Of a stretch of DNA of 64,000 nucleotides, positions 1 through 64,000 are shown piece after piece. This DNA is from Candidatus Gastranaerophilales bacterium (lineage in GTDB: Bacteria; Cyanobacteriota; Vampirovibrionia; Gastranaerophilales; Gastranaerophilaceae). Made by a program: the position numbers and the translations under genes. Below the pieces are notes generated by a model. The model did no database searches, was not told where the DNA came from, and worked only from the letters and a program-made list of their open reading frames with translations. The stretch's first letter is position 1. Each line of letters opens with the position of its first letter. The stretch lies in contig CALUQX010000008.1 in NCBI GenBank assembly GCA_944323045.1, forward strand, positions 1 through 64,000, read 5' to 3'.

Positions 1-297
1 TTGCCGCCTCCAAAGAAAGCTCCTACAGCCTCAGCTCGCAATCCGCAGTTCAGCATGACAAAAAATAAATAAGGCAATGCTTGAATCTTGCTTTGCCTTA
101 TTTTGAAATCCTCTTAATCACCTAATCACCCAGTCACCTAATCACTTTAAAACAGAGATCGCGCAACCAGTGCGCGATGACATGTAAAAAAATCAGGCAA
201 CATGGAATATCCACATTGCATGATTAATTGTAAATACATTACTCACATTACTTCACTGCACTCACTTTACTCACTCAACTAAGAGGACAAAATCCTC
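1..297. repeat. Repeat-rich gene-free stretch downstream of prepilin copy 1
   Basis: No gene is seen here. Bases 1-40, read on the minus strand, resemble the 181-bp tandem unit next to the tRNA-Leu at 26.7 kb (shared GAGCTGAGGCTG and AGGAGCTTTCTTTG words). Bases 47-60 are a half copy of the palindromic CAGTTCAGCATGACA-type element. Bases 113-145 carry a degenerate CCTAATCAC tandem. Bases 191-226 hold an imperfect AATCAGGCAA...TTGCATGATT inverted repeat, and 240-283 a run of ACTCAC words; both recur downstream of prepilin copy 2 (19646-19735). Confidence 0.6.
67..104. terminator. Hairpin with U-run, possible bidirectional terminator
   Basis: AAATAAGGCA (67-76) pairs perfectly with TGCCTTATTT (94-103) around a 17-nt loop, with T-runs on both strands. 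It lies downstream of the minus-strand prepilin gene that ends at 298 and could end its transcript. Confidence 0.5.
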
Positions 298-1419
298 TTA
301 GTTGTCACCTATGCACACTGCAAGAGTAGCTCTGTCGCGACGACTATAAAAATTACCATAGTCGGATGAAGTAGAGCTGAATTCACGTGTATATGCATAA
401 GTACGCCCTTCCTGTTCGTTCCAGACATAAAACATGTCTGAATATGGCGAAATTGATAGGAATTGAGCTGCTTTTGTTTTATCTAATGTTAAATTACGTG
501 TTGCTCCACTGGAATCTATGCTGTCGGTACTGTATACATATTTTGCTAGTTCCAGTAGCTGCTCTCGACTTGGCATATTACTCTTAGCACCGCAGGCTTT
601 CACTGCGCCTGCCCAATAATCAGGCTCGTAGTAACAGCCATTTATTCCTAAGGCTTCTTTTTGAGTTTCACATTCAGCTTTCGTCATCGAGCCATACCCT
701 GTTCCAGAGGCAAGTATCTGTGTTATACACATACCGCCTACTAAATCAGGATTAATCAGACACCCAAGTGTTTTTACATTAGCGTTCTGATTTACATCTT
801 TACCTAATGTATTTGGATTTTTGTGTCCAGATACGTCATAAAGTATCGCCATGCTTGCCTCTGTTGCACTAAATTGATTATTGAATGGTTGTTGGTCTGT
901 ATTAGGATTATACGCAATTAGGGCGTTTATACCATTTGCAAATTGTACTCCAACCGTCTCTGTGCCCCAATCCTCTTTTGCAAGTTTGGCAGAAGTTTTC
1001 AAGTTCGTGGCGTCCACCTCTTGACCGTCTGCTGTTAAGATTGTACTCTCAAAACATTTGCTTAAATTATTGCTGTCACATACATTAATTATTTTAATTT
1101 TCTTCTTTAATTCGTTTACGAAATCCATTGTCGAATTGTAACCCGCTAGTTTTTCTTCTGTATTCATTTGTCGGGTTGCGACTTCTAGACGTTTCGTAAA
1201 CACATCCTGTGCCGTTGCCCATGCCTTCTCGTTGTAATTCTTAACAAGGCTCGGTATCGTTATCGCCGCCACAACGCCGATTATCGCAAGGGTGATTAGC
1301 ACTTCTGCCAAAGTAAACGCAGATTTTTGGAAAGTGACTAAGTGAGTGAAGTGAGTACGGTGAGTACCGTTGTTTCTGGAATGGGTCTGAGCCACTGCTT
1401 TGTTGTTGTTTAGTTTCAT
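298..1419 (-). CDS. Prepilin-type protein with long leader (copy 1)
   Basis: A 373-residue type IV pilin-like or pseudopilin protein. After a 34-residue leader comes the class III cleavage and methylation site A|FTLAEVLITLAIIG, with Glu at mature position 5, followed by a hydrophobic helix. The body has several Cys, and the C-terminus has a W...R...AVCI pattern that recalls DUF1566 or C-type-lectin-like pilin tips. The start follows a clear GGAGAATAAAACA-ATG site. Residues 18-27 of the leader (GTHRTHFTHL) are the in-frame translation of the ACTCAC/GTGAGT repeat found in nearby intergenic DNA. It is closely similar to the genes at 19751 and 32862, mostly over residues 35-230. It is probably an envelope-exposed or secreted pilin-like subunit; its partner is unknown. 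Confidence 0.85.
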   Translation of the reverse strand: MKLNNNKAVAQTHSRNNGTHRTHFTHLVTFQKSAFTLAEVLITLAIIGVVAAITIPSLVKNYNEKAWATAQDVFTKRLEVATRQMNTEEKLAGYNSTMDFVNELKKKIKIINVCDSNNLSKCFESTILTADGQEVDATNLKTSAKLAKEDWGTETVGVQFANGINALIAYNPNTDQQPFNNQFSATEASMAILYDVSGHKNPNTLGKDVNQNANVKTLGCLINPDLVGGMCITQILASGTGYGSMTKAECETQKEALGINGCYYEPDYWAGAVKACGAKSNMPSREQLLELAKYVYSTDSIDSSGATRNLTLDKTKAAQFLSISPYSDMFYVWNEQEGRTYAYTREFSSTSSDYGNFYSRRDRATLAVCIGDN

Positions 1420-1574
1420 TGTTTTATTCTCCTTTTTTCTGTCTTATAATTATATTTTTACATTTATTCTTATTTATAATCCACCTTTTGGTGGGTTATA
1501 TGTTTTTCACAAGTTCTTCAACTTGTGTTGTGATTGGCGGATTGGTAAATACGGTTTACTATAAATTCTTGTTT

Positions 1575-1632
1575 GAGATCCCGCAAGGTCACTATTTTGG
1601 TGTATTGCTGCAATCCTGTTGCGGGATGACGG
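1575..1632. repeat. Palindromic element, GATCCCGCAA...TTGCGGGATGAC type
   Basis: An inverted repeat with arms GATCCCGCAA and TTGCGGGATGAC around a roughly 30-nt variable centre. Similar copies are at 19379-19424 and 34137-34194, with a half copy at 34261-34283. Confidence 0.75.
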
Positions 1633-1660
1633 GTTTTGGCTGTGATTTGACAGCTGAGGA

Positions 1661-1686
1661 GATTCTGAAACAAGTTCAGAATGACA
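1661..1686. repeat. Short palindromic element GATTCTGAAACAAG...
   Basis: ATTCTGAA (1662-1669) pairs with TTCAGAAT (1675-1682) and TGACA follows. Relatives at 20935, 27110 and 27286 differ in the stem at paired positions, so pairing is kept. Confidence 0.75.
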
Positions 1687-1768
1687 TGAATGTGGCAGGG
1701 GCTGCACTTCTTTAGCAGGTTCCCATATGTAAGAGCACACTTCGTGTGCCCTGAAAGCCTTGTGGGGC

Positions 1769-1810
1769 TTAGAGTTTGGCACCCCCCCCCCCGCAAAACT
1801 CAGTATTCAT
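1769..1810 (-). other. Poly-C tract with short ORF MNTEFCGGGGAKL (copy 1)
   Basis: Eleven C (1782-1792; G on the minus strand) lie inside a 13-codon reading frame MNTEFCGGGGAKL. The same frame and the same tract length occur at 21247-21288 and, with a different end, at 34370-34405. No ribosome binding site precedes the ATG, so translation is doubtful. CCCGCA (minus strand, just before TGAATACT) and TGCGGG at the tract edge could also form a stem. A homopolymer of this length can slip in replication. Confidence 0.5.
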
Positions 1811-1926
1811 GCGGGTTTCAGGCACTTTGCAAGATGCAAAAGGCTCATGGTTGCACGCACCAAAAGTGAGCGGGGTGAGTATTGTGAGTGAAGTGAGTTC
1901 CGTTTGCATGAAGTTACCAACATTGC

Positions 1927-1952
1927 GGTGGGCACGCTCCGCTTTGCCCACC
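1927..1952. repeat. GGTGGGCA/TGCCCACC hairpin repeat
   Basis: An 8-bp inverted repeat around CGCTCCGCTT. A relative is at 32788-32814 with centre CGCTATCGCTT, next to prepilin copy 3. Confidence 0.6.
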
Positions 1953-2274
1953 CTACGGAAATTGTTGAGGTCGAAACCACAACATACATTTTCATCTTTT
2001 CGTTCCTGCAAACTTCCTGTCATACAATTCCTATGTGTTTGTCATCTATATCTTTATTATTACATATGTTGCTGAATTTTTCAAGTCCTTTTTGTGAAAA
2101 GTGAGTGAGGTGAGTGGGGTGACTAAGGTGAGTAAAGTATTTACAATCAATTAGGCAATATGGCATTCCTTTTTGACTGATTAATTAATCACCACCTCAC
2201 AATACTCACTTTACTCACCTCACTCACTTTTGTAACAACCGTTCACTGATCACAGTTCACTGCCACATTATTGT

Positions 2275-5200
2275 TTATTGTGCGGGTGTGGAGGTGGTAG
2301 TTGCTGGTGTTTCTTCTGTTTTAGATTTAAATAAGTTCTTTAGATTGTTTTGTATATTTTGCAACTGTTGTTTTGCAGCTTCGTTCTGCTTTTTCACCTC
2401 TTCTATACTGTTTTTAAAATTTTCCACATTACTCTGGTGAACATCTTTTATTGCCTGTGTTGTATTTTGTATCTGTTCCTTTATACTGACAGACTCTATT
2501 GCAGAGGTATCACATTCTGAAAGCCATTTGAATGATTTTACAGAACTCTTGCTCTCTATCCCGCCGTTAAACACAACTTTAAAGTCTTTATAATTAGTTT
2601 CACCGGATGAAAGTGCCGGTAATTCAGATATCTTTTCACCACGAGGATTAGTTGTCATAGTCTTTATAACAGCAGATGTCAAATTCCCGAATTTTGGTAT
2701 AAATGAGGTTAATTTATCAACAGAAAGTTCTCCTATTGGTCCTAATAATTTAATCACTTCTGCAGAAAGGCGCCCTAGCACAACCAGATTAGCAGTACCG
2801 TTTAGTAAATTATATTTACCGGTAATATAATAGCTCATTGATGGTCCTGATGTTTTTATGTTCTGGATATTTGCCCAGCCGTTGTTAAATGACATTTTGC
2901 CAGAAATAGTTTTGAATTGTGCAGTATTTTTTACTGTAGGCAGTGCAGTGATAGATGTCACAGCGGCGTTCATTATTGAATTTGATTTTATATTATCAGC
3001 AAGCAGGAAGTTTTCCAGACGCCCGATATTTAAGAATGAACCGTCCTGAATATTAAATTCGGCAGCACCTTTTAAGGACTTCATCATTTCTGTTTCGTTC
3101 GCGAGATTGAGCGACAAATCAGCATCAAATCCTAATGTGCCGGAAAGTGCATTTTTGATGCCTGCAGCGCCTTCTATTGCTTTTACTGCATTCATATTTG
3201 CACCGGTTAAGTCAATTGCCGCACTATTCTTTGATATATTATAAGCAACATTACCGTTAATTGTGCCGGAAAAAGCTTCGCCGGTTATGTTATTCAGATA
3301 AAGAATATTATAGTTTTTTAAAGAAAAATCAGATGTTAAATTTTCCGCAATTATACCGCCGGATTTTAGTTTTTTCAATGTACCCTTTCCGTTTGCTATT
3401 GCACCCGCAAGGTCAAGTTTAAGGTCAGAAATATCCACCAGCATTGACGGTATTTTTATAGAACTCATATTGACACTGCCGCTCATAGCAGGATTATTCA
3501 AAGTGCCTGTGATAGCGAGATTTGCTGTTGTCTGCATTTTGGAATCGCTAAATCCCGGGATTACAATCCCTAACTGTTTGTTTGTAAACAATTTGAGATT
3601 CAGATACGGATTAGTGAAAATATCACTTACATTTCCTGAAAGCACAACAAGCGGATTTGTGCCTGCACTTATATATGTGTCTGCAAATTCAAGAGTAGAA
3701 CCGGCAAGATTGATTGAACTGTTCAATGTCATTTTTTGACCTTTTAACTGGTCGACTTCAACTATAGAAAGATAATTTGCGGCGTCTGCATTCAATTTAA
3801 CAGTAATATTCTGTCGTGCACTGTTGCCGGTAATAGAAAGATTCAGCGGCATTTTTCCGTTAGCGCGAACCATTGATTTAAAATCAGCAGGCAGCATATT
3901 TTTTATGTCAGAGGCGATAATATTACCGTTTGCAGTCAAATTTATATTCATATCAGAAAGATAATCTGCAATTTTTCCGGCAACATCAATACGCGAATTA
4001 TTCAATAGAACATAGGTATCGGATATCACAATATCTTTTTTATCTGCATTAAGTTTTACGGCAGGCACAGCAACCGTAAGCATCGGGTTAAGTATTTTAA
4101 TCTGCTGTGATGTGATTGTGCCTGACTGTTCGGCGGATTTAAAATTGACACTTGCATCCGGAAGAACAATTGATGTTTGGGATGGCTTATTTTTCAAATT
4201 AAAATCATCTACAGTTAAATTCAAAGTGAGTTCCGGTTTATTAAGTTTTCCGCTTAGGGCTGCATCAGCAGAGAGTGTACCGCTTTTGAATTCATTGTCT
4301 TTTAAAAGCGCAAGTTGACCTGCGGCAGCGATTAAAGATTTTATTTGTAATCTGTCTGCAATAAGATGCAAATCTGCTTCTGCATCCGGTTTTACTGTAC
4401 CGTAAATTTTTAAAGGATGTGAAAATACGGTAAGTCCCGCATTTTTTATATTTACCATACAGTCTGCAAAATCAACGTCTGCATTTATATTATCCAGAGC
4501 AATATTATACAAAGGATATTTTATACCGGCTGACGGAATTTTAAAATATCCGGAAGATTCAACTTTTTTGAGGTTTGATTTAACGCTAAAATCCGCGTCG
4601 ATTTGACCTGTTGCGCTTAATGAGTCTAAATCGTTATAATTAAAAGATTTTGCGACACTGTCAACTATTGCAATAAGGCTGTTAATACCTGCGTTGGATT
4701 TAAAATTCAAATCAACGGCAGGATGTTTTCCTGTTTTAAAATCCCCGAGAATTTGAGTAATTTCATTTGCGGCGGAATAGAGTTTTGTATTAAGTTTAAT
4801 ATGATTGTTTTTAAATTCCATACCGATTGTGCTGTCAGGGAGTTTTTTACCGTCAACAGCAATGCCCAATTTATCAACGAGGATTGTACCGTTTAATTTT
4901 GCATCATCAGCAGTGCCGGAAATTTTTAAATCAGTGGTAAGATTTGCTGTTAATTGATTGTGATAAAGGGCTTTAAAAATATCTATGACATTAAACATGA
5001 CAGGCTGACTGTCTTCTTTTTCTTCTGCAACCGGCGGATTGAATACTAAATCATGCAGATTCAAATCCGGCATGATTTTATTAAACAGTTTTAAATCATA
5101 ATTAAATTGGGTGCGGTTATCCAGAATAAATTTTCCGTCGGCGGTTATTTTAATTGATTTGTCCAGAATAAAGTCTGCGATTTTTGCCTGAGAACCGGTA

Positions 5201-5751
5201 ATTGCATAAACTTTAGATGTTGGTATATCAATAAAAGATATGTTATAATTTCTGATATTAATATCAGGCAGATGGTTTGACAATTTAAACCCGAACGGCA
5301 ATTCAGCAGGCGCACTTTGAACTTGAGAGTCATCCTGTTTTTCAGCTTGCGGCAGATAATCCTCAAGTAAAAATTTACCGTCTTTTTTTATTTTTAGAGT
5401 AGCTATGATATTTTGTGCTGCAATATTATCAAGTTCAATTTTTCGAGCCAGGAGAGGGAATATAGATAAAGTAAGCTGGAAATTATCAGCATTCAATATG
5501 CTGTCATCAGTTGGGAGCATAACATCAGCATGTCCGACTTTTATACCGGCTGTAAGCTTTGGAGTAGTAACTAATTGTACATCTTCTAGTTTTAGTTTAA
5601 ATCCGGCATCTTCCGCAATTTTTGTTATCTGCGGCAGATAGGAATTTAACAGCCCGTTCAAAAATAAAGGAAGCATTAAAAAGATAACATAAATTGCTCC
5701 AATAATTGAAACAAGTACAATTCCGGTCTTTTTTACAGTATTTATATTCAT
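2275..5751 (-). CDS. AsmA-like / intermembrane transport-type envelope protein
   Basis: A protein of about 1158 residues. One N-terminal transmembrane helix (about residues 8-30) is followed by a very long, repetitive beta-rich region with many D-x-x-L/V-x-G and SGTxxxP elements, as in AsmA- and TamB-like proteins that span the periplasm. The C-terminal 70 residues are a charged, Gln/Lys/Glu-rich coiled coil that ends in a Thr/Pro tail. The start is put at 5751 because GAGAGG stands 9 nt upstream of this ATG; an upstream ATG at 5772 has no such site. It is probably inner-membrane anchored with a role in phospholipid transfer or outer-membrane assembly, fitting the Mla-type genes elsewhere in the window. 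The class is fairly sure, the exact role not. Confidence 0.75.
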   Translation of the reverse strand: MNINTVKKTGIVLVSIIGAIYVIFLMLPLFLNGLLNSYLPQITKIAEDAGFKLKLEDVQLVTTPKLTAGIKVGHADVMLPTDDSILNADNFQLTLSIFPLLARKIELDNIAAQNIIATLKIKKDGKFLLEDYLPQAEKQDDSQVQSAPAELPFGFKLSNHLPDINIRNYNISFIDIPTSKVYAITGSQAKIADFILDKSIKITADGKFILDNRTQFNYDLKLFNKIMPDLNLHDLVFNPPVAEEKEDSQPVMFNVIDIFKALYHNQLTANLTTDLKISGTADDAKLNGTILVDKLGIAVDGKKLPDSTIGMEFKNNHIKLNTKLYSAANEITQILGDFKTGKHPAVDLNFKSNAGINSLIAIVDSVAKSFNYNDLDSLSATGQIDADFSVKSNLKKVESSGYFKIPSAGIKYPLYNIALDNINADVDFADCMVNIKNAGLTVFSHPLKIYGTVKPDAEADLHLIADRLQIKSLIAAAGQLALLKDNEFKSGTLSADAALSGKLNKPELTLNLTVDDFNLKNKPSQTSIVLPDASVNFKSAEQSGTITSQQIKILNPMLTVAVPAVKLNADKKDIVISDTYVLLNNSRIDVAGKIADYLSDMNINLTANGNIIASDIKNMLPADFKSMVRANGKMPLNLSITGNSARQNITVKLNADAANYLSIVEVDQLKGQKMTLNSSINLAGSTLEFADTYISAGTNPLVVLSGNVSDIFTNPYLNLKLFTNKQLGIVIPGFSDSKMQTTANLAITGTLNNPAMSGSVNMSSIKIPSMLVDISDLKLDLAGAIANGKGTLKKLKSGGIIAENLTSDFSLKNYNILYLNNITGEAFSGTINGNVAYNISKNSAAIDLTGANMNAVKAIEGAAGIKNALSGTLGFDADLSLNLANETEMMKSLKGAAEFNIQDGSFLNIGRLENFLLADNIKSNSIMNAAVTSITALPTVKNTAQFKTISGKMSFNNGWANIQNIKTSGPSMSYYITGKYNLLNGTANLVVLGRLSAEVIKLLGPIGELSVDKLTSFIPKFGNLTSAVIKTMTTNPRGEKISELPALSSGETNYKDFKVVFNGGIESKSSVKSFKWLSECDTSAIESVSIKEQIQNTTQAIKDVHQSNVENFKNSIEEVKKQNEAAKQQLQNIQNNLKNLFKSKTEETPATTTSTPAQ

Positions 5752-5811
5752 ATGGCATATCCCTCTCAACATAAAACTCTTTTATGTTAGTGTTATACCA
5801 TAAAAAGGAAA

Positions 5812-6252
5812 TTAATTCATCCTTAAATCTTCTGCCAGCTCGTCGAATTTTGCAGTTACATGTTCTGCAAAGTTTTCTTCATTAAGTGTTTTTAAAATAT
5901 CATTTTTGGTGCCGCAAGCCAACACACAGCGATTTGGCTGCTCCAGCGGACTTTTTACGACAGCTTGAAGATATCTTAGTTGGTTATAATTTGGTTCATT
6001 TTTTAATGATTGCGGCAATGGTACTATTTGTAATCTCATTTCGTTTGCATAGACATCCGGATTATGATTAACATAGCGTTCTATAACAGGTGCAAAATCA
6101 CCATCCTGCGGAACTTCGCGTTCTGCACGGTTTGAGAGATTTTTTACGGCACTTTTGGCAAAATCTTCTATTGTTTCAGGTTGAGTATCCATTTTTTGGG
6201 TTCCTTTGAAATTGATTGTATTGTATTGATTCACAGGATTAATTTCAGTCAT
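5812..6252 (-). CDS. Hypothetical protein, 146 residues
   Basis: Not recognised. It is a soluble-looking protein with a short N-terminal segment NPVNQYNTINFKGTQ followed by an acidic, helix-rich body with Cys at about 109 and 112. There is no signal peptide or membrane helix. AGAGG stands 5 nt before the ATG. It lies between the giant 12923-6279 gene (26 nt upstream) and the AsmA-like gene (60 nt downstream), so it may be read with the giant gene. The INFKG motif near the N-terminus may be a targeting or docking tag; that is only a guess. Confidence 0.7.
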   Translation of the reverse strand: MTEINPVNQYNTINFKGTQKMDTQPETIEDFAKSAVKNLSNRAEREVPQDGDFAPVIERYVNHNPDVYANEMRLQIVPLPQSLKNEPNYNQLRYLQAVVKSPLEQPNRCVLACGTKNDILKTLNEENFAEHVTAKFDELAEDLRMN

Positions 6253-6278
6253 ATTTACCTCTCATTTATTATAACATA

Positions 6279-9200
6279 CTATTGTGGATTTTTAAAGCCT
6301 ATAAGAACAATCGGGAGATTTTTCTTCCGTGCAAACTCTAAAAACTCAGACGGCACATCATTTATATCTGACACTCGTGCAATAAGTCCTTTGATACGCG
6401 GATTGATAGATACAATTTCACTGTGTTCATAACCTTGAAACAGGGCATCGCGTGATTTTTCAAAAGCGTAGACTAAATCATCTGCCTTGAATGTTCTATC
6501 ACCTATTTTTATATCTTTAATCTGAGTTGTATACTTTTTAGAGAAAATGTATTTTGAAATTTGGGCATAATCTTGTAATGATATGTCAAGACCGCGTTCT
6601 TTCATAGCTTCAATAAATCCGTCACGAACAAATGTTCTTGTTTCTCCACTCTGATCAAACAGTATGCTGGCAAAATCGCTTATATCTTTCTGCATGCCAG
6701 AGGCTAAGTTTCCATAATAAGCCTGCGCAACATTAGGTTTGTCCACATCAAGAATAAACCCGTATTTTCTGTTTGTGTAAGTTCTGTTATTATCAAGACT
6801 AATCAAAGATGTTGACCATGTGCTTTTATTTGAAGTATTGGCAAGCAATGCCTCAACTGTCGGGAATTCATCCGGTCTTGTCATGTGTACGGTAAATCTT
6901 GCATTGTCCTTAGTTGTTCCCGGAGCAAAGCCATATTGTTCAAGGTCATTTATAGTTTCATCAGTGAGATTAAGGACTTTTAAATCAACTTCTTCACCGT
7001 TAATATTGACTTTTTGAGTCGGGAATTTTTCCATTGCACGGGTAAATTGTGTATCAAAAACTATATTTGCTTTTTCACGCATTTCTTCTAATTTCTCTTC
7101 TATCGGACGCGCTTTGTCACGCATGTATGCGTCAAATTCAGCCTGATTAGCAGTACCTGTTTTTTCAAAGTGGAATGTAGGATTGACGTTTGAAAGATCA
7201 GATTTAGCCAGAATCATAGAGATTTTGAAATCTTCCGGACGTCTGCAATTTGCAGCCATTGTTTCTGCTGAAATCTGTCTTGTGTTATATTTTTCAAACC
7301 AGTGGTGGTTGTCGACAATATCAATAATTCTTGTTTTAACCGCATCATTAAGCTGGAATTTGTTTAACACAGCGCGTGCGTAATCAGAACTCAATGAGGC
7401 ATGACCTCTGTCAACAACTCCGCCTTTTTTACCGGTATCGTGAAGAATGGCTGCTATTTTAAGAATAGTCTTGTCTTGCTCAGAAAGCTCTTTGTACATA
7501 GGATCATTCATTGCACTTTGCAAAACTTTAAGAGTATGAATATCTACTGTGTATGCGTGGGTTCCATGCTGTTTTTTGCCGACAATTGTGGTAAATTCCG
7601 GCAAGCCCTGTATAAGTGCATCAAAAACCTCTTTAGTCTGTTTATCATTAATTAAAACTTCATTGTTAAGCGTGAATTCTTTTATTCTGTCTGCAATTTT
7701 ATCAGCAATATATAAAGTTCGTTCTGATAATTCGGCTTTTTCAAAGTCTTTAAATTCTGTTACAACCGGCAGACCTTCAAAACCTGCTTCTCCCTGTTCC
7801 AGTCTAAAGTGATTACGGATTTTATACTGATCTTCATCAGAAAGCTGTGATAGCAGAATCTCAATATCATCATTGAATTTATTCCGCGGATATTTGAGCG
7901 GTATACCATCATTATATTGCGTGAAATCAAATGTTTTTAAGACATTTTCAGCCTGCGGATTGTTATTTGCAACAATTTCATGCAAAAAGTCTTTTTGCTT
8001 ATGAATCTCCGTTTTTATAACCGGACGATTTATACCTAAACTTTCAGCCAATCTTGTTTTATACATATTTATATCAATACCTTGTTTAGCAATATTCTGA
8101 ACAGCATCATCCGATAAATTGTTTAATTTTTCAAGTAAGCTAGCCCGAACATTCAACTTTGAATTAACTAAATTACCGGAAATCAATGTTTCAAATTCCT
8201 CAAAATTAAGTCCTGCATTGTTAACACCATTACCCAGCAAAGTTTTATAAATTTTAAACGAATTATCATCAATATCCGCGAGTTTACGTAATTCATACGA
8301 ATCCGTTGTTATCGTTAATAAGTCTCGTTCTAATATTTTTTGAAATACAGCAGTGGGATAATCTTTTTTTACTTGTGTCAGAGTACTAAGAGCATTATAT
8401 AATTTATTTACGTCAAGATAATTTTTATCATATATTCCGGATTTTTTAATATATTCATATAATTCAGGATTATTCTCTATCATATTATATAATTTCAAGA
8501 AATCATATAAATTTCCATCAACCTGCCCATATGTTTTTCCGTCTATGACCAAATTCTCATTAGTAATTTTTTTGTTAATAGTCGCGAATTTTGCAATATT
8601 AAAAGGAGTCATTTTCCCTTTCAAAAATTCTATATTATGTTTAATAATATTACTATCAACATTATTTATTAAAAATTTATAGTAATCATTTTGTTTGTAG
8701 CCGGAATAAACATCTGTTATATCGTCCATCTCACTGGAATTAAACAGAGCTTCTATAATTTCAGAATTTTCTTTAATTTTTTCCATGGAAGGCATGTTTT
8801 TAGTCAATTCGATGAAATCCTCAATGTGACCATCAAACGGATCAAGGCTTGGATGTTTATCTAATATAAAATTAATAAGCTCTGTAATTTTAGTAATATC
8901 TAATTCCTTATTGTAGTATATTACATCAAGGTGACCATCAAAATTTTCTAACAAACCATTTTTGATTAGAGTTTTGTTAATATCTGCGGCATAATTAAAA
9001 TCAAATGCTTTGTTAGATGCTTTTCTTGAAAATCTTTCTATATTTGTGCTGGTGAATTTTCCCTGATCTTTAAGGGAGCGGATGTATTTTGCTGCCCCGT
9101 CATAATCACCGTTTGCAACTATAAAATTAGAGGCCATATTGGAACCATTTACATATGGTGAAGGGAGTTTTCCGACATCTGCAAATGCATCAAGCAGTTT

Positions 9201-12200
9201 GGCAGGTCCGCTGAAATCCTGCACTCCTAATTTACTCAGGTCTTCAACAAATCCGTTGGATATATAATAATCGTCCTTGAATTTTGCCATTGCATTATAA
9301 AGTTCGGCAAGCGAAGCATCAGGTTCAAGTTTTACTGCACCATTTTCTTTTGCTAAAATATGATAGAAAGGATTTATTTTACTTGCTTTTGCCTCGGGTG
9401 AAAGTTTTTTGATAAATTCCGCTACTTTATCAAAGTTTTCAAGGTTTACAAGTTCTTCAATCTGTGAATAATATGTTGATTCTATATCATTAAAGGAAAT
9501 TTCATACTTTTCACAAGCTTCATTGATTTTTTTCATGACCTCATAATCAGTAGTAAAATTTCTTTCGCCTAATTCAATACGCACGCCGTTTTGTTGGGCT
9601 TTTTCATATTCAATCTTTAAATTTTGTACAAATTCAGGAGTGATTTTTTCAACATCATCAATTTTATAAAACATTCGCGGATCCAGTTTTACATCCAGTC
9701 CATTTGCAACATAAGCAATTTTTTCAAGTCTTTCTGGCGAAAGCCCTTTCAGAGCAGGTTTATTATAGAATATAAGATTTGTTATATCCTCTGTGCTTAA
9801 CTTTTGATCAATTAACTTGTTATAATATATTAGATTACTTATATATTTACTATTCTCCGGTTTGCTTGCAAGTTCTAGCAGCATATAACCAGCATCTTCT
9901 GCATCCATATTGAAATCAGTCATTAATTTTTCAATATTTTCATATCTTAATATTGATGTATCTTTTATTTTACCGATGTCTCCTGACTGTAAATTTGCAA
10001 TAAGTTCATCTTTAGGTATAGCTTTAACATCTTCTACAGAATCAGGGAGGATTTTTGATGCCAGATCAAAATATGCAATAATTGCGTCTGGATTAGTGAT
10101 ATTATCCATATCTTTTTCTGTCAAATTTAATTTACTTAAAATCTCTGCTTTTTCAGTTTCAGTATATGGCGGTGCCTCTATAAAATATGGTTCTTTATCA
10201 AGTTCATAATTATATAGTTTAAGTGCGGTTTCTTCTGAAATTTTACCGTCTTTGAGTTTGGCGGCATTATCATGAAGGGCTTCAAGATTTTCAGCACTCA
10301 AGCGTTTGTCCAGTGCACCAAAATCCCCGTAAGCTTCCAGTTTCGGAGCTGTGCTGTCAAATCCCAGTTCAATTTTACGCAGATGTTTGTAGTGGTCTGT
10401 CAAATACTGGTTATATCTATTAAACTGATCATCGGAAAGATTATGTATAATATCTTCAATCGGCTGGTAAAGTGCTTTAAGTTCTTTTCTGCCGCCGGTT
10501 ACATCTTTTCCCTGACGGATGTCGTATGGCACGTGTTCGCATTCTGCAAAATCATTAACCTGTGAGCCGCGTAACTGCCATTCAAAAGTAAATCCGTCTT
10601 TTGTTTTGAAATTCATCTGGTAAGCGGTATAACCGGACGGACGAATTTTTGGCGAAGGGTCTTTTATGTTCAATTCAACCCCGTGTTGTGCAGCGACAAA
10701 GTTTATGTGTTCTATCTGTTCTTTGGATAGATACGGAATTCCGTCTTTGCCCATATAATTACTGATTTTTGCAGCTGAGATATTGGATTTGCCTTGAGAT
10801 TGCTGTATTATCAAGTTTTCCAGCTTTTTGGCAAACTGTTGGGATTGACGTTCTGCAGCCATAATATATGCCTTTTCCGGATCAGTTTTATATACTTCTA
10901 CAATATCCGGATAATCCTTGTAATCAAAATCATCTAATCTGGTACGTGTGCCAACCGCATCATAAACACCTTTAACCGCCTTTTCAAAAGTAGCCGGATA
11001 TTTTTTATCTGTCATTGAAGAGGATACTTTATCATAAATACTTTGTTCGGATTTAGGGCGATGCGTCATTGTTTCTTTATCAATGCCAAATCCAGCCTCC
11101 TGCATTGCTGTCACTATTTCAGCTTCTTTGTCAACTGCTGCGTTATGAAGTTCTGTAGCCTTTGCACGAACAATTTTTTCGCCTTCGGGTGTCAAAATTT
11201 TTGTTCCGTCCGGCTGTTCAATGATGTGTTGCGGTAACGGCATAGCCGGCTTGGTTTCCTGAACTTTAGGCGCCGGAATGCCCTCATCCGGTTTATTTAT
11301 GTGGTTTATCTGCTCATTTGGATCTATATATTTTGCTGTAGAAATATCTGCCTCCGGCGCCTGATTATGCAACTTACTTCCTAATTCATGACCGACTTTT
11401 CCGGCAGCTTTCATGCCTCCGCCTATAAGTGGTGACATTATCGCGCCGCCGACAAAACCTTCGACTGCGGAATTAGCAACTTCTTCCAATGTTCCGCCAT
11501 CATAAGCTGTTCTAAACGCATTATCCACAGCACCGCCTACAGCACCGTCTGTTGCCATTTCTGCACTCATTGCAGTGCCGCGTTTTAACACATTTCCGCC
11601 TATATACTGATATCCTGTCGGATTCTGCATCATTGTAGTAAAGCTTTCTTTACCTAATTGTTTTGCGGTTTCCGCTGCTGCCTCTTTAGCTGTCTGTTGT
11701 GTTGTTTCTGCCGCTATTTCTTTACCGGTTTGTTTAGCAAGCTGTTTTGCGGTATCCAAGGCTAATTCTTTTCCTGCCTCTTTGGCGGTCTGAACTGCTG
11801 CTTCTTCTGCTACTTCTTTACCCACTTGTTTTACCGCCTGTATTCCAAGTTTTGTAGCAACTGTTTTCCCTACAGCGCCGCCCATACCTCCGGTAACAGG
11901 AGCTAAAGCGCCTGAAAATGCTCCGGTTACGGCATCATGACCTGCGTCTTTTAAACTATATTCTCTACCGGCACTTGCTGCATCAGCACCTTTTAAACCC
12001 GCTTTTATAGCCGCACCGCTTGCGGTTGCTGCACCTATACCCACGGCTATTGATGCTCCGCCGGTGAATGGAGTTGCTGCGACTGCGGCTGCATATATTC
12101 CCACTGAGGCTATACCGGAAACTATATCAGCACCCACATCTACTGCCATTTCTTGACCTTCATTATAGCCTTGCAGGGCGGTTTCTGATTTTAGTTTTAT

Positions 12201-12923
12201 TTCGCCTTTAATGAATTTTTCTATATTTTCTTGAGTATAATCGACTCCGGTCAAATCTTTAAAAGTTTTTGCGCGGGTTTGTTCGTTATTATTGAATTGA
12301 GTCAATAATTTTTGTTCTAATTCTTGTTGTTCACGGACTTTGTCTGAGCTATCACCTATTCCTGTCAAATTTTTAAACCCACTCCATGTTTTACCGATGA
12401 AACCGTTTGAGTCTTCAGCTTTAGATAAGTCTTTTGTTACATTATTTATGCGGGATTCTAATGTTTCGTTCAGATTGTATGTTTTGCCGTCTGAGAGTTT
12501 GATTTGAACATCGTTGCTTTCTACCTGTTTGAAGTAATTTTCTTTAAGTTCAGTGCCGTCTGCAGCGTAGTATTTTATCTGCCCGTTGAGATTTATACTG
12601 TAGCGACCTGATTTTTTTATATCTATTTGACCTTCTTTGGATGTAAAGTATTTTTCGTTTAATTCAGTGCCATCGGCGGCATAGTATTTTGTGATGCCGT
12701 TTTGAAGTTCTATACGGCGACCGGATTTGAGGGTAATTATCTTCTTCTCATTGGTGGAGGTATTTTCAAGTGTTGTGCCTTTGGAAGATGATGCGGTTGT
12801 GCCGGACAGCAGCGCTGTTAATTCGGAATTGGATAATTTTTCCAATTCTGCGCGTTTGGCGTCGGCTGAAGCGCCGCTTAAGCCTAGGCTCTGAATATAT
12901 TTTGTTATTTGTACTTCAGACAT
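6279..12923 (-). CDS. Giant multidomain protein: RelA/SpoT-type synthetase plus HD phosphohydrolase
   Basis: About 2214 residues; GGAGG 5 nt before the ATG at 12923 decides the start. Residues about 60-120 hold two YYAADGTEL repeats. About 240-350 is a Gly/Ala-rich hydrophobic region, then an Ala/Lys/Glu-rich helical repeat (about 358-428, TAKQLAKQTGKE type). About 618-815 matches the (p)ppGpp synthetase fold: RPKSEQSIYDK (canonical RPKxxxSIxxK), YDAVGTRTRL (catalytic Asp), SGYTAYQ (canonical GYxSxH, with the His replaced by Gln), FEWQLRG (catalytic Glu, canonical ExQxR) and EHVPYDIRQGK. About 850-1650 is unrecognised and helical. About 1785-1875 is an HD domain (HAYTVDIHT, AAILHDTGK, H, NHH). 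The last 200 residues carry STWSTS and EHSE motifs that may mark a third domain. The order differs from RelA/SpoT (HD first), and the HD is the HDxGK type, not the HDxxED type of RSH hydrolases. The substrate is not known. Confidence 0.85.
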   Translation of the reverse strand: MSEVQITKYIQSLGLSGASADAKRAELEKLSNSELTALLSGTTASSSKGTTLENTSTNEKKIITLKSGRRIELQNGITKYYAADGTELNEKYFTSKEGQIDIKKSGRYSINLNGQIKYYAADGTELKENYFKQVESNDVQIKLSDGKTYNLNETLESRINNVTKDLSKAEDSNGFIGKTWSGFKNLTGIGDSSDKVREQQELEQKLLTQFNNNEQTRAKTFKDLTGVDYTQENIEKFIKGEIKLKSETALQGYNEGQEMAVDVGADIVSGIASVGIYAAAVAATPFTGGASIAVGIGAATASGAAIKAGLKGADAASAGREYSLKDAGHDAVTGAFSGALAPVTGGMGGAVGKTVATKLGIQAVKQVGKEVAEEAAVQTAKEAGKELALDTAKQLAKQTGKEIAAETTQQTAKEAAAETAKQLGKESFTTMMQNPTGYQYIGGNVLKRGTAMSAEMATDGAVGGAVDNAFRTAYDGGTLEEVANSAVEGFVGGAIMSPLIGGGMKAAGKVGHELGSKLHNQAPEADISTAKYIDPNEQINHINKPDEGIPAPKVQETKPAMPLPQHIIEQPDGTKILTPEGEKIVRAKATELHNAAVDKEAEIVTAMQEAGFGIDKETMTHRPKSEQSIYDKVSSSMTDKKYPATFEKAVKGVYDAVGTRTRLDDFDYKDYPDIVEVYKTDPEKAYIMAAERQSQQFAKKLENLIIQQSQGKSNISAAKISNYMGKDGIPYLSKEQIEHINFVAAQHGVELNIKDPSPKIRPSGYTAYQMNFKTKDGFTFEWQLRGSQVNDFAECEHVPYDIRQGKDVTGGRKELKALYQPIEDIIHNLSDDQFNRYNQYLTDHYKHLRKIELGFDSTAPKLEAYGDFGALDKRLSAENLEALHDNAAKLKDGKISEETALKLYNYELDKEPYFIEAPPYTETEKAEILSKLNLTEKDMDNITNPDAIIAYFDLASKILPDSVEDVKAIPKDELIANLQSGDIGKIKDTSILRYENIEKLMTDFNMDAEDAGYMLLELASKPENSKYISNLIYYNKLIDQKLSTEDITNLIFYNKPALKGLSPERLEKIAYVANGLDVKLDPRMFYKIDDVEKITPEFVQNLKIEYEKAQQNGVRIELGERNFTTDYEVMKKINEACEKYEISFNDIESTYYSQIEELVNLENFDKVAEFIKKLSPEAKASKINPFYHILAKENGAVKLEPDASLAELYNAMAKFKDDYYISNGFVEDLSKLGVQDFSGPAKLLDAFADVGKLPSPYVNGSNMASNFIVANGDYDGAAKYIRSLKDQGKFTSTNIERFSRKASNKAFDFNYAADINKTLIKNGLLENFDGHLDVIYYNKELDITKITELINFILDKHPSLDPFDGHIEDFIELTKNMPSMEKIKENSEIIEALFNSSEMDDITDVYSGYKQNDYYKFLINNVDSNIIKHNIEFLKGKMTPFNIAKFATINKKITNENLVIDGKTYGQVDGNLYDFLKLYNMIENNPELYEYIKKSGIYDKNYLDVNKLYNALSTLTQVKKDYPTAVFQKILERDLLTITTDSYELRKLADIDDNSFKIYKTLLGNGVNNAGLNFEEFETLISGNLVNSKLNVRASLLEKLNNLSDDAVQNIAKQGIDINMYKTRLAESLGINRPVIKTEIHKQKDFLHEIVANNNPQAENVLKTFDFTQYNDGIPLKYPRNKFNDDIEILLSQLSDEDQYKIRNHFRLEQGEAGFEGLPVVTEFKDFEKAELSERTLYIADKIADRIKEFTLNNEVLINDKQTKEVFDALIQGLPEFTTIVGKKQHGTHAYTVDIHTLKVLQSAMNDPMYKELSEQDKTILKIAAILHDTGKKGGVVDRGHASLSSDYARAVLNKFQLNDAVKTRIIDIVDNHHWFEKYNTRQISAETMAANCRRPEDFKISMILAKSDLSNVNPTFHFEKTGTANQAEFDAYMRDKARPIEEKLEEMREKANIVFDTQFTRAMEKFPTQKVNINGEEVDLKVLNLTDETINDLEQYGFAPGTTKDNARFTVHMTRPDEFPTVEALLANTSNKSTWSTSLISLDNNRTYTNRKYGFILDVDKPNVAQAYYGNLASGMQKDISDFASILFDQSGETRTFVRDGFIEAMKERGLDISLQDYAQISKYIFSKKYTTQIKDIKIGDRTFKADDLVYAFEKSRDALFQGYEHSEIVSINPRIKGLIARVSDINDVPSEFLEFARKKNLPIVLIGFKNPQ

Positions 12924-13024
12924 TAAGCCTCCACACACCGTGATTACTCTATCTTTATCGGCACGGTTGTGCAACGACTTTAATATTTGAACGGTTTTAT
13001 TACTTTTTGTTAATAATTAAAAAA

Positions 13025-13903
13025 CTATTTCTTTAACTTTTCCGGATAGCAATTCCAGTTGATTTTTTCGTTTTTTCGAAACCATGTTAGCTGACGTTTT
13101 GCATAATTTCTTGTATTTTGTTTTAATTTATCCAGCGCCTCATCAAGTGTCATAACTCCGTCTAAATACGCTATTATTTCCTGATAGCCTATTGTACAGG
13201 TAAGATTCTGTATCCGTCCGTATTTTTCCAATAGATTTTTAGTTTCTTCAATCAAGCCCTGTTCCACCATCAAATCAACGCGCCGGTTAATTCTTTCATA
13301 CAATTCATTCCGCGGATAATTCAGACCTATCCATTCTATCTCAAAAGGAGGCGCTATTTTCCCTTTCACTTCACTCAAAGGTCTCTTTAATGCTTTTATA
13401 ACTTCAAGTGAACGTATAACCTTTTTCTTATCATTTTTTTCTATTTCCAATGCCGTAACAGGATCAAGCCGGTAGAGTTCATCATAAAGTTCATCATGTT
13501 CTTTTTTATACAAAGCCGAACGCAATTCATAATCAGTCTCCATTTCCGGAAAATCATATCCTTCAAGAAGTGCTTTAATATAAAATCCTGTGCCGCCCGC
13601 AACAATCGGCAATTTCCCTTTTCCTGATATTTCATCAATTGCCTTATGCGCATCTTTTACATACTGTGCTGCTGAATAATCAATATCAGGTTCAAATATG
13701 TCAATTAAATAATGTTTAATCCCCTGTCTTTCTTCAGGTGTCGGTTTGGCGGTTCCAATATCAAATCCTTTATAAACAAGTCTTGAATCAGCAGAAATTA
13801 TTTCACCATTATGTTTTTTAGCATATTCAACAGCAAACGCTGTTTTGCCGCTTGCTGTTGGTCCAACTATTGCAACTATTTTAACTTTATTCTTCTTCTG
13901 CAT
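13025..13903 (-). CDS. miaA: tRNA dimethylallyltransferase MiaA
   Basis: MiaA adds a dimethylallyl group from DMAPP to N6 of A37 in tRNAs that read UNN codons. The 292-residue length is usual. Visible motifs are the P-loop GPTASGKT (about 14-21), SADSRLVYKGFDIGTAKP, GGTGFYIKALLEG and the C-terminal NTRNYAKRQLTWFRKN that contacts tRNA. It overlaps the upstream membrane-protein gene by 17 nt, so the two are probably translated in a coupled way at the end of the sigma-gcvPB run. Confidence 0.97.
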   Translation of the reverse strand: MQKKNKVKIVAIVGPTASGKTAFAVEYAKKHNGEIISADSRLVYKGFDIGTAKPTPEERQGIKHYLIDIFEPDIDYSAAQYVKDAHKAIDEISGKGKLPIVAGGTGFYIKALLEGYDFPEMETDYELRSALYKKEHDELYDELYRLDPVTALEIEKNDKKKVIRSLEVIKALKRPLSEVKGKIAPPFEIEWIGLNYPRNELYERINRRVDLMVEQGLIEETKNLLEKYGRIQNLTCTIGYQEIIAYLDGVMTLDEALDKLKQNTRNYAKRQLTWFRKNEKINWNCYPEKLKK

Positions 13904-14726
13904 CTTTTATAAATTCATTTTCATAGTAAGAAAATATCAGAACTATTACATATACAATATAATACAGGTAAACTGCCGCAAACAGGAAATACAATATTGG
14001 CAGTAACAGTGTAAATGTCATGACAAAAGACAGAACAAAGTTTATAAATGTTATTAATAAAAACAATCCTAATGACTTCAGCGGCTTTCTAAATAATTTC
14101 GCAATTCCTTTAAACAATGCCATCAACGGATTTTTTGTCCTGTAAACTATTTCCGGCATCCAGAACATCAAAAGGTATGAAAATACAAAGCTTGCAGTCA
14201 TTAATAAAAGGTTCCATTTTGCAAGTATCACATACTGTTCCGGTGGCAAATTCTCTACAAACTCCAACAATCCTTTAGTAGATGAAGTCAATGCCGTAAT
14301 CTGGTCAAGAGTAAAATCAACTTTTCCTATAAAATTAATACCAAAGTAAAATATAATTTGACTAATTAGAATCAAAAGTACAACAAAAATTACAACCACA
14401 CCAACAAAAGAGAGAAAATATTTTCCAACCCCTGTCGGAAAAGTTTTGATAAGCCCTAAATGAGCTTTCACTGCCTCTTCATCAAACACAAATACTTTTT
14501 GAGAAAGCTCCAGCGCTTTTTTTACCATATAGTTCCAGCCGGCGAGAAAAACTGCAAACATAAATGTTATTGTAAGCATTGCTATCAATGCTTCTAGAAC
14601 TGTATCCAGCATGTATTTTGTATATCCTAGATATAAATTTAAAAGTATATAAAACAAAACAAACGGCAATACAATAATAAAGTTTTCATTTGTTATTTTT
14701 AAAGCTTTTTTTAAATATTCTAACAT
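13887..14726 (-). CDS. Multi-pass membrane protein of unknown function
   Basis: 279 residues with about six hydrophobic segments (roughly 15-37, 45-70, 105-135, 180-205, 215-240 and 240-265) and an acidic C-terminus (KDAEEE). It has no recognised enzymatic motif; the overall look is that of DUF4013-like or glycerophosphodiester-associated membrane domains, which is a weak resemblance. GAGG stands 11 nt before the ATG. It sits 43 nt after the HgdB-like gene and overlaps miaA by 17 nt. Confidence 0.75.
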   Translation of the reverse strand: MLEYLKKALKITNENFIIVLPFVLFYILLNLYLGYTKYMLDTVLEALIAMLTITFMFAVFLAGWNYMVKKALELSQKVFVFDEEAVKAHLGLIKTFPTGVGKYFLSFVGVVVIFVVLLILISQIIFYFGINFIGKVDFTLDQITALTSSTKGLLEFVENLPPEQYVILAKWNLLLMTASFVFSYLLMFWMPEIVYRTKNPLMALFKGIAKLFRKPLKSLGLFLLITFINFVLSFVMTFTLLLPILYFLFAAVYLYYIVYVIVLIFSYYENEFIKDAEEE

Positions 14727-14769
14727 AATTTATTGTCCTCACAAGTTATAACAAAAGTTAACCGCCGGA

Positions 14770-15915
14770 TTAATTAGTTATTTCAACCGGTATTTCATTG
14801 TTTTTATTTTGCGCGAGTTTACGTTTGCGGCGCCGCATAAGATCTACAAACGCTTCCAATCGTGTCAGATAACCGGCTTTTCCTGTTTGTTCATCCATAA
14901 TTAAAGGAAGGATAGGAATATCACAATTTTCCCGCATTGCAGGGAAAATATTCTGTGACATAATTTCCGGCATACAGGTAAACGGACTTACGTGTATAAT
15001 ACCGTCAATACCGCGTTGATCCGCATAAACGACATCGGATACACATTCAAGGCTGTCGCCGCCGATATCACGCTGCAAATAAGGTTTTGCCATTCTGTTT
15101 GCACGCTGCAGGTGTGTTTCGCCTTTTCTGAAAATTTTCGGTATAATCGCATCTTTCAAAAAGCTGCTGACAGTCAGGCTGCGTCGGACTTCAACTCCCA
15201 TTTTGCCAAGTTCTCTGACAATGTTCTGATTTGAAAAATCATCACAGACTATATAAATTTCGCCGGTCAAATCGACATGCAAAACTTCTTTATTCTCATC
15301 AATTTGAGTCTTATTCAACTCATCAAATGCAAGTTTTTTTGCTTTATCTAGTGCGCGGTTAGAATTGGCATCCATTATATATTGTACGGCTTTATGAAAA
15401 TGTTTTTCAGCTTCACCTGAAACTTTTTCTCTTGCGCGTAAATATGAAAGACGTGCATCAAGATCATCCATTACAAAAACTTTCCGCATTGCAATAATAA
15501 TTGCCCGCATAAACAAAATAGGGTCATTTTTGCCGGTAATTTCTCGCAAAAATCTATACATCCCCTGAATTCCGTCATAAAGAGTTAACTCAATATATTT
15601 TGTGTGATAACCAAGGTCGGTCAGCGCGTTTTTAATACAGTTTCCATACTCGCCAAGTCTGCAAATCCCCGGTGAAGATATCATTGCAACGTAATCTGCC
15701 CCGCCCTCAATCGCTTCTATAAAATTACCTAAAATAAGTTTGTAAGGCAGGCAAATCGCTTCCGGTGAATGTTTTGTACCTAGTGATAATGTTTTTTTGC
15801 TGGTATAAGGCGGAATAAATGGCGTCACCCCTACCTTTTTAAGTGCTGCTGCCCAGGCTATATATATATTTCCCATATGCGGAAATGCTACTGTGATTTT
15901 CTTCTTTTTTGCCAT
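14770..15915 (-). CDS. HgdB/DUF2229-like protein (2-hydroxyacyl-CoA dehydratase-related)
   Basis: 381 residues. It looks like the DUF2229/COG3580 family, related to the CoA-dehydratase D-component and activase partners. The signs are MAKKKKITVAFPHMGN, then GTKHSPEAICLPYK, PGICRLGEYGNC and HVSPFTCMPE, with Cys in the positions that hold an iron-sulfur cluster in this superfamily. The C-terminus is basic (MRRRKRKL). No dehydratase subunits or activase are next to it, so a true dehydratase is not shown; standalone members are common in anaerobes. It starts 13 nt after gcvPB ends, in one run with it. The ribosome binding site is weak. Confidence 0.8.
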   Translation of the reverse strand: MAKKKKITVAFPHMGNIYIAWAAALKKVGVTPFIPPYTSKKTLSLGTKHSPEAICLPYKLILGNFIEAIEGGADYVAMISSPGICRLGEYGNCIKNALTDLGYHTKYIELTLYDGIQGMYRFLREITGKNDPILFMRAIIIAMRKVFVMDDLDARLSYLRAREKVSGEAEKHFHKAVQYIMDANSNRALDKAKKLAFDELNKTQIDENKEVLHVDLTGEIYIVCDDFSNQNIVRELGKMGVEVRRSLTVSSFLKDAIIPKIFRKGETHLQRANRMAKPYLQRDIGGDSLECVSDVVYADQRGIDGIIHVSPFTCMPEIMSQNIFPAMRENCDIPILPLIMDEQTGKAGYLTRLEAFVDLMRRRKRKLAQNKNNEIPVEITN

Positions 15916-15928
15916 AATTTTTGTCTTT

Positions 15929-17356
15929 CTATTTTTCTAATTTGAATTTCAAGTCCGGTTTTCGCGCCGCAAGTGTTTCATCAATCCGTTTCACCGGTGT
16001 TGTATGCGGTGCTGACATCAATTTTTCAGGATTAAGTTTTGCTTCATCTGCAATTTTTAGCATAACTTCTACAAAATCGTCAAGTCTTTCTTTAGTTTCA
16101 GATTCTGTCGGCTCTATCATCATAGCCTCGTGAACAATCAGAGGGAAATAGACAGTCGGAGGATGTGTATTCTCATCCATAAGACTTTTGGCGATATTTA
16201 AAGTAGAAACGCCGCATTCCTTCTGCCGGTCTCCTGACAGTACAAACTCATGCATACAAGGCTCATCATAAGGGAGCAAGTATGCATTTTTTAACTTTTC
16301 TTTTAAATAATTTGCATTTAATACAGCATTTTCGCTTGCTTTTTTCAAATTATTTCCCATCATAAGTATATATGCATAAGCTTTTACAAGCACGCCGAAA
16401 TTACCGCAAAAACTTTTAACCTGTCCTATAGAATGTTCTAAATTGTAATTTCTGTAATATTTATCACCGTCAAACTCAACAACCGGCACCGGCAGATAAT
16501 CCTTTAATTTTTCCACAACAGCAACAGGACCAGCACCCGGACCGCCGCCGCCATGAGGTGTTGCAAATGTTTTGTGAAGATTTAAATGCACAACATCAAA
16601 TCCCATAAGTTTCGGGTTTGTATATCCCATAATGGCATTAAAATTCGCACCGTCGTAATACAAAAGTGACCCGTTATCGTGTAGCAGTTTTGATATTTCA
16701 AGAACATTTTCTTCAAAAATTCCAAGCGTATTCGGGTTGGTCATCATAATTGCCGCTACATCTTCATCAAGAATGAGTTTCAATGCATCAATATCAACCT
16801 GCCCTTTTTCATTTGATGCAACAGGAATAATATCAAATCCGCAAAGATGTGCACTGGCTGGATTTGTTCCATGAGCAGAATCCGGAATAATAACTTTTTT
16901 ACGATTTTCACCTTTAACTTCAAAATATTTTTTTATAACCATCATGCCGGTAAGTTCACCGTGTGCACCGGCTGCAGGCTGCAGGGTTATGGCATCCATG
17001 CCTGTAATTTTTTTAAGGCTTTCCTGAAGTTTATACATCAATTCCAGCGCGCCCTGACAATCTTCGTCTGCCATATCCGGATGTAAATTTGTAAAGCCTT
17101 CAAGGTTTGCCAGCAGTTCATTAACTTTAGGATTGTATTTCATCGTGCAGGAGCCAAGCGGGTAAAAGCCTTTTTCAATACAAAAATTCATATCAGAAAG
17201 TTCTTTGTAATGTCTTAAAACTTCCAATTCGCTTAATTGCGGCAGGGCTGCTTTTTCACTGCGTAAAAATTTACTATTCAAAAAACTTATATCATCAGTA
17301 TTATCGCATAGAGATATCCCATCTATACCATTACTTTTTTCAAATATTGTTTTCAT
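15929..17356 (-). CDS. gcvPB: Glycine dehydrogenase (decarboxylating) subunit 2
   Basis: The beta subunit of the two-subunit P-protein of the glycine cleavage system, 475 residues. It decarboxylates glycine with PLP and passes the aminomethyl group to lipoyl-GcvH. The PLP-lysine motif HLNLHKTFATPHGGGGPGAG is clear at about residue 265, and PLGSCTMKYNPK and HGTNPASAH are typical. Subunit 1 (gcvPA), gcvH and gcvT are not in this window. The gene's ATG shares its A with the TAA of the upstream sigma factor (TAATG), so translation is coupled. Confidence 0.96.
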   Translation of the reverse strand: MKTIFEKSNGIDGISLCDNTDDISFLNSKFLRSEKAALPQLSELEVLRHYKELSDMNFCIEKGFYPLGSCTMKYNPKVNELLANLEGFTNLHPDMADEDCQGALELMYKLQESLKKITGMDAITLQPAAGAHGELTGMMVIKKYFEVKGENRKKVIIPDSAHGTNPASAHLCGFDIIPVASNEKGQVDIDALKLILDEDVAAIMMTNPNTLGIFEENVLEISKLLHDNGSLLYYDGANFNAIMGYTNPKLMGFDVVHLNLHKTFATPHGGGGPGAGPVAVVEKLKDYLPVPVVEFDGDKYYRNYNLEHSIGQVKSFCGNFGVLVKAYAYILMMGNNLKKASENAVLNANYLKEKLKNAYLLPYDEPCMHEFVLSGDRQKECGVSTLNIAKSLMDENTHPPTVYFPLIVHEAMMIEPTESETKERLDDFVEVMLKIADEAKLNPEKLMSAPHTTPVKRIDETLAARKPDLKFKLEK

Positions 17357-17961
17357 TATAGAATCCCTTGCCTTTTTAAGTCTTTTTTAATCTTATCTAA
17401 TCCGGATTGAATTATACGCGAAATTCTTGACTGAGAAATGTTAAATTCTTCTGATATTTCACGTAATTTTTTTTCTTTGAAAAACTTATATTCAATTAAT
17501 TCTTTTTCGCGCGGCGGAAGTTTTTTCATAGATTCTAATATTTCAGCCTTCAATTCAGCCAGTTCAATATTTTCTTCCGGTGTCGCATCCTCTGCCTTAA
17601 TCTGGGTTGGAATTTCTGCATCCTGCATTTCATCAATAGAGAGTATCGTTTTATACATCTCTACGCGGACTTCATTGCTTTCTTCAGCCATTTCTTGTTT
17701 ACGGTTTTTCAGAGAATACCATTTATACCGTCTTCTTACTTCATTGCGGATTGCCCATTTGATAGCAGTTGACAGGTAAGTATTATTAAAATGATCCGGC
17801 GATTTATTCTTGAACAAAATATATAAAGTATGATTACCGATATTAATAAGTTCCGGCAAATCAATCAAATGCGATGTTGAAAACTTCTGGTATTCAACCT
17901 TGGCAATAGTTTCTATTAAGTCTTTATAATCTCTGAGGTTAACCTTTTGTTGTGCCGGCAT
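17356..17961 (-). CDS. Sigma-70 family RNA polymerase sigma factor (group 3-like)
   Basis: 201 residues. Region 2 is seen around 25-85 (YLSTAIKWAIRNEVRRRYKW), and region 4 around 140-195 with the HTH LREISEEFNISQSRISRIIQSGLDKI. There is an acidic linker of about 50 residues and no region 1.1, so it is an alternative sigma of the SigB/SigF/FliA kind, not the housekeeping factor. It is the first gene of a run that continues into gcvPB with a TAATG overlap, an unusual partner for a sigma factor. Its targets cannot be seen. Confidence 0.9.
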   Translation of the reverse strand: MPAQQKVNLRDYKDLIETIAKVEYQKFSTSHLIDLPELINIGNHTLYILFKNKSPDHFNNTYLSTAIKWAIRNEVRRRYKWYSLKNRKQEMAEESNEVRVEMYKTILSIDEMQDAEIPTQIKAEDATPEENIELAELKAEILESMKKLPPREKELIEYKFFKEKKLREISEEFNISQSRISRIIQSGLDKIKKDLKRQGIL

Positions 17962-18089
17962 GGAATTTTGTCAATCCTTTTTAAAAAAATATTATTCCTA
18001 CCTGCATAATAACAGAAAAAAATATAGAATACCAGACAATGTAATTTTCCTTAACATATTTTATTAATATAAAAAAATAAGGAGAAAAT

Positions 18090-18947
18090 ATGAAGATATT
18101 ATTTTGTACAGACGGGTCAAAGATAAGTTTTAATGCATTGAAAAATTTTTCAAACTGGGTTAATGAAGCGGTTGTTGATAGCATATGCATAATAGATTGG
18201 AGTTTTTTGCCGGAGGAGGTGAGTATAGAAACAAGCGGTTTTGCGACATCCTGTGCAAATATTGCAGATAACATTTTGAATTATGCAGAAAACGAGATTA
18301 AGAAATACGGATTCACGACAGGCGAGAGGATAAAGCATTGCGGCGGCGCAGTTGAAGCGATTATAGAACAGATAAAAAGCAACAACTATGATGTTGTGGT
18401 AATGGGCTCACATGGAAAAAAGGGACTGCAAAAGTGGTTAGGTTCAGTCTCCCGTGACGTAATCGACAACAATATAGTTTCATCATATGTCTCAAAACAC
18501 GCAAATGAAGGTAAAAGACTGCTTATTACAATAGACGGATTTCAAGACGCATTAGACGCCATAGAAACGCATCTGCCAGAACTTAATCTTGCAGACAAAG
18601 AAATTTATGTATGTATGGTGAATGAAGATCCAAATCTACTGTTTCTTGAGGGGAATATAGATTCAAACTGGCTGATACAGATACAAAAGAATCAGGAACA
18701 TTACGCCGCACAAAAATTAAGCAGAATACGCAATTTTCTTTCAAACGGCGGGATAAAAATAATAGAAAGCGCAATACTTGTCGGTATACCGGCGCAGGAG
18801 ATACTGAATTATGCAAAGGCAAAATCAATTGATTTAATAATTACAGGCACAAAGAGTAAGAAGAAATTAGACGCATTCTTAACTGGTTCTGTAAGCCAGA
18901 GAGTGCTGGAAAACACCATGGCAGATGTTATGATAGTGAAGAAATGA
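18090..18947 (+). CDS. Tandem universal stress protein (UspA family)
   Basis: 285 residues made of two Usp domains. Domain 1 (about 1-150) ends with GSHGKKGLQKWLGSVSRDV, and domain 2 (about 155-285) with GTKSKKKLDAFLTGSVSQRVL. Both fit the G-x2-G/K-x9-G-S/V ATP-binding pattern, although domain 2 has Lys where Gly is usual. AAGGAGAAAAT precedes the ATG. It is divergent from the sigma factor, with 128 bp between them; a separate promoter is likely. Confidence 0.92.
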   Translation: MKILFCTDGSKISFNALKNFSNWVNEAVVDSICIIDWSFLPEEVSIETSGFATSCANIADNILNYAENEIKKYGFTTGERIKHCGGAVEAIIEQIKSNNYDVVVMGSHGKKGLQKWLGSVSRDVIDNNIVSSYVSKHANEGKRLLITIDGFQDALDAIETHLPELNLADKEIYVCMVNEDPNLLFLEGNIDSNWLIQIQKNQEHYAAQKLSRIRNFLSNGGIKIIESAILVGIPAQEILNYAKAKSIDLIITGTKSKKKLDAFLTGSVSQRVLENTMADVMIVKK

Positions 18948-19134
18948 GATTCGCGTGATTTTAAAATGAACACCAAAGTATAGTTATTCTGTGACCGGTG
19001 AACCGGCGGACTAGTCCGCTTTTATATATGGGCTCAGTGACCTGTGAACGGTGACCAGTCGTAGGGTGCCGTCGTTTCGACGAACCGGTTCGCTGTGAAT
19101 TGTGAACGGTGAACAGTGAACGGTTGTTACAAAA

Positions 19135-19277
19135 GTGATTAAGTGACTAGCGAATTTGCGCACGGACGGAGTGAAACGAGTCCGGATAGCGAACGGAACG
19201 AGCCGACTGGAGCAGAGCTCCTTAGGCGAGTCTCCGTGAGCGTGGAGCAAATTCAAGACAGGTGATTAAGTGATTAA
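19135..19277. repeat. 140-bp dispersed direct repeat, copy A
   Basis: It starts GTGATTAAGTGACTAGCGAA and ends near GACAGGTGATTAAGTGATT. It is nearly identical to 21468-21612; only a few bases differ. The two copies flank prepilin copy 2 in the same orientation. The centre contains GAGCAGAGCTCCTTAGGCGAG, similar in style to the tRNA-linked unit. Confidence 0.8.
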
Positions 19278-19378
19278 GCGGGTTACATGAATCAGGCAAC
19301 GCTGAATTTTCCTCACCCCTTGCGGGGCGGACAAGTCCGCTTGTATATATTGGGCGCAGTGACCTTAATCACTCCTAA

Positions 19379-19424
19379 CGTCATCCCGCAGCGGCATTAT
19401 GTATTGCCGCCTTGCGGGATCTCC
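19379..19424. repeat. Palindromic element, TCATCCCGCA...TGCGGGATC type
   Basis: The reverse orientation of the element at 1575-1632. Here the centre (GCGGCATTATGTATTGCCGC) is itself an inverted repeat, which makes a longer stem. Confidence 0.75.
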
Positions 19425-19750
19425 CCAAAAGACAATAGGACGTTAAGTTCGTTTCAAAATCAGGCAACGTGAAATACCCACATTGTCTTATTGAATAAAC
19501 ATGTCATTGCGAGCGAACGCGAAGCAATCCAGCCGATAGTTTCAAACAGCCACCGTCAATCTAAATACGCTTATGACCAGCCCCCACCTGAAACACTAAA
19601 CTCACTTTTGTTCGTTAAGTGTTGTGACCTCCCACTCGGAGAGGTAAATCAGGCAATGTAGAATATCCACATTGCCTGATTAATTGTTAATACTTTACTC
19701 ACATTACTCACTGCACTCACTTTACTCACCCCAGTAAGAGGCTCCGCCTC

Positions 19751-20890
19751 TTACTGGTCAAGACAAACCGCGAGTAAGTTGCGTTCGTTGCGGGTGTTTC
19801 CGTTGCCGCCGTACCAGTACGTATAGGTGGAGACGTAGTTGCGTTCATGTGCACTGAGAGCGCCGCACTCCTGTCCACTCCAAACATTGAAGTAATTAGA
19901 ACCTGGTGAGGCTGAAAGGAATTGGGAGGCTTTCTCTGGGTCCATTGCTAAGCTGCTGGTTCTTCCGCTTGAACTTACGCTATCCGTGTTGTAGATATAA
20001 TTCGCTAGTTTGGTTAGCTGGTCTTGGCTTGGCATTTTACTAACGCCACCACATTTTGCTACTGCTCCTGCCCAGTAGTCATCTTCATAGTAACATGCAC
20101 TTATTTCTAAGTCACCCTTTTGTTCTTCACATTGTGCTTTGGTTAATGGTCCATAGCCGCCATTCTGTGGTCCTAGTATCTGGCTTATGCAAAATCCTAA
20201 TTCGTCTTCTGGCAACAAACATCCTGATACGCCGGCTAGTTGGGTTACATTTGCGTTATGGGCGATGTCTTTGCCATTCATATTCGGGTTCTTATTGCCT
20301 GACACATCGTACAGAATCGCCATGCTTGCTGCTGTCGCCGCAAATGTATTATTAAATGGTTCCTGTGTTGTATTCGGGTTATATGCAATAATTGCGTTGA
20401 CTCCGTTTGCAAATTGCACTGCTACTGTGTCTGTATCCCAGTCATCCTGACCTAAGCTTGCGGCGTTCTTGATTGTGGACATATCTATCGGGTCTTCGCC
20501 TTCGTTCCAAATTACTTCTTTGTTAAAACATTTGGTAATGTTTTTGTTATCACATACGCGGGTGATTTTTATGTACTTCTTTAATTCGTTCACAAAGTCC
20601 ATGGTGTTTGAGTAGCCTGCAAGTTTTTCTTCTGTGTTCATTTGGCGAGTTGCGACTTCTAATCGTTTTGTGAACACGTCCTGTGCGGTGCTCCATGCCT
20701 TCTCGTTGTAGTTCTTGACTAATGACGGTATTGTTATCGCCGCTACCACGCCGATGATTGCCAGCGTGATGAGGGTCTCGGCGAGCGTGAAAGCGTTGGC
20801 GCGAGTGAGGAAGTGAGTGCTGTGAGTAAAGTGAGTAGCGTGGTTTCTTTGATTAGGCTTTACACTTGCTTCTTTTGTGTTGTTTTTCAT
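19751..20890 (-). CDS. Prepilin-type protein with long leader (copy 2)
   Basis: A 379-residue paralogue of the genes at 298 and 32862. The leader is 33 residues, then A|FTLAETLITLAIIGVVAAITIPSLV with Glu5. Residues 19-27 of the leader (THFTHSTHF) again read the ACTCAC repeat in frame. The body (CVATRQ-like region onward) is almost the same as copy 3 up to about residue 270: VCDNKNITKCFNKEVIWNEG and GPQNGGYGPLTKAQCEEQKG. The last 50 residues are different, rich in Tyr, Asn and Gly, and end AVCLDQ. A GGAGAATAAACA-ATG site sets the start. It is probably an exposed pilin-like subunit with a diversified tip. Confidence 0.85.
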   Translation of the reverse strand: MKNNTKEASVKPNQRNHATHFTHSTHFLTRANAFTLAETLITLAIIGVVAAITIPSLVKNYNEKAWSTAQDVFTKRLEVATRQMNTEEKLAGYSNTMDFVNELKKYIKITRVCDNKNITKCFNKEVIWNEGEDPIDMSTIKNAASLGQDDWDTDTVAVQFANGVNAIIAYNPNTTQEPFNNTFAATAASMAILYDVSGNKNPNMNGKDIAHNANVTQLAGVSGCLLPEDELGFCISQILGPQNGGYGPLTKAQCEEQKGDLEISACYYEDDYWAGAVAKCGGVSKMPSQDQLTKLANYIYNTDSVSSSGRTSSLAMDPEKASQFLSASPGSNYFNVWSGQECGALSAHERNYVSTYTYWYGGNGNTRNERNLLAVCLDQ

Positions 20891-20934
20891 TGTTTATTCT
20901 CCTTTTTTGTTACTTTTCTTGTTCCATAATAATC

Positions 20935-20962
20935 TGTCACCCTGAACTCGTTTCAGGGTCTC
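20935..20962. repeat. Short palindromic element ACCCTGAA...TTCAGGGT
   Basis: ACCCTGAA (20939-20946) pairs with TTCAGGGT (20952-20959), preceded by TGTC. It belongs to the same family as 1661-1686 in reverse orientation, with GGG/CCC replacing TTC/GAA in the stem. Confidence 0.75.
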
Positions 20963-21246
20963 TTTCTGTCTTCTGCTAGTAAGATTGTTTAACATATTTT
21001 TTACCTCCGTTTGCTATATCCTATAGTGCTATTTTAATAGTTTTTCTTATTTGTAATCCACCTTTTGGCGGGTTATATGTTTTTCACAAGTTATTCAACT
21101 TGTGTTGGTTCTGGCGGATTGGGAAATACGGTCTACTTTTAAAGACGTTAGGACGTTGAGACGATAAGACGTTAAGTCCGTTACATTGTTTAGTCTTTGT
21201 GAAACGTATGCGTTTTGGATTAATGTGCCGGAAAGCCTTGCTGGGC

Positions 21247-21288
21247 TTAGAGTTTGGCGCCCCCCCCCCCGCAAAACTCAGTATTCAT
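21247..21288 (-). other. Poly-C tract with short ORF MNTEFCGGGGAKL (copy 2)
   Basis: Eleven C at 21260-21270, with the same 13-codon frame as at 1769-1810. The base beside the tract differs (GGC in place of GGT, still Gly) and the Ala codon is unchanged, so the peptide is identical. No ribosome binding site is seen. Confidence 0.5.
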
Positions 21289-21467
21289 GCGGGTTTCAAC
21301 CGTTTTGACTCGTGGAATGCACAAGGCACCGCATTGATAAGACGCTAGGACGTTAAGACGATAAGACGTTGAGTTCTTATCTGAAAGCTGGCTACGCAAA
21401 GATTCCATTATGGCTTTATTTAATATATTGTTTCTGTTCGGGTGGAAACCACAACATACATTTTTTA

Positions 21468-21612
21468 AAGTGATTAAGTGATTAGCGAATTTGCGGACGG
21501 ACGGAGTGAAACGAGTCCGGTTAGCGAACGGAACGAGCCGACTGGAGCAGAGCTCCTTAGGCGAGTCTCCGTGAGCGTGAAGCAAATTCAAGACAGGTGA
21601 TTGAGTGATTAA
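21468..21612. repeat. 140-bp dispersed direct repeat, copy B
   Basis: The second copy of 19135-19277. It starts GTGATTAAGTGATTAGCGAA and ends GACAGGTGATTGAGTGATT. Confidence 0.8.
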
Positions 21613-21769
21613 GAATTTATTTTCTTCTAATCGTTCCATCATACTTCCTGACATCCAAATTCCTCGGTTTTTGTTCACATTTTCATTATGACATATATCG
21701 CTAAATTTTGCAAGTCCTTGAGCAAACATGTAAAACTTTTATAAGGAATTTTATTTTTGCATTTTTCGA

Positions 21770-21778
21770 TGATATAAT
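21770..21778 (+). promoter_or_regulatory. Extended -10 promoter of glmS
   Basis: TGATATAAT (TG-n-TATAAT) lies 42 nt before the glmS ATG, and no good -35 box is seen at 17 nt. It gives a leader of about 35 nt with AAAGGGAGAG as ribosome binding site. Confidence 0.6.
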
Positions 21779-21819
21779 ACCTTTATAAGACTACAGACTA
21801 TTAAAGGGAGAGATATAAA

Positions 21820-23664
21820 ATGTGTGGAATTGTTGGATATGTTGGCTCACAGCCGGTTGTTGATATTCTTGTTGACGGATTAAAACAACTTGAATACAGG
21901 GGGTATGATTCCTCCGGCATCGCTATTTCTGACGGAAATGATATTAAAATATACAAAGCTGAAGGGAAATTACAAAACCTTGAAAAAGTTCTACGTGAAC
22001 ATACCACAGAAATTCAAACTGCTAAAATGGGTATCGGGCACATTCGCTGGGCAACTCACGGGGCTGCTACCTTATTGAATGCGCACCCGCACACCTGCAA
22101 CTGCGGTAAACTGGCGCTTGTGCACAATGGTATAATCGAAAACTTTAAAGAATTAAAAGCCTCCTTAGAAAAAGAAGGCTGTGTATTCCGTTCTCAAACC
22201 GACACGGAAGTAGTTGCGCACTTAATAGCCTCCATTTATGGTAAAGTCCAAGACCTTAAAGAAGCTGTACGACTCGCAACTCAAAAACTGGAAGGGGCTT
22301 ATGCGCTGTGTGTTATGCACAAAGACTATCCTGATTCTTTTGTTGTAACCAAACGAAATGCCCCGCTGCTTGTTGGTATTGGTGACGGTGAAATGTTTGC
22401 AGCATCTGATGTTCCAGCGATTATCAAGCACACAAAGCGCGCTGTTTATCTAATGGACAACCAAATTGCCGTTCTGACTGCAAATTCACTAAGCATTACT
22501 GATACAGAAGGTAAAAAAGTTGATTACAAAGTAGAAGTTTTGCCGTGGGAGCCGGTTGCCTTGAGCAAAATGGGTTACAAGCACTTTATGCTCAAAGAAA
22601 TACACGAACAGCCGGATGTAATAAGAAATATCCTTGTCGGCAAGCTGCATACAACAGATGATCCGGTTGTGCTGAATGAAGTAAAGCTTACCCGTGAAAC
22701 TTTAAAACATCTAAACAGAATACAAATAATCGCCTGCGGAACATCACTGCATGCCGCCATGATTGGCAAATATATAATAGAAACATTCTGCGGAATTGCT
22801 GTTGATGTAGAGCCGTCAAGCGAATACATTTACAGAAGAACTGTAACCGATGAAAACACGCTTGTTATAGGTGTTTCTCAATCCGGAGAAACTGCAGATA
22901 CGCTGACTGCAATTAAGCAGGCAAAAGCCAAAGGTTCACACATTCTTATTATAACCAATCGTCCGGACAGTGCAATGGCTCGTGAAGCCGACAGTCTTAT
23001 CCCTGTAAGTGCAGGTATTGAAGTGTCTGTTGCCGCAACCAAATCCTATGTTGCGCAAGTAATTTCATTCTATCTGCTTGCTATATATATGGCTGAAATT
23101 AAAGACAGTCTGGATTCATCAACATTAAAAACAATGAAAAATGAATTGATGATTATTCCGCAAAAAATTGAACAGATTCTCTCTCATAAAGAAATTGTTC
23201 AAAAATGCGCAAGAGTATATGCAAATACAAAAGATTTTATATACATAGCAAGAGGCATAAATTATCCTACAGCACTTGAAGGCGCTTTAAAACTTAAGGA
23301 AATAAGTTATATTAACGCAACCGGCTATCCAGCAGGTGAGCTTAAGCATGGACCTATTGCAATGCTTGATGAAACAATGCCTGTATTGTCAATTCTTATG
23401 CATGGCTGTGTTTATGAAAAAATTCTTTCTAACAGTGAAGAAGCCAAGGCTCGTAATGCAAAACTGATAGCACTTACTAATTCAACTGATAAAAAACTTG
23501 ATGATTTATTTGATTTTATCATCAGAGTACCGGAGGTTCATGAATATTTGTCTCCGGTCGTAGCAATTGTGCCGTTGCAATTACTTGCATACTATATAGC
23601 TGAATTTCTGGGTAAAGACGTTGACCAGCCGAGAAATCTGGCAAAATCTGTAACTGTAGAATAA
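21820..23664 (+). CDS. glmS: Glutamine-fructose-6-phosphate aminotransferase (isomerizing)
   Basis: It makes glucosamine-6-phosphate from fructose-6-phosphate and glutamine, the first step to UDP-GlcNAc for peptidoglycan and LPS. The 614-residue length is normal. The N-terminal glutaminase has Cys2 as nucleophile (MCGIVGYVG), with RGYDSSGIA and GIGHIRWATHG. Two SIS sugar-isomerase domains follow (SQSGETADTL, SYVAQV, GRGINYPTALEGALKLKEISY-type segment), and the end DQPRNLAKSVTVE is diagnostic. It is transcribed alone, and a perfect inverted repeat follows the stop. No glmS ribozyme fits in the short leader. Confidence 0.98.
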   Translation: MCGIVGYVGSQPVVDILVDGLKQLEYRGYDSSGIAISDGNDIKIYKAEGKLQNLEKVLREHTTEIQTAKMGIGHIRWATHGAATLLNAHPHTCNCGKLALVHNGIIENFKELKASLEKEGCVFRSQTDTEVVAHLIASIYGKVQDLKEAVRLATQKLEGAYALCVMHKDYPDSFVVTKRNAPLLVGIGDGEMFAASDVPAIIKHTKRAVYLMDNQIAVLTANSLSITDTEGKKVDYKVEVLPWEPVALSKMGYKHFMLKEIHEQPDVIRNILVGKLHTTDDPVVLNEVKLTRETLKHLNRIQIIACGTSLHAAMIGKYIIETFCGIAVDVEPSSEYIYRRTVTDENTLVIGVSQSGETADTLTAIKQAKAKGSHILIITNRPDSAMAREADSLIPVSAGIEVSVAATKSYVAQVISFYLLAIYMAEIKDSLDSSTLKTMKNELMIIPQKIEQILSHKEIVQKCARVYANTKDFIYIARGINYPTALEGALKLKEISYINATGYPAGELKHGPIAMLDETMPVLSILMHGCVYEKILSNSEEAKARNAKLIALTNSTDKKLDDLFDFIIRVPEVHEYLSPVVAIVPLQLLAYYIAEFLGKDVDQPRNLAKSVTVE

Positions 23665-23686
23665 AAACATGTTGGAATTTATGACG

Positions 23687-23716
23687 GCGCGAAATTGTTT
23701 GTAAACAATTTCGCGC
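23687..23716. terminator. Perfect 14-bp hairpin after glmS
   Basis: GCGCGAAATTGTTT and AAACAATTTCGCGC are separated by only 2 nt, and CTCCTTTTC follows. It lies between convergent glmS and the LuxR-type gene and could serve both strands, although the U-run is weak. Confidence 0.6.
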
Positions 23717-23757
23717 TGCTCCTTTTCAGAAAGTATAAAAACTTTTAAACCAAACGA

Positions 23758-23970
23758 TTATGCATCCTCTAATTCATTTTTAGACTTGAGAATTCCTGCA
23801 AGATAAACAGCATGAGTTCTGTTTTGGGCTTCCAGTTTTCTAAAAATATTAATCAGATGTGCTTTGACTATATGGATACTCACAAACATTGCATCTGCAA
23901 TTTGTTTATTTGTGTAACCTTTAACCAGATATTTCAATACTTCTGATTCCTTTTCTGTCAGTTTTACCAT
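23758..23970 (-). CDS. Stand-alone LuxR/GerE-type HTH protein
   Basis: 70 residues, essentially only the GerE DNA-binding domain: LTEKESEVLKYLVKGYTNKQIADAMFVS and then HIVKAHLINIFRKLEAQNRTHAV. It has no receiver, PAS or autoinducer domain. It could act as a small regulator or as a dominant partner of a larger NarL-family protein. GGAG lies 10 nt before the ATG. The neighbours (glmS convergent; a 113-residue gene upstream) do not say what it controls. Confidence 0.88.
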   Translation of the reverse strand: MVKLTEKESEVLKYLVKGYTNKQIADAMFVSIHIVKAHLINIFRKLEAQNRTHAVYLAGILKSKNELEDA

Positions 23971-24074
23971 AAGTACAAAATCTCCATATAGTTGTACTTA
24001 TATTTTAACCTGAGCAAAGCAAAAAATGTTTTAAAATAAATCCTTTTTTGTAAAAATATACATTTTTTAATAAT

Positions 24075-24416
24075 TTAAGCAGTGATAAAAGAGGCTTCTG
24101 CCTTTCCAAGATCGATAACATCGAAAGGTTCATCAGCATTTTCGCTTTTATAAAAATCATTATCTTTAAGATTCAAATGTGAGGTTAGCAACTCCTGCAC
24201 ACTTAACGTTGAATCCGGAGTAAAGAGGTAAAATTTATTAACATTTTTCATGTATAATCCAAAAGTACCTGATTGTTCTAATGCTTTTAGAAAAGATTGT
24301 TTTATAATTGTTTTATTAAATCCGTCGAATGTATAGTCTTTCATCTGACAAAATTTTTTTGCTGTTTCAAGTAAAACATAGGGTTCTAACCAGCGGGTAA
24401 CAATATAACCTTTCAT
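24075..24416 (-). CDS. Hypothetical protein linked to the ABC exporter
   Basis: 113 residues, not recognised. There is no signal peptide or membrane helix. The sequence mixes helical and beta segments, with aromatic patches (YIVTRWLEPYVLLETAKKF; FGLYMKNVNKFYLF). It begins 1 nt after the stop of the MsbA-like gene, so it is the second gene of that operon and may assist or regulate the transporter. Confidence 0.75.
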   Translation of the reverse strand: MKGYIVTRWLEPYVLLETAKKFCQMKDYTFDGFNKTIIKQSFLKALEQSGTFGLYMKNVNKFYLFTPDSTLSVQELLTSHLNLKDNDFYKSENADEPFDVIDLGKAEASFITA

Positions 24417-24417
24417 A

Positions 24418-26250
24418 TTATGCTATTGCTTCCTCCTGATTTTTGAACTGCATTTCGTACAGAGTTTTGTAAACACCGTTATCTATCTGCATTAATTCAT
24501 CGTGAGTACCGAGTTCTGCGAGTTCACCTTCGTTAATTACAGCGATTCTGTGAGCATTTTTGATTGTGGAAAGTCTATGTGCAATGACAAAAACTGTTTT
24601 ATCTTTCATCAAATTATCAAGTGCTTTTTGTACAATTGCTTCTGATTTATTATCCAGAGCAGAAGTTGCCTCATCAAGAATAACAATCGGCGCATCTTTT
24701 AACATCGCACGTGCAATTGCAACGCGTTGTCTCTGTCCGCCGGACAAGGTTGTGCCGCGTTCGCCGACAAAAGTATCAATACCTTTATCCAGAGTATCAA
24801 TAAATTCGTTTAAATGAGCCATTGCTATAACCTTTTGCAAGTCTTCATCTGTTGCATCTGGATTACCCATCATAATGTTATCTCTGATTGTACCTGAGAA
24901 TAAAAAGTTATCCTGAAATACAAAAGAAATATTATCGCGCAATGAATGAAGGTCAAATTTTCTAATATCTACACCGTCAAATTCAATAGCGCCTGATTTA
25001 ACATCATAAAAACGCGGAATAAGATTAACAATAGTACTCTTGCCGCCGCCGGAATTACCAACTAGTGCAATAGTTTCGTCTTTGTATACCTTAAGATTTA
25101 TATTCTTTAATACAGGAACGCCTTCTTCATATTCAAAACTAACATTTTTAAATTCAATAAGATTATGAAGATTATGCAGCGGGATAGGGTCTTTAGGGGA
25201 AGTGATATGCGGATTAAGATCAAACAATTCAAAAACACGTCCCATAGCAACAAAAGTACCCTGCAAACTTGTCAGCGTATTACCGAGGTTTTTGGTCGGT
25301 TTATAAAGCAGCAATAGAGAAGTTACAAACGATGCAAAACTACCGGCAGTCATCTGACCGGACAGGATTAAATGGTTACCGTAAGTCATAACAATAGCAA
25401 TACCGATTGAGCAGACAAAGTACATAATTGGTGACATCCAGCCGACACGTTTTGTCAGACTCATTGCTAAATCAAATTGCTGGTGTATTTGATTTTCAAA
25501 CTTTTCATTCTGTGTTTCCTGCAGGTTATAAGCCGCCATAATTTTGTTGCCGGCAAACGTTTCATTGAAATTCGTTGTCATATTTCCGCCGACAACCATT
25601 GCCGCATTAGAAACTGATTTGATTTTTTTTCTTATAAAAGTAACCGGTGTGATAGCTATAGCCATGACAGTCACCCCGATAAGTGCAAGCTGCCATGAGT
25701 TATACAATAATACCGCCACAAGACCGACAACCCCGAATGCAGTTGCAATGAACGATTTTAAAGCTTCAATAATATTTTTAGATGCAGCATCCGGATCGGA
25801 TAAGAATCTTGTTAATACTAGACCTGATGAATTTACGTCATAGAATTGCGGATCCATACAGGTTAAACGTTTGAACAAATCTATTTTTAAAGAGTTGGAT
25901 ATTTTATTACCGGTCCAATCCGTTAAATAATTACTCAAATATTTCAAAATGCCTTGAAAGAGTGCAAAGCCTACAATACCAAAAGGAATAATAGCAGCGA
26001 ACCATGCCTGAATATGAACAGTTTGTCCGAGTATTTTAACAGTCATTTCAGGATTGCCGTTAACAACCAGATCAAGGTATGGTTTCAACGAAAGTGCAAC
26101 AACCCCGTCAAGTAATCCCAGAGGTATTGCAATAAGCAGGTTAATAAAAGCGCGACCCAACACAGGTTTAATATACGGGAATATTCTTTTTAAAAGATAT
26201 CCATATTTAAAAGCGTCTTTAGAAACAGTATTTTGTAATTTATAATCCAT
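24418..26250 (-). CDS. ABC exporter, MsbA-like (TMD-NBD fusion)
   Basis: 610 residues. About six membrane helices (roughly 30-330) precede an ATPase domain with Walker A GNSGGGKST, signature LSGGQRQRVAIARA, Walker B IVILDEATSAL and H-loop IAHRLST. This half-size exporter would work as a homodimer. The layout is that of lipid flippases such as MsbA; cyanobacterial-lineage genomes also hold several exporters of other substrates, so the cargo is not certain. A 113-residue gene follows with a 1-nt gap. Confidence 0.93.
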   Translation of the reverse strand: MDYKLQNTVSKDAFKYGYLLKRIFPYIKPVLGRAFINLLIAIPLGLLDGVVALSLKPYLDLVVNGNPEMTVKILGQTVHIQAWFAAIIPFGIVGFALFQGILKYLSNYLTDWTGNKISNSLKIDLFKRLTCMDPQFYDVNSSGLVLTRFLSDPDAASKNIIEALKSFIATAFGVVGLVAVLLYNSWQLALIGVTVMAIAITPVTFIRKKIKSVSNAAMVVGGNMTTNFNETFAGNKIMAAYNLQETQNEKFENQIHQQFDLAMSLTKRVGWMSPIMYFVCSIGIAIVMTYGNHLILSGQMTAGSFASFVTSLLLLYKPTKNLGNTLTSLQGTFVAMGRVFELFDLNPHITSPKDPIPLHNLHNLIEFKNVSFEYEEGVPVLKNINLKVYKDETIALVGNSGGGKSTIVNLIPRFYDVKSGAIEFDGVDIRKFDLHSLRDNISFVFQDNFLFSGTIRDNIMMGNPDATDEDLQKVIAMAHLNEFIDTLDKGIDTFVGERGTTLSGGQRQRVAIARAMLKDAPIVILDEATSALDNKSEAIVQKALDNLMKDKTVFVIAHRLSTIKNAHRIAVINEGELAELGTHDELMQIDNGVYKTLYEMQFKNQEEAIA

Positions 26251-26373
26251 GTAAGCTATCCCTTCGGTTAAATCATTTCTATTATAGAATTATTGCACAA
26301 ACAAAATAATTTTACAAAAATAAGTTTTTAAATTACAATAAAAATTAATAAAATAAATGCAATTGGAGTGTTA

Positions 26374-26577
26374 ATGAAGAAGATTATAATAGCACTAATA
26401 ATAATTATTATGACAAGCAGTTCAGTACTTGCAGAGACTGTTGTGTACAATCCGAATTCAAAGATTTACCACAAGATATACTGTCACAGTGCAAAGATAT
26501 GCAAAGTTTGCATAAAAATAGATAAGCAGGAAGCCATACGCCGCGGCGGCAGAGCCTGCAAAAGATGCGGCGGGTAA
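26374..26577 (+). CDS. Small secreted Cys-motif protein
   Basis: 67 residues. An N-terminal signal peptide (MKKIIIALIIIIMTSSSVLA, cleavage at about 20) is followed by YNPNSKIYHKIYCHSAKIC, QEAIRRGG and ACKRCGG. The pattern Y-H-x3-C...EA-x3-G-x2-C-x2-C resembles the Ada-type zinc-binding fold and the small C-terminal modules of secreted nucleases. A zinc-binding periplasmic or exported peptide is likely; its role is unknown. GGAG stands 6 nt before this ATG; a GTG at 26368 is less likely as the start. Confidence 0.75.
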   Translation: MKKIIIALIIIIMTSSSVLAETVVYNPNSKIYHKIYCHSAKICKVCIKIDKQEAIRRGGRACKRCGG

Positions 26578-26631
26578 TATTGACATTCCTTTCTGTTTTA
26601 TTTATATTGTACTTATTGAAAATTTTAACAG

Positions 26632-26710
26632 GGGCGTGTGGTGGAATGGTAGACACGCTAGTCTTAGGAACTAGTGCGAAAGCATGGGAGTTCGAGTCTC
26701 TTCACGCCCA
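26632..26710 (+). tRNA. tRNA-Leu (anticodon UAG)
   Basis: The acceptor GGGCGTG (26632-26638) pairs with CACGCCC (26703-26709), and A26710 is the discriminator base. The anticodon stem CTAGT/ACTAG encloses the loop CTTAGGA with TAG. The variable arm TGC-GAAA-GCA is a short class II arm, as expected for Leu. The T arm GGGAG-TTCGAGT-CTCTT has two G-U pairs. CCA is not encoded. Its last 13 bases are repeated twice downstream. Confidence 0.93.
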
Positions 26711-27071
26711 GTTATTATTGAACATTAAATAACGCCATAGAGACGAGAACTCCCTAAGGCAACGCCTTATTGGAGTTCGAGCGCGAGTGAGCTGAGGCTG
26801 GAGGAGCTTTCTTTGAAGCTAGCAACGCTTGCGAAAAGAAAGTCCGTAATGCCGTTACAAGCGAACGAGCAAGACGGTCTCTTCACGCCCAGTTATTATT
26901 GAACATTAAATAACGCCATAGAGACGAGAACTCCCTAAGGCAACGCCTTATTGGAGTTCGAGCGCGAGTGAGCTGAGGCTGGAGGAGCTTTCTTTGAAGC
27001 TAGCAACGCTTGCGAAAAGAAAGTCCGTAATGCCGTTACAAGCGAACGAGCAAGACGGCTCTTCACGCCCA
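26698..27071. repeat. Two tandem ~181-bp units bounded by copies of the tRNA-Leu 3' end
   Basis: CTCTTCACGCCCA occurs at 26698-26710 (inside the tRNA), 26879-26891 and 27059-27071, giving unit lengths of 181 and 180 bp. The units are almost identical. Each contains an inverted repeat GAACTCC..TAAGGC/GCCTTA..GGAGTTC and a CTTTCTTT/AAAGAAAG stem. A related sequence lies at bases 1-40 of the window. No open frame is convincing inside the unit. Confidence 0.88.
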
Positions 27072-27109
27072 CCACTTAACAAAAGAGTCAGAATGGCTCT
27101 TTAGCGTGC

Positions 27110-27135
27110 TGTCATCCCGAACTTGTTTCGGGATC
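27110..27135. repeat. Short palindromic element ATCCCGAA...TTCGGGAT
   Basis: ATCCCGAA pairs with TTCGGGAT around a five-base loop, preceded by TGTC. It is in the same family as 20935-20962; the stem differs by paired changes. Confidence 0.75.
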
Positions 27136-27152
27136 TTGCCGGTGTGACGTGT

Positions 27153-27200
27153 TATAATTACTCTATGAACAAAACTTATGCTGCATTCAGAAACTTCTGA
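27153..27200 (+). other. -10 box followed by an 11-codon leaderless-like mini-ORF
   Basis: TATAAT (27153-27158) is followed by six bases and ATG (27165), with the frame MNKTYAAFRNF then TGA. The TATAAT-yACTCT-ATGAAyAA string matches that of the mlaE-type gene at 49620. It may be a decayed gene start or a tiny peptide. Confidence 0.3.
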
Positions 27201-27285
27201 AAATAAATTTGATTAAAGAAATAAATTCTCAATTTAAAGATTTATCATTGGATTGGGATTGTTGCTAAACATTTACCATTGGTTA

Positions 27286-27311
27286 GATGCTGAAACAAGT
27301 TCAGCATGACA
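27286..27311. repeat. Short palindromic element ATGCTGAA...TTCAGCAT
   Basis: ATGCTGAA pairs with TTCAGCAT around ACAAG, followed by GACA. It is in the same orientation as the 1661 copy, with a paired stem change. Confidence 0.75.
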
Positions 27312-27435
27312 AACTAACTGATTGCTTAAATACAAAATAACGTTCTAAAAGTAAGACTTATATGACTTTTTGAGGTCTTCAATCAGTCCTTTTATGTATC
27401 TCTAAATGTTCAAACTTTGCCACTTCACGCACAGA

Positions 27436-27573
27436 TTAACGCTTTTCCGGATGCGCAGAATTTGAAAGTACTATCTCATAATACTCGTTCTTATCAATAT
27501 TCACGCCCATAGTCTTTACGTTCGCGTATACCTTCTTCTTTTTCTTTAACAATTTTTTGTAATCGCCTGCCAT
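27436..27573 (-). CDS. Possible small protein, 45 residues
   Basis: An open frame with a very basic N-terminus (MAGDYKKLLKKKKKVYANV) and the continuation KTMGVNIDKNEYYEIVL, ending in HPEKR. The residue composition looks like protein rather than repeat. No clear ribosome binding site is seen before the ATG. It lies in the region after the tRNA-Leu, where integrated elements often leave remnants. Function unknown. Confidence 0.4.
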   Translation of the reverse strand: MAGDYKKLLKKKKKVYANVKTMGVNIDKNEYYEIVLSNSAHPEKR

Positions 27574-27652
27574 AACTTTATTATATTACAAAATCTTAAA
27601 AGCTACTTGAAATTTTAAATTATTTGTTCTAACATTAATCTACGAACGTGCG

Positions 27653-27690
27653 TCGGTGTGTTTTTGTGTGGAAAAAACGTTTTTCACCGA
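27653..27690 (+). promoter_or_regulatory. Hairpin in the rplS leader
   Basis: TCGGTG (27653-27658) pairs with CACCGA (27685-27690), and inside it GTTTTT (27660-27665) pairs with AAAAAC (27673-27678). It lies 55 nt before the rplS ATG and may be a leader structure for autoregulation by L19. The function is inferred only from position. Confidence 0.4.
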
Positions 27691-27744
27691 TTAAGGAATT
27701 TTAAGAAAAAAGTACGAAATATAAAATATAAAGGAAAAAGTAAA

Positions 27745-28098
27745 ATGAACCCTATTATCAAAGAATTAGAAAAAACTTATTTAAAAGAAGAAATCGCTGA
27801 CGTAAATCCGGGCGATACCGTTAAAGTTTTCGTCAGAATCGTTGAAGGTAATAAAGAAAGAACTCAGGCTTTCGAAGGTACTGTTATCAAAGAACACGGC
27901 GCAGGCTTGAACAAAACTATTACCGTTAGAAAAGTATTCCAGGGTGTTGGCGTAGAACGTGTTTTCTTGCTTAACTCTCCAAGAATTGAAAAAATTAACG
28001 TTCTCAGACGCGGTGATGTTAGACGTTCTAAATTGTACTACTTAAGAGAACGTTCAGGTAAAGCAACTCGTATTAAGGAAAAAATTGAAAAAAGATAA
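27745..28098 (+). CDS. rplS: 50S ribosomal protein L19
   Basis: 117 residues, the usual size. It sits at the interface of the ribosomal subunits. [38 protein letters not shown] and [29 protein letters not shown] are typical. An in-frame upstream extension to 27658 is possible, but AAGGA before the ATG at 27745 and the family length favour this start. It is the first gene of the operon rplS-rbgA-rnhB; the next start codon overlaps its end by 14 nt. Confidence 0.97.
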
Positions 28099-28951
28099 AC
28101 TTCACATTCACTGGTATCCAGGACATATTGCTAAAGCTGAGAAACAACTGAAACAACAGCTTTCATTAGTTGATGCAGTGATTGAAGTAGTTGATGCAAG
28201 ATTACCTTTATCAAGTACTTATAACTATATTGCGGGGCTTTTAGGCGAAAAGCCCCGTTTAATTTTACTTAATAAAGCTGATTTAACAGATAAAAACGAG
28301 TTGAAAAAATGGATTAAACTTCTGGAAGAAAAAACAGGCTTTCCAGTTATTCCAACTGACGCTAAAAACTCAAAAGACTTAAGCCGGATAGTAAAAAAAG
28401 CAGTGGAACTTTCAGAACCACGTATTCAAGCAATTATGGCTAAAGGTCTTTTACGTAGACCGGCGCGGGTCATGGTTGTGGGCATGCCTAATGTCGGCAA
28501 ATCCAGTATTATCAACAAATTAACCCGCTCATCCAAAACAAAAATCGGCGCAAAAGCAGGGGTTACCCGCCAGCAGCAGTGGGTTAGAATCAATCCGCAG
28601 TTAGAACTTCTGGATACACCGGGCATTATTCCAATGAAACAGGAAGATCAAGTCCGCGCAAAAAAACTCGCATTTGTAAACGCCGTCTCAGAAAATGCTT
28701 ACTCAAATATTCCGGTTGCAAATGAACTTCTGACTTTATTAGAAAAGCTCTATCCAGCAGAGGTAAAATCGTTCTATAAAGTTGATGAATTAACTGTTGA
28801 AAATATTGCACTTGCGCGTAACTGGATTATTTCCGGTGGTTATCCGGATCTAGAACGCACAGCCATTTATATTTTACGTGACTTTAGAGAAGGCAAAATA
28901 GGGAAATTCATCCTCGATGAATTTGAAGGCGGGTCTGATGGAAAAAACTGA
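28085..28951 (+). CDS. rbgA: Ribosome biogenesis GTPase A
   Basis: 288 residues. RbgA (YlqF) is a circularly permuted GTPase for late assembly of the 50S subunit. The motifs come in permuted order: G4 LLNKAD (about 60), G5 TDAK, G1 GMPNVGKSS (about 135-143) and G3 DTPGI (about 178). The N-terminus [16 protein letters not shown] is diagnostic. The start is a TTG at 28085 with AAGGA 6 nt upstream; no ATG is near. It overlaps rplS by 14 nt and rnhB by 14 nt. Confidence 0.96.
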
Positions 28952-29669
28952 AACAATAAATAAGGAAAAAACAAATAACCTTGTGAAAAAGCGGCTTAAA
29001 ACCGATTTAACAGTAGATGACCATATCATACAGCTTTTTACATTCGATTATAACCAGAAACGCCCTGTTATAGGCACTGACGAAGCCGGCAGAGGACCTG
29101 CCGCAGGTGGAGTTTTTGCAAGCGCTGTGTGTTTTAATCAAACAGACCGCGCCTTAATCGAAAAACTCATGCCGCTGAATGACAGCAAACAATTAACAAA
29201 GAAAAAACGGGAAGCTTTGTATGACATAATCCTTGAAAATTCACTCAATTCAATTGTTTGTGTTGAAGTTGGAGAGATTGAGAAAATCAATATTTTAAAC
29301 GCATCACTCAAAGCAATGCGTCTGGCATGCCTTGAGGTTGCGGAAAAATTGCCGCAGGACACACGTATTTTGACACTGGTTGACGGAAATAAATTAATCA
29401 AAAATTACACATATCCGCAAAGATGTGTGATTAAAGGCGACAGTAAATCCGCTGCAATTGCAGCAGCAAGTATTCTTGCCAAAGTCACACGCGACAGATA
29501 TATGGAAAAATTGGATGCTGAATACCCGCAATACGGCTGGGCAAAAAATGCCGGATATCTGACAAAAGAACATCTTGACGCAATTGATAAATACGGCTTA
29601 ACTCCATATCACAGACCTTCGTTTTTGAAAAAACATTTTGCTAAACAGGAACAGTTGAGTTTGTTTTAA
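28938..29669 (+). CDS. rnhB: Ribonuclease HII
   Basis: 243 residues. It cuts RNA in RNA-DNA hybrids and at single misincorporated ribonucleotides. Active-site segments are GTDEAGRGPAAGGVFASAV (Asp-Glu), LTLVDGN and KGDSKSAAIAAASILAKVTRD. The N-terminal ~45 residues are an extension before the catalytic core. AAGGCGGG stands just before the ATG at 28938, and this start overlaps rbgA by 14 nt; an ATG at 28917 is less likely. Confidence 0.96.
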   Translation: MEKTETINKEKTNNLVKKRLKTDLTVDDHIIQLFTFDYNQKRPVIGTDEAGRGPAAGGVFASAVCFNQTDRALIEKLMPLNDSKQLTKKKREALYDIILENSLNSIVCVEVGEIEKINILNASLKAMRLACLEVAEKLPQDTRILTLVDGNKLIKNYTYPQRCVIKGDSKSAAIAAASILAKVTRDRYMEKLDAEYPQYGWAKNAGYLTKEHLDAIDKYGLTPYHRPSFLKKHFAKQEQLSLF

Positions 29670-29675
29670 ATATAG

Positions 29676-29704
29676 AACTGACGGAGGTTTCACCTCTGCC
29701 AGTT
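29676..29704. terminator. Hairpin between convergent rnhB and prepilin gene
   Basis: AACTGACGGAGGT (29676-29688) pairs with ACCTCTGCCAGTT (29692-29704) around TTC, with one mismatch and one G-U pair. The T-runs are weak. It probably ends transcripts from both sides. Confidence 0.5.
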
Positions 29705-29715
29705 TGCTAATTAAA

Positions 29716-30390
29716 TTATAACTTATATGGGTAATCTTTCTTAAACTCCCAGTTGTCGTATTGTAGCAGTACAGAACAATATGCCCCAATTTCTTTACAT
29801 TTTTGTAATGCTTCACCTCTATTTTTTATTGCTCCTGCATTATATGGTCTAAATCCGGAAGATACCGCTGATCCTCCGCTATTCGGATAACATATAGTAT
29901 ATCTGTAGCGGTCAATTCCACCTTTATCAGCTCCTTTTAAGCCATCTGTATCATAAACCATATCCATACAACCGCCTAAATGAAAAAGTATTCTTGATCC
30001 GTCAGCCATGTACACTGTGACCAACTCCTTTTGTTCAGGTTCGGTATCTGTTGCCGGGATATAAGATCCTTCAACTATACGGGTGTAATTCATATACGGT
30101 AACAGATATTTTTTTATCCAGTTTTCTGTATATCTAAAATTAGTTGGATAATCATAATTATTATTTTCATCATTAACACTAGGAGCAAAATCCCAGCTTA
30201 ATAATTCTCCGTTATCAATTTCTGACAATTTTATTGCCTGCGTCATTACGCTATAGAATTTTTTTAATTTTGTGGAAGTAACTTTTTTCTTATATTCTTG
30301 AACAACAGCGGGAATAGTAATTGCCGCCACAATTCCGATTATTGCAAGTGTAATCAGGACTTCTGCCAGTGTGAACGCTTTATGCTTCAT
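29716..30390 (-). CDS. Prepilin-type protein with short leader (pair 1)
   Basis: 224 residues. The canonical short leader MKHKA is cut before FTLAEVLITLAIIGIVAAITIPAVV, with Glu5. The body has a GGCMDMVYDTDG segment with Cys, an NxxG-rich middle and a Cys pair near the C-terminus (QKCKEIGAYCSVLLQYDNWEF). It differs clearly from the three long-leader paralogues. GGAGGAGAATT before the ATG fixes the start. It is divergent from an XRE regulator 69 bp away, the same arrangement as at 39760/40501. Confidence 0.85.
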   Translation of the reverse strand: MKHKAFTLAEVLITLAIIGIVAAITIPAVVQEYKKKVTSTKLKKFYSVMTQAIKLSEIDNGELLSWDFAPSVNDENNNYDYPTNFRYTENWIKKYLLPYMNYTRIVEGSYIPATDTEPEQKELVTVYMADGSRILFHLGGCMDMVYDTDGLKGADKGGIDRYRYTICYPNSGGSAVSSGFRPYNAGAIKNRGEALQKCKEIGAYCSVLLQYDNWEFKKDYPYKL

Positions 30391-30416
30391 AATTCTCCTC
30401 CATAAAATGTTATTAA

Positions 30417-30457
30417 TTAGTCACTAAATATTATTTAATATACACATATAATTAGTC
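30417..30457. promoter_or_regulatory. Possible operator between prepilin and XRE gene
   Basis: A perfect TTAGT-C-ACTAA palindrome (30417-30427) and a second TTAGTC half site (30452-30457) lie in the 69-bp divergent gap. The second site overlaps the -10 box TATAAT (30447-30452) of the XRE gene, so autorepression is plausible. Confidence 0.4.
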
Positions 30458-30459
30458 TT

Positions 30460-30681
30460 ATGCAAGATAATAGAGACTATAACGTCACAATTCGTAATAA
30501 TATACGCAGGCTCCGCAAGCAACACAAAATGTCTCAAGAACAGCTTGCTGAAAAAATTGACTGCTGCCGCGAACATATCACACGCATTGAAAACGGTAAA
30601 TTGAATTTGGGACTTGAAAATTTTATCAAAATAGCAGAACTTTTTGAGGTCTCGCTCGATGAACTCGCCGGCAGAAAATAA
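30460..30681 (+). CDS. XRE-family HTH regulator (pair 1)
   Basis: 73 residues, a single Cro/cI-type HTH: IRRLRKQHKMSQEQLAEKIDCCREHITRIENGK and then FIKIAELFEVSLDELAGRK. It has no other domain. TATAAT ends 7 nt before the ATG and no ribosome binding site is present, so a leaderless mRNA is likely, as for lambda cI. Divergence from a prepilin gene suggests that it controls that gene and itself. Confidence 0.9.
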   Translation: MQDNRDYNVTIRNNIRRLRKQHKMSQEQLAEKIDCCREHITRIENGKLNLGLENFIKIAELFEVSLDELAGRK

Positions 30682-30701
30682 CTATGCATTATAAAACGAT
30701 G

Positions 30702-32363
30702 TTAAACATCAAACAATTTGTGCAAGCGTTCTCTTACATCGTCCTCATCTAGATCATGTGTGATTTTATTTAAGTCAATAGACATTTGATAATAATTTGC
30801 CGCATCATTAATAAAGCCCATAATCTGGCTTGCGCGTCCGGCATTGAAGTAAGCAAGTGTATAACTCGGGTTCAATTCAATTGCCTGTTCAAAATACTCT
30901 AATGCTTCTTCTGCATCACCCAATCCGTCTAGATAAATTATGCCTAAATTGTTATGTGCAAATTCGTTAACCGGATTCAATTCAATTGCCTTGTGATAAG
31001 AAACAAGCGCCTCTTCAACATAATCCTTTTCCCACAGTGCAATACCGGCTTTTGAATACGCGCGGTAATTATCCGGATTCAAGGTAATTGCGTCGCAATA
31101 AGCACGAATAGCACTATCTAAATCGTATTCCGCCATATGTACATCACCCAGTGCCAGATATAAATCATAATTGTTCGGGTCTAAAATAATGCCCGCCTGA
31201 TAGGTTGAAACAGCCGCCTCAATATTGCCTTTGACTTCTGCATACAATGAGCCCAGCGCATGGCAGACAATGGATGTCCATTCAGCATCAGGATTAATCG
31301 CAATTGCTTTTTTGTAATGTTCTATCGCATCATCATACAAATCAGCCTTGCTGTAAGCATAAGCCAGTGAATTATTATAGAAAGGATTTTCCGGATCTCT
31401 CTCAAGCGCGAGTTTAAATGCACTTACAGAATTAATCTTATCTTCTTTTCTCAAATACAGGTGACCGAGTTCATAATAAATTTGTGCACTGTCTATATCG
31501 AATTGCAAAAGTTTTTCATAGCAGTCTATTGCCTCGTCAGTGTTTTCTGGGAAATACGTCTGCAGAACAGTAGCAAGTTTTATTAAAACTTCTCTGTTTA
31601 AACTATTTGCCTCAAGAACTTTTCTATAGCAGTCAACTGTTAATTCAAGTTCATTGTTTTTAAGCGCCAAATCACCCATTTTGTTATAAAAAATTTCGCT
31701 GTGATTGGTGTCCATTACGGCTTTTTTGTAAATATTTTCAGCCGCCGGATACATTTTAAAAGTTTCCATGAATTTTCCTACAGTATTATATGTAAACACG
31801 GAAAAATCATCAGACAAATTTTTATAGAACATTTTCATTGAAGGCTTGTCCCACGCAAGCATGAGACTTCCGGACAAGAAATAATACAAGAAGTTCAAAT
31901 AGTCACCAACAGACCCGTTATTAGAGTTAATTTTCTGCAAAAGTGTCTGCGAAAGTACCAGACGCGGGCGGGCAGATTTCAGGCGGTTTGCCTTAATCGC
32001 CTCTTTAAACTCAGATTCAGCAGCCTTGTAATCCTGCGCCAGCTTCATGAAAAAACCTGTATATAGGTGTGCATTCATATTTTTCGGGGCGAGAGAAATT
32101 GCTGTTTTGCACTGTTCAATTGCAGTATCAACGCTAATTTGCCCCTGTTCCCACATAAGGCTTGCAAGACGATAATAGCTTTCCGGCAAAGACGGGTCTA
32201 ATTTAACTGCCTCAATATAGTTTTCTATAGCCTCTTCAAGATCACCGTGGTGTTGGCGGATTAAATACCGTTCATGCGCCAATCTGGCTTTTTCTAAAGA
32301 TTCTTTTGCTTTACTTTCTCTTTTGTCGGACGATACAGCCCTTGTTAAAATCTGTTCTGACAT
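30702..32363 (-). CDS. TPR-repeat protein, 553 residues
   Basis: At least 12 tetratricopeptide repeats fill most of the protein, from about residue 55 to the end, with clear units such as YYRLASLMWEQGQ, NSLAYAYSKADLYDDAIEHYKKAIAINP and AHNNLGIIYLDGLGDAEEALEYFEQAIELNP. It has no signal peptide or catalytic domain. The start is put at 32363 because GGAGC lies 6 nt upstream, rather than at 32435. It is a soluble scaffold for protein contacts; its partner is unknown. It is convergent with the XRE gene, with 20 bp between. Confidence 0.9.
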   Translation of the reverse strand: MSEQILTRAVSSDKRESKAKESLEKARLAHERYLIRQHHGDLEEAIENYIEAVKLDPSLPESYYRLASLMWEQGQISVDTAIEQCKTAISLAPKNMNAHLYTGFFMKLAQDYKAAESEFKEAIKANRLKSARPRLVLSQTLLQKINSNNGSVGDYLNFLYYFLSGSLMLAWDKPSMKMFYKNLSDDFSVFTYNTVGKFMETFKMYPAAENIYKKAVMDTNHSEIFYNKMGDLALKNNELELTVDCYRKVLEANSLNREVLIKLATVLQTYFPENTDEAIDCYEKLLQFDIDSAQIYYELGHLYLRKEDKINSVSAFKLALERDPENPFYNNSLAYAYSKADLYDDAIEHYKKAIAINPDAEWTSIVCHALGSLYAEVKGNIEAAVSTYQAGIILDPNNYDLYLALGDVHMAEYDLDSAIRAYCDAITLNPDNYRAYSKAGIALWEKDYVEEALVSYHKAIELNPVNEFAHNNLGIIYLDGLGDAEEALEYFEQAIELNPSYTLAYFNAGRASQIMGFINDAANYYQMSIDLNKITHDLDEDDVRERLHKLFDV

Positions 32364-32861
32364 TTGAAGCTCCAAATAATATGTAGATAATATTATTGTC
32401 GTGATTGATTTTTCAAACTTTATTATTTGCATCAAATATCATACAAATGAAGTAGACAGGAGAGTAATTTATATTGGGTATAGTGAACAGTTGTTACATG
32501 AAGTGAGTAAAGTGAGAGAGGTGAGTGTAGTGAGTAAAGTATTTACAATAAATTAGGCAACGCGGAATGTCACATTGGCTATAATTTTTCATGTCCGCCC
32601 CTGGAGGGAGGACCGAAATCTCTGATTTCGAGGAGTGGGGTAGGCGCAGCCTACTCTTACACTATGCGTAACCGCTAAAGAAGTGCGGGCAACGCTACAT
32701 CCCCTCTCCCCTCCGAGGGAGAGGGTTGGGGAGAGGGGGCAAAAGGTGTTTCAAACATAGGTCGGGCTTCAACCAGACTTTATAAATGGTGGGCACGCTA
32801 TCGCTTTGCCCACCTTATGACTTTAAAAAAGTGCGTCAAATGACGCACAATACAAATATAA
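32364..32861. repeat. Repeat-rich gene-free stretch downstream of prepilin copy 3
   Basis: It holds GTGAGT runs (32500-32540), an ATTAGGCAACGCGGAATGTCACATTG word related to the elements downstream of copies 1 and 2 (32551-32577), a CGAAATC/GATTTCG inverted repeat (about 32612-32631), a CCCTCTCCC...GGGAGAGGG element (32701-32740) and a GGTGGGCA/TGCCCACC hairpin (32788-32814). No gene is supported. Confidence 0.65.
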
Positions 32862-34022
32862 TTACGATTTAATACATATCGCAATCGCGTCTCTACTGGA
32901 GCGATAGTAGCTACATGGAAGGTACACAGCGAAAGAGTAGAAGTAACGAGCTGACACGTATCTGCTGTCCTGTTCATCACTTGACCACACATTAAACTGG
33001 AACGAATATGGTGAGTTTGATAAAAATAGGCTTGCCTTTGCTGTGTCTATTTCTGCTTCTAACATGTCTTCCGCACCTAATGCGCCATCGTGATTATATA
33101 GGTAGGTAGCTAATTGAGATATCTGTGCTTGTGTTGGTATGTTTTTTGTACCACTGCATGCTTTCACTGCGCCTGCCCAGTAGTCATCGTCATAGTCGCA
33201 TGCACTTATGCCTAAGTCTCCTTTTTGTGCCTCGCATTCAGCTCTTGTTAATGGTCCATAACCGCCATTCTGTGGTCCTAGTATCTGGGTTATGCAAAAT
33301 CCTACTTCGTCTTCTGGCAACAAGCAGCCTGTAACTCCTGCAAGTTGTTTTATATTTGTATTATGTGCGATATCTTTTCCATTGGTGTTTGGATTCTTAT
33401 AACCTGAAACATCAAATAATATCGCCATGCTTGCAGCTGTTGCTGAAAATGTATTATTAAATGGTTCCTGCGTGGTATTTGGATTATAGGCGATTACCGC
33501 ATTCACTCCATTCGCAAACTGTACTGCTACTGTATCTGTATCCCAATCCAAGCCAAATGCTGATGCATCTGTCACCTCTGACATATCTACTGGGTCTTCA
33601 CCCTCGTTCCAGATTACTTCTTTATTAAAACATTTTGTAATATTGCTGTTGTCACATACTCTTGTTATTTTTATGTACTTTTTAAGTTCATTTACAAAGT
33701 CCATGGTATTAGAATAGCCTGCAAGTTTTTCTTCGGTATTCATCTGGCGGGTTGCTACTTCAAGGCGGTTGGTGAATACCTTCTGTGCGGTTTCCCATGC
33801 CTTTGCATTGTAATTCTGGATTAATGCAGGTAATGTCAGCACTGCCACTACGCCAATAATCGCGAGGGTGATGAGGACCTCTGCGAGAGTAAAGGCGGGT
33901 TTGTGTTTAAAGACGTTAAGACGATAAGACGTTAGGACGTTAAGTCCTTTACATCTTTTAGGCTTTGTTTCTACGTGATTAATTACGTTCTGATTAACAA
34001 TACTTTTTAAATCTTTTCCCAT
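32862..34022 (-). CDS. Prepilin-type protein with long leader (copy 3)
   Basis: A 386-residue paralogue of the genes at 298 and 19751. The leader is 43 residues, then A|FTLAEVLITLAIIGVVAVLTLPALI with Glu5. Residues 26-38 of the leader (GLNVLTSYRLNVF) are the in-frame reading of the GACGTTAAGACGATAAGACG repeat that is intergenic elsewhere; the ACTCAC repeat of the other two leaders is absent. Up to about residue 270 it is very close to copy 2; the last 60 residues diverge (YVSARYFYSFAVY and so on, ending AICIKS). AAAGGAGGTAAAAAATAA-ATG fixes the start. Confidence 0.85.
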   Translation of the reverse strand: MGKDLKSIVNQNVINHVETKPKRCKGLNVLTSYRLNVFKHKPAFTLAEVLITLAIIGVVAVLTLPALIQNYNAKAWETAQKVFTNRLEVATRQMNTEEKLAGYSNTMDFVNELKKYIKITRVCDNSNITKCFNKEVIWNEGEDPVDMSEVTDASAFGLDWDTDTVAVQFANGVNAVIAYNPNTTQEPFNNTFSATAASMAILFDVSGYKNPNTNGKDIAHNTNIKQLAGVTGCLLPEDEVGFCITQILGPQNGGYGPLTRAECEAQKGDLGISACDYDDDYWAGAVKACSGTKNIPTQAQISQLATYLYNHDGALGAEDMLEAEIDTAKASLFLSNSPYSFQFNVWSSDEQDSRYVSARYFYSFAVYLPCSYYRSSRDAIAICIKS

Positions 34023-34136
34023 TTATTTTTTACCTCCTTTGGGTTATATTATTACATTAACTATACTCTACAGGTTACCTTTTAAAGGGTTATATATTTT
34101 CGCACAAGTCTTTTAGCTTGTGTCGAATTTTTGTTT

Positions 34137-34194
34137 GAGATCCCGCAAGGCGACAACTATAGGGTATCGCGTCAAAACCGCTGCGGGATGACGG
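34137..34194. repeat. Palindromic element, GATCCCGCAAGG...TGCGGGATGAC type
   Basis: In the same orientation as 1575-1632, with outer stem ATCCCGCA/TGCGGGAT and a different centre. Confidence 0.75.
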
Positions 34195-34369
34195 AACAGG
34201 CGTTGACTGGACTTCTTTAGCGGTAGTCTGAGTGTAAGAGCGGACTGGTCTGCCCTCTGCTCGCAACCTGTTGCGGGATGACGAAATTGGAGTTGACCGC
34301 ACTTCTTTAGCGAAAGTCTGAGTGTAAGAGTACACTTCGTGTGCCTTGAAAGCCTTGTGGGGCTTGAAG

Positions 34370-34405
34370 TTAGATACCCCCCCCCCCGCAAAACTCAGTA
34401 TTCAT
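34370..34405 (-). other. Poly-C tract with short ORF MNTEFCGGGGI (copy 3)
   Basis: Eleven C at 34377-34387. The frame starts as in the other two copies but ends after Ile because the flank differs (TATC for TGCC/CGCC). Confidence 0.5.
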
Positions 34406-34915
34406 GCAGGTTTTAGCCCTGTCGCATGGCGCAAAAGTAAGTGGGGTGAGTATTGTGAGTGGAGTGAGTAACGTTTGCTGGGAGTTACAAACATTACTAC
34501 ATTGAAAAGACGTTAGGACGTTAAGACGATAAGACGTTGAGTTCTTATCTGAAAGCTGGCTACGCAAAGATTCCATTATGGCTTTATTTAATATATTGTT
34601 TCTGGTTAGGTGGTAATTCCAACCTACATTTTCATCTTTTCGTTCCTGCAAACTTCCTGTCATCCAAATTCCTCGATTATAACATCTATATCTTTATTAT
34701 TACATATCTTGCTAAATTTTGCAAGTCCTTTTTGGGAAAAGTGAGTGAAGTGAGTGGAGTAAATAAGTGAGTAAAGTATTTACAATAAATCAGGCAATGA
34801 GGCATTCCTTTTTGACTAATTAATTAATTAATCACCACCTCACAATACTCACATCACTCACTTTAGTCACTCTTTTTAAGCTCACTAGCTGCGAGGCATC
34901 AATATCGATATGAGT

Positions 34916-36289
34916 TTATGCAGGAGCAACACAAGCCGTTATTGCGTCTATCAGACGTTTTACAGGTACTATTTCAATTTTATCGAATTCTGTATTGTTT
35001 GCAAATGGAATTATGGCCTTTTTAAATCCGGATGCTGCAGCCTCATTTAATCTTTTTTCTATGTTATTAACAGGATGTATTTCTCCAGACAAACCAATTT
35101 CGCCAATAATAACCGTTTGACTGTCTACCACAACATCTCTTGCGCAGGTTGCTACTGCCAGTGCAATTCCCAAGTCAGCCGCAGGTTCATCAACCTCAAT
35201 CCCGCCCATAATATTAACGTACACATCTTGTTTTGAAAGATTTAACCCCACACGTTTTTCAAGCACAGCCAGAATTTGCAGAAGCCTGCTTGCATCCACT
35301 CCATTTGTAACACGACGAGGGGTTGGATACGGAGTTGTACCTACAAGTGCCTGAACTTCCACAAGCAATGGACGTGTGCCCTCGTTAGTAACAATAATTG
35401 CACTCCCTGGCACTGCAACCTGTGAACGTTCATTTAAAAACAGTTCATTAGGATTTTTTACTTCCCGTAACCCATCCGAATGCATTTCAAAAATTCCAAC
35501 CTCAGATGTGTTGCCAAAACGATTTTTCATTGCACGAAGCATTCTATAGGATTTATATTTATCCCCCTCAAAGTAAATTACGGTATCAACCATGTGTTCA
35601 AGCACTTTAGGACCGGCAATATTTCCGTCTTTTGTCACATGTCCTATTACAACAACCGTAATATTCTTTGTTTTGGCAATATGCATCAAAAGATTACAGC
35701 ACTCACGGATTTGGGAAACGCTGCCGGCAGAACTTGCAACCCCTTGAGAATAAATCGCCTGAATACTGTCAATCACCACGATATCAGGCAAAATCTCTTC
35801 AATCTCTGTTTTAATATTTTCCATGCTTGTTTGCGGGTAAACAAACAAATTATCAGAATTTATATTCAATCTTTGAGCGCGAAGTTTCAACTGGCTCGCG
35901 CTTTCTTCTGCGGACACATAAAGAACTTTTTTGTTATTTTTACAAAGTTCGCCGCTGGTTTGCAAAAGTATTGTTGATTTACCAATGCCCGGATCGCCTG
36001 CTATCAGTACAAGTGACCCTTGTACCAATCCGCCGCCCAAAATTCTGTCAAATTCGGAAATATTTGTACTTACACGAACTTCTTCACCAATTTGAATATC
36101 TTTTAGCAGGGACGGTTTTTCTGTATTAACAAATTCATTCACTGCAGATGTATTTACCACAGGTTTAGCAGCATATTGAATTTCTTCCTGAAAAGTACCC
36201 CATGACCCGCATTCCGGACATTTTCCCAGATATCCGGCAGATTCATATCCACATTCAGTGCATACCCATTTTGATTTGACTTTTGCCAT
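34916..36289 (-). CDS. radA: DNA repair protein RadA
   Basis: 457 residues. RadA helps process branched recombination intermediates. The zinc finger C10-x2-C13...C24-x2-C27 is followed by a RecA-like ATPase with GDPGIGKST, the RadA-specific KNRFG motif (about 254) and a C-terminal Lon-protease-like domain (GGIEVDEPAADLGIALAVA). It follows proS with a 5-nt gap, so the two are probably read together. A repeat module lies after its stop. Confidence 0.97.
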   Translation of the reverse strand: MAKVKSKWVCTECGYESAGYLGKCPECGSWGTFQEEIQYAAKPVVNTSAVNEFVNTEKPSLLKDIQIGEEVRVSTNISEFDRILGGGLVQGSLVLIAGDPGIGKSTILLQTSGELCKNNKKVLYVSAEESASQLKLRAQRLNINSDNLFVYPQTSMENIKTEIEEILPDIVVIDSIQAIYSQGVASSAGSVSQIRECCNLLMHIAKTKNITVVVIGHVTKDGNIAGPKVLEHMVDTVIYFEGDKYKSYRMLRAMKNRFGNTSEVGIFEMHSDGLREVKNPNELFLNERSQVAVPGSAIIVTNEGTRPLLVEVQALVGTTPYPTPRRVTNGVDASRLLQILAVLEKRVGLNLSKQDVYVNIMGGIEVDEPAADLGIALAVATCARDVVVDSQTVIIGEIGLSGEIHPVNNIEKRLNEAAASGFKKAIIPFANNTEFDKIEIVPVKRLIDAITACVAPA

Positions 36290-36294
36290 TGTTT

Positions 36295-38031
36295 TTACTT
36301 GATATTTTTAACTATTTCTATCATTTTTTCCGCTGCTTTTTCCGGTGTAATTTTTTCAATATCACCGGTTTCACGTGTTTTAAATTCAACAAGACCTTCG
36401 TTAATAGTTTTACCGACTGTTATACGGTAAGGAAATCCTATCAAATCAGCATCTTTGAATTTAACACCGGCACGTTCATCTCTGTCATCAATTACAACTT
36501 CAACGCCGGCATTTTGCAACTTTTCGTATAATTCATTTGCTATCTTCATCTGGAGTTCATCCAGAATATTAACAGGAACTATTGTTACATGATATGGCGC
36601 AATTGAAATTGGCCATTTAATTCCGTGTTCATCGTAATGAGCTTCAACAGCAGCAGCAGCTGTCCTTGAAATTCCGATACCATAGCAGCCCATTACAAAA
36701 GGTTTTGTTTTACCGTCAACATCCGTATAGACAGCGTTCATTGGTTTTGAATATTTAGTACCTAATTTAAATATATTACCAACTTCAATACCGCGTGTGA
36801 CAAGAAGAGGTCTGCCGCATTCAGGACAAAATTCACCGCGCTGTACCAGTCTGATATCAGCGTATTTTAAATCTTTTATTCCAAAATCTTCAAGATTAGC
36901 CCCAACAAGATGTTTATCTGTTTCATTAATACCTACAACAAAATTTTTCATGTCTCTAACTGTTTCATCAGCAATAATTTGAATATCATCCATTCCTTTA
37001 GGACCGATAAATCCCGGAACGGCATCAAATCCGTGATTAGCCATTAGTTCGGCAATTTCAGCAGATGAGGCTATTCTGATATCAATACCGCCAACAGCAT
37101 TCATTAACTTAGTTTCTTCAACAGCTTTATCAGCACGTATCAATGCGATTACAGGTTTCTTATCCACTATATAAACAAGCGATTTCAAAATTAATGTTGA
37201 AGGGATATTTAAAAACGCAGACAATTCTTCAATTGAATGAGTATTTGGCGTATCCATAACTTTAGTTTGCGTAAAATATTCTTTACCATCTACAACGGCT
37301 TCAGGCAATTTTGAAACTGCATGGTTAGAATTTGCCGAATAATCACAGTTATCACAATAGAAAACATCATTTTCGCCTGCATCTGTATCTGTAATAACCA
37401 TAAATTCGTGGCTTACGCTGCCGCCGATCGCACCTGAGTCAGATTGAACCATTTTAGTGGCAAGTCCGCAGCGGTCAAAAATTCTTTTATATGCACGAGC
37501 CATGTTTTCATATTCTTTATCAAGTCCGGCTTCATCAACATCAAAACTGTATGCATCTTTCATAATAAATTCACGTCCGCGAAGAAGTCCGTAACGGGGT
37601 CTTACTTCATCACGAAATTTTGATTGAATTTGATATAAATTTACAGGCATCTGTTTATATGATTTCAGACCGTCACGTGCAATTGCAGTAATTACTTCTT
37701 CGTGAGTAGGTCCAAGACACATAACACGGTCATGCCTGTCTTTAAGCCGCATTAATTCTTTACCGTAAGCATCCCATCTGCCTGATTCTTCCCACAATTC
37801 TTTTGGCTGTACAAACGGCATTAAAAGTTCTTGAGCACCGGCGGCATCCATCTCTTCACGAACTATTGTTTCCACCTTTTTCAAAACTCGCCACATCAGA
37901 GGCAAAAAGTTATAAACACCGCTTGTTAATTTTCTTATATAACCTGCGCGCGCAAGCATTTTATGAGAAACGACTTCCGCATCAGAAGGGAATTCTCTAA
38001 GTGTTTGAACAAACAATTTTGACATTTTCAT
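36295..38031 (-). CDS. proS: Proline-tRNA ligase
   Basis: 578 residues, the bacterial type with an insertion (editing) domain between catalytic motifs 2 and 3. It charges tRNA-Pro. Seen: PLMWRVLKKVETIVREEMD, GPTHEEVITA, FRDEVRPRYGLLRGREFIMKDAYSFD-type motif 2, the insertion domain with FIGPKGMDDIQI, and motif 3 GCYGIGISRTAAA. GGAAAATAAAATT precedes the ATG. radA follows 5 nt after the stop. Confidence 0.97.
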   Translation of the reverse strand: MKMSKLFVQTLREFPSDAEVVSHKMLARAGYIRKLTSGVYNFLPLMWRVLKKVETIVREEMDAAGAQELLMPFVQPKELWEESGRWDAYGKELMRLKDRHDRVMCLGPTHEEVITAIARDGLKSYKQMPVNLYQIQSKFRDEVRPRYGLLRGREFIMKDAYSFDVDEAGLDKEYENMARAYKRIFDRCGLATKMVQSDSGAIGGSVSHEFMVITDTDAGENDVFYCDNCDYSANSNHAVSKLPEAVVDGKEYFTQTKVMDTPNTHSIEELSAFLNIPSTLILKSLVYIVDKKPVIALIRADKAVEETKLMNAVGGIDIRIASSAEIAELMANHGFDAVPGFIGPKGMDDIQIIADETVRDMKNFVVGINETDKHLVGANLEDFGIKDLKYADIRLVQRGEFCPECGRPLLVTRGIEVGNIFKLGTKYSKPMNAVYTDVDGKTKPFVMGCYGIGISRTAAAAVEAHYDEHGIKWPISIAPYHVTIVPVNILDELQMKIANELYEKLQNAGVEVVIDDRDERAGVKFKDADLIGFPYRITVGKTINEGLVEFKTRETGDIEKITPEKAAEKMIEIVKNIK

Positions 38032-38051
38032 AATTTTATTTTCCTTACTAT

Positions 38052-38738
38052 TTATATTACCGGTACATCAATAGGATCAACAAGGATTACCTTTATAGTT
38101 TCACCCTTATTTAAATAAATATCTTTTCCTTTTCTTATCATATCGGCAACGCCGTCATAAACGTAATATGCACCGGCCCCGATACCGCCGCCTATGGCAG
38201 AAAGCGGAAGAGTCAGAATTCTAAAATATCCGCCTGCAACATCTTCAAAAGTATCATTGCCCCAATCTGTTGCTGTTTTTGCTATTTCTTTTGTCTTTTC
38301 CCAATTTTGAGAAAGTGCATCACCATAACCTTTTGACGCTGTCAAACCGCCGTCATAGGTTAATTCTGTTCTGCCGACAACAGACATTGAAATTGGTAGT
38401 TGGCGACCATTCGGTGTTACAACGTGGTCAAAGTTCAAATACATAACAGAGCCTTTTGAAAATCTTTTTGAAGGGACTATTTTTACAATACTGCCTCTGA
38501 CAAGTGACCCCATCGGCAAAATAACATCCGTATCAGAAGTCTGATCTGTCATCAGAACAGCCTGAAACTCTTTTCCCTGATATTCAGGGGCTGAACCTAT
38601 CGGGGTTAGTAATTTTAATTCAAACTTTGTACCTGCCGGAATACGTTTTGTTTTTGCATTAGCATTAAAAGGTACTGCTACTACAGTCTGTATAAGCATA
38701 AACATTGCCAATATTATTGTTAAAATTTTCATTCTCAT
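38052..38738 (-). CDS. Secreted hypothetical protein with VirB10/TrbI-like beta region
   Basis: 228 residues. A signal peptide or membrane anchor (MRMKILTIILAMFMLIQTVVAV) is followed by a beta-rich part, IPAGTKFELKLLTPIGS...VILPMGSLVRGSIVKIVPSKRF...YLNFDHVVTPNGRQLPI. This follows the pattern of the TrbI/VirB10 outer-membrane beta domain, although the resemblance is only by eye. A Gly/Ala-rich hydrophobic stretch lies at about 180-200. GGAGAG 6 nt before 38738 decides the start over the ATG at 38768. It is 20 nt before proS on the same strand. Confidence 0.7.
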   Translation of the reverse strand: MRMKILTIILAMFMLIQTVVAVPFNANAKTKRIPAGTKFELKLLTPIGSAPEYQGKEFQAVLMTDQTSDTDVILPMGSLVRGSIVKIVPSKRFSKGSVMYLNFDHVVTPNGRQLPISMSVVGRTELTYDGGLTASKGYGDALSQNWEKTKEIAKTATDWGNDTFEDVAGGYFRILTLPLSAIGGGIGAGAYYVYDGVADMIRKGKDIYLNKGETIKVILVDPIDVPVI

Positions 38739-38841
38739 AAAATACTCTCCTGTTGTCATTTTGACCATATATATTTTACTCCAAAAGATGAAGTTTTTGC
38801 AATAGGTTGCAAATGTGTCAAAATATTGTTAAAATTCAAAT

Positions 38842-39756
38842 ATGTCCAAATTAGATAAGATAGAAGAGTTACAAAATATTCTAAAGGAAGACCATTCAAA
38901 TTTTCAGGCGCGCAGACAGCTTGCAGTGCTATTATTAGATTCGGGGTTTCCTAAAGAGGCATTGCAGCATTTTTTATATCTTTCTAAATTTTTTGAAGAT
39001 GACAGCGGAATTTATTACAATCTGGGTATTGTATACGAAAAATTAAAAGAATTGGATAAGGCTGTTGACGCATATAAAAAAGCAATTGAAATTTCACCGG
39101 AAGAAGCTGATGCGCATTATAATCTCGGGCTTGTTTATATGGACAAAAAAATGTATGAAGAAGCCGTTGATTGTTTTGAAACTGTTTTAACATATGATAA
39201 AGATGATTCAAACGCCTATTTCAGTATAGGATTATGTTACTTTAAAGAAGGCAAATATGACGGGGCTAAATATTATTTTGAGCGCACTGTAGAATTGAAT
39301 GATGAAGATATTTATGCTCATTTTTATATCGGGAATATCTTAAAAGATAAAGGCGATTTAGATGGGGCGGAATCGAAATTCAATAAAGTTTTAGAAATAT
39401 CACCGGAATACAGCTGGGCATATTTCAATCTTGCATCAATTGATTATGAACGCGGAGATTATGACCGTGCAATTGAAAATTTGAAAAAAACTCTGGAATT
39501 TAACCCTAAAGATTATGATGCATATATAGTTTACGCAAAAATTCTGGCAAAACTCGGAAGATTAGAAGAAGCTGATGAGATTTTGGATACGGCTGAAGAT
39601 CAGGGGGCAAATACAGGTGATTTTTATTACATATATGCACAACTGGAAAAACTGCAGGGTGAAGAAGAGGAATACAAAGAATATTTAAAATTAGCCATGC
39701 AAAACCGTTCAACTCTATCCGTCAGTCTGAAAAAAATTCAGGCAGAGATGAAGTAA
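38842..39756 (+). CDS. TPR-repeat protein, 304 residues
   Basis: About seven tetratricopeptide repeats cover residues 30-280, for example YYNLGIVYEKLKELDKAVDAYKKAIEISP and AYFNLASIDYERGDYDRAIENLKKTLEFNP. There is no signal peptide. No ribosome binding site is present: TGTTAAAAT (extended -10, hexamer 38830-38835) ends 6 nt before the ATG and TTGCAA (38807-38812) is 17 bp upstream, so a leaderless mRNA is likely. It is convergent with the prepilin gene, 3 bp after its stop. Confidence 0.9.
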   Translation: MSKLDKIEELQNILKEDHSNFQARRQLAVLLLDSGFPKEALQHFLYLSKFFEDDSGIYYNLGIVYEKLKELDKAVDAYKKAIEISPEEADAHYNLGLVYMDKKMYEEAVDCFETVLTYDKDDSNAYFSIGLCYFKEGKYDGAKYYFERTVELNDEDIYAHFYIGNILKDKGDLDGAESKFNKVLEISPEYSWAYFNLASIDYERGDYDRAIENLKKTLEFNPKDYDAYIVYAKILAKLGRLEEADEILDTAEDQGANTGDFYYIYAQLEKLQGEEEEYKEYLKLAMQNRSTLSVSLKKIQAEMK

Positions 39757-39759
39757 TTT

Positions 39760-40434
39760 TTATATGTCTTTCCAGAAATTTTTATCATAAAGCGCCTTAA
39801 AAGTACAACCAGCCCCATTCATACCATCCGCATTTATTGAGGAACACAAACTATTATCTGCTCTGTAAAAAGATGTACCCTTTGCGCCCATAGGTAATAA
39901 GGTTCCTTTAGTATCAATTTGAAACATAAACAAGTCTTTACCAAGTTGATTAGGCTTTTTATTAACGCCATTAACATCTACAGAAATACATAATCCACCG
40001 GCATTTTGATTGGTGTGATTTTCAATCAAAATATACATATTATCATTTAGTAATGCCTGACCATCATCAAACATATTAGAAGCGCCAAGGGGTACACCGA
40101 TGTAATTGTGATATATATTTTTAAGTTCATCGCTTTTTATACAAGCCTCATTCTCATTTTGTCCATATGCGCAATCTTTTGCGACTTTAAGATATTTTAG
40201 CATATGTTTCTTCAGTTCACGATATTCCGTATTTTCAGGAGTTAGCCGGAAACCGTTTTCTGCCTGATACATATTTAATACCTGATTTAAAGTTGAATAT
40301 GCTTTGCGCAGCCCTGTTTCCAGCTCTTTTGCTCTGTAATGCTGTACAAGATTTGGTATTGTCAATGCCGCAACGACTCCTATTATAGCAAGCGTAATTA
40401 ATACTTCTGCCAATGTAAAAGCTATATGTTTCAT
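39760..40434 (-). CDS. Prepilin-type protein with short leader (pair 2)
   Basis: 224 residues. The leader MKHIA is cut before FTLAEVLITLAIIGVVAALTIPNLV, with Glu5. The body has YSTLNQVLNMYQAENG, DCAYGQNENEACIKSDE and a C-terminal half with SVDVNGVNKKPNQLGKDLFMFQID, a phrase common to minor pseudopilins. There are Cys near the end (SLCSS, GAGCTFKALYD). GGAGGTATAA-ATG sets the start. It is divergent from an XRE gene 66 bp away. Confidence 0.85.
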   Translation of the reverse strand: MKHIAFTLAEVLITLAIIGVVAALTIPNLVQHYRAKELETGLRKAYSTLNQVLNMYQAENGFRLTPENTEYRELKKHMLKYLKVAKDCAYGQNENEACIKSDELKNIYHNYIGVPLGASNMFDDGQALLNDNMYILIENHTNQNAGGLCISVDVNGVNKKPNQLGKDLFMFQIDTKGTLLPMGAKGTSFYRADNSLCSSINADGMNGAGCTFKALYDKNFWKDI

Positions 40435-40500
40435 TTATACCTCCATTTTGTAATGTATCACCTTACATATTTACTATTATTATTGAGGCAAAATAAAAAT

Positions 40501-40710
40501 ATGTCAAGACTTAATCTCTTAGGAGCAAATATAAAAAAATACCGCAAGCAGAAAAAGCTTTCGCAAAATCAGCTTGCTGAAATTCTTGATTTTTCGCGCG
40601 AACACGTTGCCTGCATTGAAACAGGCAAAGAATTCATAAGTCTTCGCAAATTATTCATTATGGCAGATGCGCTTGATGTACCGGTAAAAGATTTTTTTGA
40701 CTTTGACTAG
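40501..40710 (+). CDS. XRE-family HTH regulator (pair 2)
   Basis: 69 residues, one Cro/cI-type HTH: NIKKYRKQKKLSQNQLAEILDFSREHVACIETGKEF and then LRKLFIMADALDVPVKDFFDFD. The ATG at 40501 is chosen because the upstream frame is not protein-like; a GAGG 13 nt before it is rather distant. It is a paralogue of the regulator at 30460 and sits in the same divergent position beside a prepilin gene. Its stop codon lies inside the left 21-bp repeat of the neighbouring cassette. Confidence 0.88.
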   Translation: MSRLNLLGANIKKYRKQKKLSQNQLAEILDFSREHVACIETGKEFISLRKLFIMADALDVPVKDFFDFD

Positions 40711-40723
40711 TCTTCCGGCATGA
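40703..40723. repeat. Left 21-bp direct repeat of the two-gene cassette
   Basis: It begins TTGACTAGTCTTCCGG and ends CATGA, and is identical to 42062-42082. It contains the palindrome GACTAGTC, which here carries the XRE stop codon. Confidence 0.92.
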
Positions 40724-40732
40724 AATTTAATC

Positions 40733-41290
40733 CTATTTTGATAATTGATTTTTTACTTCAACTGCTACATCTCTTTGGATCTGCATAGAATTGTTTTTTT
40801 CTAAAGAATCAATATTTTTATTAATACTATTAACTGTTATATTTAATACTGCAAAGAAAACGCTAATTATAAGACCGAAGACCGAAATCAGAATTGTAAC
40901 AGTATTTTTTACATTATTATTCTGTTTTTCTAAATTTTCGTACCTTAATGCATTTTCTGTTTTTACATGCTCTAGAGTATTACTAATAATTTTATTTTCG
41001 GCTCTTAAATCTCTAATTTCATTTAAAATTATACTATTAATATCTGTAAAACTATTTTTCATTAGTTTTTCTTCTCCATCTAATCTAACATGATTAATAG
41101 AATCCTGTTCGGTATTATTAATCTGAATTTCTATATTATCTAATTTTTCAGATATTTTATTTAATTCTTTACATAATTGATAATATTGCCAGCCGGGCGT
41201 TTCCGGTTGAACAGTTGATTTATTATCACCTGTTGGATTTTCAAGTAAATTATCAACACAATTGGAATCTTGAGTTGGGCTATTAATCAT
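40733..41290 (-). CDS. Cassette gene 2: coiled-coil membrane protein
   Basis: 185 residues, not recognised. A soluble N-terminal half with a long coiled coil (about 55-125: LDNIEIQINNTEQD through KIISNTLEHVKTENALRYENL) is followed by one strong membrane segment (VTILISVFGLIISVFFAVLNI, about 131-152) and a short charged tail. It overlaps the upstream cassette gene by 8 nt, so the two are translationally coupled. The layout (sensor-like partner plus coiled-coil membrane protein) is seen in some defence or membrane-effector pairs, but no motif proves that. Confidence 0.75.
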   Translation of the reverse strand: MINSPTQDSNCVDNLLENPTGDNKSTVQPETPGWQYYQLCKELNKISEKLDNIEIQINNTEQDSINHVRLDGEEKLMKNSFTDINSIILNEIRDLRAENKIISNTLEHVKTENALRYENLEKQNNNVKNTVTILISVFGLIISVFFAVLNITVNSINKNIDSLEKNNSMQIQRDVAVEVKNQLSK

Positions 41291-42008
41291 TTGGCACCTG
41301 CCCTATTTGTTGAATTTTTTCGTTTGCTTCAATAAACTGTTTATAGTATTCATATAGTTTATCGATAAACATAGTAATATTATCCAAATTCTTATCTTTA
41401 GGCAAGTTGTAATTAAAATTTACACCTGTTGTATAAGTCCTGATTTTTTCGTTATTTTCATTAGTTCTTTCACTTATTTTTTCTATTCTATAAGTGGCGA
41501 GAATGTTAGAACCTTCTTCTAGAGGTATGATTATCTGAAATCCTTTATTTTGCTCCCAGTTTGCAATTTGATTAATTTGTTCGTTAAACAACTTTAATTT
41601 GTAATCAAGCTCGTATGATATAGAAAAATTAATACCTATTGCAAAAATAAAAGGGAGTTTTTGTTCTTCTAATAATGCTTTAGTAATATTTATAATAGTA
41701 TCTAAATCAGACTGTTCAAATTCTTTTGCTTCAATTATAATTTTTTGTTCTGAAATAGATTGATTAATTTTAATATTATCCGATTTATAAATCCTGATTG
41801 GTAGTTGTTTTTTTAAATTATCAATAAATTCCTTAGGTGGTTGTATATCTGATTTTATTATTATATTTTGTTCTTCTTCTTCAAATTTTAATTCATTATT
41901 AGATAGTTTATATTTGACTAAGGCATTAAATTCTTCACCAGTACTTTTATACCCTACCAGCACAATTGAGGCTGATTCTTTTAATTTATTATAATTTTCT
42001 AAAGTCAT
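41283..42008 (-). CDS. Cassette gene 1: hypothetical soluble protein
   Basis: 241 residues, not recognised. It is rich in Lys, Glu, Asn and Ile, with alternating beta and helical parts: SASIVLVGYKSTGEEFNALV, then QKIIIEAKEFEQSDLDTIIN, then a beta-rich region (FIFAIGINFSISYELDYKLKLF; GFQIIIPLEEGSNILATYRI). It has no membrane helix or signal. AAGGG stands 6 nt before the ATG. It is the first of two genes in a cassette flanked by 21-bp direct repeats and is more AT-rich than its neighbours, so it was probably acquired. Confidence 0.78.
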   Translation of the reverse strand: MTLENYNKLKESASIVLVGYKSTGEEFNALVKYKLSNNELKFEEEEQNIIIKSDIQPPKEFIDNLKKQLPIRIYKSDNIKINQSISEQKIIIEAKEFEQSDLDTIINITKALLEEQKLPFIFAIGINFSISYELDYKLKLFNEQINQIANWEQNKGFQIIIPLEEGSNILATYRIEKISERTNENNEKIRTYTTGVNFNYNLPKDKNLDNITMFIDKLYEYYKQFIEANEKIQQIGQVPND

Positions 42009-42061
42009 AATTTCCCTTTCATTATATTATAATAACACATTTTAGTTCTATTTGCAAGCTC

Positions 42062-42082
42062 TTGACTAGTCTTCCGGCATGA
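42062..42082. repeat. Right 21-bp direct repeat of the two-gene cassette
   Basis: A perfect copy of 40703-40723. Here it forms the last codons (MPED) and stop of the M16 peptidase. Confidence 0.92.
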
Positions 42083-43394
42083 GCAGTGATATTACAGCGT
42101 GGTCAAGACTTAAATACTTTTTCGCAGCATTTTCTAAGTCTTCTATCGTTATATCATTTACATCTTTAAGGTAATCTTCTATCAGTTTCAAATCCTCGCA
42201 GACTGTCATGTAATATCCGATATTTTCGCCTATCTCTGAAACTGTTTCTGCTTCCTGTGCAAAACGCGATTTAATTTTCTTCTTTGCCTTTAACAGTTCT
42301 TCTTCAGTAATTTTTCTGTCCTGAAGACCGTTTATTTCAGCTTTAACAAGTTCCAGCGCCTGTTCTTTCTTTTCCGGTTTAAAATTCGCCTGTATAAAGA
42401 AATTATTGCCGTCTTTGAATTGATAATGCTCGCTGCCAACAAAATTAAAAATCGGAGCTCGCTGTTTTTCTATCAAATTCTGATACAATCTTGAACTTGT
42501 GCCATCCCCGAGAATAATGTTGACTAAATCGAGTTCAATATTTTCTTTTAAAGAACTTGCTTTTGGACCGAGATATCCTATCATTAAATATGCCGTACTT
42601 GCTTTAGTTGTATTTTCTACAAATATAGTTTTATCTGTCGGTTTATCAGGTTCATTAATCTTTTTAACTCCATTCGGACGACCTTTAAACTCAAAGCCTT
42701 CTTCAACTGCTTTTAGCACTTTTTCATGGTCAAAATCCCCGACAATAATTGTTGTCATATTTTCCGGAGAATAGAATGTTCTATAGTAATCCATAATTTG
42801 TTGCTGTGTAACCTGTGAAATAATTTCCGGTGTACCGATTACATCGCGTTTATATGGATGTTTTGTATACATATTAAAGTTACATGTATTATAAACTTTT
42901 GTCCAATTCTGGTCTTTGCGCATTCTTATTTCTTCAATAACAACATGGCGTTCGCGTTTGTCGGTTACGGTATGGTCATTCAGGTCAAACGGGGCTCCTA
43001 TTTCTTCTTCCGGCAAAACAGGATCAAGCATCATATCAGAATGCAATTCTATTGCCAGATATAAATCTTTATCCTCTTTTCCCTTTGGAAGAGTTACATA
43101 ATAGAAGGTGTAATCTTTCCAGGTGGCAGCGTTTACTATAGCGCCTTTAGATTCCAGAATTCTATCAAATTCGCCGGCTTTGTGTTTGTGAGTGCCTTTG
43201 AACATCAAGTGTTCCAGAAAATGCGAAATACCGTTATTATTGTCATCTTCATTTATGGAACCTGTTTTTACCCATGTACTGACATTAACAAGTTCACCTT
43301 CTTTGTGTGCAAGAACAATTTTGTGTCCGTTCTCGCGTTCGTATACTTCAACTTCTTTTGTCAAAAACGGGTATTTTATCAAACTTTTTTTCAT
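42066..43394 (-). CDS. M16 family zinc metallopeptidase
   Basis: 442 residues, an insulinase/processing-peptidase-like protein. The inverted zinc motif HFLEH is at about residues 58-62, with the distal Glu supplied later (VIEEIRMRKD). A second, inactive M16 domain follows. It may work in envelope protein or peptide turnover. GAGG 9 nt before the ATG at 43394 fixes the start over 43418. It is 23 nt after the glycosyltransferase gene, in one run. Its last codons lie in the right 21-bp repeat, so the cassette insertion left the reading frame intact. Confidence 0.92.
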   Translation of the reverse strand: MKKSLIKYPFLTKEVEVYERENGHKIVLAHKEGELVNVSTWVKTGSINEDDNNNGISHFLEHLMFKGTHKHKAGEFDRILESKGAIVNAATWKDYTFYYVTLPKGKEDKDLYLAIELHSDMMLDPVLPEEEIGAPFDLNDHTVTDKRERHVVIEEIRMRKDQNWTKVYNTCNFNMYTKHPYKRDVIGTPEIISQVTQQQIMDYYRTFYSPENMTTIIVGDFDHEKVLKAVEEGFEFKGRPNGVKKINEPDKPTDKTIFVENTTKASTAYLMIGYLGPKASSLKENIELDLVNIILGDGTSSRLYQNLIEKQRAPIFNFVGSEHYQFKDGNNFFIQANFKPEKKEQALELVKAEINGLQDRKITEEELLKAKKKIKSRFAQEAETVSEIGENIGYYMTVCEDLKLIEDYLKDVNDITIEDLENAAKKYLSLDHAVISLLMPED

Positions 43395-43417
43395 TATTTT
43401 TTCCTCTTTTAAATTCA

Positions 43418-45100
43418 TTATATATCAAATACAAATATTTCCCAATTATTCACCATAATCCGTTTTTGCAATTTTCCTTCTTTGCGCAAAACTTTCAAAA
43501 GGTCATTGTTCAGTTTTGAAAGTCTTAAGAATTGCAGCGGATAACTTTCGTAATTTTGTGAGTTAGCAATTGTTTTTATCTGTTCATCAGTATACATTGA
43601 TATTGATTTATCAGACAAAATTACAATTTGATGTTCATCTTTTACCAGATTATCTTTCACATACTTAACAAAGTCATTATTAATTTTGTCTGATAGCAGA
43701 TAACGTTTGTAATATTTATACTGATTAGACTTGTCATTTTTAATACCTGATATTTCAGAATCCGTCATATAAGTTTTTTGAGCATCTTCTGAATTCAGAG
43801 AATAAAGACTCAGTTTATCACCGGTAATTGTAAAATATTTGTCTAAAAGATCCGGTCTTATCGGCAAAACGAAATTAGAATCCGGATTAACTGCATACTG
43901 GCGCAGTGCATGCCCGAGTAATCTATAACCGTCAGGGCGAGGAATATTTATTGCACCGTAATTTGAATTTATGCCGAGAAAAGATACTATTACAAACGCA
44001 ACCAATAATGTTTTTCTGAGTATATCATTTTTTATACTGTCTATTCCAAAAGATGCGATGAGTAATAGAAACGGCAGAATCATCAGGGTATATCTTACAA
44101 GAACTTTGTATTCAGTGAAATTTGACAGCAAAATATGAATTAAAAGATATACAACCGGCACACACAAAATCATTCGTGCTTCTTTTGATTTAATACAGGC
44201 ATTGATTATCTGTGAAAGTACAAAAATCACAGGGAAAAATACAAATATCCAGAACACAGGATTAAGCATTCCCTTAAACCATACTGATTGATAATTCAAT
44301 GCATTATTCTGTACACCTGTAAGCAACGGACTAAAATAATCCTGCAAGGCAATTAATATAAATGAATTGTCGTAACTTACGGCACTGAAATTGCCGGAGA
44401 AATAATTTTTTATATAAAAACAGAAAAAAACAAGCGGAATATAAACGGTTAAAAGTATCAGAAGATATTTCAGATTATCACGAAAAACTTTTTCCTTCAA
44501 AAAATAAATTCCTGTTACAACAAGAACAATTATTGTAAGCAATATTTGCGAAGTATAAGTATAGATTAAAAACAAATTTGCAAGATAAAACGGTATAAAG
44601 TTTTTTGTATCCCTATGTTTCAAAAATTTCAGCCAGAAAACAATTAAAAGGTTTACAAGCAGGAATGTCAGAGAATAAAATTTTGCTTCCTGCGCATAAT
44701 ATATGAATGAAGAATTAAGTGTATACAGTAATGCATAAGTTACACCTATTCCTTGATTAAATTTCTCATCCTTATTAAGAAATTCACCGAGCGCCATGCC
44801 GGCAAAATAGGCTGCACCAATACTTAACACATCAAAAAATACAGACATAAAGCGAATCATAAAATCGGAATTTCCAACAACACTTATCCATAAATGGTAA
44901 ATGAAATAATATATCGGAAACAACAAAAATCTATGCGCATCAGCCTGCATCATGCCAGCAGGAAAACTTTTGGATGCAATAGAATAAATTGTTGCCTCAT
45001 CATACCAGAGTCCGCCGGCTTTATCGAGATTCATCAGCCTCAGCATTAATGCTGCAACTGCCAGTACAATAATTAAACTATGCTTTTTGATAAAATTCAT
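43418..45100 (-). CDS. GT-C type membrane glycosyltransferase (PMT/ArnT-like)
   Basis: 560 residues with about 10-12 membrane helices up to residue 390, then a soluble C-terminal domain. The first loop holds GGLWYDEATIYS with the Asp-Glu of GT-C enzymes that use lipid-linked sugars. The acceptor could be lipid A, another glycolipid or protein, and is not visible. AAAGGGGATTGTA precedes the ATG at 45100. It is divergent from nanE, with 56 bp between them. Confidence 0.85.
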   Translation of the reverse strand: MNFIKKHSLIIVLAVAALMLRLMNLDKAGGLWYDEATIYSIASKSFPAGMMQADAHRFLLFPIYYFIYHLWISVVGNSDFMIRFMSVFFDVLSIGAAYFAGMALGEFLNKDEKFNQGIGVTYALLYTLNSSFIYYAQEAKFYSLTFLLVNLLIVFWLKFLKHRDTKNFIPFYLANLFLIYTYTSQILLTIIVLVVTGIYFLKEKVFRDNLKYLLILLTVYIPLVFFCFYIKNYFSGNFSAVSYDNSFILIALQDYFSPLLTGVQNNALNYQSVWFKGMLNPVFWIFVFFPVIFVLSQIINACIKSKEARMILCVPVVYLLIHILLSNFTEYKVLVRYTLMILPFLLLIASFGIDSIKNDILRKTLLVAFVIVSFLGINSNYGAINIPRPDGYRLLGHALRQYAVNPDSNFVLPIRPDLLDKYFTITGDKLSLYSLNSEDAQKTYMTDSEISGIKNDKSNQYKYYKRYLLSDKINNDFVKYVKDNLVKDEHQIVILSDKSISMYTDEQIKTIANSQNYESYPLQFLRLSKLNNDLLKVLRKEGKLQKRIMVNNWEIFVFDI

Positions 45101-45156
45101 TACAATCCCCTTTAAAATTCTTGTATAATCTTGCAATTTTATTGTACAATAAACAT

Positions 45157-45846
45157 ATGGATAATATAGTTAACAGATTAAAAAATAAAGTAGTGGTATC
45201 AGTGCAGGCAATGCCGAGTGAGCCTTTATATCTAGAAAAATGTATGGCTGCAATGATGAAATCCGTTGTAAAAGGCGGAGCCGGCGGCTTGCGCGTTGCA
45301 GGCACCCGTGATGTAAAAAATGCCAAAACACTTTTTGATATTCCTGTTATAGGAATAACTAAACCTGATATTATTCCGCAAAACTGGCAGGAAATTGTCT
45401 ACATAACTCCGACTATAAATGACGTTTTAAGTCTGATTAGTGTCGGGGCTGATGTAATAGCCTTTGACGGAACTTCCCGTCCGCGTCCTGACAATAGCAC
45501 GCTTTCTGAAACTATTAAATACATAAAAATAAACAAACGTGTATCTATGGCTGATATTTCAACTGTAGAAGAAGGTGTAAACTGTGCAAAACTCGGCGCA
45601 AATATGCTTTCTACCACATTATCAGGCTATACACAGTTTTCTCAAAACAGAGGGGATGGACCGGATTTTGAATTGTTAGAAAATCTGGTTAAAGAGGTAG
45701 ATATCCCTGTTGTTCTGGAAGGAAGAATATGGGAGCCGGAACAGGTTGACAGAGCTTTTGAACTCGGCGCTCACTGCGTTGTTATAGGTTCAGCCATAAC
45801 CCGTCCGCAATTGATAACAAAAAGATTTGTTCAGCGCAAAAAATAA
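45157..45846 (+). CDS. nanE: N-acetylmannosamine-6-phosphate 2-epimerase
   Basis: 229 residues. It converts ManNAc-6-P to GlcNAc-6-P. Typical parts are VVVSVQAMPSEPLY, GAGGLRVAG, IIGITKPD-like IGITKPD, DVIAFDGTSRPRP, MADISTVEEG and VVLEGRIWEPEQV. No ribosome binding site: TACAAT (45145-45150) ends 6 nt before the ATG, so the mRNA may be leaderless. The ROK kinase follows 8 nt later. No sialic acid lyase or transporter is near, so the source could be sialic acid or cell-wall amino sugars. Confidence 0.95.
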   Translation: MDNIVNRLKNKVVVSVQAMPSEPLYLEKCMAAMMKSVVKGGAGGLRVAGTRDVKNAKTLFDIPVIGITKPDIIPQNWQEIVYITPTINDVLSLISVGADVIAFDGTSRPRPDNSTLSETIKYIKINKRVSMADISTVEEGVNCAKLGANMLSTTLSGYTQFSQNRGDGPDFELLENLVKEVDIPVVLEGRIWEPEQVDRAFELGAHCVVIGSAITRPQLITKRFVQRKK

Positions 45847-45854
45847 GAGGTTCT

Positions 45855-46730
45855 ATGAAAAAAGCTTTAGCCATTGATGTCGGCGGTACAAAAATTTATA
45901 ATACTGTAATTAATGAAAATGGTGAAATTATTTCAGAAATAGAAAAACGCCATACCCCGAAAACTTTTGCTGAAATAGAATCGCTTTTTAAAGAAATCAT
46001 AAAAAAATACGAAAATGAAGTTGATGTAATAGCTTTTGCGACCTGCGGAGCAGTTAACAACACTAATGACGGAATTCTCGGTTCTACCGGTAACATTGCA
46101 AAAGAATATCCGACAATGAATTTTAAAAGTTTAAGCAGCAAAAGAGTTTTTGTAGAAAATGATGCTAATGCTGCAGCCTGGGCAGAACACATTCTCGGTG
46201 CTTCCAAAGGAATGCCTTATTCTGTTATGATTACGCTGGGAACAGGTGTCGGCGGCGGCATAATTCTCGATAATAAATTATACAAAGGTAAAAACGGCGC
46301 CGCAGGTGAAATGCACTTTAAAATGCGCACGGATAAACACCGTAAGTGCACCTGCGGCGCCTACGACTGCTTTGAAAGCTATGCCTCCGGTACAGGATTG
46401 AAACGGACAGCAGAAGAAATGCTTAATAATAAAGATGTTACAACATACGATGTTATAGACGGCTGGAAAAACGGCGACGCAAAAATGACGGCGATACATG
46501 ATAAATGGCAGAATGACATTCTGGAAGGACTAATCGGACTTGCCAATATTTTTGATCCTGATGTGCTTGTATTATCCGGTTCTATGGCTGAATTTGTTGA
46601 TACAGAATATTTAACAGAAAAAGTTAACTCTGAAATTGTTACAACTCCGACAAAAGTCGTTAAAGCGCAAACAGGTAATTATTCCGGTATGCTCGGGGCA
46701 GCACTTTTAGCATTAGGAGTAAAAGACTAA
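45855..46730 (+). CDS. ROK-family sugar kinase (probable N-acetylmannosamine kinase)
   Basis: 291 residues. The ROK signs are the phosphate loop AIDVGGTKIYNTV, ENDANAAAWAEHILGAS, LGTGVGGGII and the zinc motif CTCGAYDCFESYASG. The position 8 nt after nanE suggests that it phosphorylates ManNAc at C6 before the epimerase; glucokinase or GlcNAc kinase cannot be excluded by sequence. AGAGG precedes the ATG. The last A of its TAA is the first base of the next ATG. Confidence 0.88.
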   Translation: MKKALAIDVGGTKIYNTVINENGEIISEIEKRHTPKTFAEIESLFKEIIKKYENEVDVIAFATCGAVNNTNDGILGSTGNIAKEYPTMNFKSLSSKRVFVENDANAAAWAEHILGASKGMPYSVMITLGTGVGGGIILDNKLYKGKNGAAGEMHFKMRTDKHRKCTCGAYDCFESYASGTGLKRTAEEMLNNKDVTTYDVIDGWKNGDAKMTAIHDKWQNDILEGLIGLANIFDPDVLVLSGSMAEFVDTEYLTEKVNSEIVTTPTKVVKAQTGNYSGMLGAALLALGVKD

Positions 46731-46948
46731 TGGGAAAAGCAAAAAAAAGAGGTTTTAGACGCGGTGATTTAGATGATTTTTACAAGCTTTCCAGAGAAGA
46801 GGCCGTAAGAGAGGCTGTAAAACTGCTTAAAGAAAGCGATAACAATGCAATAAGCCTTATTACGCTTTTTGGCTTAACTGCCGAAGAATTACTTGAAGGC
46901 GGCGCGGATTATGAAGAAGTAGTTAAAATGGGATGCCTGATTAAATGA
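46730..46948 (+). CDS. Small hypothetical protein in the nanE operon
   Basis: 72 residues, not recognised. A basic N-terminus (MGKAKKRGFRRGDLDD) precedes helical segments AVREAVKLLKES and AISLITLFGLTAEELLEGG, the latter like an HTH or a small adaptor. It overlaps the kinase by 1 nt (TAATG) and the UbiA gene by 4 nt, so it is a real member of the operon. Confidence 0.78.
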   Translation: MGKAKKRGFRRGDLDDFYKLSREEAVREAVKLLKESDNNAISLITLFGLTAEELLEGGADYEEVVKMGCLIK

Positions 46949-47916
46949 AAAAACTCTTTGAACGCTTTTTATTCTGGGTGGATTGTTCACGCGCTTTTGC
47001 CCTCCCAATGACCGTTATGTCATGGCTTGTTGTATTTTTGTGGGGAATAAAACAAAACGGCTCAATTTTAAACGGAGTGCTTGCACTTATTGGCATAGTT
47101 TTTGCACATCTTGCGACTAATCTTATTGATGATTACTGTGATTATAAAATTCTCTGTAAAGATGAAAAATATATAAAATCAGCGCAAAAATGCAAATGCG
47201 CACATCTTTTTGAAGGTCGTGTAACTTTGCCGGCAATTAGAAGGATGATAATTTTATACTGCCTTGTTGCCTCGATAATCGGATTGATTTTGACATTCAA
47301 AGCCGGTTTTACTGTTATATGGCTTGCTTTAATCGGGGCGGCTGTCACACTTCTTTACCAGAAATGTTCTCTTGTAGGATTAAGTGAACTGGCAGTATTT
47401 GTTGCATATGGACCTTTAATGTTTGAGGGCGTGTATTTTGTGATGACTAAAACTTTTTCTTTTGAAGTTTTGCTGTTGTCATTTGCTGTTGTATCGTTTA
47501 CTCTAGGATTTTTGTATGTACATACACTGCTTGATTTTGACGGGGATATGACTTCGCACAAAAAAACTCTCTGCTGTAGAATAGGAGATAAAAATAAAGC
47601 ACAGAAACTGCTTGTTTTCTTTTATGGGATTGGATATATAATGACTGCCGTTTTATCTTATTTAAGTCATAATTTCTATGTTTTGACCACTTTTTTAACA
47701 CTGCCGCTTGCTATAATAACTTATAACGAAACTGCAATTTTTGAAAAAAGCCGCATACCGCATGTTCACTGGTGGAATCTGCCTTTTGAAAACCAAAAAT
47801 TTTATTTGCAAGAAGGCAGTTTCGGGTTCTATTTTACTCTGTTTCAGGCGAGAAATTTAATGATGCAATTCTGTATTTTGATGAGTATTTCTATACTTCT
47901 TCAAAAGGTTCTATAA
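46945..47916 (+). CDS. UbiA-family prenyltransferase (MenA-like)
   Basis: 323 residues with about eight or nine membrane helices. The first Asp-rich motif NLIDDYCDYK (about 54-63) is clear; the second region LLDFDGDMTSHKKTL is a variant. UbiA enzymes attach prenyl chains to aromatic acceptors in quinone or lipid synthesis. With no men or ubi gene near, the substrate is open. The end overlaps the acetolactate synthase gene on the other strand by 26 bp. Confidence 0.85.
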   Translation: MKKLFERFLFWVDCSRAFALPMTVMSWLVVFLWGIKQNGSILNGVLALIGIVFAHLATNLIDDYCDYKILCKDEKYIKSAQKCKCAHLFEGRVTLPAIRRMIILYCLVASIIGLILTFKAGFTVIWLALIGAAVTLLYQKCSLVGLSELAVFVAYGPLMFEGVYFVMTKTFSFEVLLLSFAVVSFTLGFLYVHTLLDFDGDMTSHKKTLCCRIGDKNKAQKLLVFFYGIGYIMTAVLSYLSHNFYVLTTFLTLPLAIITYNETAIFEKSRIPHVHWWNLPFENQKFYLQEGSFGFYFTLFQARNLMMQFCILMSISILLQKVL

Positions 47917-49489
47917 TAAAATCAGCGACAAATGGTTCGTTGTCGGCAAACGCCATATTTAAAACAGAATGCAATTCTGTTTTATTATGTGCTCTTGCAG
48001 CATTTATACCATAACTGCCGGCAAGTGTTACAAAGTCAGGATTACTAATTTTTGTTTCATAATAATTGGCATTAAAACGGTCTTTTTGAAGCTGTCTGAC
48101 CATTCCTAAATATCCGTTGTTAAAGATAATAATTTTGACAGGCAGATTGTAATCTTTAATGGTTGCAAGTTCCTGAATATTCATCTGAATTGAGCCGTCG
48201 CCTGCCAAACAGACAACGGGCTTTTCATCAGCAGCCACCGCAGCACCAATTGCTGCCGGCAGCCCGAATCCCATTGTACCGAATCCGCCCGAAGTGATTA
48301 GTTTGACACCTTCTGGTAAATTTTGCACTGCAAAAATCTGATGCTGCCCGACTTCGGTTGTAACTATATTTGTATGTTTATAAACTTCATCTATTATATC
48401 CACAGAATGCAAAAGATTGGATTTGCGCACAATATTAGTATTCAAATTTTTCAACTGTAATGCAGAATTAAGCCATTCATTACTTTTAGACTGCACCGTA
48501 ACTCGATTTAAAAACTCTTTTATATCGCAGCACAAGCCAACACTCACCTGCAGATTGTTTCCTGTCTCGCCGGGATTAATATCAACTTGAATAATATTTT
48601 TATTCAATTCTTCAGGTTTAAAAATTGATGTAATTCTATCGTTAAATCTGGCGCCAAGAAGTATTATCAAATCAGATTTTTTTAAAACTTCATTCGCTGA
48701 ATTATGACCGTAAATTCCTGTCATACCGAAATAATTTACATCATTGGACGGATATGAGCCAAGTCCCATCATTGTAGATACAACCGGCGCATTTAGTATT
48801 TTGACAAATTTGAATAATTCATTTTGTGCCTCTGAATTATTTACACCACCGCCGCAGACAACAACAGGACTTTGAGAGGATTCTATTAACTTTTCCGCAT
48901 AATTCAAATCAGACAGAGCATAAGTGCTGCCGGCTGTCTTTTGTTGTGGAATATTTTTGTATTGCGCGGCTTCTGTAAACACATTCTTAGTTATATCAAT
49001 AATAACAGGTCCTTTTTTGCCGGAAACAGCAATGTTAAATGCATTTGTCAGAACGACCTCAAGTTCCTGGGCGTCAGTAACCTGAAAACCGGCTTTTGTG
49101 CAGGATTTTGTCATTTCAATGATATTAATTTCCTGAAAAGCCCCCTGCCCGAGCAAATTTTTGTCTACCTGACCTGTAATTATAACAAGCGGAATGCCGT
49201 CAAAATAAGCATCAGCAACGCCTGTTACAATATTAGTTGCCCCCGGACCTGAAGTTACCAGAACAACTCCAGCTTTTCCGGACATTTTTGCATAACCTTC
49301 TGCCGCATGCACTGCCGACTGTTCATGACGTACCAGATAATGCTTTATAGAATTCTGTTTAGAAAGTTCGTCATACACGTCAAGAACAACACTGCCGGGG
49401 TAACCGAAAATTGTATCCACACCGCATTTTTGCAGAGTGTTAATAAGTATTTGCGCACCGGTAAGTATTTTTGTATGAGCTTGCAGCAT
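47891..49489 (-). CDS. ilvB: Acetolactate synthase-like ThDP enzyme, large subunit
   Basis: 532 residues. It joins two pyruvates (or pyruvate and 2-oxobutyrate) for branched amino acids. ThDP catalytic Glu is in VRHEQSAVHAAEGYAK, and the ThDP-Mg motif is GDGSIQMN...NN. The FAD-site region GMTGIYGHNSANEVL is present. GGAG 9 nt before 49489 sets the start. The length is slightly below the usual 560. No ilvN regulatory subunit is adjacent, so a catabolic ALS-like role is possible. Confidence 0.88.
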   Translation of the reverse strand: MLQAHTKILTGAQILINTLQKCGVDTIFGYPGSVVLDVYDELSKQNSIKHYLVRHEQSAVHAAEGYAKMSGKAGVVLVTSGPGATNIVTGVADAYFDGIPLVIITGQVDKNLLGQGAFQEINIIEMTKSCTKAGFQVTDAQELEVVLTNAFNIAVSGKKGPVIIDITKNVFTEAAQYKNIPQQKTAGSTYALSDLNYAEKLIESSQSPVVVCGGGVNNSEAQNELFKFVKILNAPVVSTMMGLGSYPSNDVNYFGMTGIYGHNSANEVLKKSDLIILLGARFNDRITSIFKPEELNKNIIQVDINPGETGNNLQVSVGLCCDIKEFLNRVTVQSKSNEWLNSALQLKNLNTNIVRKSNLLHSVDIIDEVYKHTNIVTTEVGQHQIFAVQNLPEGVKLITSGGFGTMGFGLPAAIGAAVAADEKPVVCLAGDGSIQMNIQELATIKDYNLPVKIIIFNNGYLGMVRQLQKDRFNANYYETKISNPDFVTLAGSYGINAARAHNKTELHSVLNMAFADNEPFVADFIIEPFEEV

Positions 49490-49596
49490 TTTCAGATTCT
49501 CCGATATGATATTAGCATAAACAAAATTACTGGACATATAAATAGATTAATCCGGCTTAAAATTTAACTATTATGCTATAAATTGTATTACAAAAC

Positions 49597-49632
49597 TGGA
49601 CTATCCCATTTTCGTGTGGTATAATCACTCTA
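49597..49632 (+). promoter_or_regulatory. Promoter of mlaE with -10 box next to the start codon
   Basis: TGGACT (49597-49602), a 17-bp spacer and TGG-TATAAT (hexamer 49620-49625). Transcription would start on or next to the A of the ATG at 49632. Confidence 0.6.
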
Positions 49633-50441
49633 TGAATAATCTAAAAAAATACTTTAAACAATCAGCAACATATAAAATTTTCACTGGACTTCTTGAAACC
49701 TGCAATGATTTTCTGGATACACTGGGGAAAATTACAGAAAACGGGATAGGATTTTTTAAATGTATTTTGAAACGTCAAATCAACAAACAGGAGTTAATAG
49801 AACAGTGCAGCAGATTCGGAATTTCTTCTTTGCCGATTACACTTTCAATTGTAGGTATGACGTCAATAATTGTAGCCTCACAGGTTGCACTGGAAATGGT
49901 TAAACAGGGCGGCGGCAATTTTGTCGGAATGCTTATGACAATATTAATTGTCAGAGAAGTCGGGGTTATTATGACCGGCTTTGCCTTGATATCAATGATA
50001 GGGTCTTCTATGGCGTCAGAACTTGCAACAATGCGGGTTACAGAACAAATAGATGCGATTCAGGTGTTAAAAGTTGATCCTATCTGCTATTTATTTGTTC
50101 CGCGGGTGTTGTCAGGCTTTATAATGATGCCTTTTGTAACAATTATCGCCTCAACTGTCGGTGTGCTGGCAGGAGCTGTTACGGCAAAATTGTCCGCTGA
50201 TTTAAGTTTCAGAGCATATTTTGATTCAATGTGGCTGGGTATATATATGAAAGACCTGTGGGTAAGCATTTTAAAAGCATTTGTATTTGGCGGAGTTATT
50301 GCCCTGATAAGCTGTTCTTGCGGATACTACGCAACAGGCGGGGCTAAAGGCGTAGGGCTTGCCACAACAAAAGCCGTTGTCTGGTCTTTTGTCGCAATTG
50401 TAATATTAGATATGATTTTTGCTATGGCATTTTTCTTTTAA
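49632..50441 (+). CDS. mlaE: MlaE-family ABC transporter permease
   Basis: 269 residues, the inner-membrane permease of an Mla/MCE phospholipid transport system. About five membrane helices are seen, with the family segments GMTSIIVASQVALEM, REVGVIMTGFALISMIGSSMASELATMRVTEQIDA-type loop, and VPRVLSGFIMMPFVT. It has no ribosome binding site and a -10 box 6 nt before the ATG. The ATPase follows 22 nt later. The likely MCE partner is 5.3 kb further on, on the other strand (56518-57393). Confidence 0.93.
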   Translation: MNNLKKYFKQSATYKIFTGLLETCNDFLDTLGKITENGIGFFKCILKRQINKQELIEQCSRFGISSLPITLSIVGMTSIIVASQVALEMVKQGGGNFVGMLMTILIVREVGVIMTGFALISMIGSSMASELATMRVTEQIDAIQVLKVDPICYLFVPRVLSGFIMMPFVTIIASTVGVLAGAVTAKLSADLSFRAYFDSMWLGIYMKDLWVSILKAFVFGGVIALISCSCGYYATGGAKGVGLATTKAVVWSFVAIVILDMIFAMAFFF

Positions 50442-50463
50442 ATGTGTATAATAAGGTATAAGA

Positions 50464-51183
50464 ATGAGTATAGAAGTTAAAAATTTAATAAAAACTTTTG
50501 GAGACAGAACAGTTATTAACAACATTTCTTTTAGTGTTAATAACGGGGAAACTCTTGCTATTGTCGGTTTTAGCGGCTCTGGCAAAAGTACAATTTTAAA
50601 GTTAATCTGCGGGCTTATCCAGCCTGACAGCGGAGAGATTATCACCTCAGAAGGCGATATTGCCATGGTATTTCAATATTCTGCACTGTTTGATTCTTTG
50701 AATATTGCGGATAACATAGCATTTGCGCTTCATGAAAGAAGAGATTTGCGCAACAAATATACAGAAAGTGATATCAGAAAAATTGTAACAGAAAAGCTTG
50801 CACTGGTAGGGCTCAAAGGTATAGAAGAACAATACCCGTCAGAATTGTCAGGCGGTATGCAAAAACGTGTCAGTTTTGCACGCGCTATTGTAACTGAACC
50901 TAATACAATTCTCTATGATGAACCAACTTCCGGACTGGATCCTATATCGTCAACTTTGATAGAAGATTACATTGTAAGACTGAAAGAAGAAACTCAAGCG
51001 GCATCTATTGTTGTAACCCACCAGATGTCAACAATCAGAAGAACAGCAGATAGAGTAATTATGCTTTACGATGGAAAAATAGTTTTTGAGGGCACTCCTG
51101 ATGATATGCTGAGACAGGATAATGATTACACTAAACAGTTTGTAACAGCATCACTGGAAGGACCGATGAAAATGATGGCTTAG
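50464..51183 (+). CDS. mlaF: MlaF-like ABC transporter ATPase
   Basis: 239 residues. Walker A is GFSGSGKST, the signature LSGGMQKRVSFARA, and Walker B ILYDEPTSGLDP; ALFDSLNIADNIAF after the Q-loop is typical of MlaF. It powers lipid transfer with the MlaE permease just upstream. AAGG precedes the ATG. The aminotransferase gene follows closely and may be read through. Confidence 0.94.
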   Translation: MSIEVKNLIKTFGDRTVINNISFSVNNGETLAIVGFSGSGKSTILKLICGLIQPDSGEIITSEGDIAMVFQYSALFDSLNIADNIAFALHERRDLRNKYTESDIRKIVTEKLALVGLKGIEEQYPSELSGGMQKRVSFARAIVTEPNTILYDEPTSGLDPISSTLIEDYIVRLKEETQAASIVVTHQMSTIRRTADRVIMLYDGKIVFEGTPDDMLRQDNDYTKQFVTASLEGPMKMMA

Positions 51184-51209
51184 TAGTTTTAAATATGAGG
51201 ATGAAGAAG

Positions 51210-52457
51210 ATGAGAAATTTATTTAATGATGATGTAATGTCACTGGACACATATATAATGTTTAAACTAAAAGAAGAGACCGCCAGATTGACTCCTGAAC
51301 TCAAAGCAAAAAATCGTGCCCCTATTTCACTTGCAATGGGAGCACCTACAGCGAACCCTCCCAAATATGTAATAGACCGGCTGAAAGAAATCCTTGATGA
51401 AGACGGGATTCATACCTACTCAACTCCGAAAGGCGAAAAATACTTTAGAGATGCAATTGCTGTTCGTATGAAAAATCGTTTTGGCGTGGAGCTTGATCCT
51501 GATACCGAAATCTTTTCTCTAATCGGGTCTAAAGAAGGGCTTGCAAACATAATGCGCGCACTTATAACTTCTAAAAAAGAAGAGTTAGAAAAAGATGTTA
51601 TTCTCGTGCCGGATCCCGGGTATGCATCTTATCTACAATTTATCAAATGTTCAGGCGGTAAAGCTTATCCAATACCACTTACTATAGAAAATGACTACAA
51701 GCCAAATATGGAGGAGGTCTGGAATAATTTAATAAAAGACGGTTACAAACCGGAAAACGTCAAAGCTATGATTATAAATTACCCTAACAACCCGTTAGGT
51801 GTGACCACAACAAAAGAATATGTTAAATCAGTAATAGAATTCTGTAAAAAACATGAAATTCTACTTATTTCAGATGCAGCATACTGTGATTTGTACTTTG
51901 ACGAAAACGAAAAACCGTTCAGTGTATTTGAAATTGAAGGCGCCAAAGATATTGCCGTAGAATTCTACAGTTTCTCAAAACCGTATGCGCTCACCGGCTG
52001 GAGACTTGGCTGGGTATGCGGCAACAAAGAAATTGTACAAAGATTCGGCAAAGCAAAATCAACTATCGACAACGGTATTTTCAAAGCTCTGCAAAAAGCA
52101 TGTGCAGAAGTTTTAAACTCAAAAGAAGGCGATGAATACATAAAAGCCGGAAATGAAGGTTATAAACGCAAACAGGCGATTATGGTCAAAGGCTTTAAAG
52201 AACTCGGCTGGAACATAGATGAAAATAAAGTTCCGCACACAACATTCTATCTCTGGCTGCCAATTCCGCCAAGATACAACTCAGCATTTGAATTCTGTGA
52301 AGATTTACTGAAAACATCAGGTATTGTACTTGTTCCAGGCAATGCCTTCGGGACTTACGGCGAAGGATTCTTCAGGCTGTCATATGTCTGCAGTGATGAA
52401 CAATTGCAGGAAGTTATTGACAGAATGAAGGCTGACGGATTTACTTTTGAAAAATAA
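51210..52457 (+). CDS. Class I/II PLP aminotransferase (LL-diaminopimelate aminotransferase-like)
   Basis: 415 residues. The PLP lysine is in YSFSKPYALTGWRLGW, with NYPNNPLG and FRLSYVCS (substrate-carboxylate Arg). The length and N-terminus (YTHYSTPKG-like IHTYSTPKG) fit the DapL/AspC group used by cyanobacterial-lineage bacteria for lysine and peptidoglycan, but another amino acid cannot be excluded. GAGGATGAAG before the ATG at 51210 is the best ribosome site; ATGs at 51195 and 51201 are possible. A strong terminator follows. Confidence 0.85.
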   Translation: MRNLFNDDVMSLDTYIMFKLKEETARLTPELKAKNRAPISLAMGAPTANPPKYVIDRLKEILDEDGIHTYSTPKGEKYFRDAIAVRMKNRFGVELDPDTEIFSLIGSKEGLANIMRALITSKKEELEKDVILVPDPGYASYLQFIKCSGGKAYPIPLTIENDYKPNMEEVWNNLIKDGYKPENVKAMIINYPNNPLGVTTTKEYVKSVIEFCKKHEILLISDAAYCDLYFDENEKPFSVFEIEGAKDIAVEFYSFSKPYALTGWRLGWVCGNKEIVQRFGKAKSTIDNGIFKALQKACAEVLNSKEGDEYIKAGNEGYKRKQAIMVKGFKELGWNIDENKVPHTTFYLWLPIPPRYNSAFEFCEDLLKTSGIVLVPGNAFGTYGEGFFRLSYVCSDEQLQEVIDRMKADGFTFEK

Positions 52458-52473
52458 AATTATTGAAAAAGCA

Positions 52474-52504
52474 GGGGCGGGCGATGAAATCGCCCGCCCC
52501 TCTT
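52474..52504. terminator. Strong hairpin terminator between convergent genes
   Basis: GGGGCGGGCGAT and ATCGCCCGCCCC form a perfect 12-bp stem around GAA, followed by TCTT. It separates the aminotransferase from the M49-like gene. Confidence 0.75.
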
Positions 52505-52522
52505 CATATATATTTAATTAAA

Positions 52523-54247
52523 TTACTCAGCCAGTAATTTATCTGCCAGCGGAGATTCTGTTCTGCCGTTAAGCGTTTTATTAACCTTCTGGAGTTTTTG
52601 TGCAATAAGCTCCATATTATCTGTCCAGACAAAATTATCTGTCACATATTTTTCAGCCTTAGAAAAATCTCCGTCTATTTGAATCCGGACAATTTCTGCA
52701 AGCATTTCTTTTGCAATCGGGACAACTTTATCAATATTAACGTGAATTTTTTCATCAATAATATCATATGCCCCGCGTTCTGCAAAATATTTATTCTGCA
52801 TTACAGTTCTAACTCTGTGAGCCTGACTGAGTGTAGGTTTTGATTTGAGGAAATTATCCGCAATAGTAGTAACAATAATTTGTTTGCGCTGTTCTTCTGT
52901 ATACATGCCGAGTTCTGTTAACAAATCAACAAAAGCCAGTGCGCCCATATCGGCTTTATTTTCTTCTATGATATTTCTGTATTTGCCGAGTTTTTCACTG
53001 CCTTCACGCGGTCCAAGAGAATGCGCATTTTCATGTCCGATAGTAAACCAGTGGTCAGCTTCGTTATTGTAGTATTGGTGCTGCTCTTTGTCTAAAATTG
53101 CATCAAGGCGTTCCTGCAGCTTTTTGTAATCACTGACAAAGCGGATTTGTCGGTGGTAAACATTTCTTCTGCCGCCGCCTATGGTAAGTGATAATTTATC
53201 ATCATTCGGAAGGTTTTCTGCAAGTGTAATACCGCCTCTATAAGCCCCGACATCACCTTTTACAGCTACTAAATCAACATCCACCATAGTTTGTTTTACG
53301 TCGCCTTCTGTTGAAATATTTTGTGTATATTCATCATTGTAAGGCATTTGTTTAGCCAGTTCCGGCAAAAATTCTTTAATAGCGAGAAGGTCATGTGTGC
53401 CTTTTTTATTTACAATACCAACGCGCCCGCCGAGAAAATCTTTCGGAATAGGAGAGATATTGTTTTCATCCAATAATTTTTTAAGTTCCTGATTTTCAAC
53501 TATAGTGCCGGTCATTTCATCTTCGTAATTTTCACGGGTAATGGTAAATTCCAGCGGAGTATCCTGCAGGGATGCCCATTTTTTATCAGCATAAGCATCC
53601 AGCATCGGGTCTGCTGTTCTCAATGCTTTTGCCTGAAGATGCAGGTACTCGTTAAAATCCGAATTGGTTGATGTTTCTGCTGCCTTTTCCAGTTCATCAG
53701 CCATTTTAGCAAAATCTTCTTTAAACTTATCAATATAATCTATTCCGACAAGTTCATTGCCATCGCGTTCTACAACAGAACGCTGGGTAAGAATTTTTTT
53801 AACCTTATCTACTTTTCCTTCCTGAAGCATATTTGTAAGTATTCGGTGGAATTCTTCTTTAGACAAATCTTCCGGATACACACCTTTGCCCGGGAGTTCG
53901 GTGATGCCTTTTGCCAGATTAATTTTTTGAGAAAGCGAATCTATCGCATTAATTCCTTTTTGTGCATCAAAGAGGATTTTAGTTAATTCCGCCTGCTTAT
54001 TGCCTGCAGCGACTTCTTTTTCCAGAAAATCTTTGAACGCAAGATTTTCGTGGCAGTCAATCTGCATATTAATTTTTTCCAGAATATCAGCGGCTTTGAC
54101 AAGATGTTTCAATGCAGTTTTGTCGCCGTCTGCAAGTTCAAGATATTCGGGAGCATCAACCGCCAACATTTTTTTAGTCATCAAATAATCTTTGTTTGTA
54201 CGTTTTTCCAACTCTTCCATTGTTAAATTCAATTCAAATTCAGCCAT
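52523..54247 (-). CDS. M49 (dipeptidyl-peptidase III)-like metallopeptidase
   Basis: 574 residues, cytosolic (no signal peptide). The zinc motif IGHENAHSLGP (HExxH form) is at about 406, and EENKADMGAL about 30 residues later supplies the third ligand, in the same spacing as EECRAE of DPP III. The N-terminal half is helical and acidic. It probably releases dipeptides from peptide N-termini. It runs convergent to the aminotransferase and divergent from the Fic gene. Confidence 0.82.
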   Translation of the reverse strand: MAEFELNLTMEELEKRTNKDYLMTKKMLAVDAPEYLELADGDKTALKHLVKAADILEKINMQIDCHENLAFKDFLEKEVAAGNKQAELTKILFDAQKGINAIDSLSQKINLAKGITELPGKGVYPEDLSKEEFHRILTNMLQEGKVDKVKKILTQRSVVERDGNELVGIDYIDKFKEDFAKMADELEKAAETSTNSDFNEYLHLQAKALRTADPMLDAYADKKWASLQDTPLEFTITRENYEDEMTGTIVENQELKKLLDENNISPIPKDFLGGRVGIVNKKGTHDLLAIKEFLPELAKQMPYNDEYTQNISTEGDVKQTMVDVDLVAVKGDVGAYRGGITLAENLPNDDKLSLTIGGGRRNVYHRQIRFVSDYKKLQERLDAILDKEQHQYYNNEADHWFTIGHENAHSLGPREGSEKLGKYRNIIEENKADMGALAFVDLLTELGMYTEEQRKQIIVTTIADNFLKSKPTLSQAHRVRTVMQNKYFAERGAYDIIDEKIHVNIDKVVPIAKEMLAEIVRIQIDGDFSKAEKYVTDNFVWTDNMELIAQKLQKVNKTLNGRTESPLADKLLAE

Positions 54248-54375
54248 AAAATTCTCCTATATTGTACAATTCAGTTAATATTATAGCATTCAGGCAGGAT
54301 GTTTCAATATATTATATAGAGTAAATATGCAATATTTTTTATGCTATTATGATAATATAGATATGAGGTAAGTTT

Positions 54376-55122
54376 ATGTATCCAAACAGACTGAAAGCAA
54401 TTGACGAATTGAAAGTTAAAATTGACAGTTTTAGACCGTTAAGCGCTGATATTTTAAAACAAATCAGAGAATACTATAAAATTGGACTGACATACACATC
54501 TAATGCACTTGAAGGAAATACATTGGATTTAGCGGAAACCAAAGTTGTGCTTGAAGATGGACTTACAGTAAGCGGCAAGCCTTTAAAAGATCATCTTGAA
54601 ACTCTCGGACACGCAGAGGCTTACAACAAATTGTTTGAACTTATAAAACAAGATTGTATCAGGGAAGAAGATATCAAAACTCTGCATAAACTATTTTATT
54701 CAAAAATTGACCTCGAAAATGCCGGAAAATACAGACAAAAACCTGTTATCGTAACCGGTGCCGATGTGGATTTTCCTTTACCTGCAGAACTTGATGAACG
54801 AATGAAAGAATTTATAGCAGAACTTCCCGAATTAAGACAAAAATCGCATCCGGTTGAATACGCAGCAATGGTACACGCACTGCTTGTAAATATTCATCCA
54901 TTTATTGACGGCAATGGAAGGGTTGCGAGATTACTGATGAATCTTGCACTTTTACAATCCGGATATAATATCACCATTATTCCGCCGGTTGTCCGCGCCG
55001 ATTATATACGCGCATTGCAGGACTCCAATAAAAATAATTTTACTCCGTTTATCAATTTCATTTCAGAAATGGTACTTGAGTCTCAAAAAGAATATCTAAG
55101 AATAATTGAAGCTCTGCAATAA
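54376..55122 (+). CDS. Fic-domain AMP-transferase, self-inhibited type
   Basis: 248 residues. The Fic core motif HPFIDGNGRVAR (about 174-185) is complete with the catalytic His. An N-terminal TSNALEGNT (about 36-44) fits the inhibitory S/TxxxE-G/N motif that blocks ATP binding, so this is a class II protein needing release of the helix. It transfers AMP (or another phosphate group) to a protein target. GAGG stands 9 nt before the ATG. No partner antitoxin gene is next to it, in line with the built-in inhibitor. Confidence 0.93.
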   Translation: MYPNRLKAIDELKVKIDSFRPLSADILKQIREYYKIGLTYTSNALEGNTLDLAETKVVLEDGLTVSGKPLKDHLETLGHAEAYNKLFELIKQDCIREEDIKTLHKLFYSKIDLENAGKYRQKPVIVTGADVDFPLPAELDERMKEFIAELPELRQKSHPVEYAAMVHALLVNIHPFIDGNGRVARLLMNLALLQSGYNITIIPPVVRADYIRALQDSNKNNFTPFINFISEMVLESQKEYLRIIEALQ

Positions 55123-55126
55123 ACTT

Positions 55127-55597
55127 CTATTTATGATAGGTCTCGCCTTTAAGGATTTTGAATGCACGATAAATTTGCTCCACCAGCAAAAGTCTGGCAA
55201 ACTGATGCAAAAAAGTCATTTTGGACATGCTAAGTTTGAAGTTCGACCGCGCAGAAACTTTTGGAGAAAGCCCGCATGAAGAACCTATGACAAATATAAT
55301 TTCACCTATTCCGTCATTTGAAAGTTCATTAATCTTTGCCGCAAACTCTTCAGAGGAAAGCATTTTCCCTTGAATTTCAAGGGTTATGACATAAGACTGC
55401 TGTTTTATATGTGCAAGTATTTTTTCAGCCTCCTCATCAAGTGCTTTTGATATAAGATGTTCATCTTTAATTTCTACAGGCGAAAGTTCAACAATTTCTA
55501 CGCTTGCATATGAGCGGAGTCGTTTGAGAAATTCATCAATTCCATCTTTCAAAAATTTTTCTTTGATTTTGCCAGTTGCTATTATTTTTATGTTCAT
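55127..55597 (-). CDS. rlmH: 23S rRNA (pseudouridine-1915-N3)-methyltransferase
   Basis: 156 residues, a SPOUT-fold enzyme that uses SAM. FVIGSSCGLSPKV holds the SAM loop, and the C-terminus MTFLHQFARLLLVEQIYRAFKILKGETYHK is typical of RlmH. It overlaps the upstream mscS-like gene by 4 nt and is convergent with the Fic gene, with 4 bp between. Confidence 0.96.
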   Translation of the reverse strand: MNIKIIATGKIKEKFLKDGIDEFLKRLRSYASVEIVELSPVEIKDEHLISKALDEEAEKILAHIKQQSYVITLEIQGKMLSSEEFAAKINELSNDGIGEIIFVIGSSCGLSPKVSARSNFKLSMSKMTFLHQFARLLLVEQIYRAFKILKGETYHK

Positions 55598-56445
55598 TTG
55601 CCCATATAAACAGTTTGAGACGGGAATGCAAATTCAATATTTTCTGCACGGAACTGTTTAATTATATCCTGCAAAACTTCCCCTCTAATTCTTAAATATT
55701 CGTTATACACCCGTGTTTTTGCATATGCAATCAATCTTAAATTTATAGAACTACTGTCCAATTCCTCAACATTTGCCACAAAATCGCCATGAACATCCAG
55801 ATGAACCTGTGCCACATATTTAAGTATTTCCAATGCTCGTTCGATTTTTTCATTGCTTGTATCATAAGTTATTCCGACAGTTATATCCATCCTTCTTTTG
55901 TGAGCACGGGTTACGTTTTCCACAATGTGATTTGCGACAACATCATTCGGGATTGTTACGAGAAAGTTCTCCAGAGATCTTACCTTTGTTGAACGCAGGC
56001 TTATACTCTCAACAGTTCCTTCCACCCCGTTTACTTTTATGTAATCCCCGATTTTAAAGACTTTATCAGAAAGAATTCCCAGTGTTCCAAACATTGCTGC
56101 AATAGTATTCTGTGCAGCAAAGCCCACTGCCAAACCTGTAATTCCAAAACCTGCAATAAGAGAGGTTAGTGAATACCCGTGGCTTTGAAGAAATGATGCA
56201 ACAATAATAAATACTATTAAAAATTTTATAATCTTGTCTAAAATTGAAAATATACGCTTAAGCGATTCGGCATTCTCATTTGTCGCCTGAATTCGACTCT
56301 GAAGTTTTCGGATAAAAATATCCGTTAATTTAAACAGGACAATAATTATTAAAAGGTTTACAAGCGCCCCTATAATCATGCCTATTTTGAATGTTGAAAA
56401 AACTTTTCCAATCTTATCTGCCCATTCTAGAATTTCGTTTAACAT
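55594..56445 (-). CDS. Small-conductance mechanosensitive channel (MscS family)
   Basis: 283 residues. It has three membrane helices; the third, pore-lining one has GFGITGLAVGFAAQNTIAAMFGTLGI. A beta domain follows (IGDYIKVNGVEGTVESISLRSTKVRSLENFLVTIPN). It opens under membrane tension to release solutes. GGAGGGG 3-8 nt before the ATG at 56445 decides the start. It overlaps rlmH by 4 nt. Confidence 0.94.
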   Translation of the reverse strand: MLNEILEWADKIGKVFSTFKIGMIIGALVNLLIIIVLFKLTDIFIRKLQSRIQATNENAESLKRIFSILDKIIKFLIVFIIVASFLQSHGYSLTSLIAGFGITGLAVGFAAQNTIAAMFGTLGILSDKVFKIGDYIKVNGVEGTVESISLRSTKVRSLENFLVTIPNDVVANHIVENVTRAHKRRMDITVGITYDTSNEKIERALEILKYVAQVHLDVHGDFVANVEELDSSSINLRLIAYAKTRVYNEYLRIRGEVLQDIIKQFRAENIEFAFPSQTVYMGK

Positions 56446-56517
56446 AACCCCTCCGGTTTGTGTGCATATTTCTATTAAACAATATATTTTCAGCACATTC
56501 AAGTTCTTAACAAGTCG

Positions 56518-57393
56518 TTACTTACAGTCAACCGGCTTGCCAAACAGGAGTCTGAACAGTCCGAGGCGTTTTTGCAATGTGGCAGAAATTCCGCTTGTTA
56601 TTACATTCAAATTACATGTTGTTCCGTCTATATTATTTATAATGGAAGTCATTTGAGGGACAGAGTCTTTTAATCCGCCTGTAACAACTTCTATATTCTC
56701 AATTGTTTCATTAAGATTTTTTGTTGTCCCGTTCAAATCCTCACCAACATTATTCATACGCTCTTCATTAAGTGAAGTATTTAAATTGTTTGATACATTA
56801 TATAAGTTTCTTGTTGTGTCAGAAAGATTTTTAGAAGCAGCAACAATGTTTGGTCTGGCTTCTTCTATAGTATCTTTTAATACAATAAACAGCCCGTTTA
56901 GCGTCTCCAGAGTTTCATTTGCACTTTTGACCGTTCCGTTAAGATTATCCTTCAACTGCTCCAGATACCCTGAATCTGCAGTTTCCGCAATAAATGAATC
57001 CAAATCAACAACCGTACTTCCTTCAATAACATCACCATCTTTCAAATAATACAAAGAAGGACTATCCGGATAAATAATTTCTATAAAATCATGTTCTCTC
57101 CACTTTTTCTTTTCTCTGTTCAGCCGCGCTTTGACATTCACAGGCAGCCGCAAATCCTGCGGATTCAATGCAACAGTCAGAAGAGTCGTTTTGTAATCTT
57201 TACTCGGACGCATTCTGATAGTCCGCCCTATCCTGAATCCCTTATAATAAACTGACATTCTGTGTCGTATTGGTCTTGCCTCTTCAAATTGCACGGTTAC
57301 ATATGTCTTTGGCGGAATATTCTTTATCAAAGTACCAACCGCAAACAAAAATAATGTAATATATAAAACTAAGGCAAACATGTGTTTAAACAT
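56518..57393 (-). CDS. MCE/MlaD-domain lipid transport protein
   Basis: 291 residues. An N-terminal membrane anchor (FALVLYITLFLFAVGTLIKN) is followed by an MCE domain at about 35-125 (VTVQFEEARPIRHRMSVYYKGFRIGRT) and then a long helical region with repeated NLxxTxxNL elements (about 145-275), like the alpha-helical needles of MCE proteins. GGAGGATTT-ATG fixes the start. It probably works with the mlaE and mlaF genes at 49632-51183 to carry phospholipids across the periplasm. Confidence 0.9.
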   Translation of the reverse strand: MFKHMFALVLYITLFLFAVGTLIKNIPPKTYVTVQFEEARPIRHRMSVYYKGFRIGRTIRMRPSKDYKTTLLTVALNPQDLRLPVNVKARLNREKKKWREHDFIEIIYPDSPSLYYLKDGDVIEGSTVVDLDSFIAETADSGYLEQLKDNLNGTVKSANETLETLNGLFIVLKDTIEEARPNIVAASKNLSDTTRNLYNVSNNLNTSLNEERMNNVGEDLNGTTKNLNETIENIEVVTGGLKDSVPQMTSIINNIDGTTCNLNVITSGISATLQKRLGLFRLLFGKPVDCK

Positions 57394-57450
57394 AAATCCT
57401 CCGGGATTAAGTATATTTTCATCTGTAAAAATATACATTCCCGTACAGGA

Positions 57451-58119
57451 TTAATCACATAATTTTTCGCAGTAGGTAAAGTAGTCAGTTCTGTCCCAGA
57501 TAATATTTTCTTTAACCTTTTTTGCAGGGACTCCGGCAATTATAATATTTTTTTCTTTAAATTTTTTATTCACAAGTGACATGGCACCTACAACAGAACC
57601 TTCTGCTATTTCAGCCCCTTTTAATATCATGGAGCGCGTTCCAACCCATACTTTATCCGCGATTTTAATATTCTCCGGAGCATTGATAATTTCTTTTGTT
57701 GTTGCATCTAAAATAGTATGTCCGTCGTCATTTCTGATAATAATATCTCTTGCAAACATACATTCATCACCAACATCAACCCTTCTGCCGGCTTTTGCAA
57801 CAACATTAAGATTTTTATAAACAGAAATTCCGCCGCCAAATGTGATTTTTCCGCCATGTTCCATGCCAAAAGTTGTATGTCTTATAAATCTGTGGCGTGT
57901 AGGTTTGATTGAGCAGTAATTTTCATCCCCGTTCATTACAATCGCTGTTCCGATAAACTTTGATGGCATTTCAATCAGTATCTGATTATTGTTGCCGGTA
58001 ATTGTAATAGACATACCTTTTATTTCACGGTATTCCTTTAATTCACCATTTTCCAGTATCTGAATTTTATTGTTTTCACCCTTAATTTTAACACCGGGAA
58101 TATTTGAATAATCACTCAT
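57451..58119 (-). CDS. Left-handed beta-helix (hexapeptide) acyltransferase
   Basis: 222 residues. A beta-rich N-terminal part (GMSITITGNNNQILIEMP) precedes hexapeptide repeats with KIADKVWVGTRSMILKGAEIAEGSVVGAMSLVNKKFKEKNIIIAGVPAKKVKENI, close to xenobiotic or sugar O-acetyltransferases of capsule and LPS gene sets. His in the middle (DDGHTI) may be catalytic. The start at 58119 follows GAGGTTTTT. It is upstream of the MCE gene, with a 57-nt gap. Confidence 0.86.
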   Translation of the reverse strand: MSDYSNIPGVKIKGENNKIQILENGELKEYREIKGMSITITGNNNQILIEMPSKFIGTAIVMNGDENYCSIKPTRHRFIRHTTFGMEHGGKITFGGGISVYKNLNVVAKAGRRVDVGDECMFARDIIIRNDDGHTILDATTKEIINAPENIKIADKVWVGTRSMILKGAEIAEGSVVGAMSLVNKKFKEKNIIIAGVPAKKVKENIIWDRTDYFTYCEKLCD

Positions 58120-58265
58120 AAAAACCTCAATTAATTTTAAAATCTGCATTATATTCTAGCCTGCATTTCCCTGCAATACATCATTTGAATAGTCTAAAAT
58201 CTTATACCTTTCGGGAATTTATTGCCAAAAATAAAATGCTAAAGTGTTTCTAAAAGGAGAAAATC

Positions 58266-58850
58266 ATGCTGACTGATGTTTTAAAATACTTTTCATTGTT
58301 CGTAATCTTTGCAATAATAATTGTTTTTTGTTCTAACAAAGCATCTGCAGAAGAAATACATTTTGACAACACTAAATATATATTAAAATACAGCATATAT
58401 AATCCGACATCACAAGGTTATATGAACGAGTATTTCCCTGCCTCAGAAAATCGTGCCAACTGGACAAAAATGATTGGTATATACTATTACATAAACGAAA
58501 AATCGCCAATAAAGTTCGCAAAAGAAATGGACAAAACTATTGAAACATCTGAAAACAGCGTCCTGATAAAATTTATCGAAAACAAAAAACAGGATAAAGC
58601 CGTTGTCAGTTTTCTCGTAAATAATACGGAAAATGGCAGAAATTACTTTGAATACAACGTTTATAAGTACGAAAAACACCCTGACAAAGGGACAATGATG
58701 CTTAAATATGCAGTTAAATATTTCTGTAATAATGATGAAGAAATAGCCGCAGTAGGTAATAAAATCCGTGAAGAAAACGATAAATATATGGAACAATTGA
58801 TAACTTCCCCAATTCCGCCTGTTGTAGAAAAAGAAATTAAAATTGATTAA
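58266..58850 (+). CDS. Secreted hypothetical protein, 194 residues
   Basis: Not recognised. A signal peptide runs to about residue 29 (FVIFAIIIVFCSNKASA|EE). The mature part is a mixed fold with many Tyr and Lys, ending PPVVEKEIKID. AAAGGAGAAAATC precedes the ATG. It stands alone, and the next gene is 500 bp away. It is periplasmic or exported; its role is unknown. Confidence 0.8.
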   Translation: MLTDVLKYFSLFVIFAIIIVFCSNKASAEEIHFDNTKYILKYSIYNPTSQGYMNEYFPASENRANWTKMIGIYYYINEKSPIKFAKEMDKTIETSENSVLIKFIENKKQDKAVVSFLVNNTENGRNYFEYNVYKYEKHPDKGTMMLKYAVKYFCNNDEEIAAVGNKIREENDKYMEQLITSPIPPVVEKEIKID

Positions 58851-59349
58851 TTGCAGAAACTACAATGCCGGAATGCAGAAGGAGCATAATAATTACGCAC
58901 AATTTAGCGTCAAGCCCGCACATTTTAGCATAAAAAAAACCACTCATTACTGAGTGGGTCGTTTTCTGCATCCTAATGGTCTCTTTTAGTGTTTATTATT
59001 TAGGAGTTTATATGTTTTGGGGTTAATGAATTCTATTTATATTTAGTGTTTCGACTACACTTAAATCTTATACATTTATTATGCACTAAAACAAAATGAT
59101 TGTCAATACACCTACTCAATATTTTTTTTGCAAAATGTCTCAAATGCCCATATAGTGTAGAATTTACACTTTACAAAACTTAATATTGTGTTAGGGATTA
59201 GTTTAATCAGGGTATATTAACATGCGCGGGAGGATATTTAATTAGATATTTTATGTTAACAAATGTTAATTAAATATCAAAGCAAAAGGCAATTTTAAAA
59301 CTTATATATACTTTATATATATAACGTATTTAAATAGGAAAAGTATATC
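58851..59349. other. 500-bp gap between secreted protein and small-protein operon
   Basis: No protein gene is supported. Besides the candidate RNA on the minus strand, the stretch 59107-59349 is AT-rich and must hold the plus-strand promoter for the operon at 59350; no clear box was picked out. Confidence 0.5.
58932..59071 (-). ncRNA. Candidate small RNA with consensus promoter and terminator
   Basis: On the minus strand, TTGACA (59101-59106) and CATAAT (59078-59083), 17 bp apart, would start an RNA near 59071. It would end at a hairpin CCACTCA/TGAGTGG (58940-58957, loop of 4) followed by eight U (58939-58932), giving about 140 nt. The inside has no good gene, a TCCTAA/TTAGGA pairing and an exposed ACUCCU stretch complementary to ribosome binding sites. 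It may be a trans-acting RNA. No conserved family was recognised. Confidence 0.5.
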
Positions 59350-59625
59350 ATGAGTTTCGGTAAAATCGACGCAATATACCGTGAAAAAACATTACCGGTT
59401 GAAGCAGTATCATTATACAGTAATATAAACAGCAAAGCATTAGATGCTGGAACGGTTGAAAACCCGTTTAAAGGGTCAGGAAACCTCGGATTGTTTATGG
59501 GCAGCGGTTATGATTTTACTACAGGCAATCAAAAATTCGGATATAACAATACTATCGGTTATAAGGTCGATCCGAACGATAATGTATTAAAGGAAATAAA
59601 CTCAACTCATGAATGGGTTGCATAA
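59350..59625 (+). CDS. Small hypothetical protein, first of a pair
   Basis: 91 residues, not recognised. It has no signal peptide and is rich in Gly, Asn and aromatic residues: NPFKGSGNLGLFMGSGYDF and TGNQKFGYNNTIGYKVDPN. AGGAAAAG precedes the ATG at a suitable distance. It is followed by the second small gene after 11 nt. The composition suggests a secreted or structural beta protein lacking a classical signal. Confidence 0.75.
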   Translation: MSFGKIDAIYREKTLPVEAVSLYSNINSKALDAGTVENPFKGSGNLGLFMGSGYDFTTGNQKFGYNNTIGYKVDPNDNVLKEINSTHEWVA

Positions 59626-59636
59626 GCGAGGTAAAC

Positions 59637-59939
59637 ATGCCAGCAGGTGACGATTTAAGAATAGGAAAAATAGCAGCAAATACAGATTCGTATTCCATGG
59701 GCATGGAAGGCGCAGACATTGGTGTTACTCCGCAAACTCTGCCGAATTCGGACTACAACAGCAATCGTACCAATTCTGTAAACAACAATACCGGATTTTT
59801 GAGGCTTACTTCCCAACATACTACAACACCGTTTGATTCTAAGGCATTTGACTTTACTTTCAGGGATGCCGGAGCTGTCGGGTTCAATCCATTTAACAAC
59901 AATCTTCCGGAAACCGCAACTAAACAGTTTATAGGATAA
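59637..59939 (+). CDS. Small hypothetical protein, second of a pair
   Basis: 100 residues, not recognised. It is Asn-, Thr- and Gly-rich (NSDYNSNRTNSVNNNTGF) with a C-terminal FDFTFRDAGAVGFNPFNNN part that echoes the NPF words of its partner. GAGGTAAAC-ATG sets the start at 59637. A terminator follows at once, so the pair is a two-gene operon. Confidence 0.75.
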   Translation: MPAGDDLRIGKIAANTDSYSMGMEGADIGVTPQTLPNSDYNSNRTNSVNNNTGFLRLTSQHTTTPFDSKAFDFTFRDAGAVGFNPFNNNLPETATKQFIG

Positions 59940-59940
59940 A

Positions 59941-59980
59941 AAATAAGACGAAACATTAAAAGTTCCGCCTTATTTTTTTT
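59941..59980. terminator. Rho-independent terminator after the small-protein pair
   Basis: AAATAAG (59941-59947) pairs with CTTATTT (59969-59975), with extra inner pairs and a run of eight T. It separates the pair from the convergent DegT-type gene. Confidence 0.75.
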
Positions 59981-59996
59981 ATAAATATTGTTTAAA

Positions 59997-61121
59997 TTAT
60001 ACAGCAGCGGCTGTTTTTGATTTTTCTATACATTCAATCAAAGTCTTAGCAACTGTCTGTTGTTCTTCTTTTGTAATTTCAGGGAACATAGGAAGAGAAA
60101 TTACCAATTCTGTATTTTTTTCAGTTACAGGCAGAGAACCTTTTCCAACGCCTAAGTAAGCATGAACTTTTTGCAGGTGCAATGGAATAGGGTAGTATAA
60201 CATTGCGCCGATGCCGTTTTCCTGCAGCATTTTATGAACAACATCACGGTTAGGAACTTTTACAGTATACTGGTGGTAAACACAGTATGTATCATCCAAT
60301 TCTACCGGAGTTTGAACATCTTTGCAGTCTTTGAAAAGTTCGTTGTAATAATAAGCATGTTCGCGGCGTTTTTCGTTCCATTCTTTTACGTGAGGAAGTT
60401 TTACACGTAAAATTGCAGCCTGAACTTCATCAAGACGACTGTTTACACCTATTTCATCATGGTGGTAACGTATTGCACCGCCATGGTTTCTTAAGGCAAC
60501 AACTCTGTCACGTAATTTTTCATCGCTTGTCATGATTAAGCCGCCGTCGCCCATACCGCCTAAGTTTTTAGTCGGATAGAAGCTTAAACATCCAAAATCA
60601 CCGAATGTACCAACCATTTTACCTTTATATAAAGCGCCTATAGCCTGACAGCAGTCTTCAATTACGTGAAGGTTGTGGCGTTTTGCAACATCCATAATCA
60701 CATCCATATCGCAAGGCTGACCATATAAATGAACAGGTATAATAGCTTTTGTTCTCGGGGTAATTGCAGCTTCCAATTTTGAGGCATCAAGGTTGAATGT
60801 ATCTGCATCAATATCAACAAATACTGGTTTAGCCCCTACAATACCTATTGCTTCTGTTGTTGCAACAAATGTAAATGCAACAGTAACGACTTCATCACCT
60901 GCACCGATATCCAGAGCACGTAATGCCAGATGCAATGCGTCTGTACCGGAATTCAATCCTACAGTGTATTTACATCCGATAAAATCTGCCAATTCTTGTT
61001 CTAAAGCCTTTGTGTTAGGTCCTAAAATATAAGAGCCTGAGCGTAAAACTTCACATACTGCTTTTTCTACTTCTGCACCGATTTGTGCATACTGACGTTT
61101 TGAATCTAAAATAGGTATCAT
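59997..61121 (-). CDS. DegT/DnrJ/EryC1/StrS-family aminotransferase
   Basis: 374 residues, a PLP enzyme that usually aminates keto-sugar nucleotides for surface polysaccharides. PLP-lysine region SFYPTKNLGGMGDGG (about 188), with SGTDALHLAL and EDCCQAIGA. GGAGATAACAAT-ATG fixes the start. No sugar nucleotide gene adjoins it; the DegT family name is sure but its sugar is not. Confidence 0.94.
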   Translation of the reverse strand: MIPILDSKRQYAQIGAEVEKAVCEVLRSGSYILGPNTKALEQELADFIGCKYTVGLNSGTDALHLALRALDIGAGDEVVTVAFTFVATTEAIGIVGAKPVFVDIDADTFNLDASKLEAAITPRTKAIIPVHLYGQPCDMDVIMDVAKRHNLHVIEDCCQAIGALYKGKMVGTFGDFGCLSFYPTKNLGGMGDGGLIMTSDEKLRDRVVALRNHGGAIRYHHDEIGVNSRLDEVQAAILRVKLPHVKEWNEKRREHAYYYNELFKDCKDVQTPVELDDTYCVYHQYTVKVPNRDVVHKMLQENGIGAMLYYPIPLHLQKVHAYLGVGKGSLPVTEKNTELVISLPMFPEITKEEQQTVAKTLIECIEKSKTAAAV

Positions 61122-61310
61122 ATTGTTATCTCCTTCTTATACTACCCGCTAATATTAGTATAGCACGCGTTGTTTGTGTCTTTATAAAAGCTTAATAAAA
61201 CAGCTTTGATATATCTATTTATAACATTTTTTAAAAAAGCATGTCTTTTTTATTATGTTTTTGTTACACTTGAGACAGACACTACGAAATATAGGAGAGA
61301 TGTATAAAAA

Positions 61311-63089
61311 ATGATTACAACTAAATTAAAATCCCATAATTGCGGAAATTTAAACTTAAACAACATTAATGAAGAAGTAACATTATCAGGCTGGGTTGCG
61401 ACAATTCGTGATCTCGGCGGTATTTTGTTTATTGAATTAAGAGACAGAAGCGGAATATTTCAGCTTGTTGCAAACCCTCAGATTAACCCTGAAGTGCACA
61501 AAATTTTTGAAAAAATTCGTTCTGAATATGTAATTTGTGTAAAAGGAAAGATTACAAGACGTCCGGAAGAAACTTATAACGAAAAATACGCAACCGGTCA
61601 GGTAGAAATGTATCCTGAGAGTGTAGAAATACTTTCTGAAGCAAAAACATTACCGTTTGTGCTTGATGACCCGAATGTTTCAGAAGATGTACGCTTAAAA
61701 TACAGATATCTGGATATTAGACGCGAAAACATGCTGCATAATTTGACATTACGCCACAAAATTTGTCAGGCAGCACGTGCATACTTAAACGGCGAAGATT
61801 TTCTGGAAGTAGAAACACCTATATTGATTAAAACAACACCGGAAGGTGCAAGAGACTATCTTGTTCCGTCACGTGTTCAGGAAGGCAAATTCTATGCATT
61901 ACCGCAATCTCCGCAGATTTTTAAACAGTTGTTAATGGTCGGTGGTATTGAAAGGTATTATCAAATTGCCAAATGTTTCCGCGATGAGGATTTGCGCGCA
62001 GACAGACAGCCTGAATTTACACAAATCGACCTTGAAATGTCATTTGTGGAACAACAGGATGTAATCAAAGTTGTTGAAGGCTTGATTGTTGAAACATTTA
62101 AAGCTGCCGGAGTTGATGTTAAACCTCCGTTTATTCAAATGCCTTGGCAGGAAGCAATGGACAGATTCGGCTCAGACAAACCGGATACACGTTTCGGATT
62201 AGAACTGTTTGATATCGGCGATATTATTCTTGAATCTAATTTCGAAATCGTTAAAAACACATTGAAAAACGGCGGTATCGTTAGAGGTATAAGAATCCCG
62301 GGCGGCGCTAAATATTCAAGAAAAGATATTGATGATATTACAAAACTTGCAGTATCATTCGGCGCAAAAGCCCTTGCAAATATCATTTATAACGAAGACG
62401 GCACTGCAAAATCTCCTGTATTGAAATTCGTTACAGAAGATCAGGCAAAACAAATTCAAGAACGTGCAGGCGCTCAAGCAGGCGATATTATCTTCTTTGT
62501 CGCTGATAAACCAAAACTCGTTTACGACATTATGGGAAGATTAAGACTTCATTTTGGTAAAACACTTAATTTGATTGATGAAAACAAACATAACCTCTTG
62601 TGGGTTGTTGATTTTCCTATGTTTGAATGGAGTGAAGAAGAAGGTCGTTATATGGCAATGCACCACCCGTTCACATCACCTAACCTTGAAGATTTGGATA
62701 AACTGGATTCAGGTGATTTGGGCAACGTCAAATCCATTGCTTACGATATTGTATACAACGGTACAGAACTTGGCGGCGGCAGTGTCAGAATCCATTCTTC
62801 TGAAGTTCAAAAGAAAATCTTCAAAGCGCTTGGCTTAACTGAAGAAGAAGCAGTTGAAAAATTCGGATTTATGGTGAATGCACTTCAATACGGTACTCCG
62901 CCTCATGCCGGTCTTGCAATCGGTCTGGACAGACTTGTTGCACTGCTTTGCAGAACAGACAGTATAAGAGACGTAATTGCGTTTCCGAAAAACTCCGGCG
63001 CAAAAGACCTTATGAGTGATGCGCCGGGCGAAGCATCATTGCAGCAATTAAGAGAGTTGCATTTGAAAAGCACTGTAACGCATAAATAA
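61311..63089 (+). CDS. aspS: Aspartate-tRNA ligase
   Basis: 592 residues, the bacterial AspRS with an N-terminal OB-fold anticodon domain, class II core and GAD insertion (about 290-410). Motif 2 FRDEDLRADRQPEFTQ and motif 3 GLAIGLDRLVALL are clear. It may be discriminating or also charge tRNA-Asn; the sequence alone does not tell. GGAGAG is about 13 nt upstream. A terminator-like hairpin follows at 63124. Confidence 0.97.
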   Translation: MITTKLKSHNCGNLNLNNINEEVTLSGWVATIRDLGGILFIELRDRSGIFQLVANPQINPEVHKIFEKIRSEYVICVKGKITRRPEETYNEKYATGQVEMYPESVEILSEAKTLPFVLDDPNVSEDVRLKYRYLDIRRENMLHNLTLRHKICQAARAYLNGEDFLEVETPILIKTTPEGARDYLVPSRVQEGKFYALPQSPQIFKQLLMVGGIERYYQIAKCFRDEDLRADRQPEFTQIDLEMSFVEQQDVIKVVEGLIVETFKAAGVDVKPPFIQMPWQEAMDRFGSDKPDTRFGLELFDIGDIILESNFEIVKNTLKNGGIVRGIRIPGGAKYSRKDIDDITKLAVSFGAKALANIIYNEDGTAKSPVLKFVTEDQAKQIQERAGAQAGDIIFFVADKPKLVYDIMGRLRLHFGKTLNLIDENKHNLLWVVDFPMFEWSEEEGRYMAMHHPFTSPNLEDLDKLDSGDLGNVKSIAYDIVYNGTELGGGSVRIHSSEVQKKIFKALGLTEEEAVEKFGFMVNALQYGTPPHAGLAIGLDRLVALLCRTDSIRDVIAFPKNSGAKDLMSDAPGEASLQQLRELHLKSTVTHK

Positions 63090-63123
63090 TTGTAACAACT
63101 TTTAATAATATTAAAGTTTCGAC

Positions 63124-63171
63124 AAAAAATCTCCGTTTAAGTACAGGTGTGTAAATAACGGAGATTTTTTT
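63124..63171 (+). promoter_or_regulatory. Terminator-like hairpin that contains the next gene's ribosome site
   Basis: AAAAAATCTCCGTT (63124-63137) pairs perfectly with AACGGAGATTTTTT (63157-63170). The 3' arm holds GGAG (63160-63163), 8 nt before the ATG at 63172, and the U-run touches the start codon. The hairpin could end the aspS transcript, hide the ribosome site, or both. Confidence 0.7.
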
Positions 63172-64000
63172 ATGCAAGGAATAGATCGTAAAAATTTACT
63201 AATGCTCATTTATGATGTTAAAAAAGAAGACCTTCAAAAAGTATCAAATAATTCTAAAAATTTTGAACTGATATTCAATCATTTCGACAAATTGGATAGA
63301 AAATCGGATATGAACCTTAAGACAGCGACAATTTTTGGCGTGGACAGCAAGTTTTTACGCTCTATTACAAAAGAAATCCACACAGGCGAAGACCGCGGCA
63401 AAGTTCTGGGAGATATCGACTTTATTATTAATGATGCAAAACTAGAACAATATATTGCCGATAACCCTGATTTAAAAGGTGTGAAAAAAGAGGATGTGTA
63501 TGAATTTTTGAACAATGTAATTGCTGCACATGACAATGTCGTACACGAAGAAGCCGAAAAAACATATCAGGCGATTAAAGGGAAATATCCCGATTTGCCG
63601 GATGAAATTATTAACAGTATTAGCGATAATGAAAGTGTCAAAGTCGTAAATAAGAACGGAAAGACTTTTTATGACGTAACAGACGAAGAAGGGAATTACC
63701 GCAGACTGAATGAAAAAGGCAATACTGTTGTATTTAAATCAGAAGTTCTTGCAATGGGCGAATCTGCTGATTATTATAATACACTCGGCGGTGCTGAAGA
63801 GTGGGTTTATCTAAATGATGACGGAGAACAGATAGGTTCACGTTATAAATACAGTAACGGAGTTGTTGATATAGAGGATTACAAATCAGGACGTAAACAG
63901 CGCCTTTTAGGGAAAAGTATTGCGGCTTACACAAATGATAATAAACTTGATTCTATTAATATCAATAAGGGACTAGGTAACGAAACCCAATTAAAATGTG
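63172..64000 (+). CDS. Large protein, N-terminal part only (runs off the window)
   Basis: At least 276 residues, open to the window edge. It starts MQGIDRKNLLMLIYDVKKED and is acidic, with a helical first 150 residues. Then come beta-hairpin-like segments KNGKTFYDVTDEEGNYRRLNEKG and EWVYLNDDGEQIGSRYKYSNG, similar in style to the YYAADGTEL repeats of the giant protein at 6279. It has no signal peptide. GGAG in the hairpin just before it is the ribosome site. Its function is unknown. Confidence 0.75.
   Translation, partial: MQGIDRKNLLMLIYDVKKEDLQKVSNNSKNFELIFNHFDKLDRKSDMNLKTATIFGVDSKFLRSITKEIHTGEDRGKVLGDIDFIINDAKLEQYIADNPDLKGVKKEDVYEFLNNVIAAHDNVVHEEAEKTYQAIKGKYPDLPDEIINSISDNESVKVVNKNGKTFYDVTDEEGNYRRLNEKGNTVVFKSEVLAMGESADYYNTLGGAEEWVYLNDDGEQIGSRYKYSNGVVDIEDYKSGRKQRLLGKSIAAYTNDNKLDSININKGLGNETQLKC

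Follow-up and report, generated by a model that had tools for sequence, protein, structure and literature searches.

We propose that a giant protein from a member of the Gastranaerophilales is an alarmone-synthetase (toxSAS-like) polymorphic effector, and that it is restrained by a new immunity protein, W146. We consider this explanation fairly probable. The Gastranaerophilales are non-photosynthetic relatives of the Cyanobacteria; they are common gut bacteria and are difficult to culture. The gene for the giant protein lies in the 64,000-nucleotide stretch of DNA that we analyzed (the window), and W146 is encoded 26 bp downstream of it.

The gene and its setting

The open reading frame is on the minus strand (12923..6279). 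As the original prediction had it, the protein is 2,214 amino acids long, starting from the ATG at 12923, which is preceded by a GGAGG Shine-Dalgarno sequence. We number residues from an upstream TTG (12974), which adds 17 to the numbers of the original prediction. All features below are also on the minus strand. The locus lies between miaA and an AsmA-like gene rather than in a toxin island; its context is chromosomal and operon-like.

A comparison of the whole 2,214-residue protein to the PDB with phmmer gave one chance match and nothing else. Relatives of either module were not found in viral contigs, and no relative of the synthetase domain was found in plasmids. With PADLOC and PHROGs, the matches were weak or were at the level of the HD domain only. 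For the organism's own genome, our work consisted of searches and stretches of sequence.

A RelA/SpoT-type synthetase domain below the Pfam cut-off

The protein contains a true RelA/SpoT-type (RSH) synthetase fold at about residues 600-925 (10200..11177), which includes the region (618-815) where this fold was originally predicted. Because PF04607 matches the window protein at just 13.2 bits (E = 0.11; the cut-off is 27), a plain Pfam scan would miss this domain. We consider the fold to be firm because three lines of evidence agree. First, the relatives L052, L054, and L060 pass the PF04607 cut-off (32.7, 30.5, and 29.6 bits), and they match the RSH domain from the window at E = 1e-20 to 1e-28. 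Second, when a profile of 51 family members was compared to the PDB, nothing but RelA/SpoT enzymes scored below E = 0.02 (9s6k at 9e-5, YwaC at 2e-4, 3l9d, 2be3, and 8vx3). Third, the predicted structure of the domain (pLDDT 94.7, pTM 0.90) has top-ranked structural matches that are all RSH/SAS enzymes: RelQ (5ded, Z = 11.4), RelP (11.2), CapRel (11.2), and SaEAS (8vx3, 11.0), with lower scores for Tas1/Apk1 (8.5) and FaRel2 (6.6).

The genome also encodes a separate canonical Rel of 735 amino acids. By profile comparison, the similarity of the RSH domain to this protein is weak and partial (E = 0.006 for all of Rel, or 0.001 for its synthetase part, versus a best value of 0.04 among 30 shuffles). 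Between orthologs from the same genus, the RSH domain has dN of about 0.06 versus dS of 1.3-2.3, so it is under purifying selection.

W146 is linked to the RSH domain

W146 (5812..6252) is a protein of 146 amino acids and is our candidate for the immunity protein of the RSH domain. In 71 of 76 loci, an HMM for W146 placed it directly downstream of the RSH gene and in the same orientation, usually with a gap of 5-100 bp; the fetched loci that lack an RSH domain yielded no copy. In the whole genomes of 59 relatives, there are 21 copies of W146, and 20 of these adjoin an RSH gene. The remaining copy is an orphan; orphan copies are common among immunity genes. In a sample of the phylum, all 23 further genomes with W146 have the RSH domain as well. 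The two genes adjoin on one contig in 22 of these, and in the other genome W146 is on a separate contig, near a contig end. Among the genomes in this sample without W146, 11 of the 16 tested also lack the RSH domain. Two RSH relatives (L125 and L126) have no copy of W146. The linkage tracks the RSH domain across its different protein contexts and not the remainder of the protein. W146 has no relative in Pfam or in the PDB.

W146 may also be expressed from its own promoter. Just upstream of it is a promoter-like site, TATGTTATAAT (6268..6296), which matches the consensus for an extended -10 and is conserved in orthologs from the same genus. More broadly, TATAAT is found upstream of 26 of 49 W146 genes, as compared to 47 of 169 other close co-directional pairs (p = 0.002, ignoring relatedness).

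Judging from this genomic association, W146 is probably the antidote of the RSH domain. Alternatively, W146 could serve the RSH-bearing region as a dedicated chaperone or as an adaptor for export, in which case the effector may be aimed at some other kind of cell. Linkage to a cargo domain would also suit a domain-specific chaperone. We nevertheless think that this is unlikely: W146 follows the RSH domain in any protein context, one copy is an orphan, TATAAT-type sites are over-represented upstream of it, and the partners of toxSAS that are known from this position are inhibitors (PMC12226406).

A modular architecture with interchangeable cargo

The protein begins with an element of about 45 amino acids, MSEVQITKYIQSLGLSGASADAKRAELEKLSNSELTALLSG (12780..12923), that is common to giant proteins that are otherwise unlike each other. 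An HMM for this element matched 20 ORFs at or near the N-terminus, and their middles and ends differ. It is a candidate for a targeting or secretion signal. Next is an N-terminal module (residues 81-545; 11340..12734) that combines hydrophobic Gly/Ala segments with amphipathic repeats rich in Ala and Lys. Hydropathy is highest at residues 280-300 and 307-327, and the hydrophobic and Ala/Lys repeat regions that had been noticed before correspond to residues 280-327 and about 370-450. This module is about 70% identical to the N-terminal part of L035, which ends in an ADP-ribosyltransferase domain (ADPrib_exo_Tox in Pfam). The same N-terminal module is thus joined to ADPrib_exo_Tox in L035 and to the RSH domain, the HD domain, and the C-terminal domain in the window protein, which is a trait of polymorphic toxins.

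The RSH domain itself recurs in about 80 otherwise unlike proteins with varied partners. These reach 4,355 amino acids, and one relative (L040) has the RSH domain only. Among 77 ORFs, the RSH domain is the last domain in 44 and is internal in 33, as it is in the window protein. It is followed by a fast-evolving linker or stalk (residues 930-1600; 8175..10187) that is 52-58% identical between orthologs, as compared to 84-94% for the flanking domains. The swapping of cargo behind the N-terminal module and the varied partners of the RSH domain bear out the suggestion that this is a polymorphic-toxin-like protein.

A Pfam scan of the window protein revealed no trafficking domain, and searches of the genome for a contractile sheath (phage sheath) and for VipB were negative. 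TolC-type proteins are not decisive evidence for a delivery system.

The RSH domain could instead belong to an intracellular toxin-antitoxin or phage-defense switch of the kind seen in CapRel or FaRel2. The giant protein would then sense a signal, the RSH domain would stop growth, and W146 would be the antitoxin. In favor of this, CapRel ranks with the top structural matches, and the gene's context is chromosomal and operon-like. But the shared N-terminal signal and an N-terminal module that is also joined to an ADP-ribosyltransferase resemble an effector chassis, no toxSAS/CapRel model in PADLOC matched the giant protein, and the relatives can be over 4,000 residues long. We consider a switch to be slightly less likely than a chaperone role for W146. 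We also found nothing to support the earlier idea of a sensor-coupled stress switch.

The HD domain and the C-terminal domain

The HD phosphohydrolase domain that was originally predicted is present at residues 1757-1960 (7095..7706; HDTGK is at 7428-7442). PF01966 matches this region above its cut-off (E = 1.4e-5), and a GlnD-type HD matches at 1.6e-11. In a moderate-confidence structural model, the HD domain is most similar to an A-adding tRNA enzyme (Z = 11.8), then Ppx (about 9-10), with the HD domain of Rel at 7.8; the HD protein YpgQ is also among the matches. This HD domain is of the A-adding-enzyme/Ppx/GlnD type and not of the Rel hydrolase type, so the subtype does differ from that of RelA/SpoT, as had been proposed. 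The bifunctional Rel/SpoT enzymes also have an HD domain and a synthetase in one chain, but here the order is reversed, as originally noted, and the HD domain lies about 900 residues after the RSH domain. With this order, a different HD subtype, and no match to TGS or ACT, the window protein does not have the Rel/SpoT architecture, in which a Rel-type HD directly precedes the synthetase and TGS/ACT follow it.

The C-terminal domain (residues 1961-2231; 6282..7094) matches no family in Pfam. It has V-H, S-x-S, and E columns, in that order, that are invariant in 10 relatives. This motif is a lead that suggests that the domain is possibly ADP-ribosyltransferase-like (ART-like). Foldseek/VIA on a moderate-confidence model of the HD and C-terminal domains placed the HD domain alone; no ART was among the matches listed, and the C-terminal part of this model is weak and was barely tested. 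The C-terminal domain is found without the HD domain in L136.

It was originally suggested that the HD domain is a built-in antidote that hydrolyzes the alarmone which the RSH domain of the same chain produces. The metal-binding motif of the HD domain is indeed intact, purifying selection acts on the domain, and its structural neighbors include the HD domains of Rel and of Ppx/GppA. However, we rate this as improbable because the HD and RSH domains seldom co-occur: the HD domain is present in just 9 of 79 RSH-bearing relatives. The HD domain and the C-terminal domain also occur together in proteins without the RSH domain (L032 from the same genome, L039, L041, L044, and L046, although three of these ORFs end at the edge of a contig or locus). 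Furthermore, the A-adding enzymes are closer in structure than Rel is, and there is a separate gene that is linked to the RSH domain. W146, with its tight linkage to the RSH domain, is the better candidate for the antidote.

Active-site motifs and the acceptor

Across an alignment of 80 sequences, with identities down to 27%, the synthetase motifs that were originally noticed are intact. In R639-x-K641...S645...K649 (11028..11060), R and K are conserved in 79 of 80, S in 69, and K649 in 78. In D672-AVGT-R677 (syn2; 10944..10961), the catalytic D and the R are present in 79 sequences and G675 in 72. The S, G, Y, and Q of SGYTAYQ (syn3, residues 780-786; 10617..10637) are invariant, as are the E and Q of E798-WQL-R802 (syn4; 10569..10583), while R802 and E811 are each in 78. 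Past the catalytic Glu, in E813-H814..Y817 (10524..10538), E and H are invariant and Y is in 79. Overall, R639, K641, D672, R677, G781, Y782, Q786, E798, Q800, and H814 are each kept in 79-80 of the 80 sequences, and the catalytic D and E in at least 79. It is very improbable that the RSH domain has lost catalysis and serves as a scaffold or sensor, as the replacement of the canonical SxH of syn3 by [A/T]xQ might suggest, given that metal- and ATP-site residues are present in at least 78 of 80 such divergent sequences and that dN/dS is low.

The syn3 signature is SxH in synthetases that recognize guanosine and GxN in those that recognize adenosine, and the Apk enzymes, which make (p)ppApp, have GxN in syn3 and YH in syn4 (PMC12226406). 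In this family, syn3 is SGYT[A/T]xQ, with Q in 80 of 80 sequences, so the SxH that is specific for (p)ppGpp synthesis is absent. The window protein has AxQ in syn3 and LR in syn4, which is not the Apk signature either. The acceptor-site motif is therefore outside both of the nucleotide classes that have been described so far.

Comparison to known systems

Apk1 (Tas1; Pseudomonas type VI secretion) and Apk2/IapK (MuF prophage toxins) have inhibitory immunity proteins (PMC12691689, PMC12226406). As in the window, an RSH synthetase is the cargo of a larger protein and a small gene lies directly behind, and the window RSH domain matches the fold of Apk1/Tas1. Unlike in these systems, neither a PAAR/Rhs nor a MuF domain turned up in the window protein; W146 has no detectable sequence relation to any PDB chain; syn3 is [A/T]xQ and the RSH domain is internal; and we recognized no Aph1-type hydrolase gene beside the giant gene. 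The exported alarmone synthetases (SaEAS, VpEAS, and AaEAS) also have the synthetase domain in an apparently exported protein, but those that are exported via Sec have no immunity gene (PMC12691689). The window protein does have a linked partner gene, and by eye we saw no obvious Sec signal peptide in it. Modular effectors with an RSH domain and swappable cargo are also known among polymorphic toxins, as the RelA/SpoT-like toxin domain (Zhang et al. 2012), and from the XopAD effectors; in the portion of that source that we draw on, the carriers are T7SS, MuF, and T3SS, and neither the N-terminal module nor this lineage is among them (PMC3482391). The toxSAS tRNA pyrophosphokinases FaRel2 and CapRel share the RSH fold, but here it is within a giant multidomain protein.

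Proposed mechanism and implications

Under the effector explanation, the N-terminal signal and the amphipathic and hydrophobic N-terminal module would carry interchangeable catalytic cargo, which here would be a toxSAS-like RSH 3'-pyrophosphokinase, then an HD phosphohydrolase, and then the third conserved domain. We infer that the protein is exported and toxic. In the target cell, the RSH domain would move pyrophosphate from ATP onto the 3'-OH of an acceptor, for which GDP/GTP, AMP/ADP/ATP, or tRNA are candidates. This would drain ATP or block translation and lead to growth arrest. In the producer, W146 would bind and block the synthetase domain and so shield the cell.

We counted several observations against this model: we identified no delivery system; the RSH domain lies within the chain, whereas classical toxin domains are C-terminal; W146 has no relative in Pfam or the PDB; syn3 is outside SxH and GxN; there is no toxin island; and L125 and L126 lack W146.

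In a literature search, we did not find a description of a weapon system of Gastranaerophilales, or of toxSAS together with Melainabacteria. More tentatively, these proteins could be an undescribed and lineage-restricted class of multi-enzyme effectors, with an atypical-acceptor RSH domain, an HD domain, and an ART-like domain in one exported chain, a new immunity family, and a route outside of the known contractile systems; we lean against this broader claim.

The candidate toxin and immunity protein look like a new family. If so, toxic alarmone synthetases would extend to a new lineage and have a new family of partners. The linkage between the RSH domain and W146 provides a rule by which to annotate about 80 proteins in which the synthetase domain scores near or below the Pfam cut-off, and it gives a concrete candidate pair of toxin and immunity protein that is testable from two short genes.

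Domain layout of the giant protein

The giant ORF (12974..6279, minus strand) is open throughout and likely starts at the ATG at 12923, which has GGAGG ahead of it. From this ATG we obtained the same length, 2214 amino acids, as the original prediction. (We number residues from the TTG, which adds 17 to the numbers in that prediction.) The protein begins with a 45-amino-acid N-terminal element and an N-module that has two hydrophobic segments as well as amphipathic repeats rich in Ala and Lys; these are followed by the RelA/SpoT-type (RSH) alarmone synthetase domain, a linker of about 670 amino acids, an HD phosphohydrolase domain, and a conserved C-terminal domain. The RSH, HD and C-terminal domains share 84-94% identity between orthologues from the same genus (dN 0.04-0.12, dS mostly >1), while the linkers share only 52-64%, so all three modules look to be under purifying selection.

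The synthetase domain

In a plain Pfam scan of the giant protein, HD (PF01966) scored over the cut-off and RelA_SpoT (PF04607) under it, so that only the first of these predicted domains was recovered directly. Homology closes this gap. About 80 other copies of the RSH domain share 27-89% identity with it; those in several short proteins (L052, L054 and L060) pass the PF04607 cut-off, and a profile of the family matches RSH enzymes in PDB. The predicted structure (pLDDT 94.7) resembles RelQ, RelP, CapRel and an exported SAS (Z about 11) as well as Tas1 (Z 8.5). R639, K641, K649, D672, R677, Y782, E798, Q800, R802 and H814 are each kept in 78-80 of 80 sequences. Because these lines of evidence agree, the predicted synthetase fold with its intact D and E, as originally proposed, is not a chance resemblance.

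The active-site motifs syn2 and syn4 are like those of ordinary RSH/SAS enzymes. The syn3 motif is SGYT[A/T]xQ, which is neither the guanosine signature (SxH) nor the adenosine signature (GxN) (PMC12226406). The genome also encodes a separate, canonical Rel.

A candidate immunity gene

The next gene downstream (5812-6252, minus strand) encodes a 146-amino-acid protein, W146, with no credible match in Pfam or PDB. Its homologues lie directly downstream of the RSH gene, on the same strand, at 71 of 76 testable loci, irrespective of which other domains the RSH gene contains, and they are absent from every fetched locus that lacks an RSH domain. (L128 and L149 also have a small ORF downstream of the RSH gene, one that gave no match to the W146 HMM.) By coordinate comparison across 59 whole genomes, 20 of 21 W146 copies are beside an RSH match and one is alone. 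In 23 further genomes from the phylum that contain W146, an RSH domain accompanies all copies; the two are adjacent in 22, and in the other W146 is on a different contig, by the contig end. All matches in the phylum sample are within the window's own family, with one copy per genome save in one genome; two relatives from another family of the same order also have a copy.

An extended -10 box just ahead of the W146 gene is conserved. TATAAT is found upstream of W146 in 26/49 cases versus 47/169 for other close gene pairs (p = 0.002, uncorrected for relatedness).

Other arrangements also occur. An orphan W146-like gene (L151:4655-5047, minus strand; G018:C2:84657-85046) has no RSH neighbour, and its genome carries a paired copy as well; orphan immunity genes are common. 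At L115:9987-10871, two tandem W146-like genes lie about 1.5 kb downstream of the RSH gene, unlike the single, directly following W146 of nearly all other loci.

Module swapping and the HD domain

BLAST and HMM mapping show that the giant-protein family is a mosaic. The N-module is 69% identical to that of a same-genus protein (L035) whose C-terminal end is a Pfam ADP-ribosyltransferase (ART), and the 45-amino-acid element also opens proteins with quite different middles. Of 77 ORFs, 44 have the RSH domain as their last domain and 33 have it internally.

The HD domain had been proposed to be the synthetase's own antidote, yet it is present in just 9 of 79 RSH-bearing proteins, and HD plus C-terminal units without RSH also occur, including one in the window's own genome (L032). 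The HD is thus not tied to the RSH domain and may have an independent activity; judged from a model of moderate quality, its nearest matches are A-adding tRNA enzymes, Ppx and YpgQ. The L032 protein is open at the end of contig C8, and an N-terminal signal lies at the end of contig C17 (61699-61839) of this genome; these are probably halves of a second giant gene of the same type (compare L039).

The residues V-H, S-x-S and E are invariant in the C-terminal domain and follow one another in an ART-like order, with no fold support. This domain is an independent module: it also occurs mid-chain in a 2348-amino-acid protein (L136:3521-10564) that ends with an RSH domain and has no HD.

In Deltaproteobacteria bacterium GWA2_38_16, a 2403-amino-acid protein (L126:3410-10621) combines a Ppx-GppA phosphatase (Pfam 2e-23) with a C-terminal RSH domain of the family described here, and is possibly a synthetase and alarmone phosphatase on a single chain. 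It has no W146 partner.

Other genes in the window

Five scattered genes (298-1419, 19751-20890, 29716-30390, 32862-34022 and 39760-40434), a striking number for 64 kb, have products whose N-terminus resembles that of type IV pilins, e.g. FTLAEVLITLAIIGVVAA.

A putative effector and its immunity protein

The simplest reading, which draws on gene linkage, is that the giant protein is an effector whose RSH domain would make a toxic 3'-pyrophosphorylated product, and that W146 would be the immunity protein against this domain. Delivery is the weakest step of this explanation. We found no contractile sheath or VipB in the window's genome (97% complete), which does encode TolC-type outer-membrane proteins, and no relatives on viral contigs or plasmids.

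The proposed pair resembles two known ones, Apk1 and its immunity protein, and Apk2 and IapK; in the second of these, IapK occludes the acceptor site (PMC12226406, PMC12691689). RelA/SpoT-like domains are already known from polymorphic toxins, according to PMC3482391, and exported alarmone synthetases have been linked to several export systems (PMC12691689). Relative to these, the protein is new in its lineage, its giant chassis, its syn3 variant and its partner family, and in joining RSH both to HD and to a third conserved domain.

What the first reader, a model, noticed from the sequence alone, without database searches (positions are those of the whole stretch)
58932..59106. Intergenic RNA candidate with textbook promoter and terminator
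TTGACA-17-CATAAT on the minus strand and a hairpin followed by eight U define an RNA of about 140 nt with no gene inside and none directly downstream on that strand. An ACUCCU stretch could pair with ribosome binding sites.
Basis: partly seen in the sequence, partly recalled or inferred. Interest (0 to 1): 0.65.

Follow-up and report, generated by a model that had tools for sequence, protein, structure and literature searches.

The report
Conserved small RNA of gut cyanobacteria
The window holds the gene for a small non-coding RNA of about 140 bases that, to judge from DNA comparison alone, is kept almost letter for letter across dozens of genera of gut-dwelling non-photosynthetic cyanobacteria, and no description of it turned up in our searches; what it regulates is still unknown.

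Summary
TTGACA-17-CATAAT, a body of about 140 nt and a hairpin with eight U are at the stated places. The unit is found in 289 of 383 genomes of the order; named homologues are Candidatus Gastranaerophilales. The RNA is 95-98.6% identical between loci, a nearby enzyme gene 79-86% in 9 of 10. Promoter and terminator are kept, no reading frame is, and neighbours change. Rfam has no match. This is an undescribed small-RNA family.

Two corrections. ACUCCU is in 112 of 117 unique copies but missing from three distant families; the order-wide part is GAGACCAUUAGGAUGCAGAA. The 5' 'hairpin' looks at least as much like a DNA operator: AGTGT-N7-ACACT, fixed spacing in 116 of 117, usually a second copy 106-110 bp upstream, and the same motif before conserved genes.

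Most likely a trans-acting regulatory RNA under an unidentified DNA-binding protein. Pairing with ribosome-binding sites is plausible, but my target test was weak.

The parts
58932..59071 (-). predicted small RNA, about 140 nt (start inferred from the -10 box, end from the U tract)
   Evidence: family alignment; 289 of 383 genomes
59101..59106 (-). -35 box TTGACA
   Evidence: TTGAC in 115 of 117 unique copies
59078..59083 (-). -10 box CATAAT
   Evidence: NATAAT in most copies
59045..59061 (.). palindrome O1, AGTGT-N7-ACACT, at about +11 to +27; forms a 5' RNA hairpin but behaves like a DNA operator
   Evidence: exact in 114 of 117 and 7-nt spacer in 116 of 117
59154..59170 (.). palindrome O2, AGTGT-N7-ACACT, 109 bp upstream of O1, overlapping the -10 of a predicted divergent + strand promoter
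   Evidence: second site at >=9 of 10 arm letters in 71 of 114 loci, 68 of these 106-110 bp away
58996..59014 (-). family-f1 segment CATATAAACTCCTAAATAA (antisense to a Shine-Dalgarno site plus start codon); ACTCCT at 59007-59002
   Evidence: ACTCCT in 112 of 117 unique copies, absent in families f5, f6, f7
58963..58983 (-). order-wide core GAGACCATTAGGATGCAGAAA
   Evidence: only one place in the own genome at up to 3 mismatches (20-mer)
58932..58957 (-). intrinsic terminator, 7-bp stem, 4-nt loop, eight U
   Evidence: 107 of 108 copies have a stem plus T tract, 29 distinct stems, 59 distinct loops
59127..59156 (+). predicted divergent promoter (TTTGCA/TTGCAA ... TATAGT) of the + strand operon
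   Evidence: consensus match only (9 of 12)
59350..59625 (+). divergent gene, 91-aa protein without Pfam match; followed by a second one, 59613-59939
   Evidence: a homologue of the 91-aa protein at the same side in L002 only

Best explanation
The locus is the gene of a trans-acting regulatory small RNA, a family of its own in the Gastranaerophilales. Shown by sequence: an own promoter, an own terminator, an ultraconserved non-coding body, no conserved neighbour. Inferred from sequence: its promoter sits between two operator copies (AGTGT-N7-ACACT) about 107-110 bp apart. A DNA-binding protein could silence it there, possibly by looping, together with the divergent operon and a small regulon. 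Inferred, weakly: the RNA acts by base-pairing. The A-rich region holds CCCC (variable) and ACUCCU in family f1, which can cover the ribosome-binding site and start codon of mRNAs. The core GACCAUUAGGAUGCAG, shared by all families that have the RNA, is a second seed or a protein-binding site.
For: DNA-level conservation in 39 of 59 relatives and 289 of 383 genomes of the order. RNA 95.2-98.6% identical against 79-86% for the nearby aminotransferase gene in 9 of 10 loci (98.5% in the tenth). Promoter 115 of 117, terminator 107 of 108 with changing stems and loops. Downstream nearest gene on the other strand in 57 of 97 loci, same strand 29, none 11, so not a leader. Neighbours differ. Operator: 96 sites against 10 for the reversed control in 21 genomes, 36 of 46 examined sites outside ORFs over 100 aa against 16% of random places, paired sites at 106-110 bp in 68 of 114 loci. 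No Rfam family; 6S RNA lies elsewhere.
Against: No expression data. ACUCCU is missing in families f5, f6 and f7. Folding predicts ACUCCU only 43% unpaired, with CUCCUAA pairing to UUAGGA. Pairing with 724 gene starts is only about 1.2 to 1.5 sd better than 30 shuffles. The best target, a 13-bp complement at a start codon, is kept only in a sister genome. The Pfam Hfq model finds nothing in this genome (Synechococcus elongatus is not in the list of controls that ring either). In a 762-kb sample of the own genome the operator is not clearly over-represented (2 sites; mean 0.73 for permuted arms).
Confidence: 0.6

Rival explanations
1. The RNA does not pair with mRNAs; its invariant core GACCAUUAGGAUGCAG binds one protein (or the ribosome) and the RNA titrates or scaffolds it, as 6S or CsrB-type RNAs do.
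For: The core is the only internal body segment kept across families f1, f5, f6 and f7; it has no complement in the own genome at up to 3 mismatches over 20 nt; target test weak.
Against: Only one GGA in the core, so not a typical CsrA sponge (recalled motif); no protein partner known.
Confidence: 0.25
2. It is a cis-acting leader or attenuator: the core can pair with the 3' arm of the terminator and the U tract, giving an antiterminator.
For: Folds of L074 and L076 pair AGAGACCAUU with the terminator arm; 29 of 97 loci have a same-strand gene next downstream.
Against: 57 of 97 loci have an opposite-strand gene next, 11 none, so no consistent downstream gene. The alternative pairing is broken in copies with other terminator arms (L025, L030; read by eye).
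Confidence: 0.05
3. It encodes a small protein.
For: ATGCAG is invariant in most copies and opens a 44-aa frame in the window.
Against: 96 different peptides from that frame over 108 copies, the frame runs through the terminator, longest sense ORF varies from 1 to 31 aa.
Confidence: 0.03
4. Only DNA matters: the region is a pair of operators for the divergent operon, and the RNA is a by-product.
For: Paired operators at constant spacing; a regulon-wide motif.
Against: The body downstream of O1 and the terminator are conserved far beyond the operators; the divergent genes are not conserved.
Confidence: 0.06

Closest known systems
Yfr1 (cyanobacterial small RNA; PMC2190773, passages read)
   Same: 5' hairpin, unpaired region with ACUCCU, 3' terminator hairpin; near-universal in its group; ACUCCU suited to pair with ribosome-binding sites
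   Different: Yfr1 is 54-69 nt with ultraconserved ACUCCUCACAC. Here about 140 nt, ACUCCUAAAUAAUAAACAC, no ACTCCTCACAC anywhere in the own genome, and three families of the order lack ACUCCU
RsaE/RoxS-type C-rich small RNAs of Firmicutes (recalled)
   Same: single-stranded C/U-rich seeds against Shine-Dalgarno sequences, conserved over a large group
   Different: no sequence relation shown; the Rfam searches give no match
6S RNA (RF00013)
   Same: independently transcribed, widely conserved RNA
   Different: a 6S candidate is found elsewhere in this genome, C14:31178-31356, 39.4 bits, below the gathering score of 46.4
Promoters enclosed by two operators, such as gal in E. coli (recalled)
   Same: two like palindromes about 110 bp apart on both sides of a promoter
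   Different: the palindrome is AGTGT-N7-ACACT with an odd centre; the protein is unknown; looping is not shown

Membership tests
Yfr1 | ultraconserved ACUCCUCACAC in the unpaired region | tested here: not met
   definition from PMC2190773 passages
Yfr1 | length 54-69 nt | tested here: not met
   about 140 nt between predicted start and U tract
Yfr1 | 5' stem-loop, unpaired middle, 3' terminator stem-loop | tested here: inconclusive
   5' and 3' elements present; the middle is predicted partly paired and the 5' element may be an operator
6S RNA (RF00013) | match to the covariance model | tested here: not met
   no match here; the genome's 6S candidate is at another place
any Rfam 15 family | gathering-score match | tested here: not met
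   window scan finds only a tRNA; 561 bases at E up to 10 give only chance-level matches
riboswitch or leader RNA | conserved same-strand gene directly downstream | tested here: not met
   opposite-strand gene next in 57 of 97, same strand 29, none 11
trans-acting small RNA (general kind) | discrete transcript with own promoter and terminator | tested here: inconclusive
   both signals present and conserved; the transcript itself cannot be tested here
trans-acting small RNA (general kind) | base-pairing with mRNA targets | tested here: inconclusive
Hfq-dependent small RNA | Hfq present | tested here: inconclusive
   PF17209 finds nothing in G000, but Synechococcus elongatus is not among the controls that ring either

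The most novel reading that the evidence does not exclude
An order-wide regulatory RNA forms the RNA arm of an unknown transcription regulon of gut cyanobacteria. Its promoter is held in a repression loop between two AGTGT-N7-ACACT operators about 107-110 bp apart. An invariant core is kept everywhere, while one family has added an anti-ribosome-binding-site module (ACUCCU) that the other families lack: a case of a small RNA gaining a seed.
Probability: 0.25. Interest if true: 0.68.

Novelty: new member of a known kind. Interest (0 to 1): 0.52.

Why it matters
Searches for Gastranaerophilales or Melainabacteria with small-RNA terms found no paper whose listing points to a described small RNA of this order (PMC open-licence papers only, listings seen). 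A gene this conserved and this common in gut bacteria, with no name and no Rfam model, is a ready marker for metatranscriptomes and a way into the regulation of a group with few genetic tools (the last point recalled). The paired operators point to a regulator whose targets include DAHP synthase and BipA/TypA (names recalled from sequence, not scanned) and a set of small proteins of unknown function.

Tried and rejected
Small protein: rejected, frames not conserved. Leader or riboswitch: rejected for lack of a consistent downstream gene. 6S RNA: found elsewhere. Known Rfam family: none. Phage origin: pattern absent from the viral contigs (0 stretches). Multi-copy mobile element: matches cut at contig ends first suggested repeats, but in G062 and G245 the two pieces are the upstream and downstream parts of one copy. 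I read this as assembly breaks caused by sequence shared between species; a real second copy in G067 (L080, L081) is possible, as is a mixed bin. Helix CUCCUAA/UUAGGA: predicted in family f1 but invariant there, so no covariation; the CUCCUAA partner is absent in families f5 and f6; a different partner run in L073 and L077 is only marginal (P 0.07 and 0.04 of 2000 shuffles, three others 0.24-0.89). Antiterminator pairing: seen in folds of L074 and L076 only, of 12 copies folded. Target prediction: 762,100 bases of the own genome plus the window, 724 gene starts; mean duplex energy -12.3 against -11.5 (sd 0.54, 30 shuffles), best twenty -23.0 against -21.9 (sd 0.96), so not convincing. AGGAGTTT occurs at 8 gene starts but is only fourth among AGGAGNNN there. 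Pattern TTTAGGAGTTTATATG with up to 3 mismatches: 41 places against 84 for the reversed control. My hand-drawn register of the 5' hairpin was wrong by some columns; the model R1 uses another drawing, taken.

Full report
What is there. On the minus strand the window has TTGACA (59106-59101), a 17-nt spacer, CATAAT (59083-59078), and about 120 nt further a 7-bp stem with a 4-nt loop followed by eight T ending at 58932. The inferred RNA runs from about 59071 to 58932. The promoter is the best of 16 promoter-like sites in 4 kb, but the number of such sites is what shuffles give, and the folding energy is only mildly low (z -2.08), so a single sequence does not settle it. Downstream lies a + strand gene (58266-58850, convergent); the next large minus-strand ORF is at 57451-58149.

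Conservation. A DNA search of relatives hit 39 of 59 genomes. An alignment of the 30 fetched loci shows one unit: promoter, AGTGT-N7-ACACT, a variable linker with insertions of many lengths, CATATAAACTCCTAAATAATAAACAC, AGACCATTAGGATGCAGAAAAC, terminator. A covariance model finds it in 289 of 383 genomes of the order, 240 of 306 of good quality, 35 of 52 genera. In a phylum-wide sample, 144 of 386 genomes and 25 of 142 genera matched, all from the window's own family except one of family f6. Both searches used strict filters. Several genera have no match in the rows listed (g21, g26, g50, g3, g55); real loss or divergence cannot be told apart. Viral contigs: none.

It is RNA rather than protein. 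In ten loci the RNA is 95.2-98.6% identical to the window's, while the aminotransferase gene about 1 kb away is 79-86% in nine and 98.5% in the nearest. Of 170 loci scanned, 168 have the core at up to one mismatch; 149 of these have at least 100 nt upstream, 117 unique. Of the 117, 115 have TTGAC in place, 112 have ACTCCT, 114 have an exact AGTGT-N7-ACACT. Of the 108 with enough downstream sequence, 107 have a stem followed by a T tract, with 29 stems and 59 loops; a few of these automatic stems look spurious, and the one miss, L154, has a stem with a mismatch. The ATGCAG frame gives 96 peptides over 108 copies. The nearest downstream ORF is on the opposite strand in 57 of 97 loci, on the same strand in 29, absent in 11.

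ACUCCU is not the most widely kept part. Copies from families f5, f6 and f7 (L073-L077; 5 copies) keep promoter, palindrome, core and terminator but have no ACTCCT. A search of family f6 found the RNA in 3 of 4 genomes. In f1 it reads as the exact complement of a ribosome-binding site plus start codon. Two genomes of genus g9 have UUAAGA in place of UUAGGA, which puts a mismatch into the predicted CUCCUAA/UUAGGA helix (L078, L079).

The 5' palindrome as an operator. The spacer is 7 nt in 116 of 117 unique copies although its letters vary (23 spacers). A second palindrome with at least 9 of 10 arm letters lies upstream in 71 of 114 loci, in 68 of them 106-110 bp away; shuffled sequence gives about 0.2 of 114. 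In the window it is 59154-59170 and overlaps the -10 of a predicted divergent promoter. Over 21 genomes the pattern occurs 96 times against 10 for the reversed control, 45 against 2 in the window's genus (my sums of its rows); these counts include the sites at the RNA itself, and related genomes are not independent. In the own genome alone it occurs 8 times against 0, but in a 762-kb sample it is not clearly enriched (2 sites, mean 0.73 over 30 permuted arms). I fetched 40 further sites in relatives (chosen from those listed, the ones at the RNA left out) plus the 6 own sites not at the RNA: 36 of 46 lie outside ORFs over 100 aa, against 16% of 1000 random places. The sites stand before the same genes in several genomes: a 91-103 aa protein of the MITINPVKFNT kind (9), a protein beginning MKINSIHY (6), a DAHP synthase (6), a BipA/TypA-like GTPase (4) (the last two names are recalled from sequence, not scanned). 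An RNA hairpin with a fixed 7-nt loop is still possible and both could be true.

How it may work. Known from sequence: an independent, strongly conserved transcription unit. Inferred: a DNA-binding protein at O1 (about +11 to +27) and O2 (about -83 to -99) encloses the promoter and could loop the DNA; the signal is unknown. Inferred and weak: base-pairing in trans. For 724 predicted gene starts the mean duplex energy was -12.3 kcal/mol against -11.5 (sd 0.54) for 30 shuffled RNAs. The best start-codon complement (13 bp, before a 188-aa protein) is nearly kept in the sister genome G004 but not in the other homologues. Accessibility is not ideal: ACUCCU 43% and UAGGA 11% unpaired on average over 101 copies. 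The protein-binding alternative therefore stays open.

Known relatives. No Rfam family matches. Yfr1 of photosynthetic cyanobacteria is the nearest in anatomy, but its defining ACUCCUCACAC is absent from this RNA and from the whole own genome, and this RNA is about twice as long. A 6S RNA candidate is elsewhere. Papers: searches for Gastranaerophilales with 'small RNA' and 'sRNA', Melainabacteria with 'noncoding RNA', and a mixed search returned nothing whose listing describes a small RNA of this order (listings only; the mixed search showed 10 of 855).

Verdict. A real and undescribed small-RNA gene (about 0.9 that a discrete RNA is made), a new family of a known kind; mechanism only partly supported.

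Noticed in passing
window 59045-59061 and 59154-59170; L093-L100, L317-L356: AGTGT-N7-ACACT looks like the operator of an unidentified regulator with a regulon shared across genera (small MITINPVKFNT proteins, MKINSIHY proteins, DAHP synthase, BipA/TypA-like GTPase).
   Followed up: partly
window 59350-59625 and 59613-59939 (+): Divergent small proteins without Pfam match; in other loci different small proteins stand at the same place next to the conserved aminotransferase.
   Followed up: partly
G000:C14:31178-31356 (L032): A 6S RNA candidate scoring 39.4 bits, below Rfam's cut-off of 46.4, in this order.
   Followed up: no
G062 C17/C18, G245 C2/C4, G022 C6/C30: Metagenome assemblies often break inside this RNA gene, probably because its sequence is shared by co-resident species.
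   Followed up: partly
L334: A 142-aa protein beginning MKNLSYSQEDYLEEIYNQ (DtxR/MntR-like by recall) starts 377 nt from one operator site in G004; a possible but untested candidate for the regulator.
   Followed up: no
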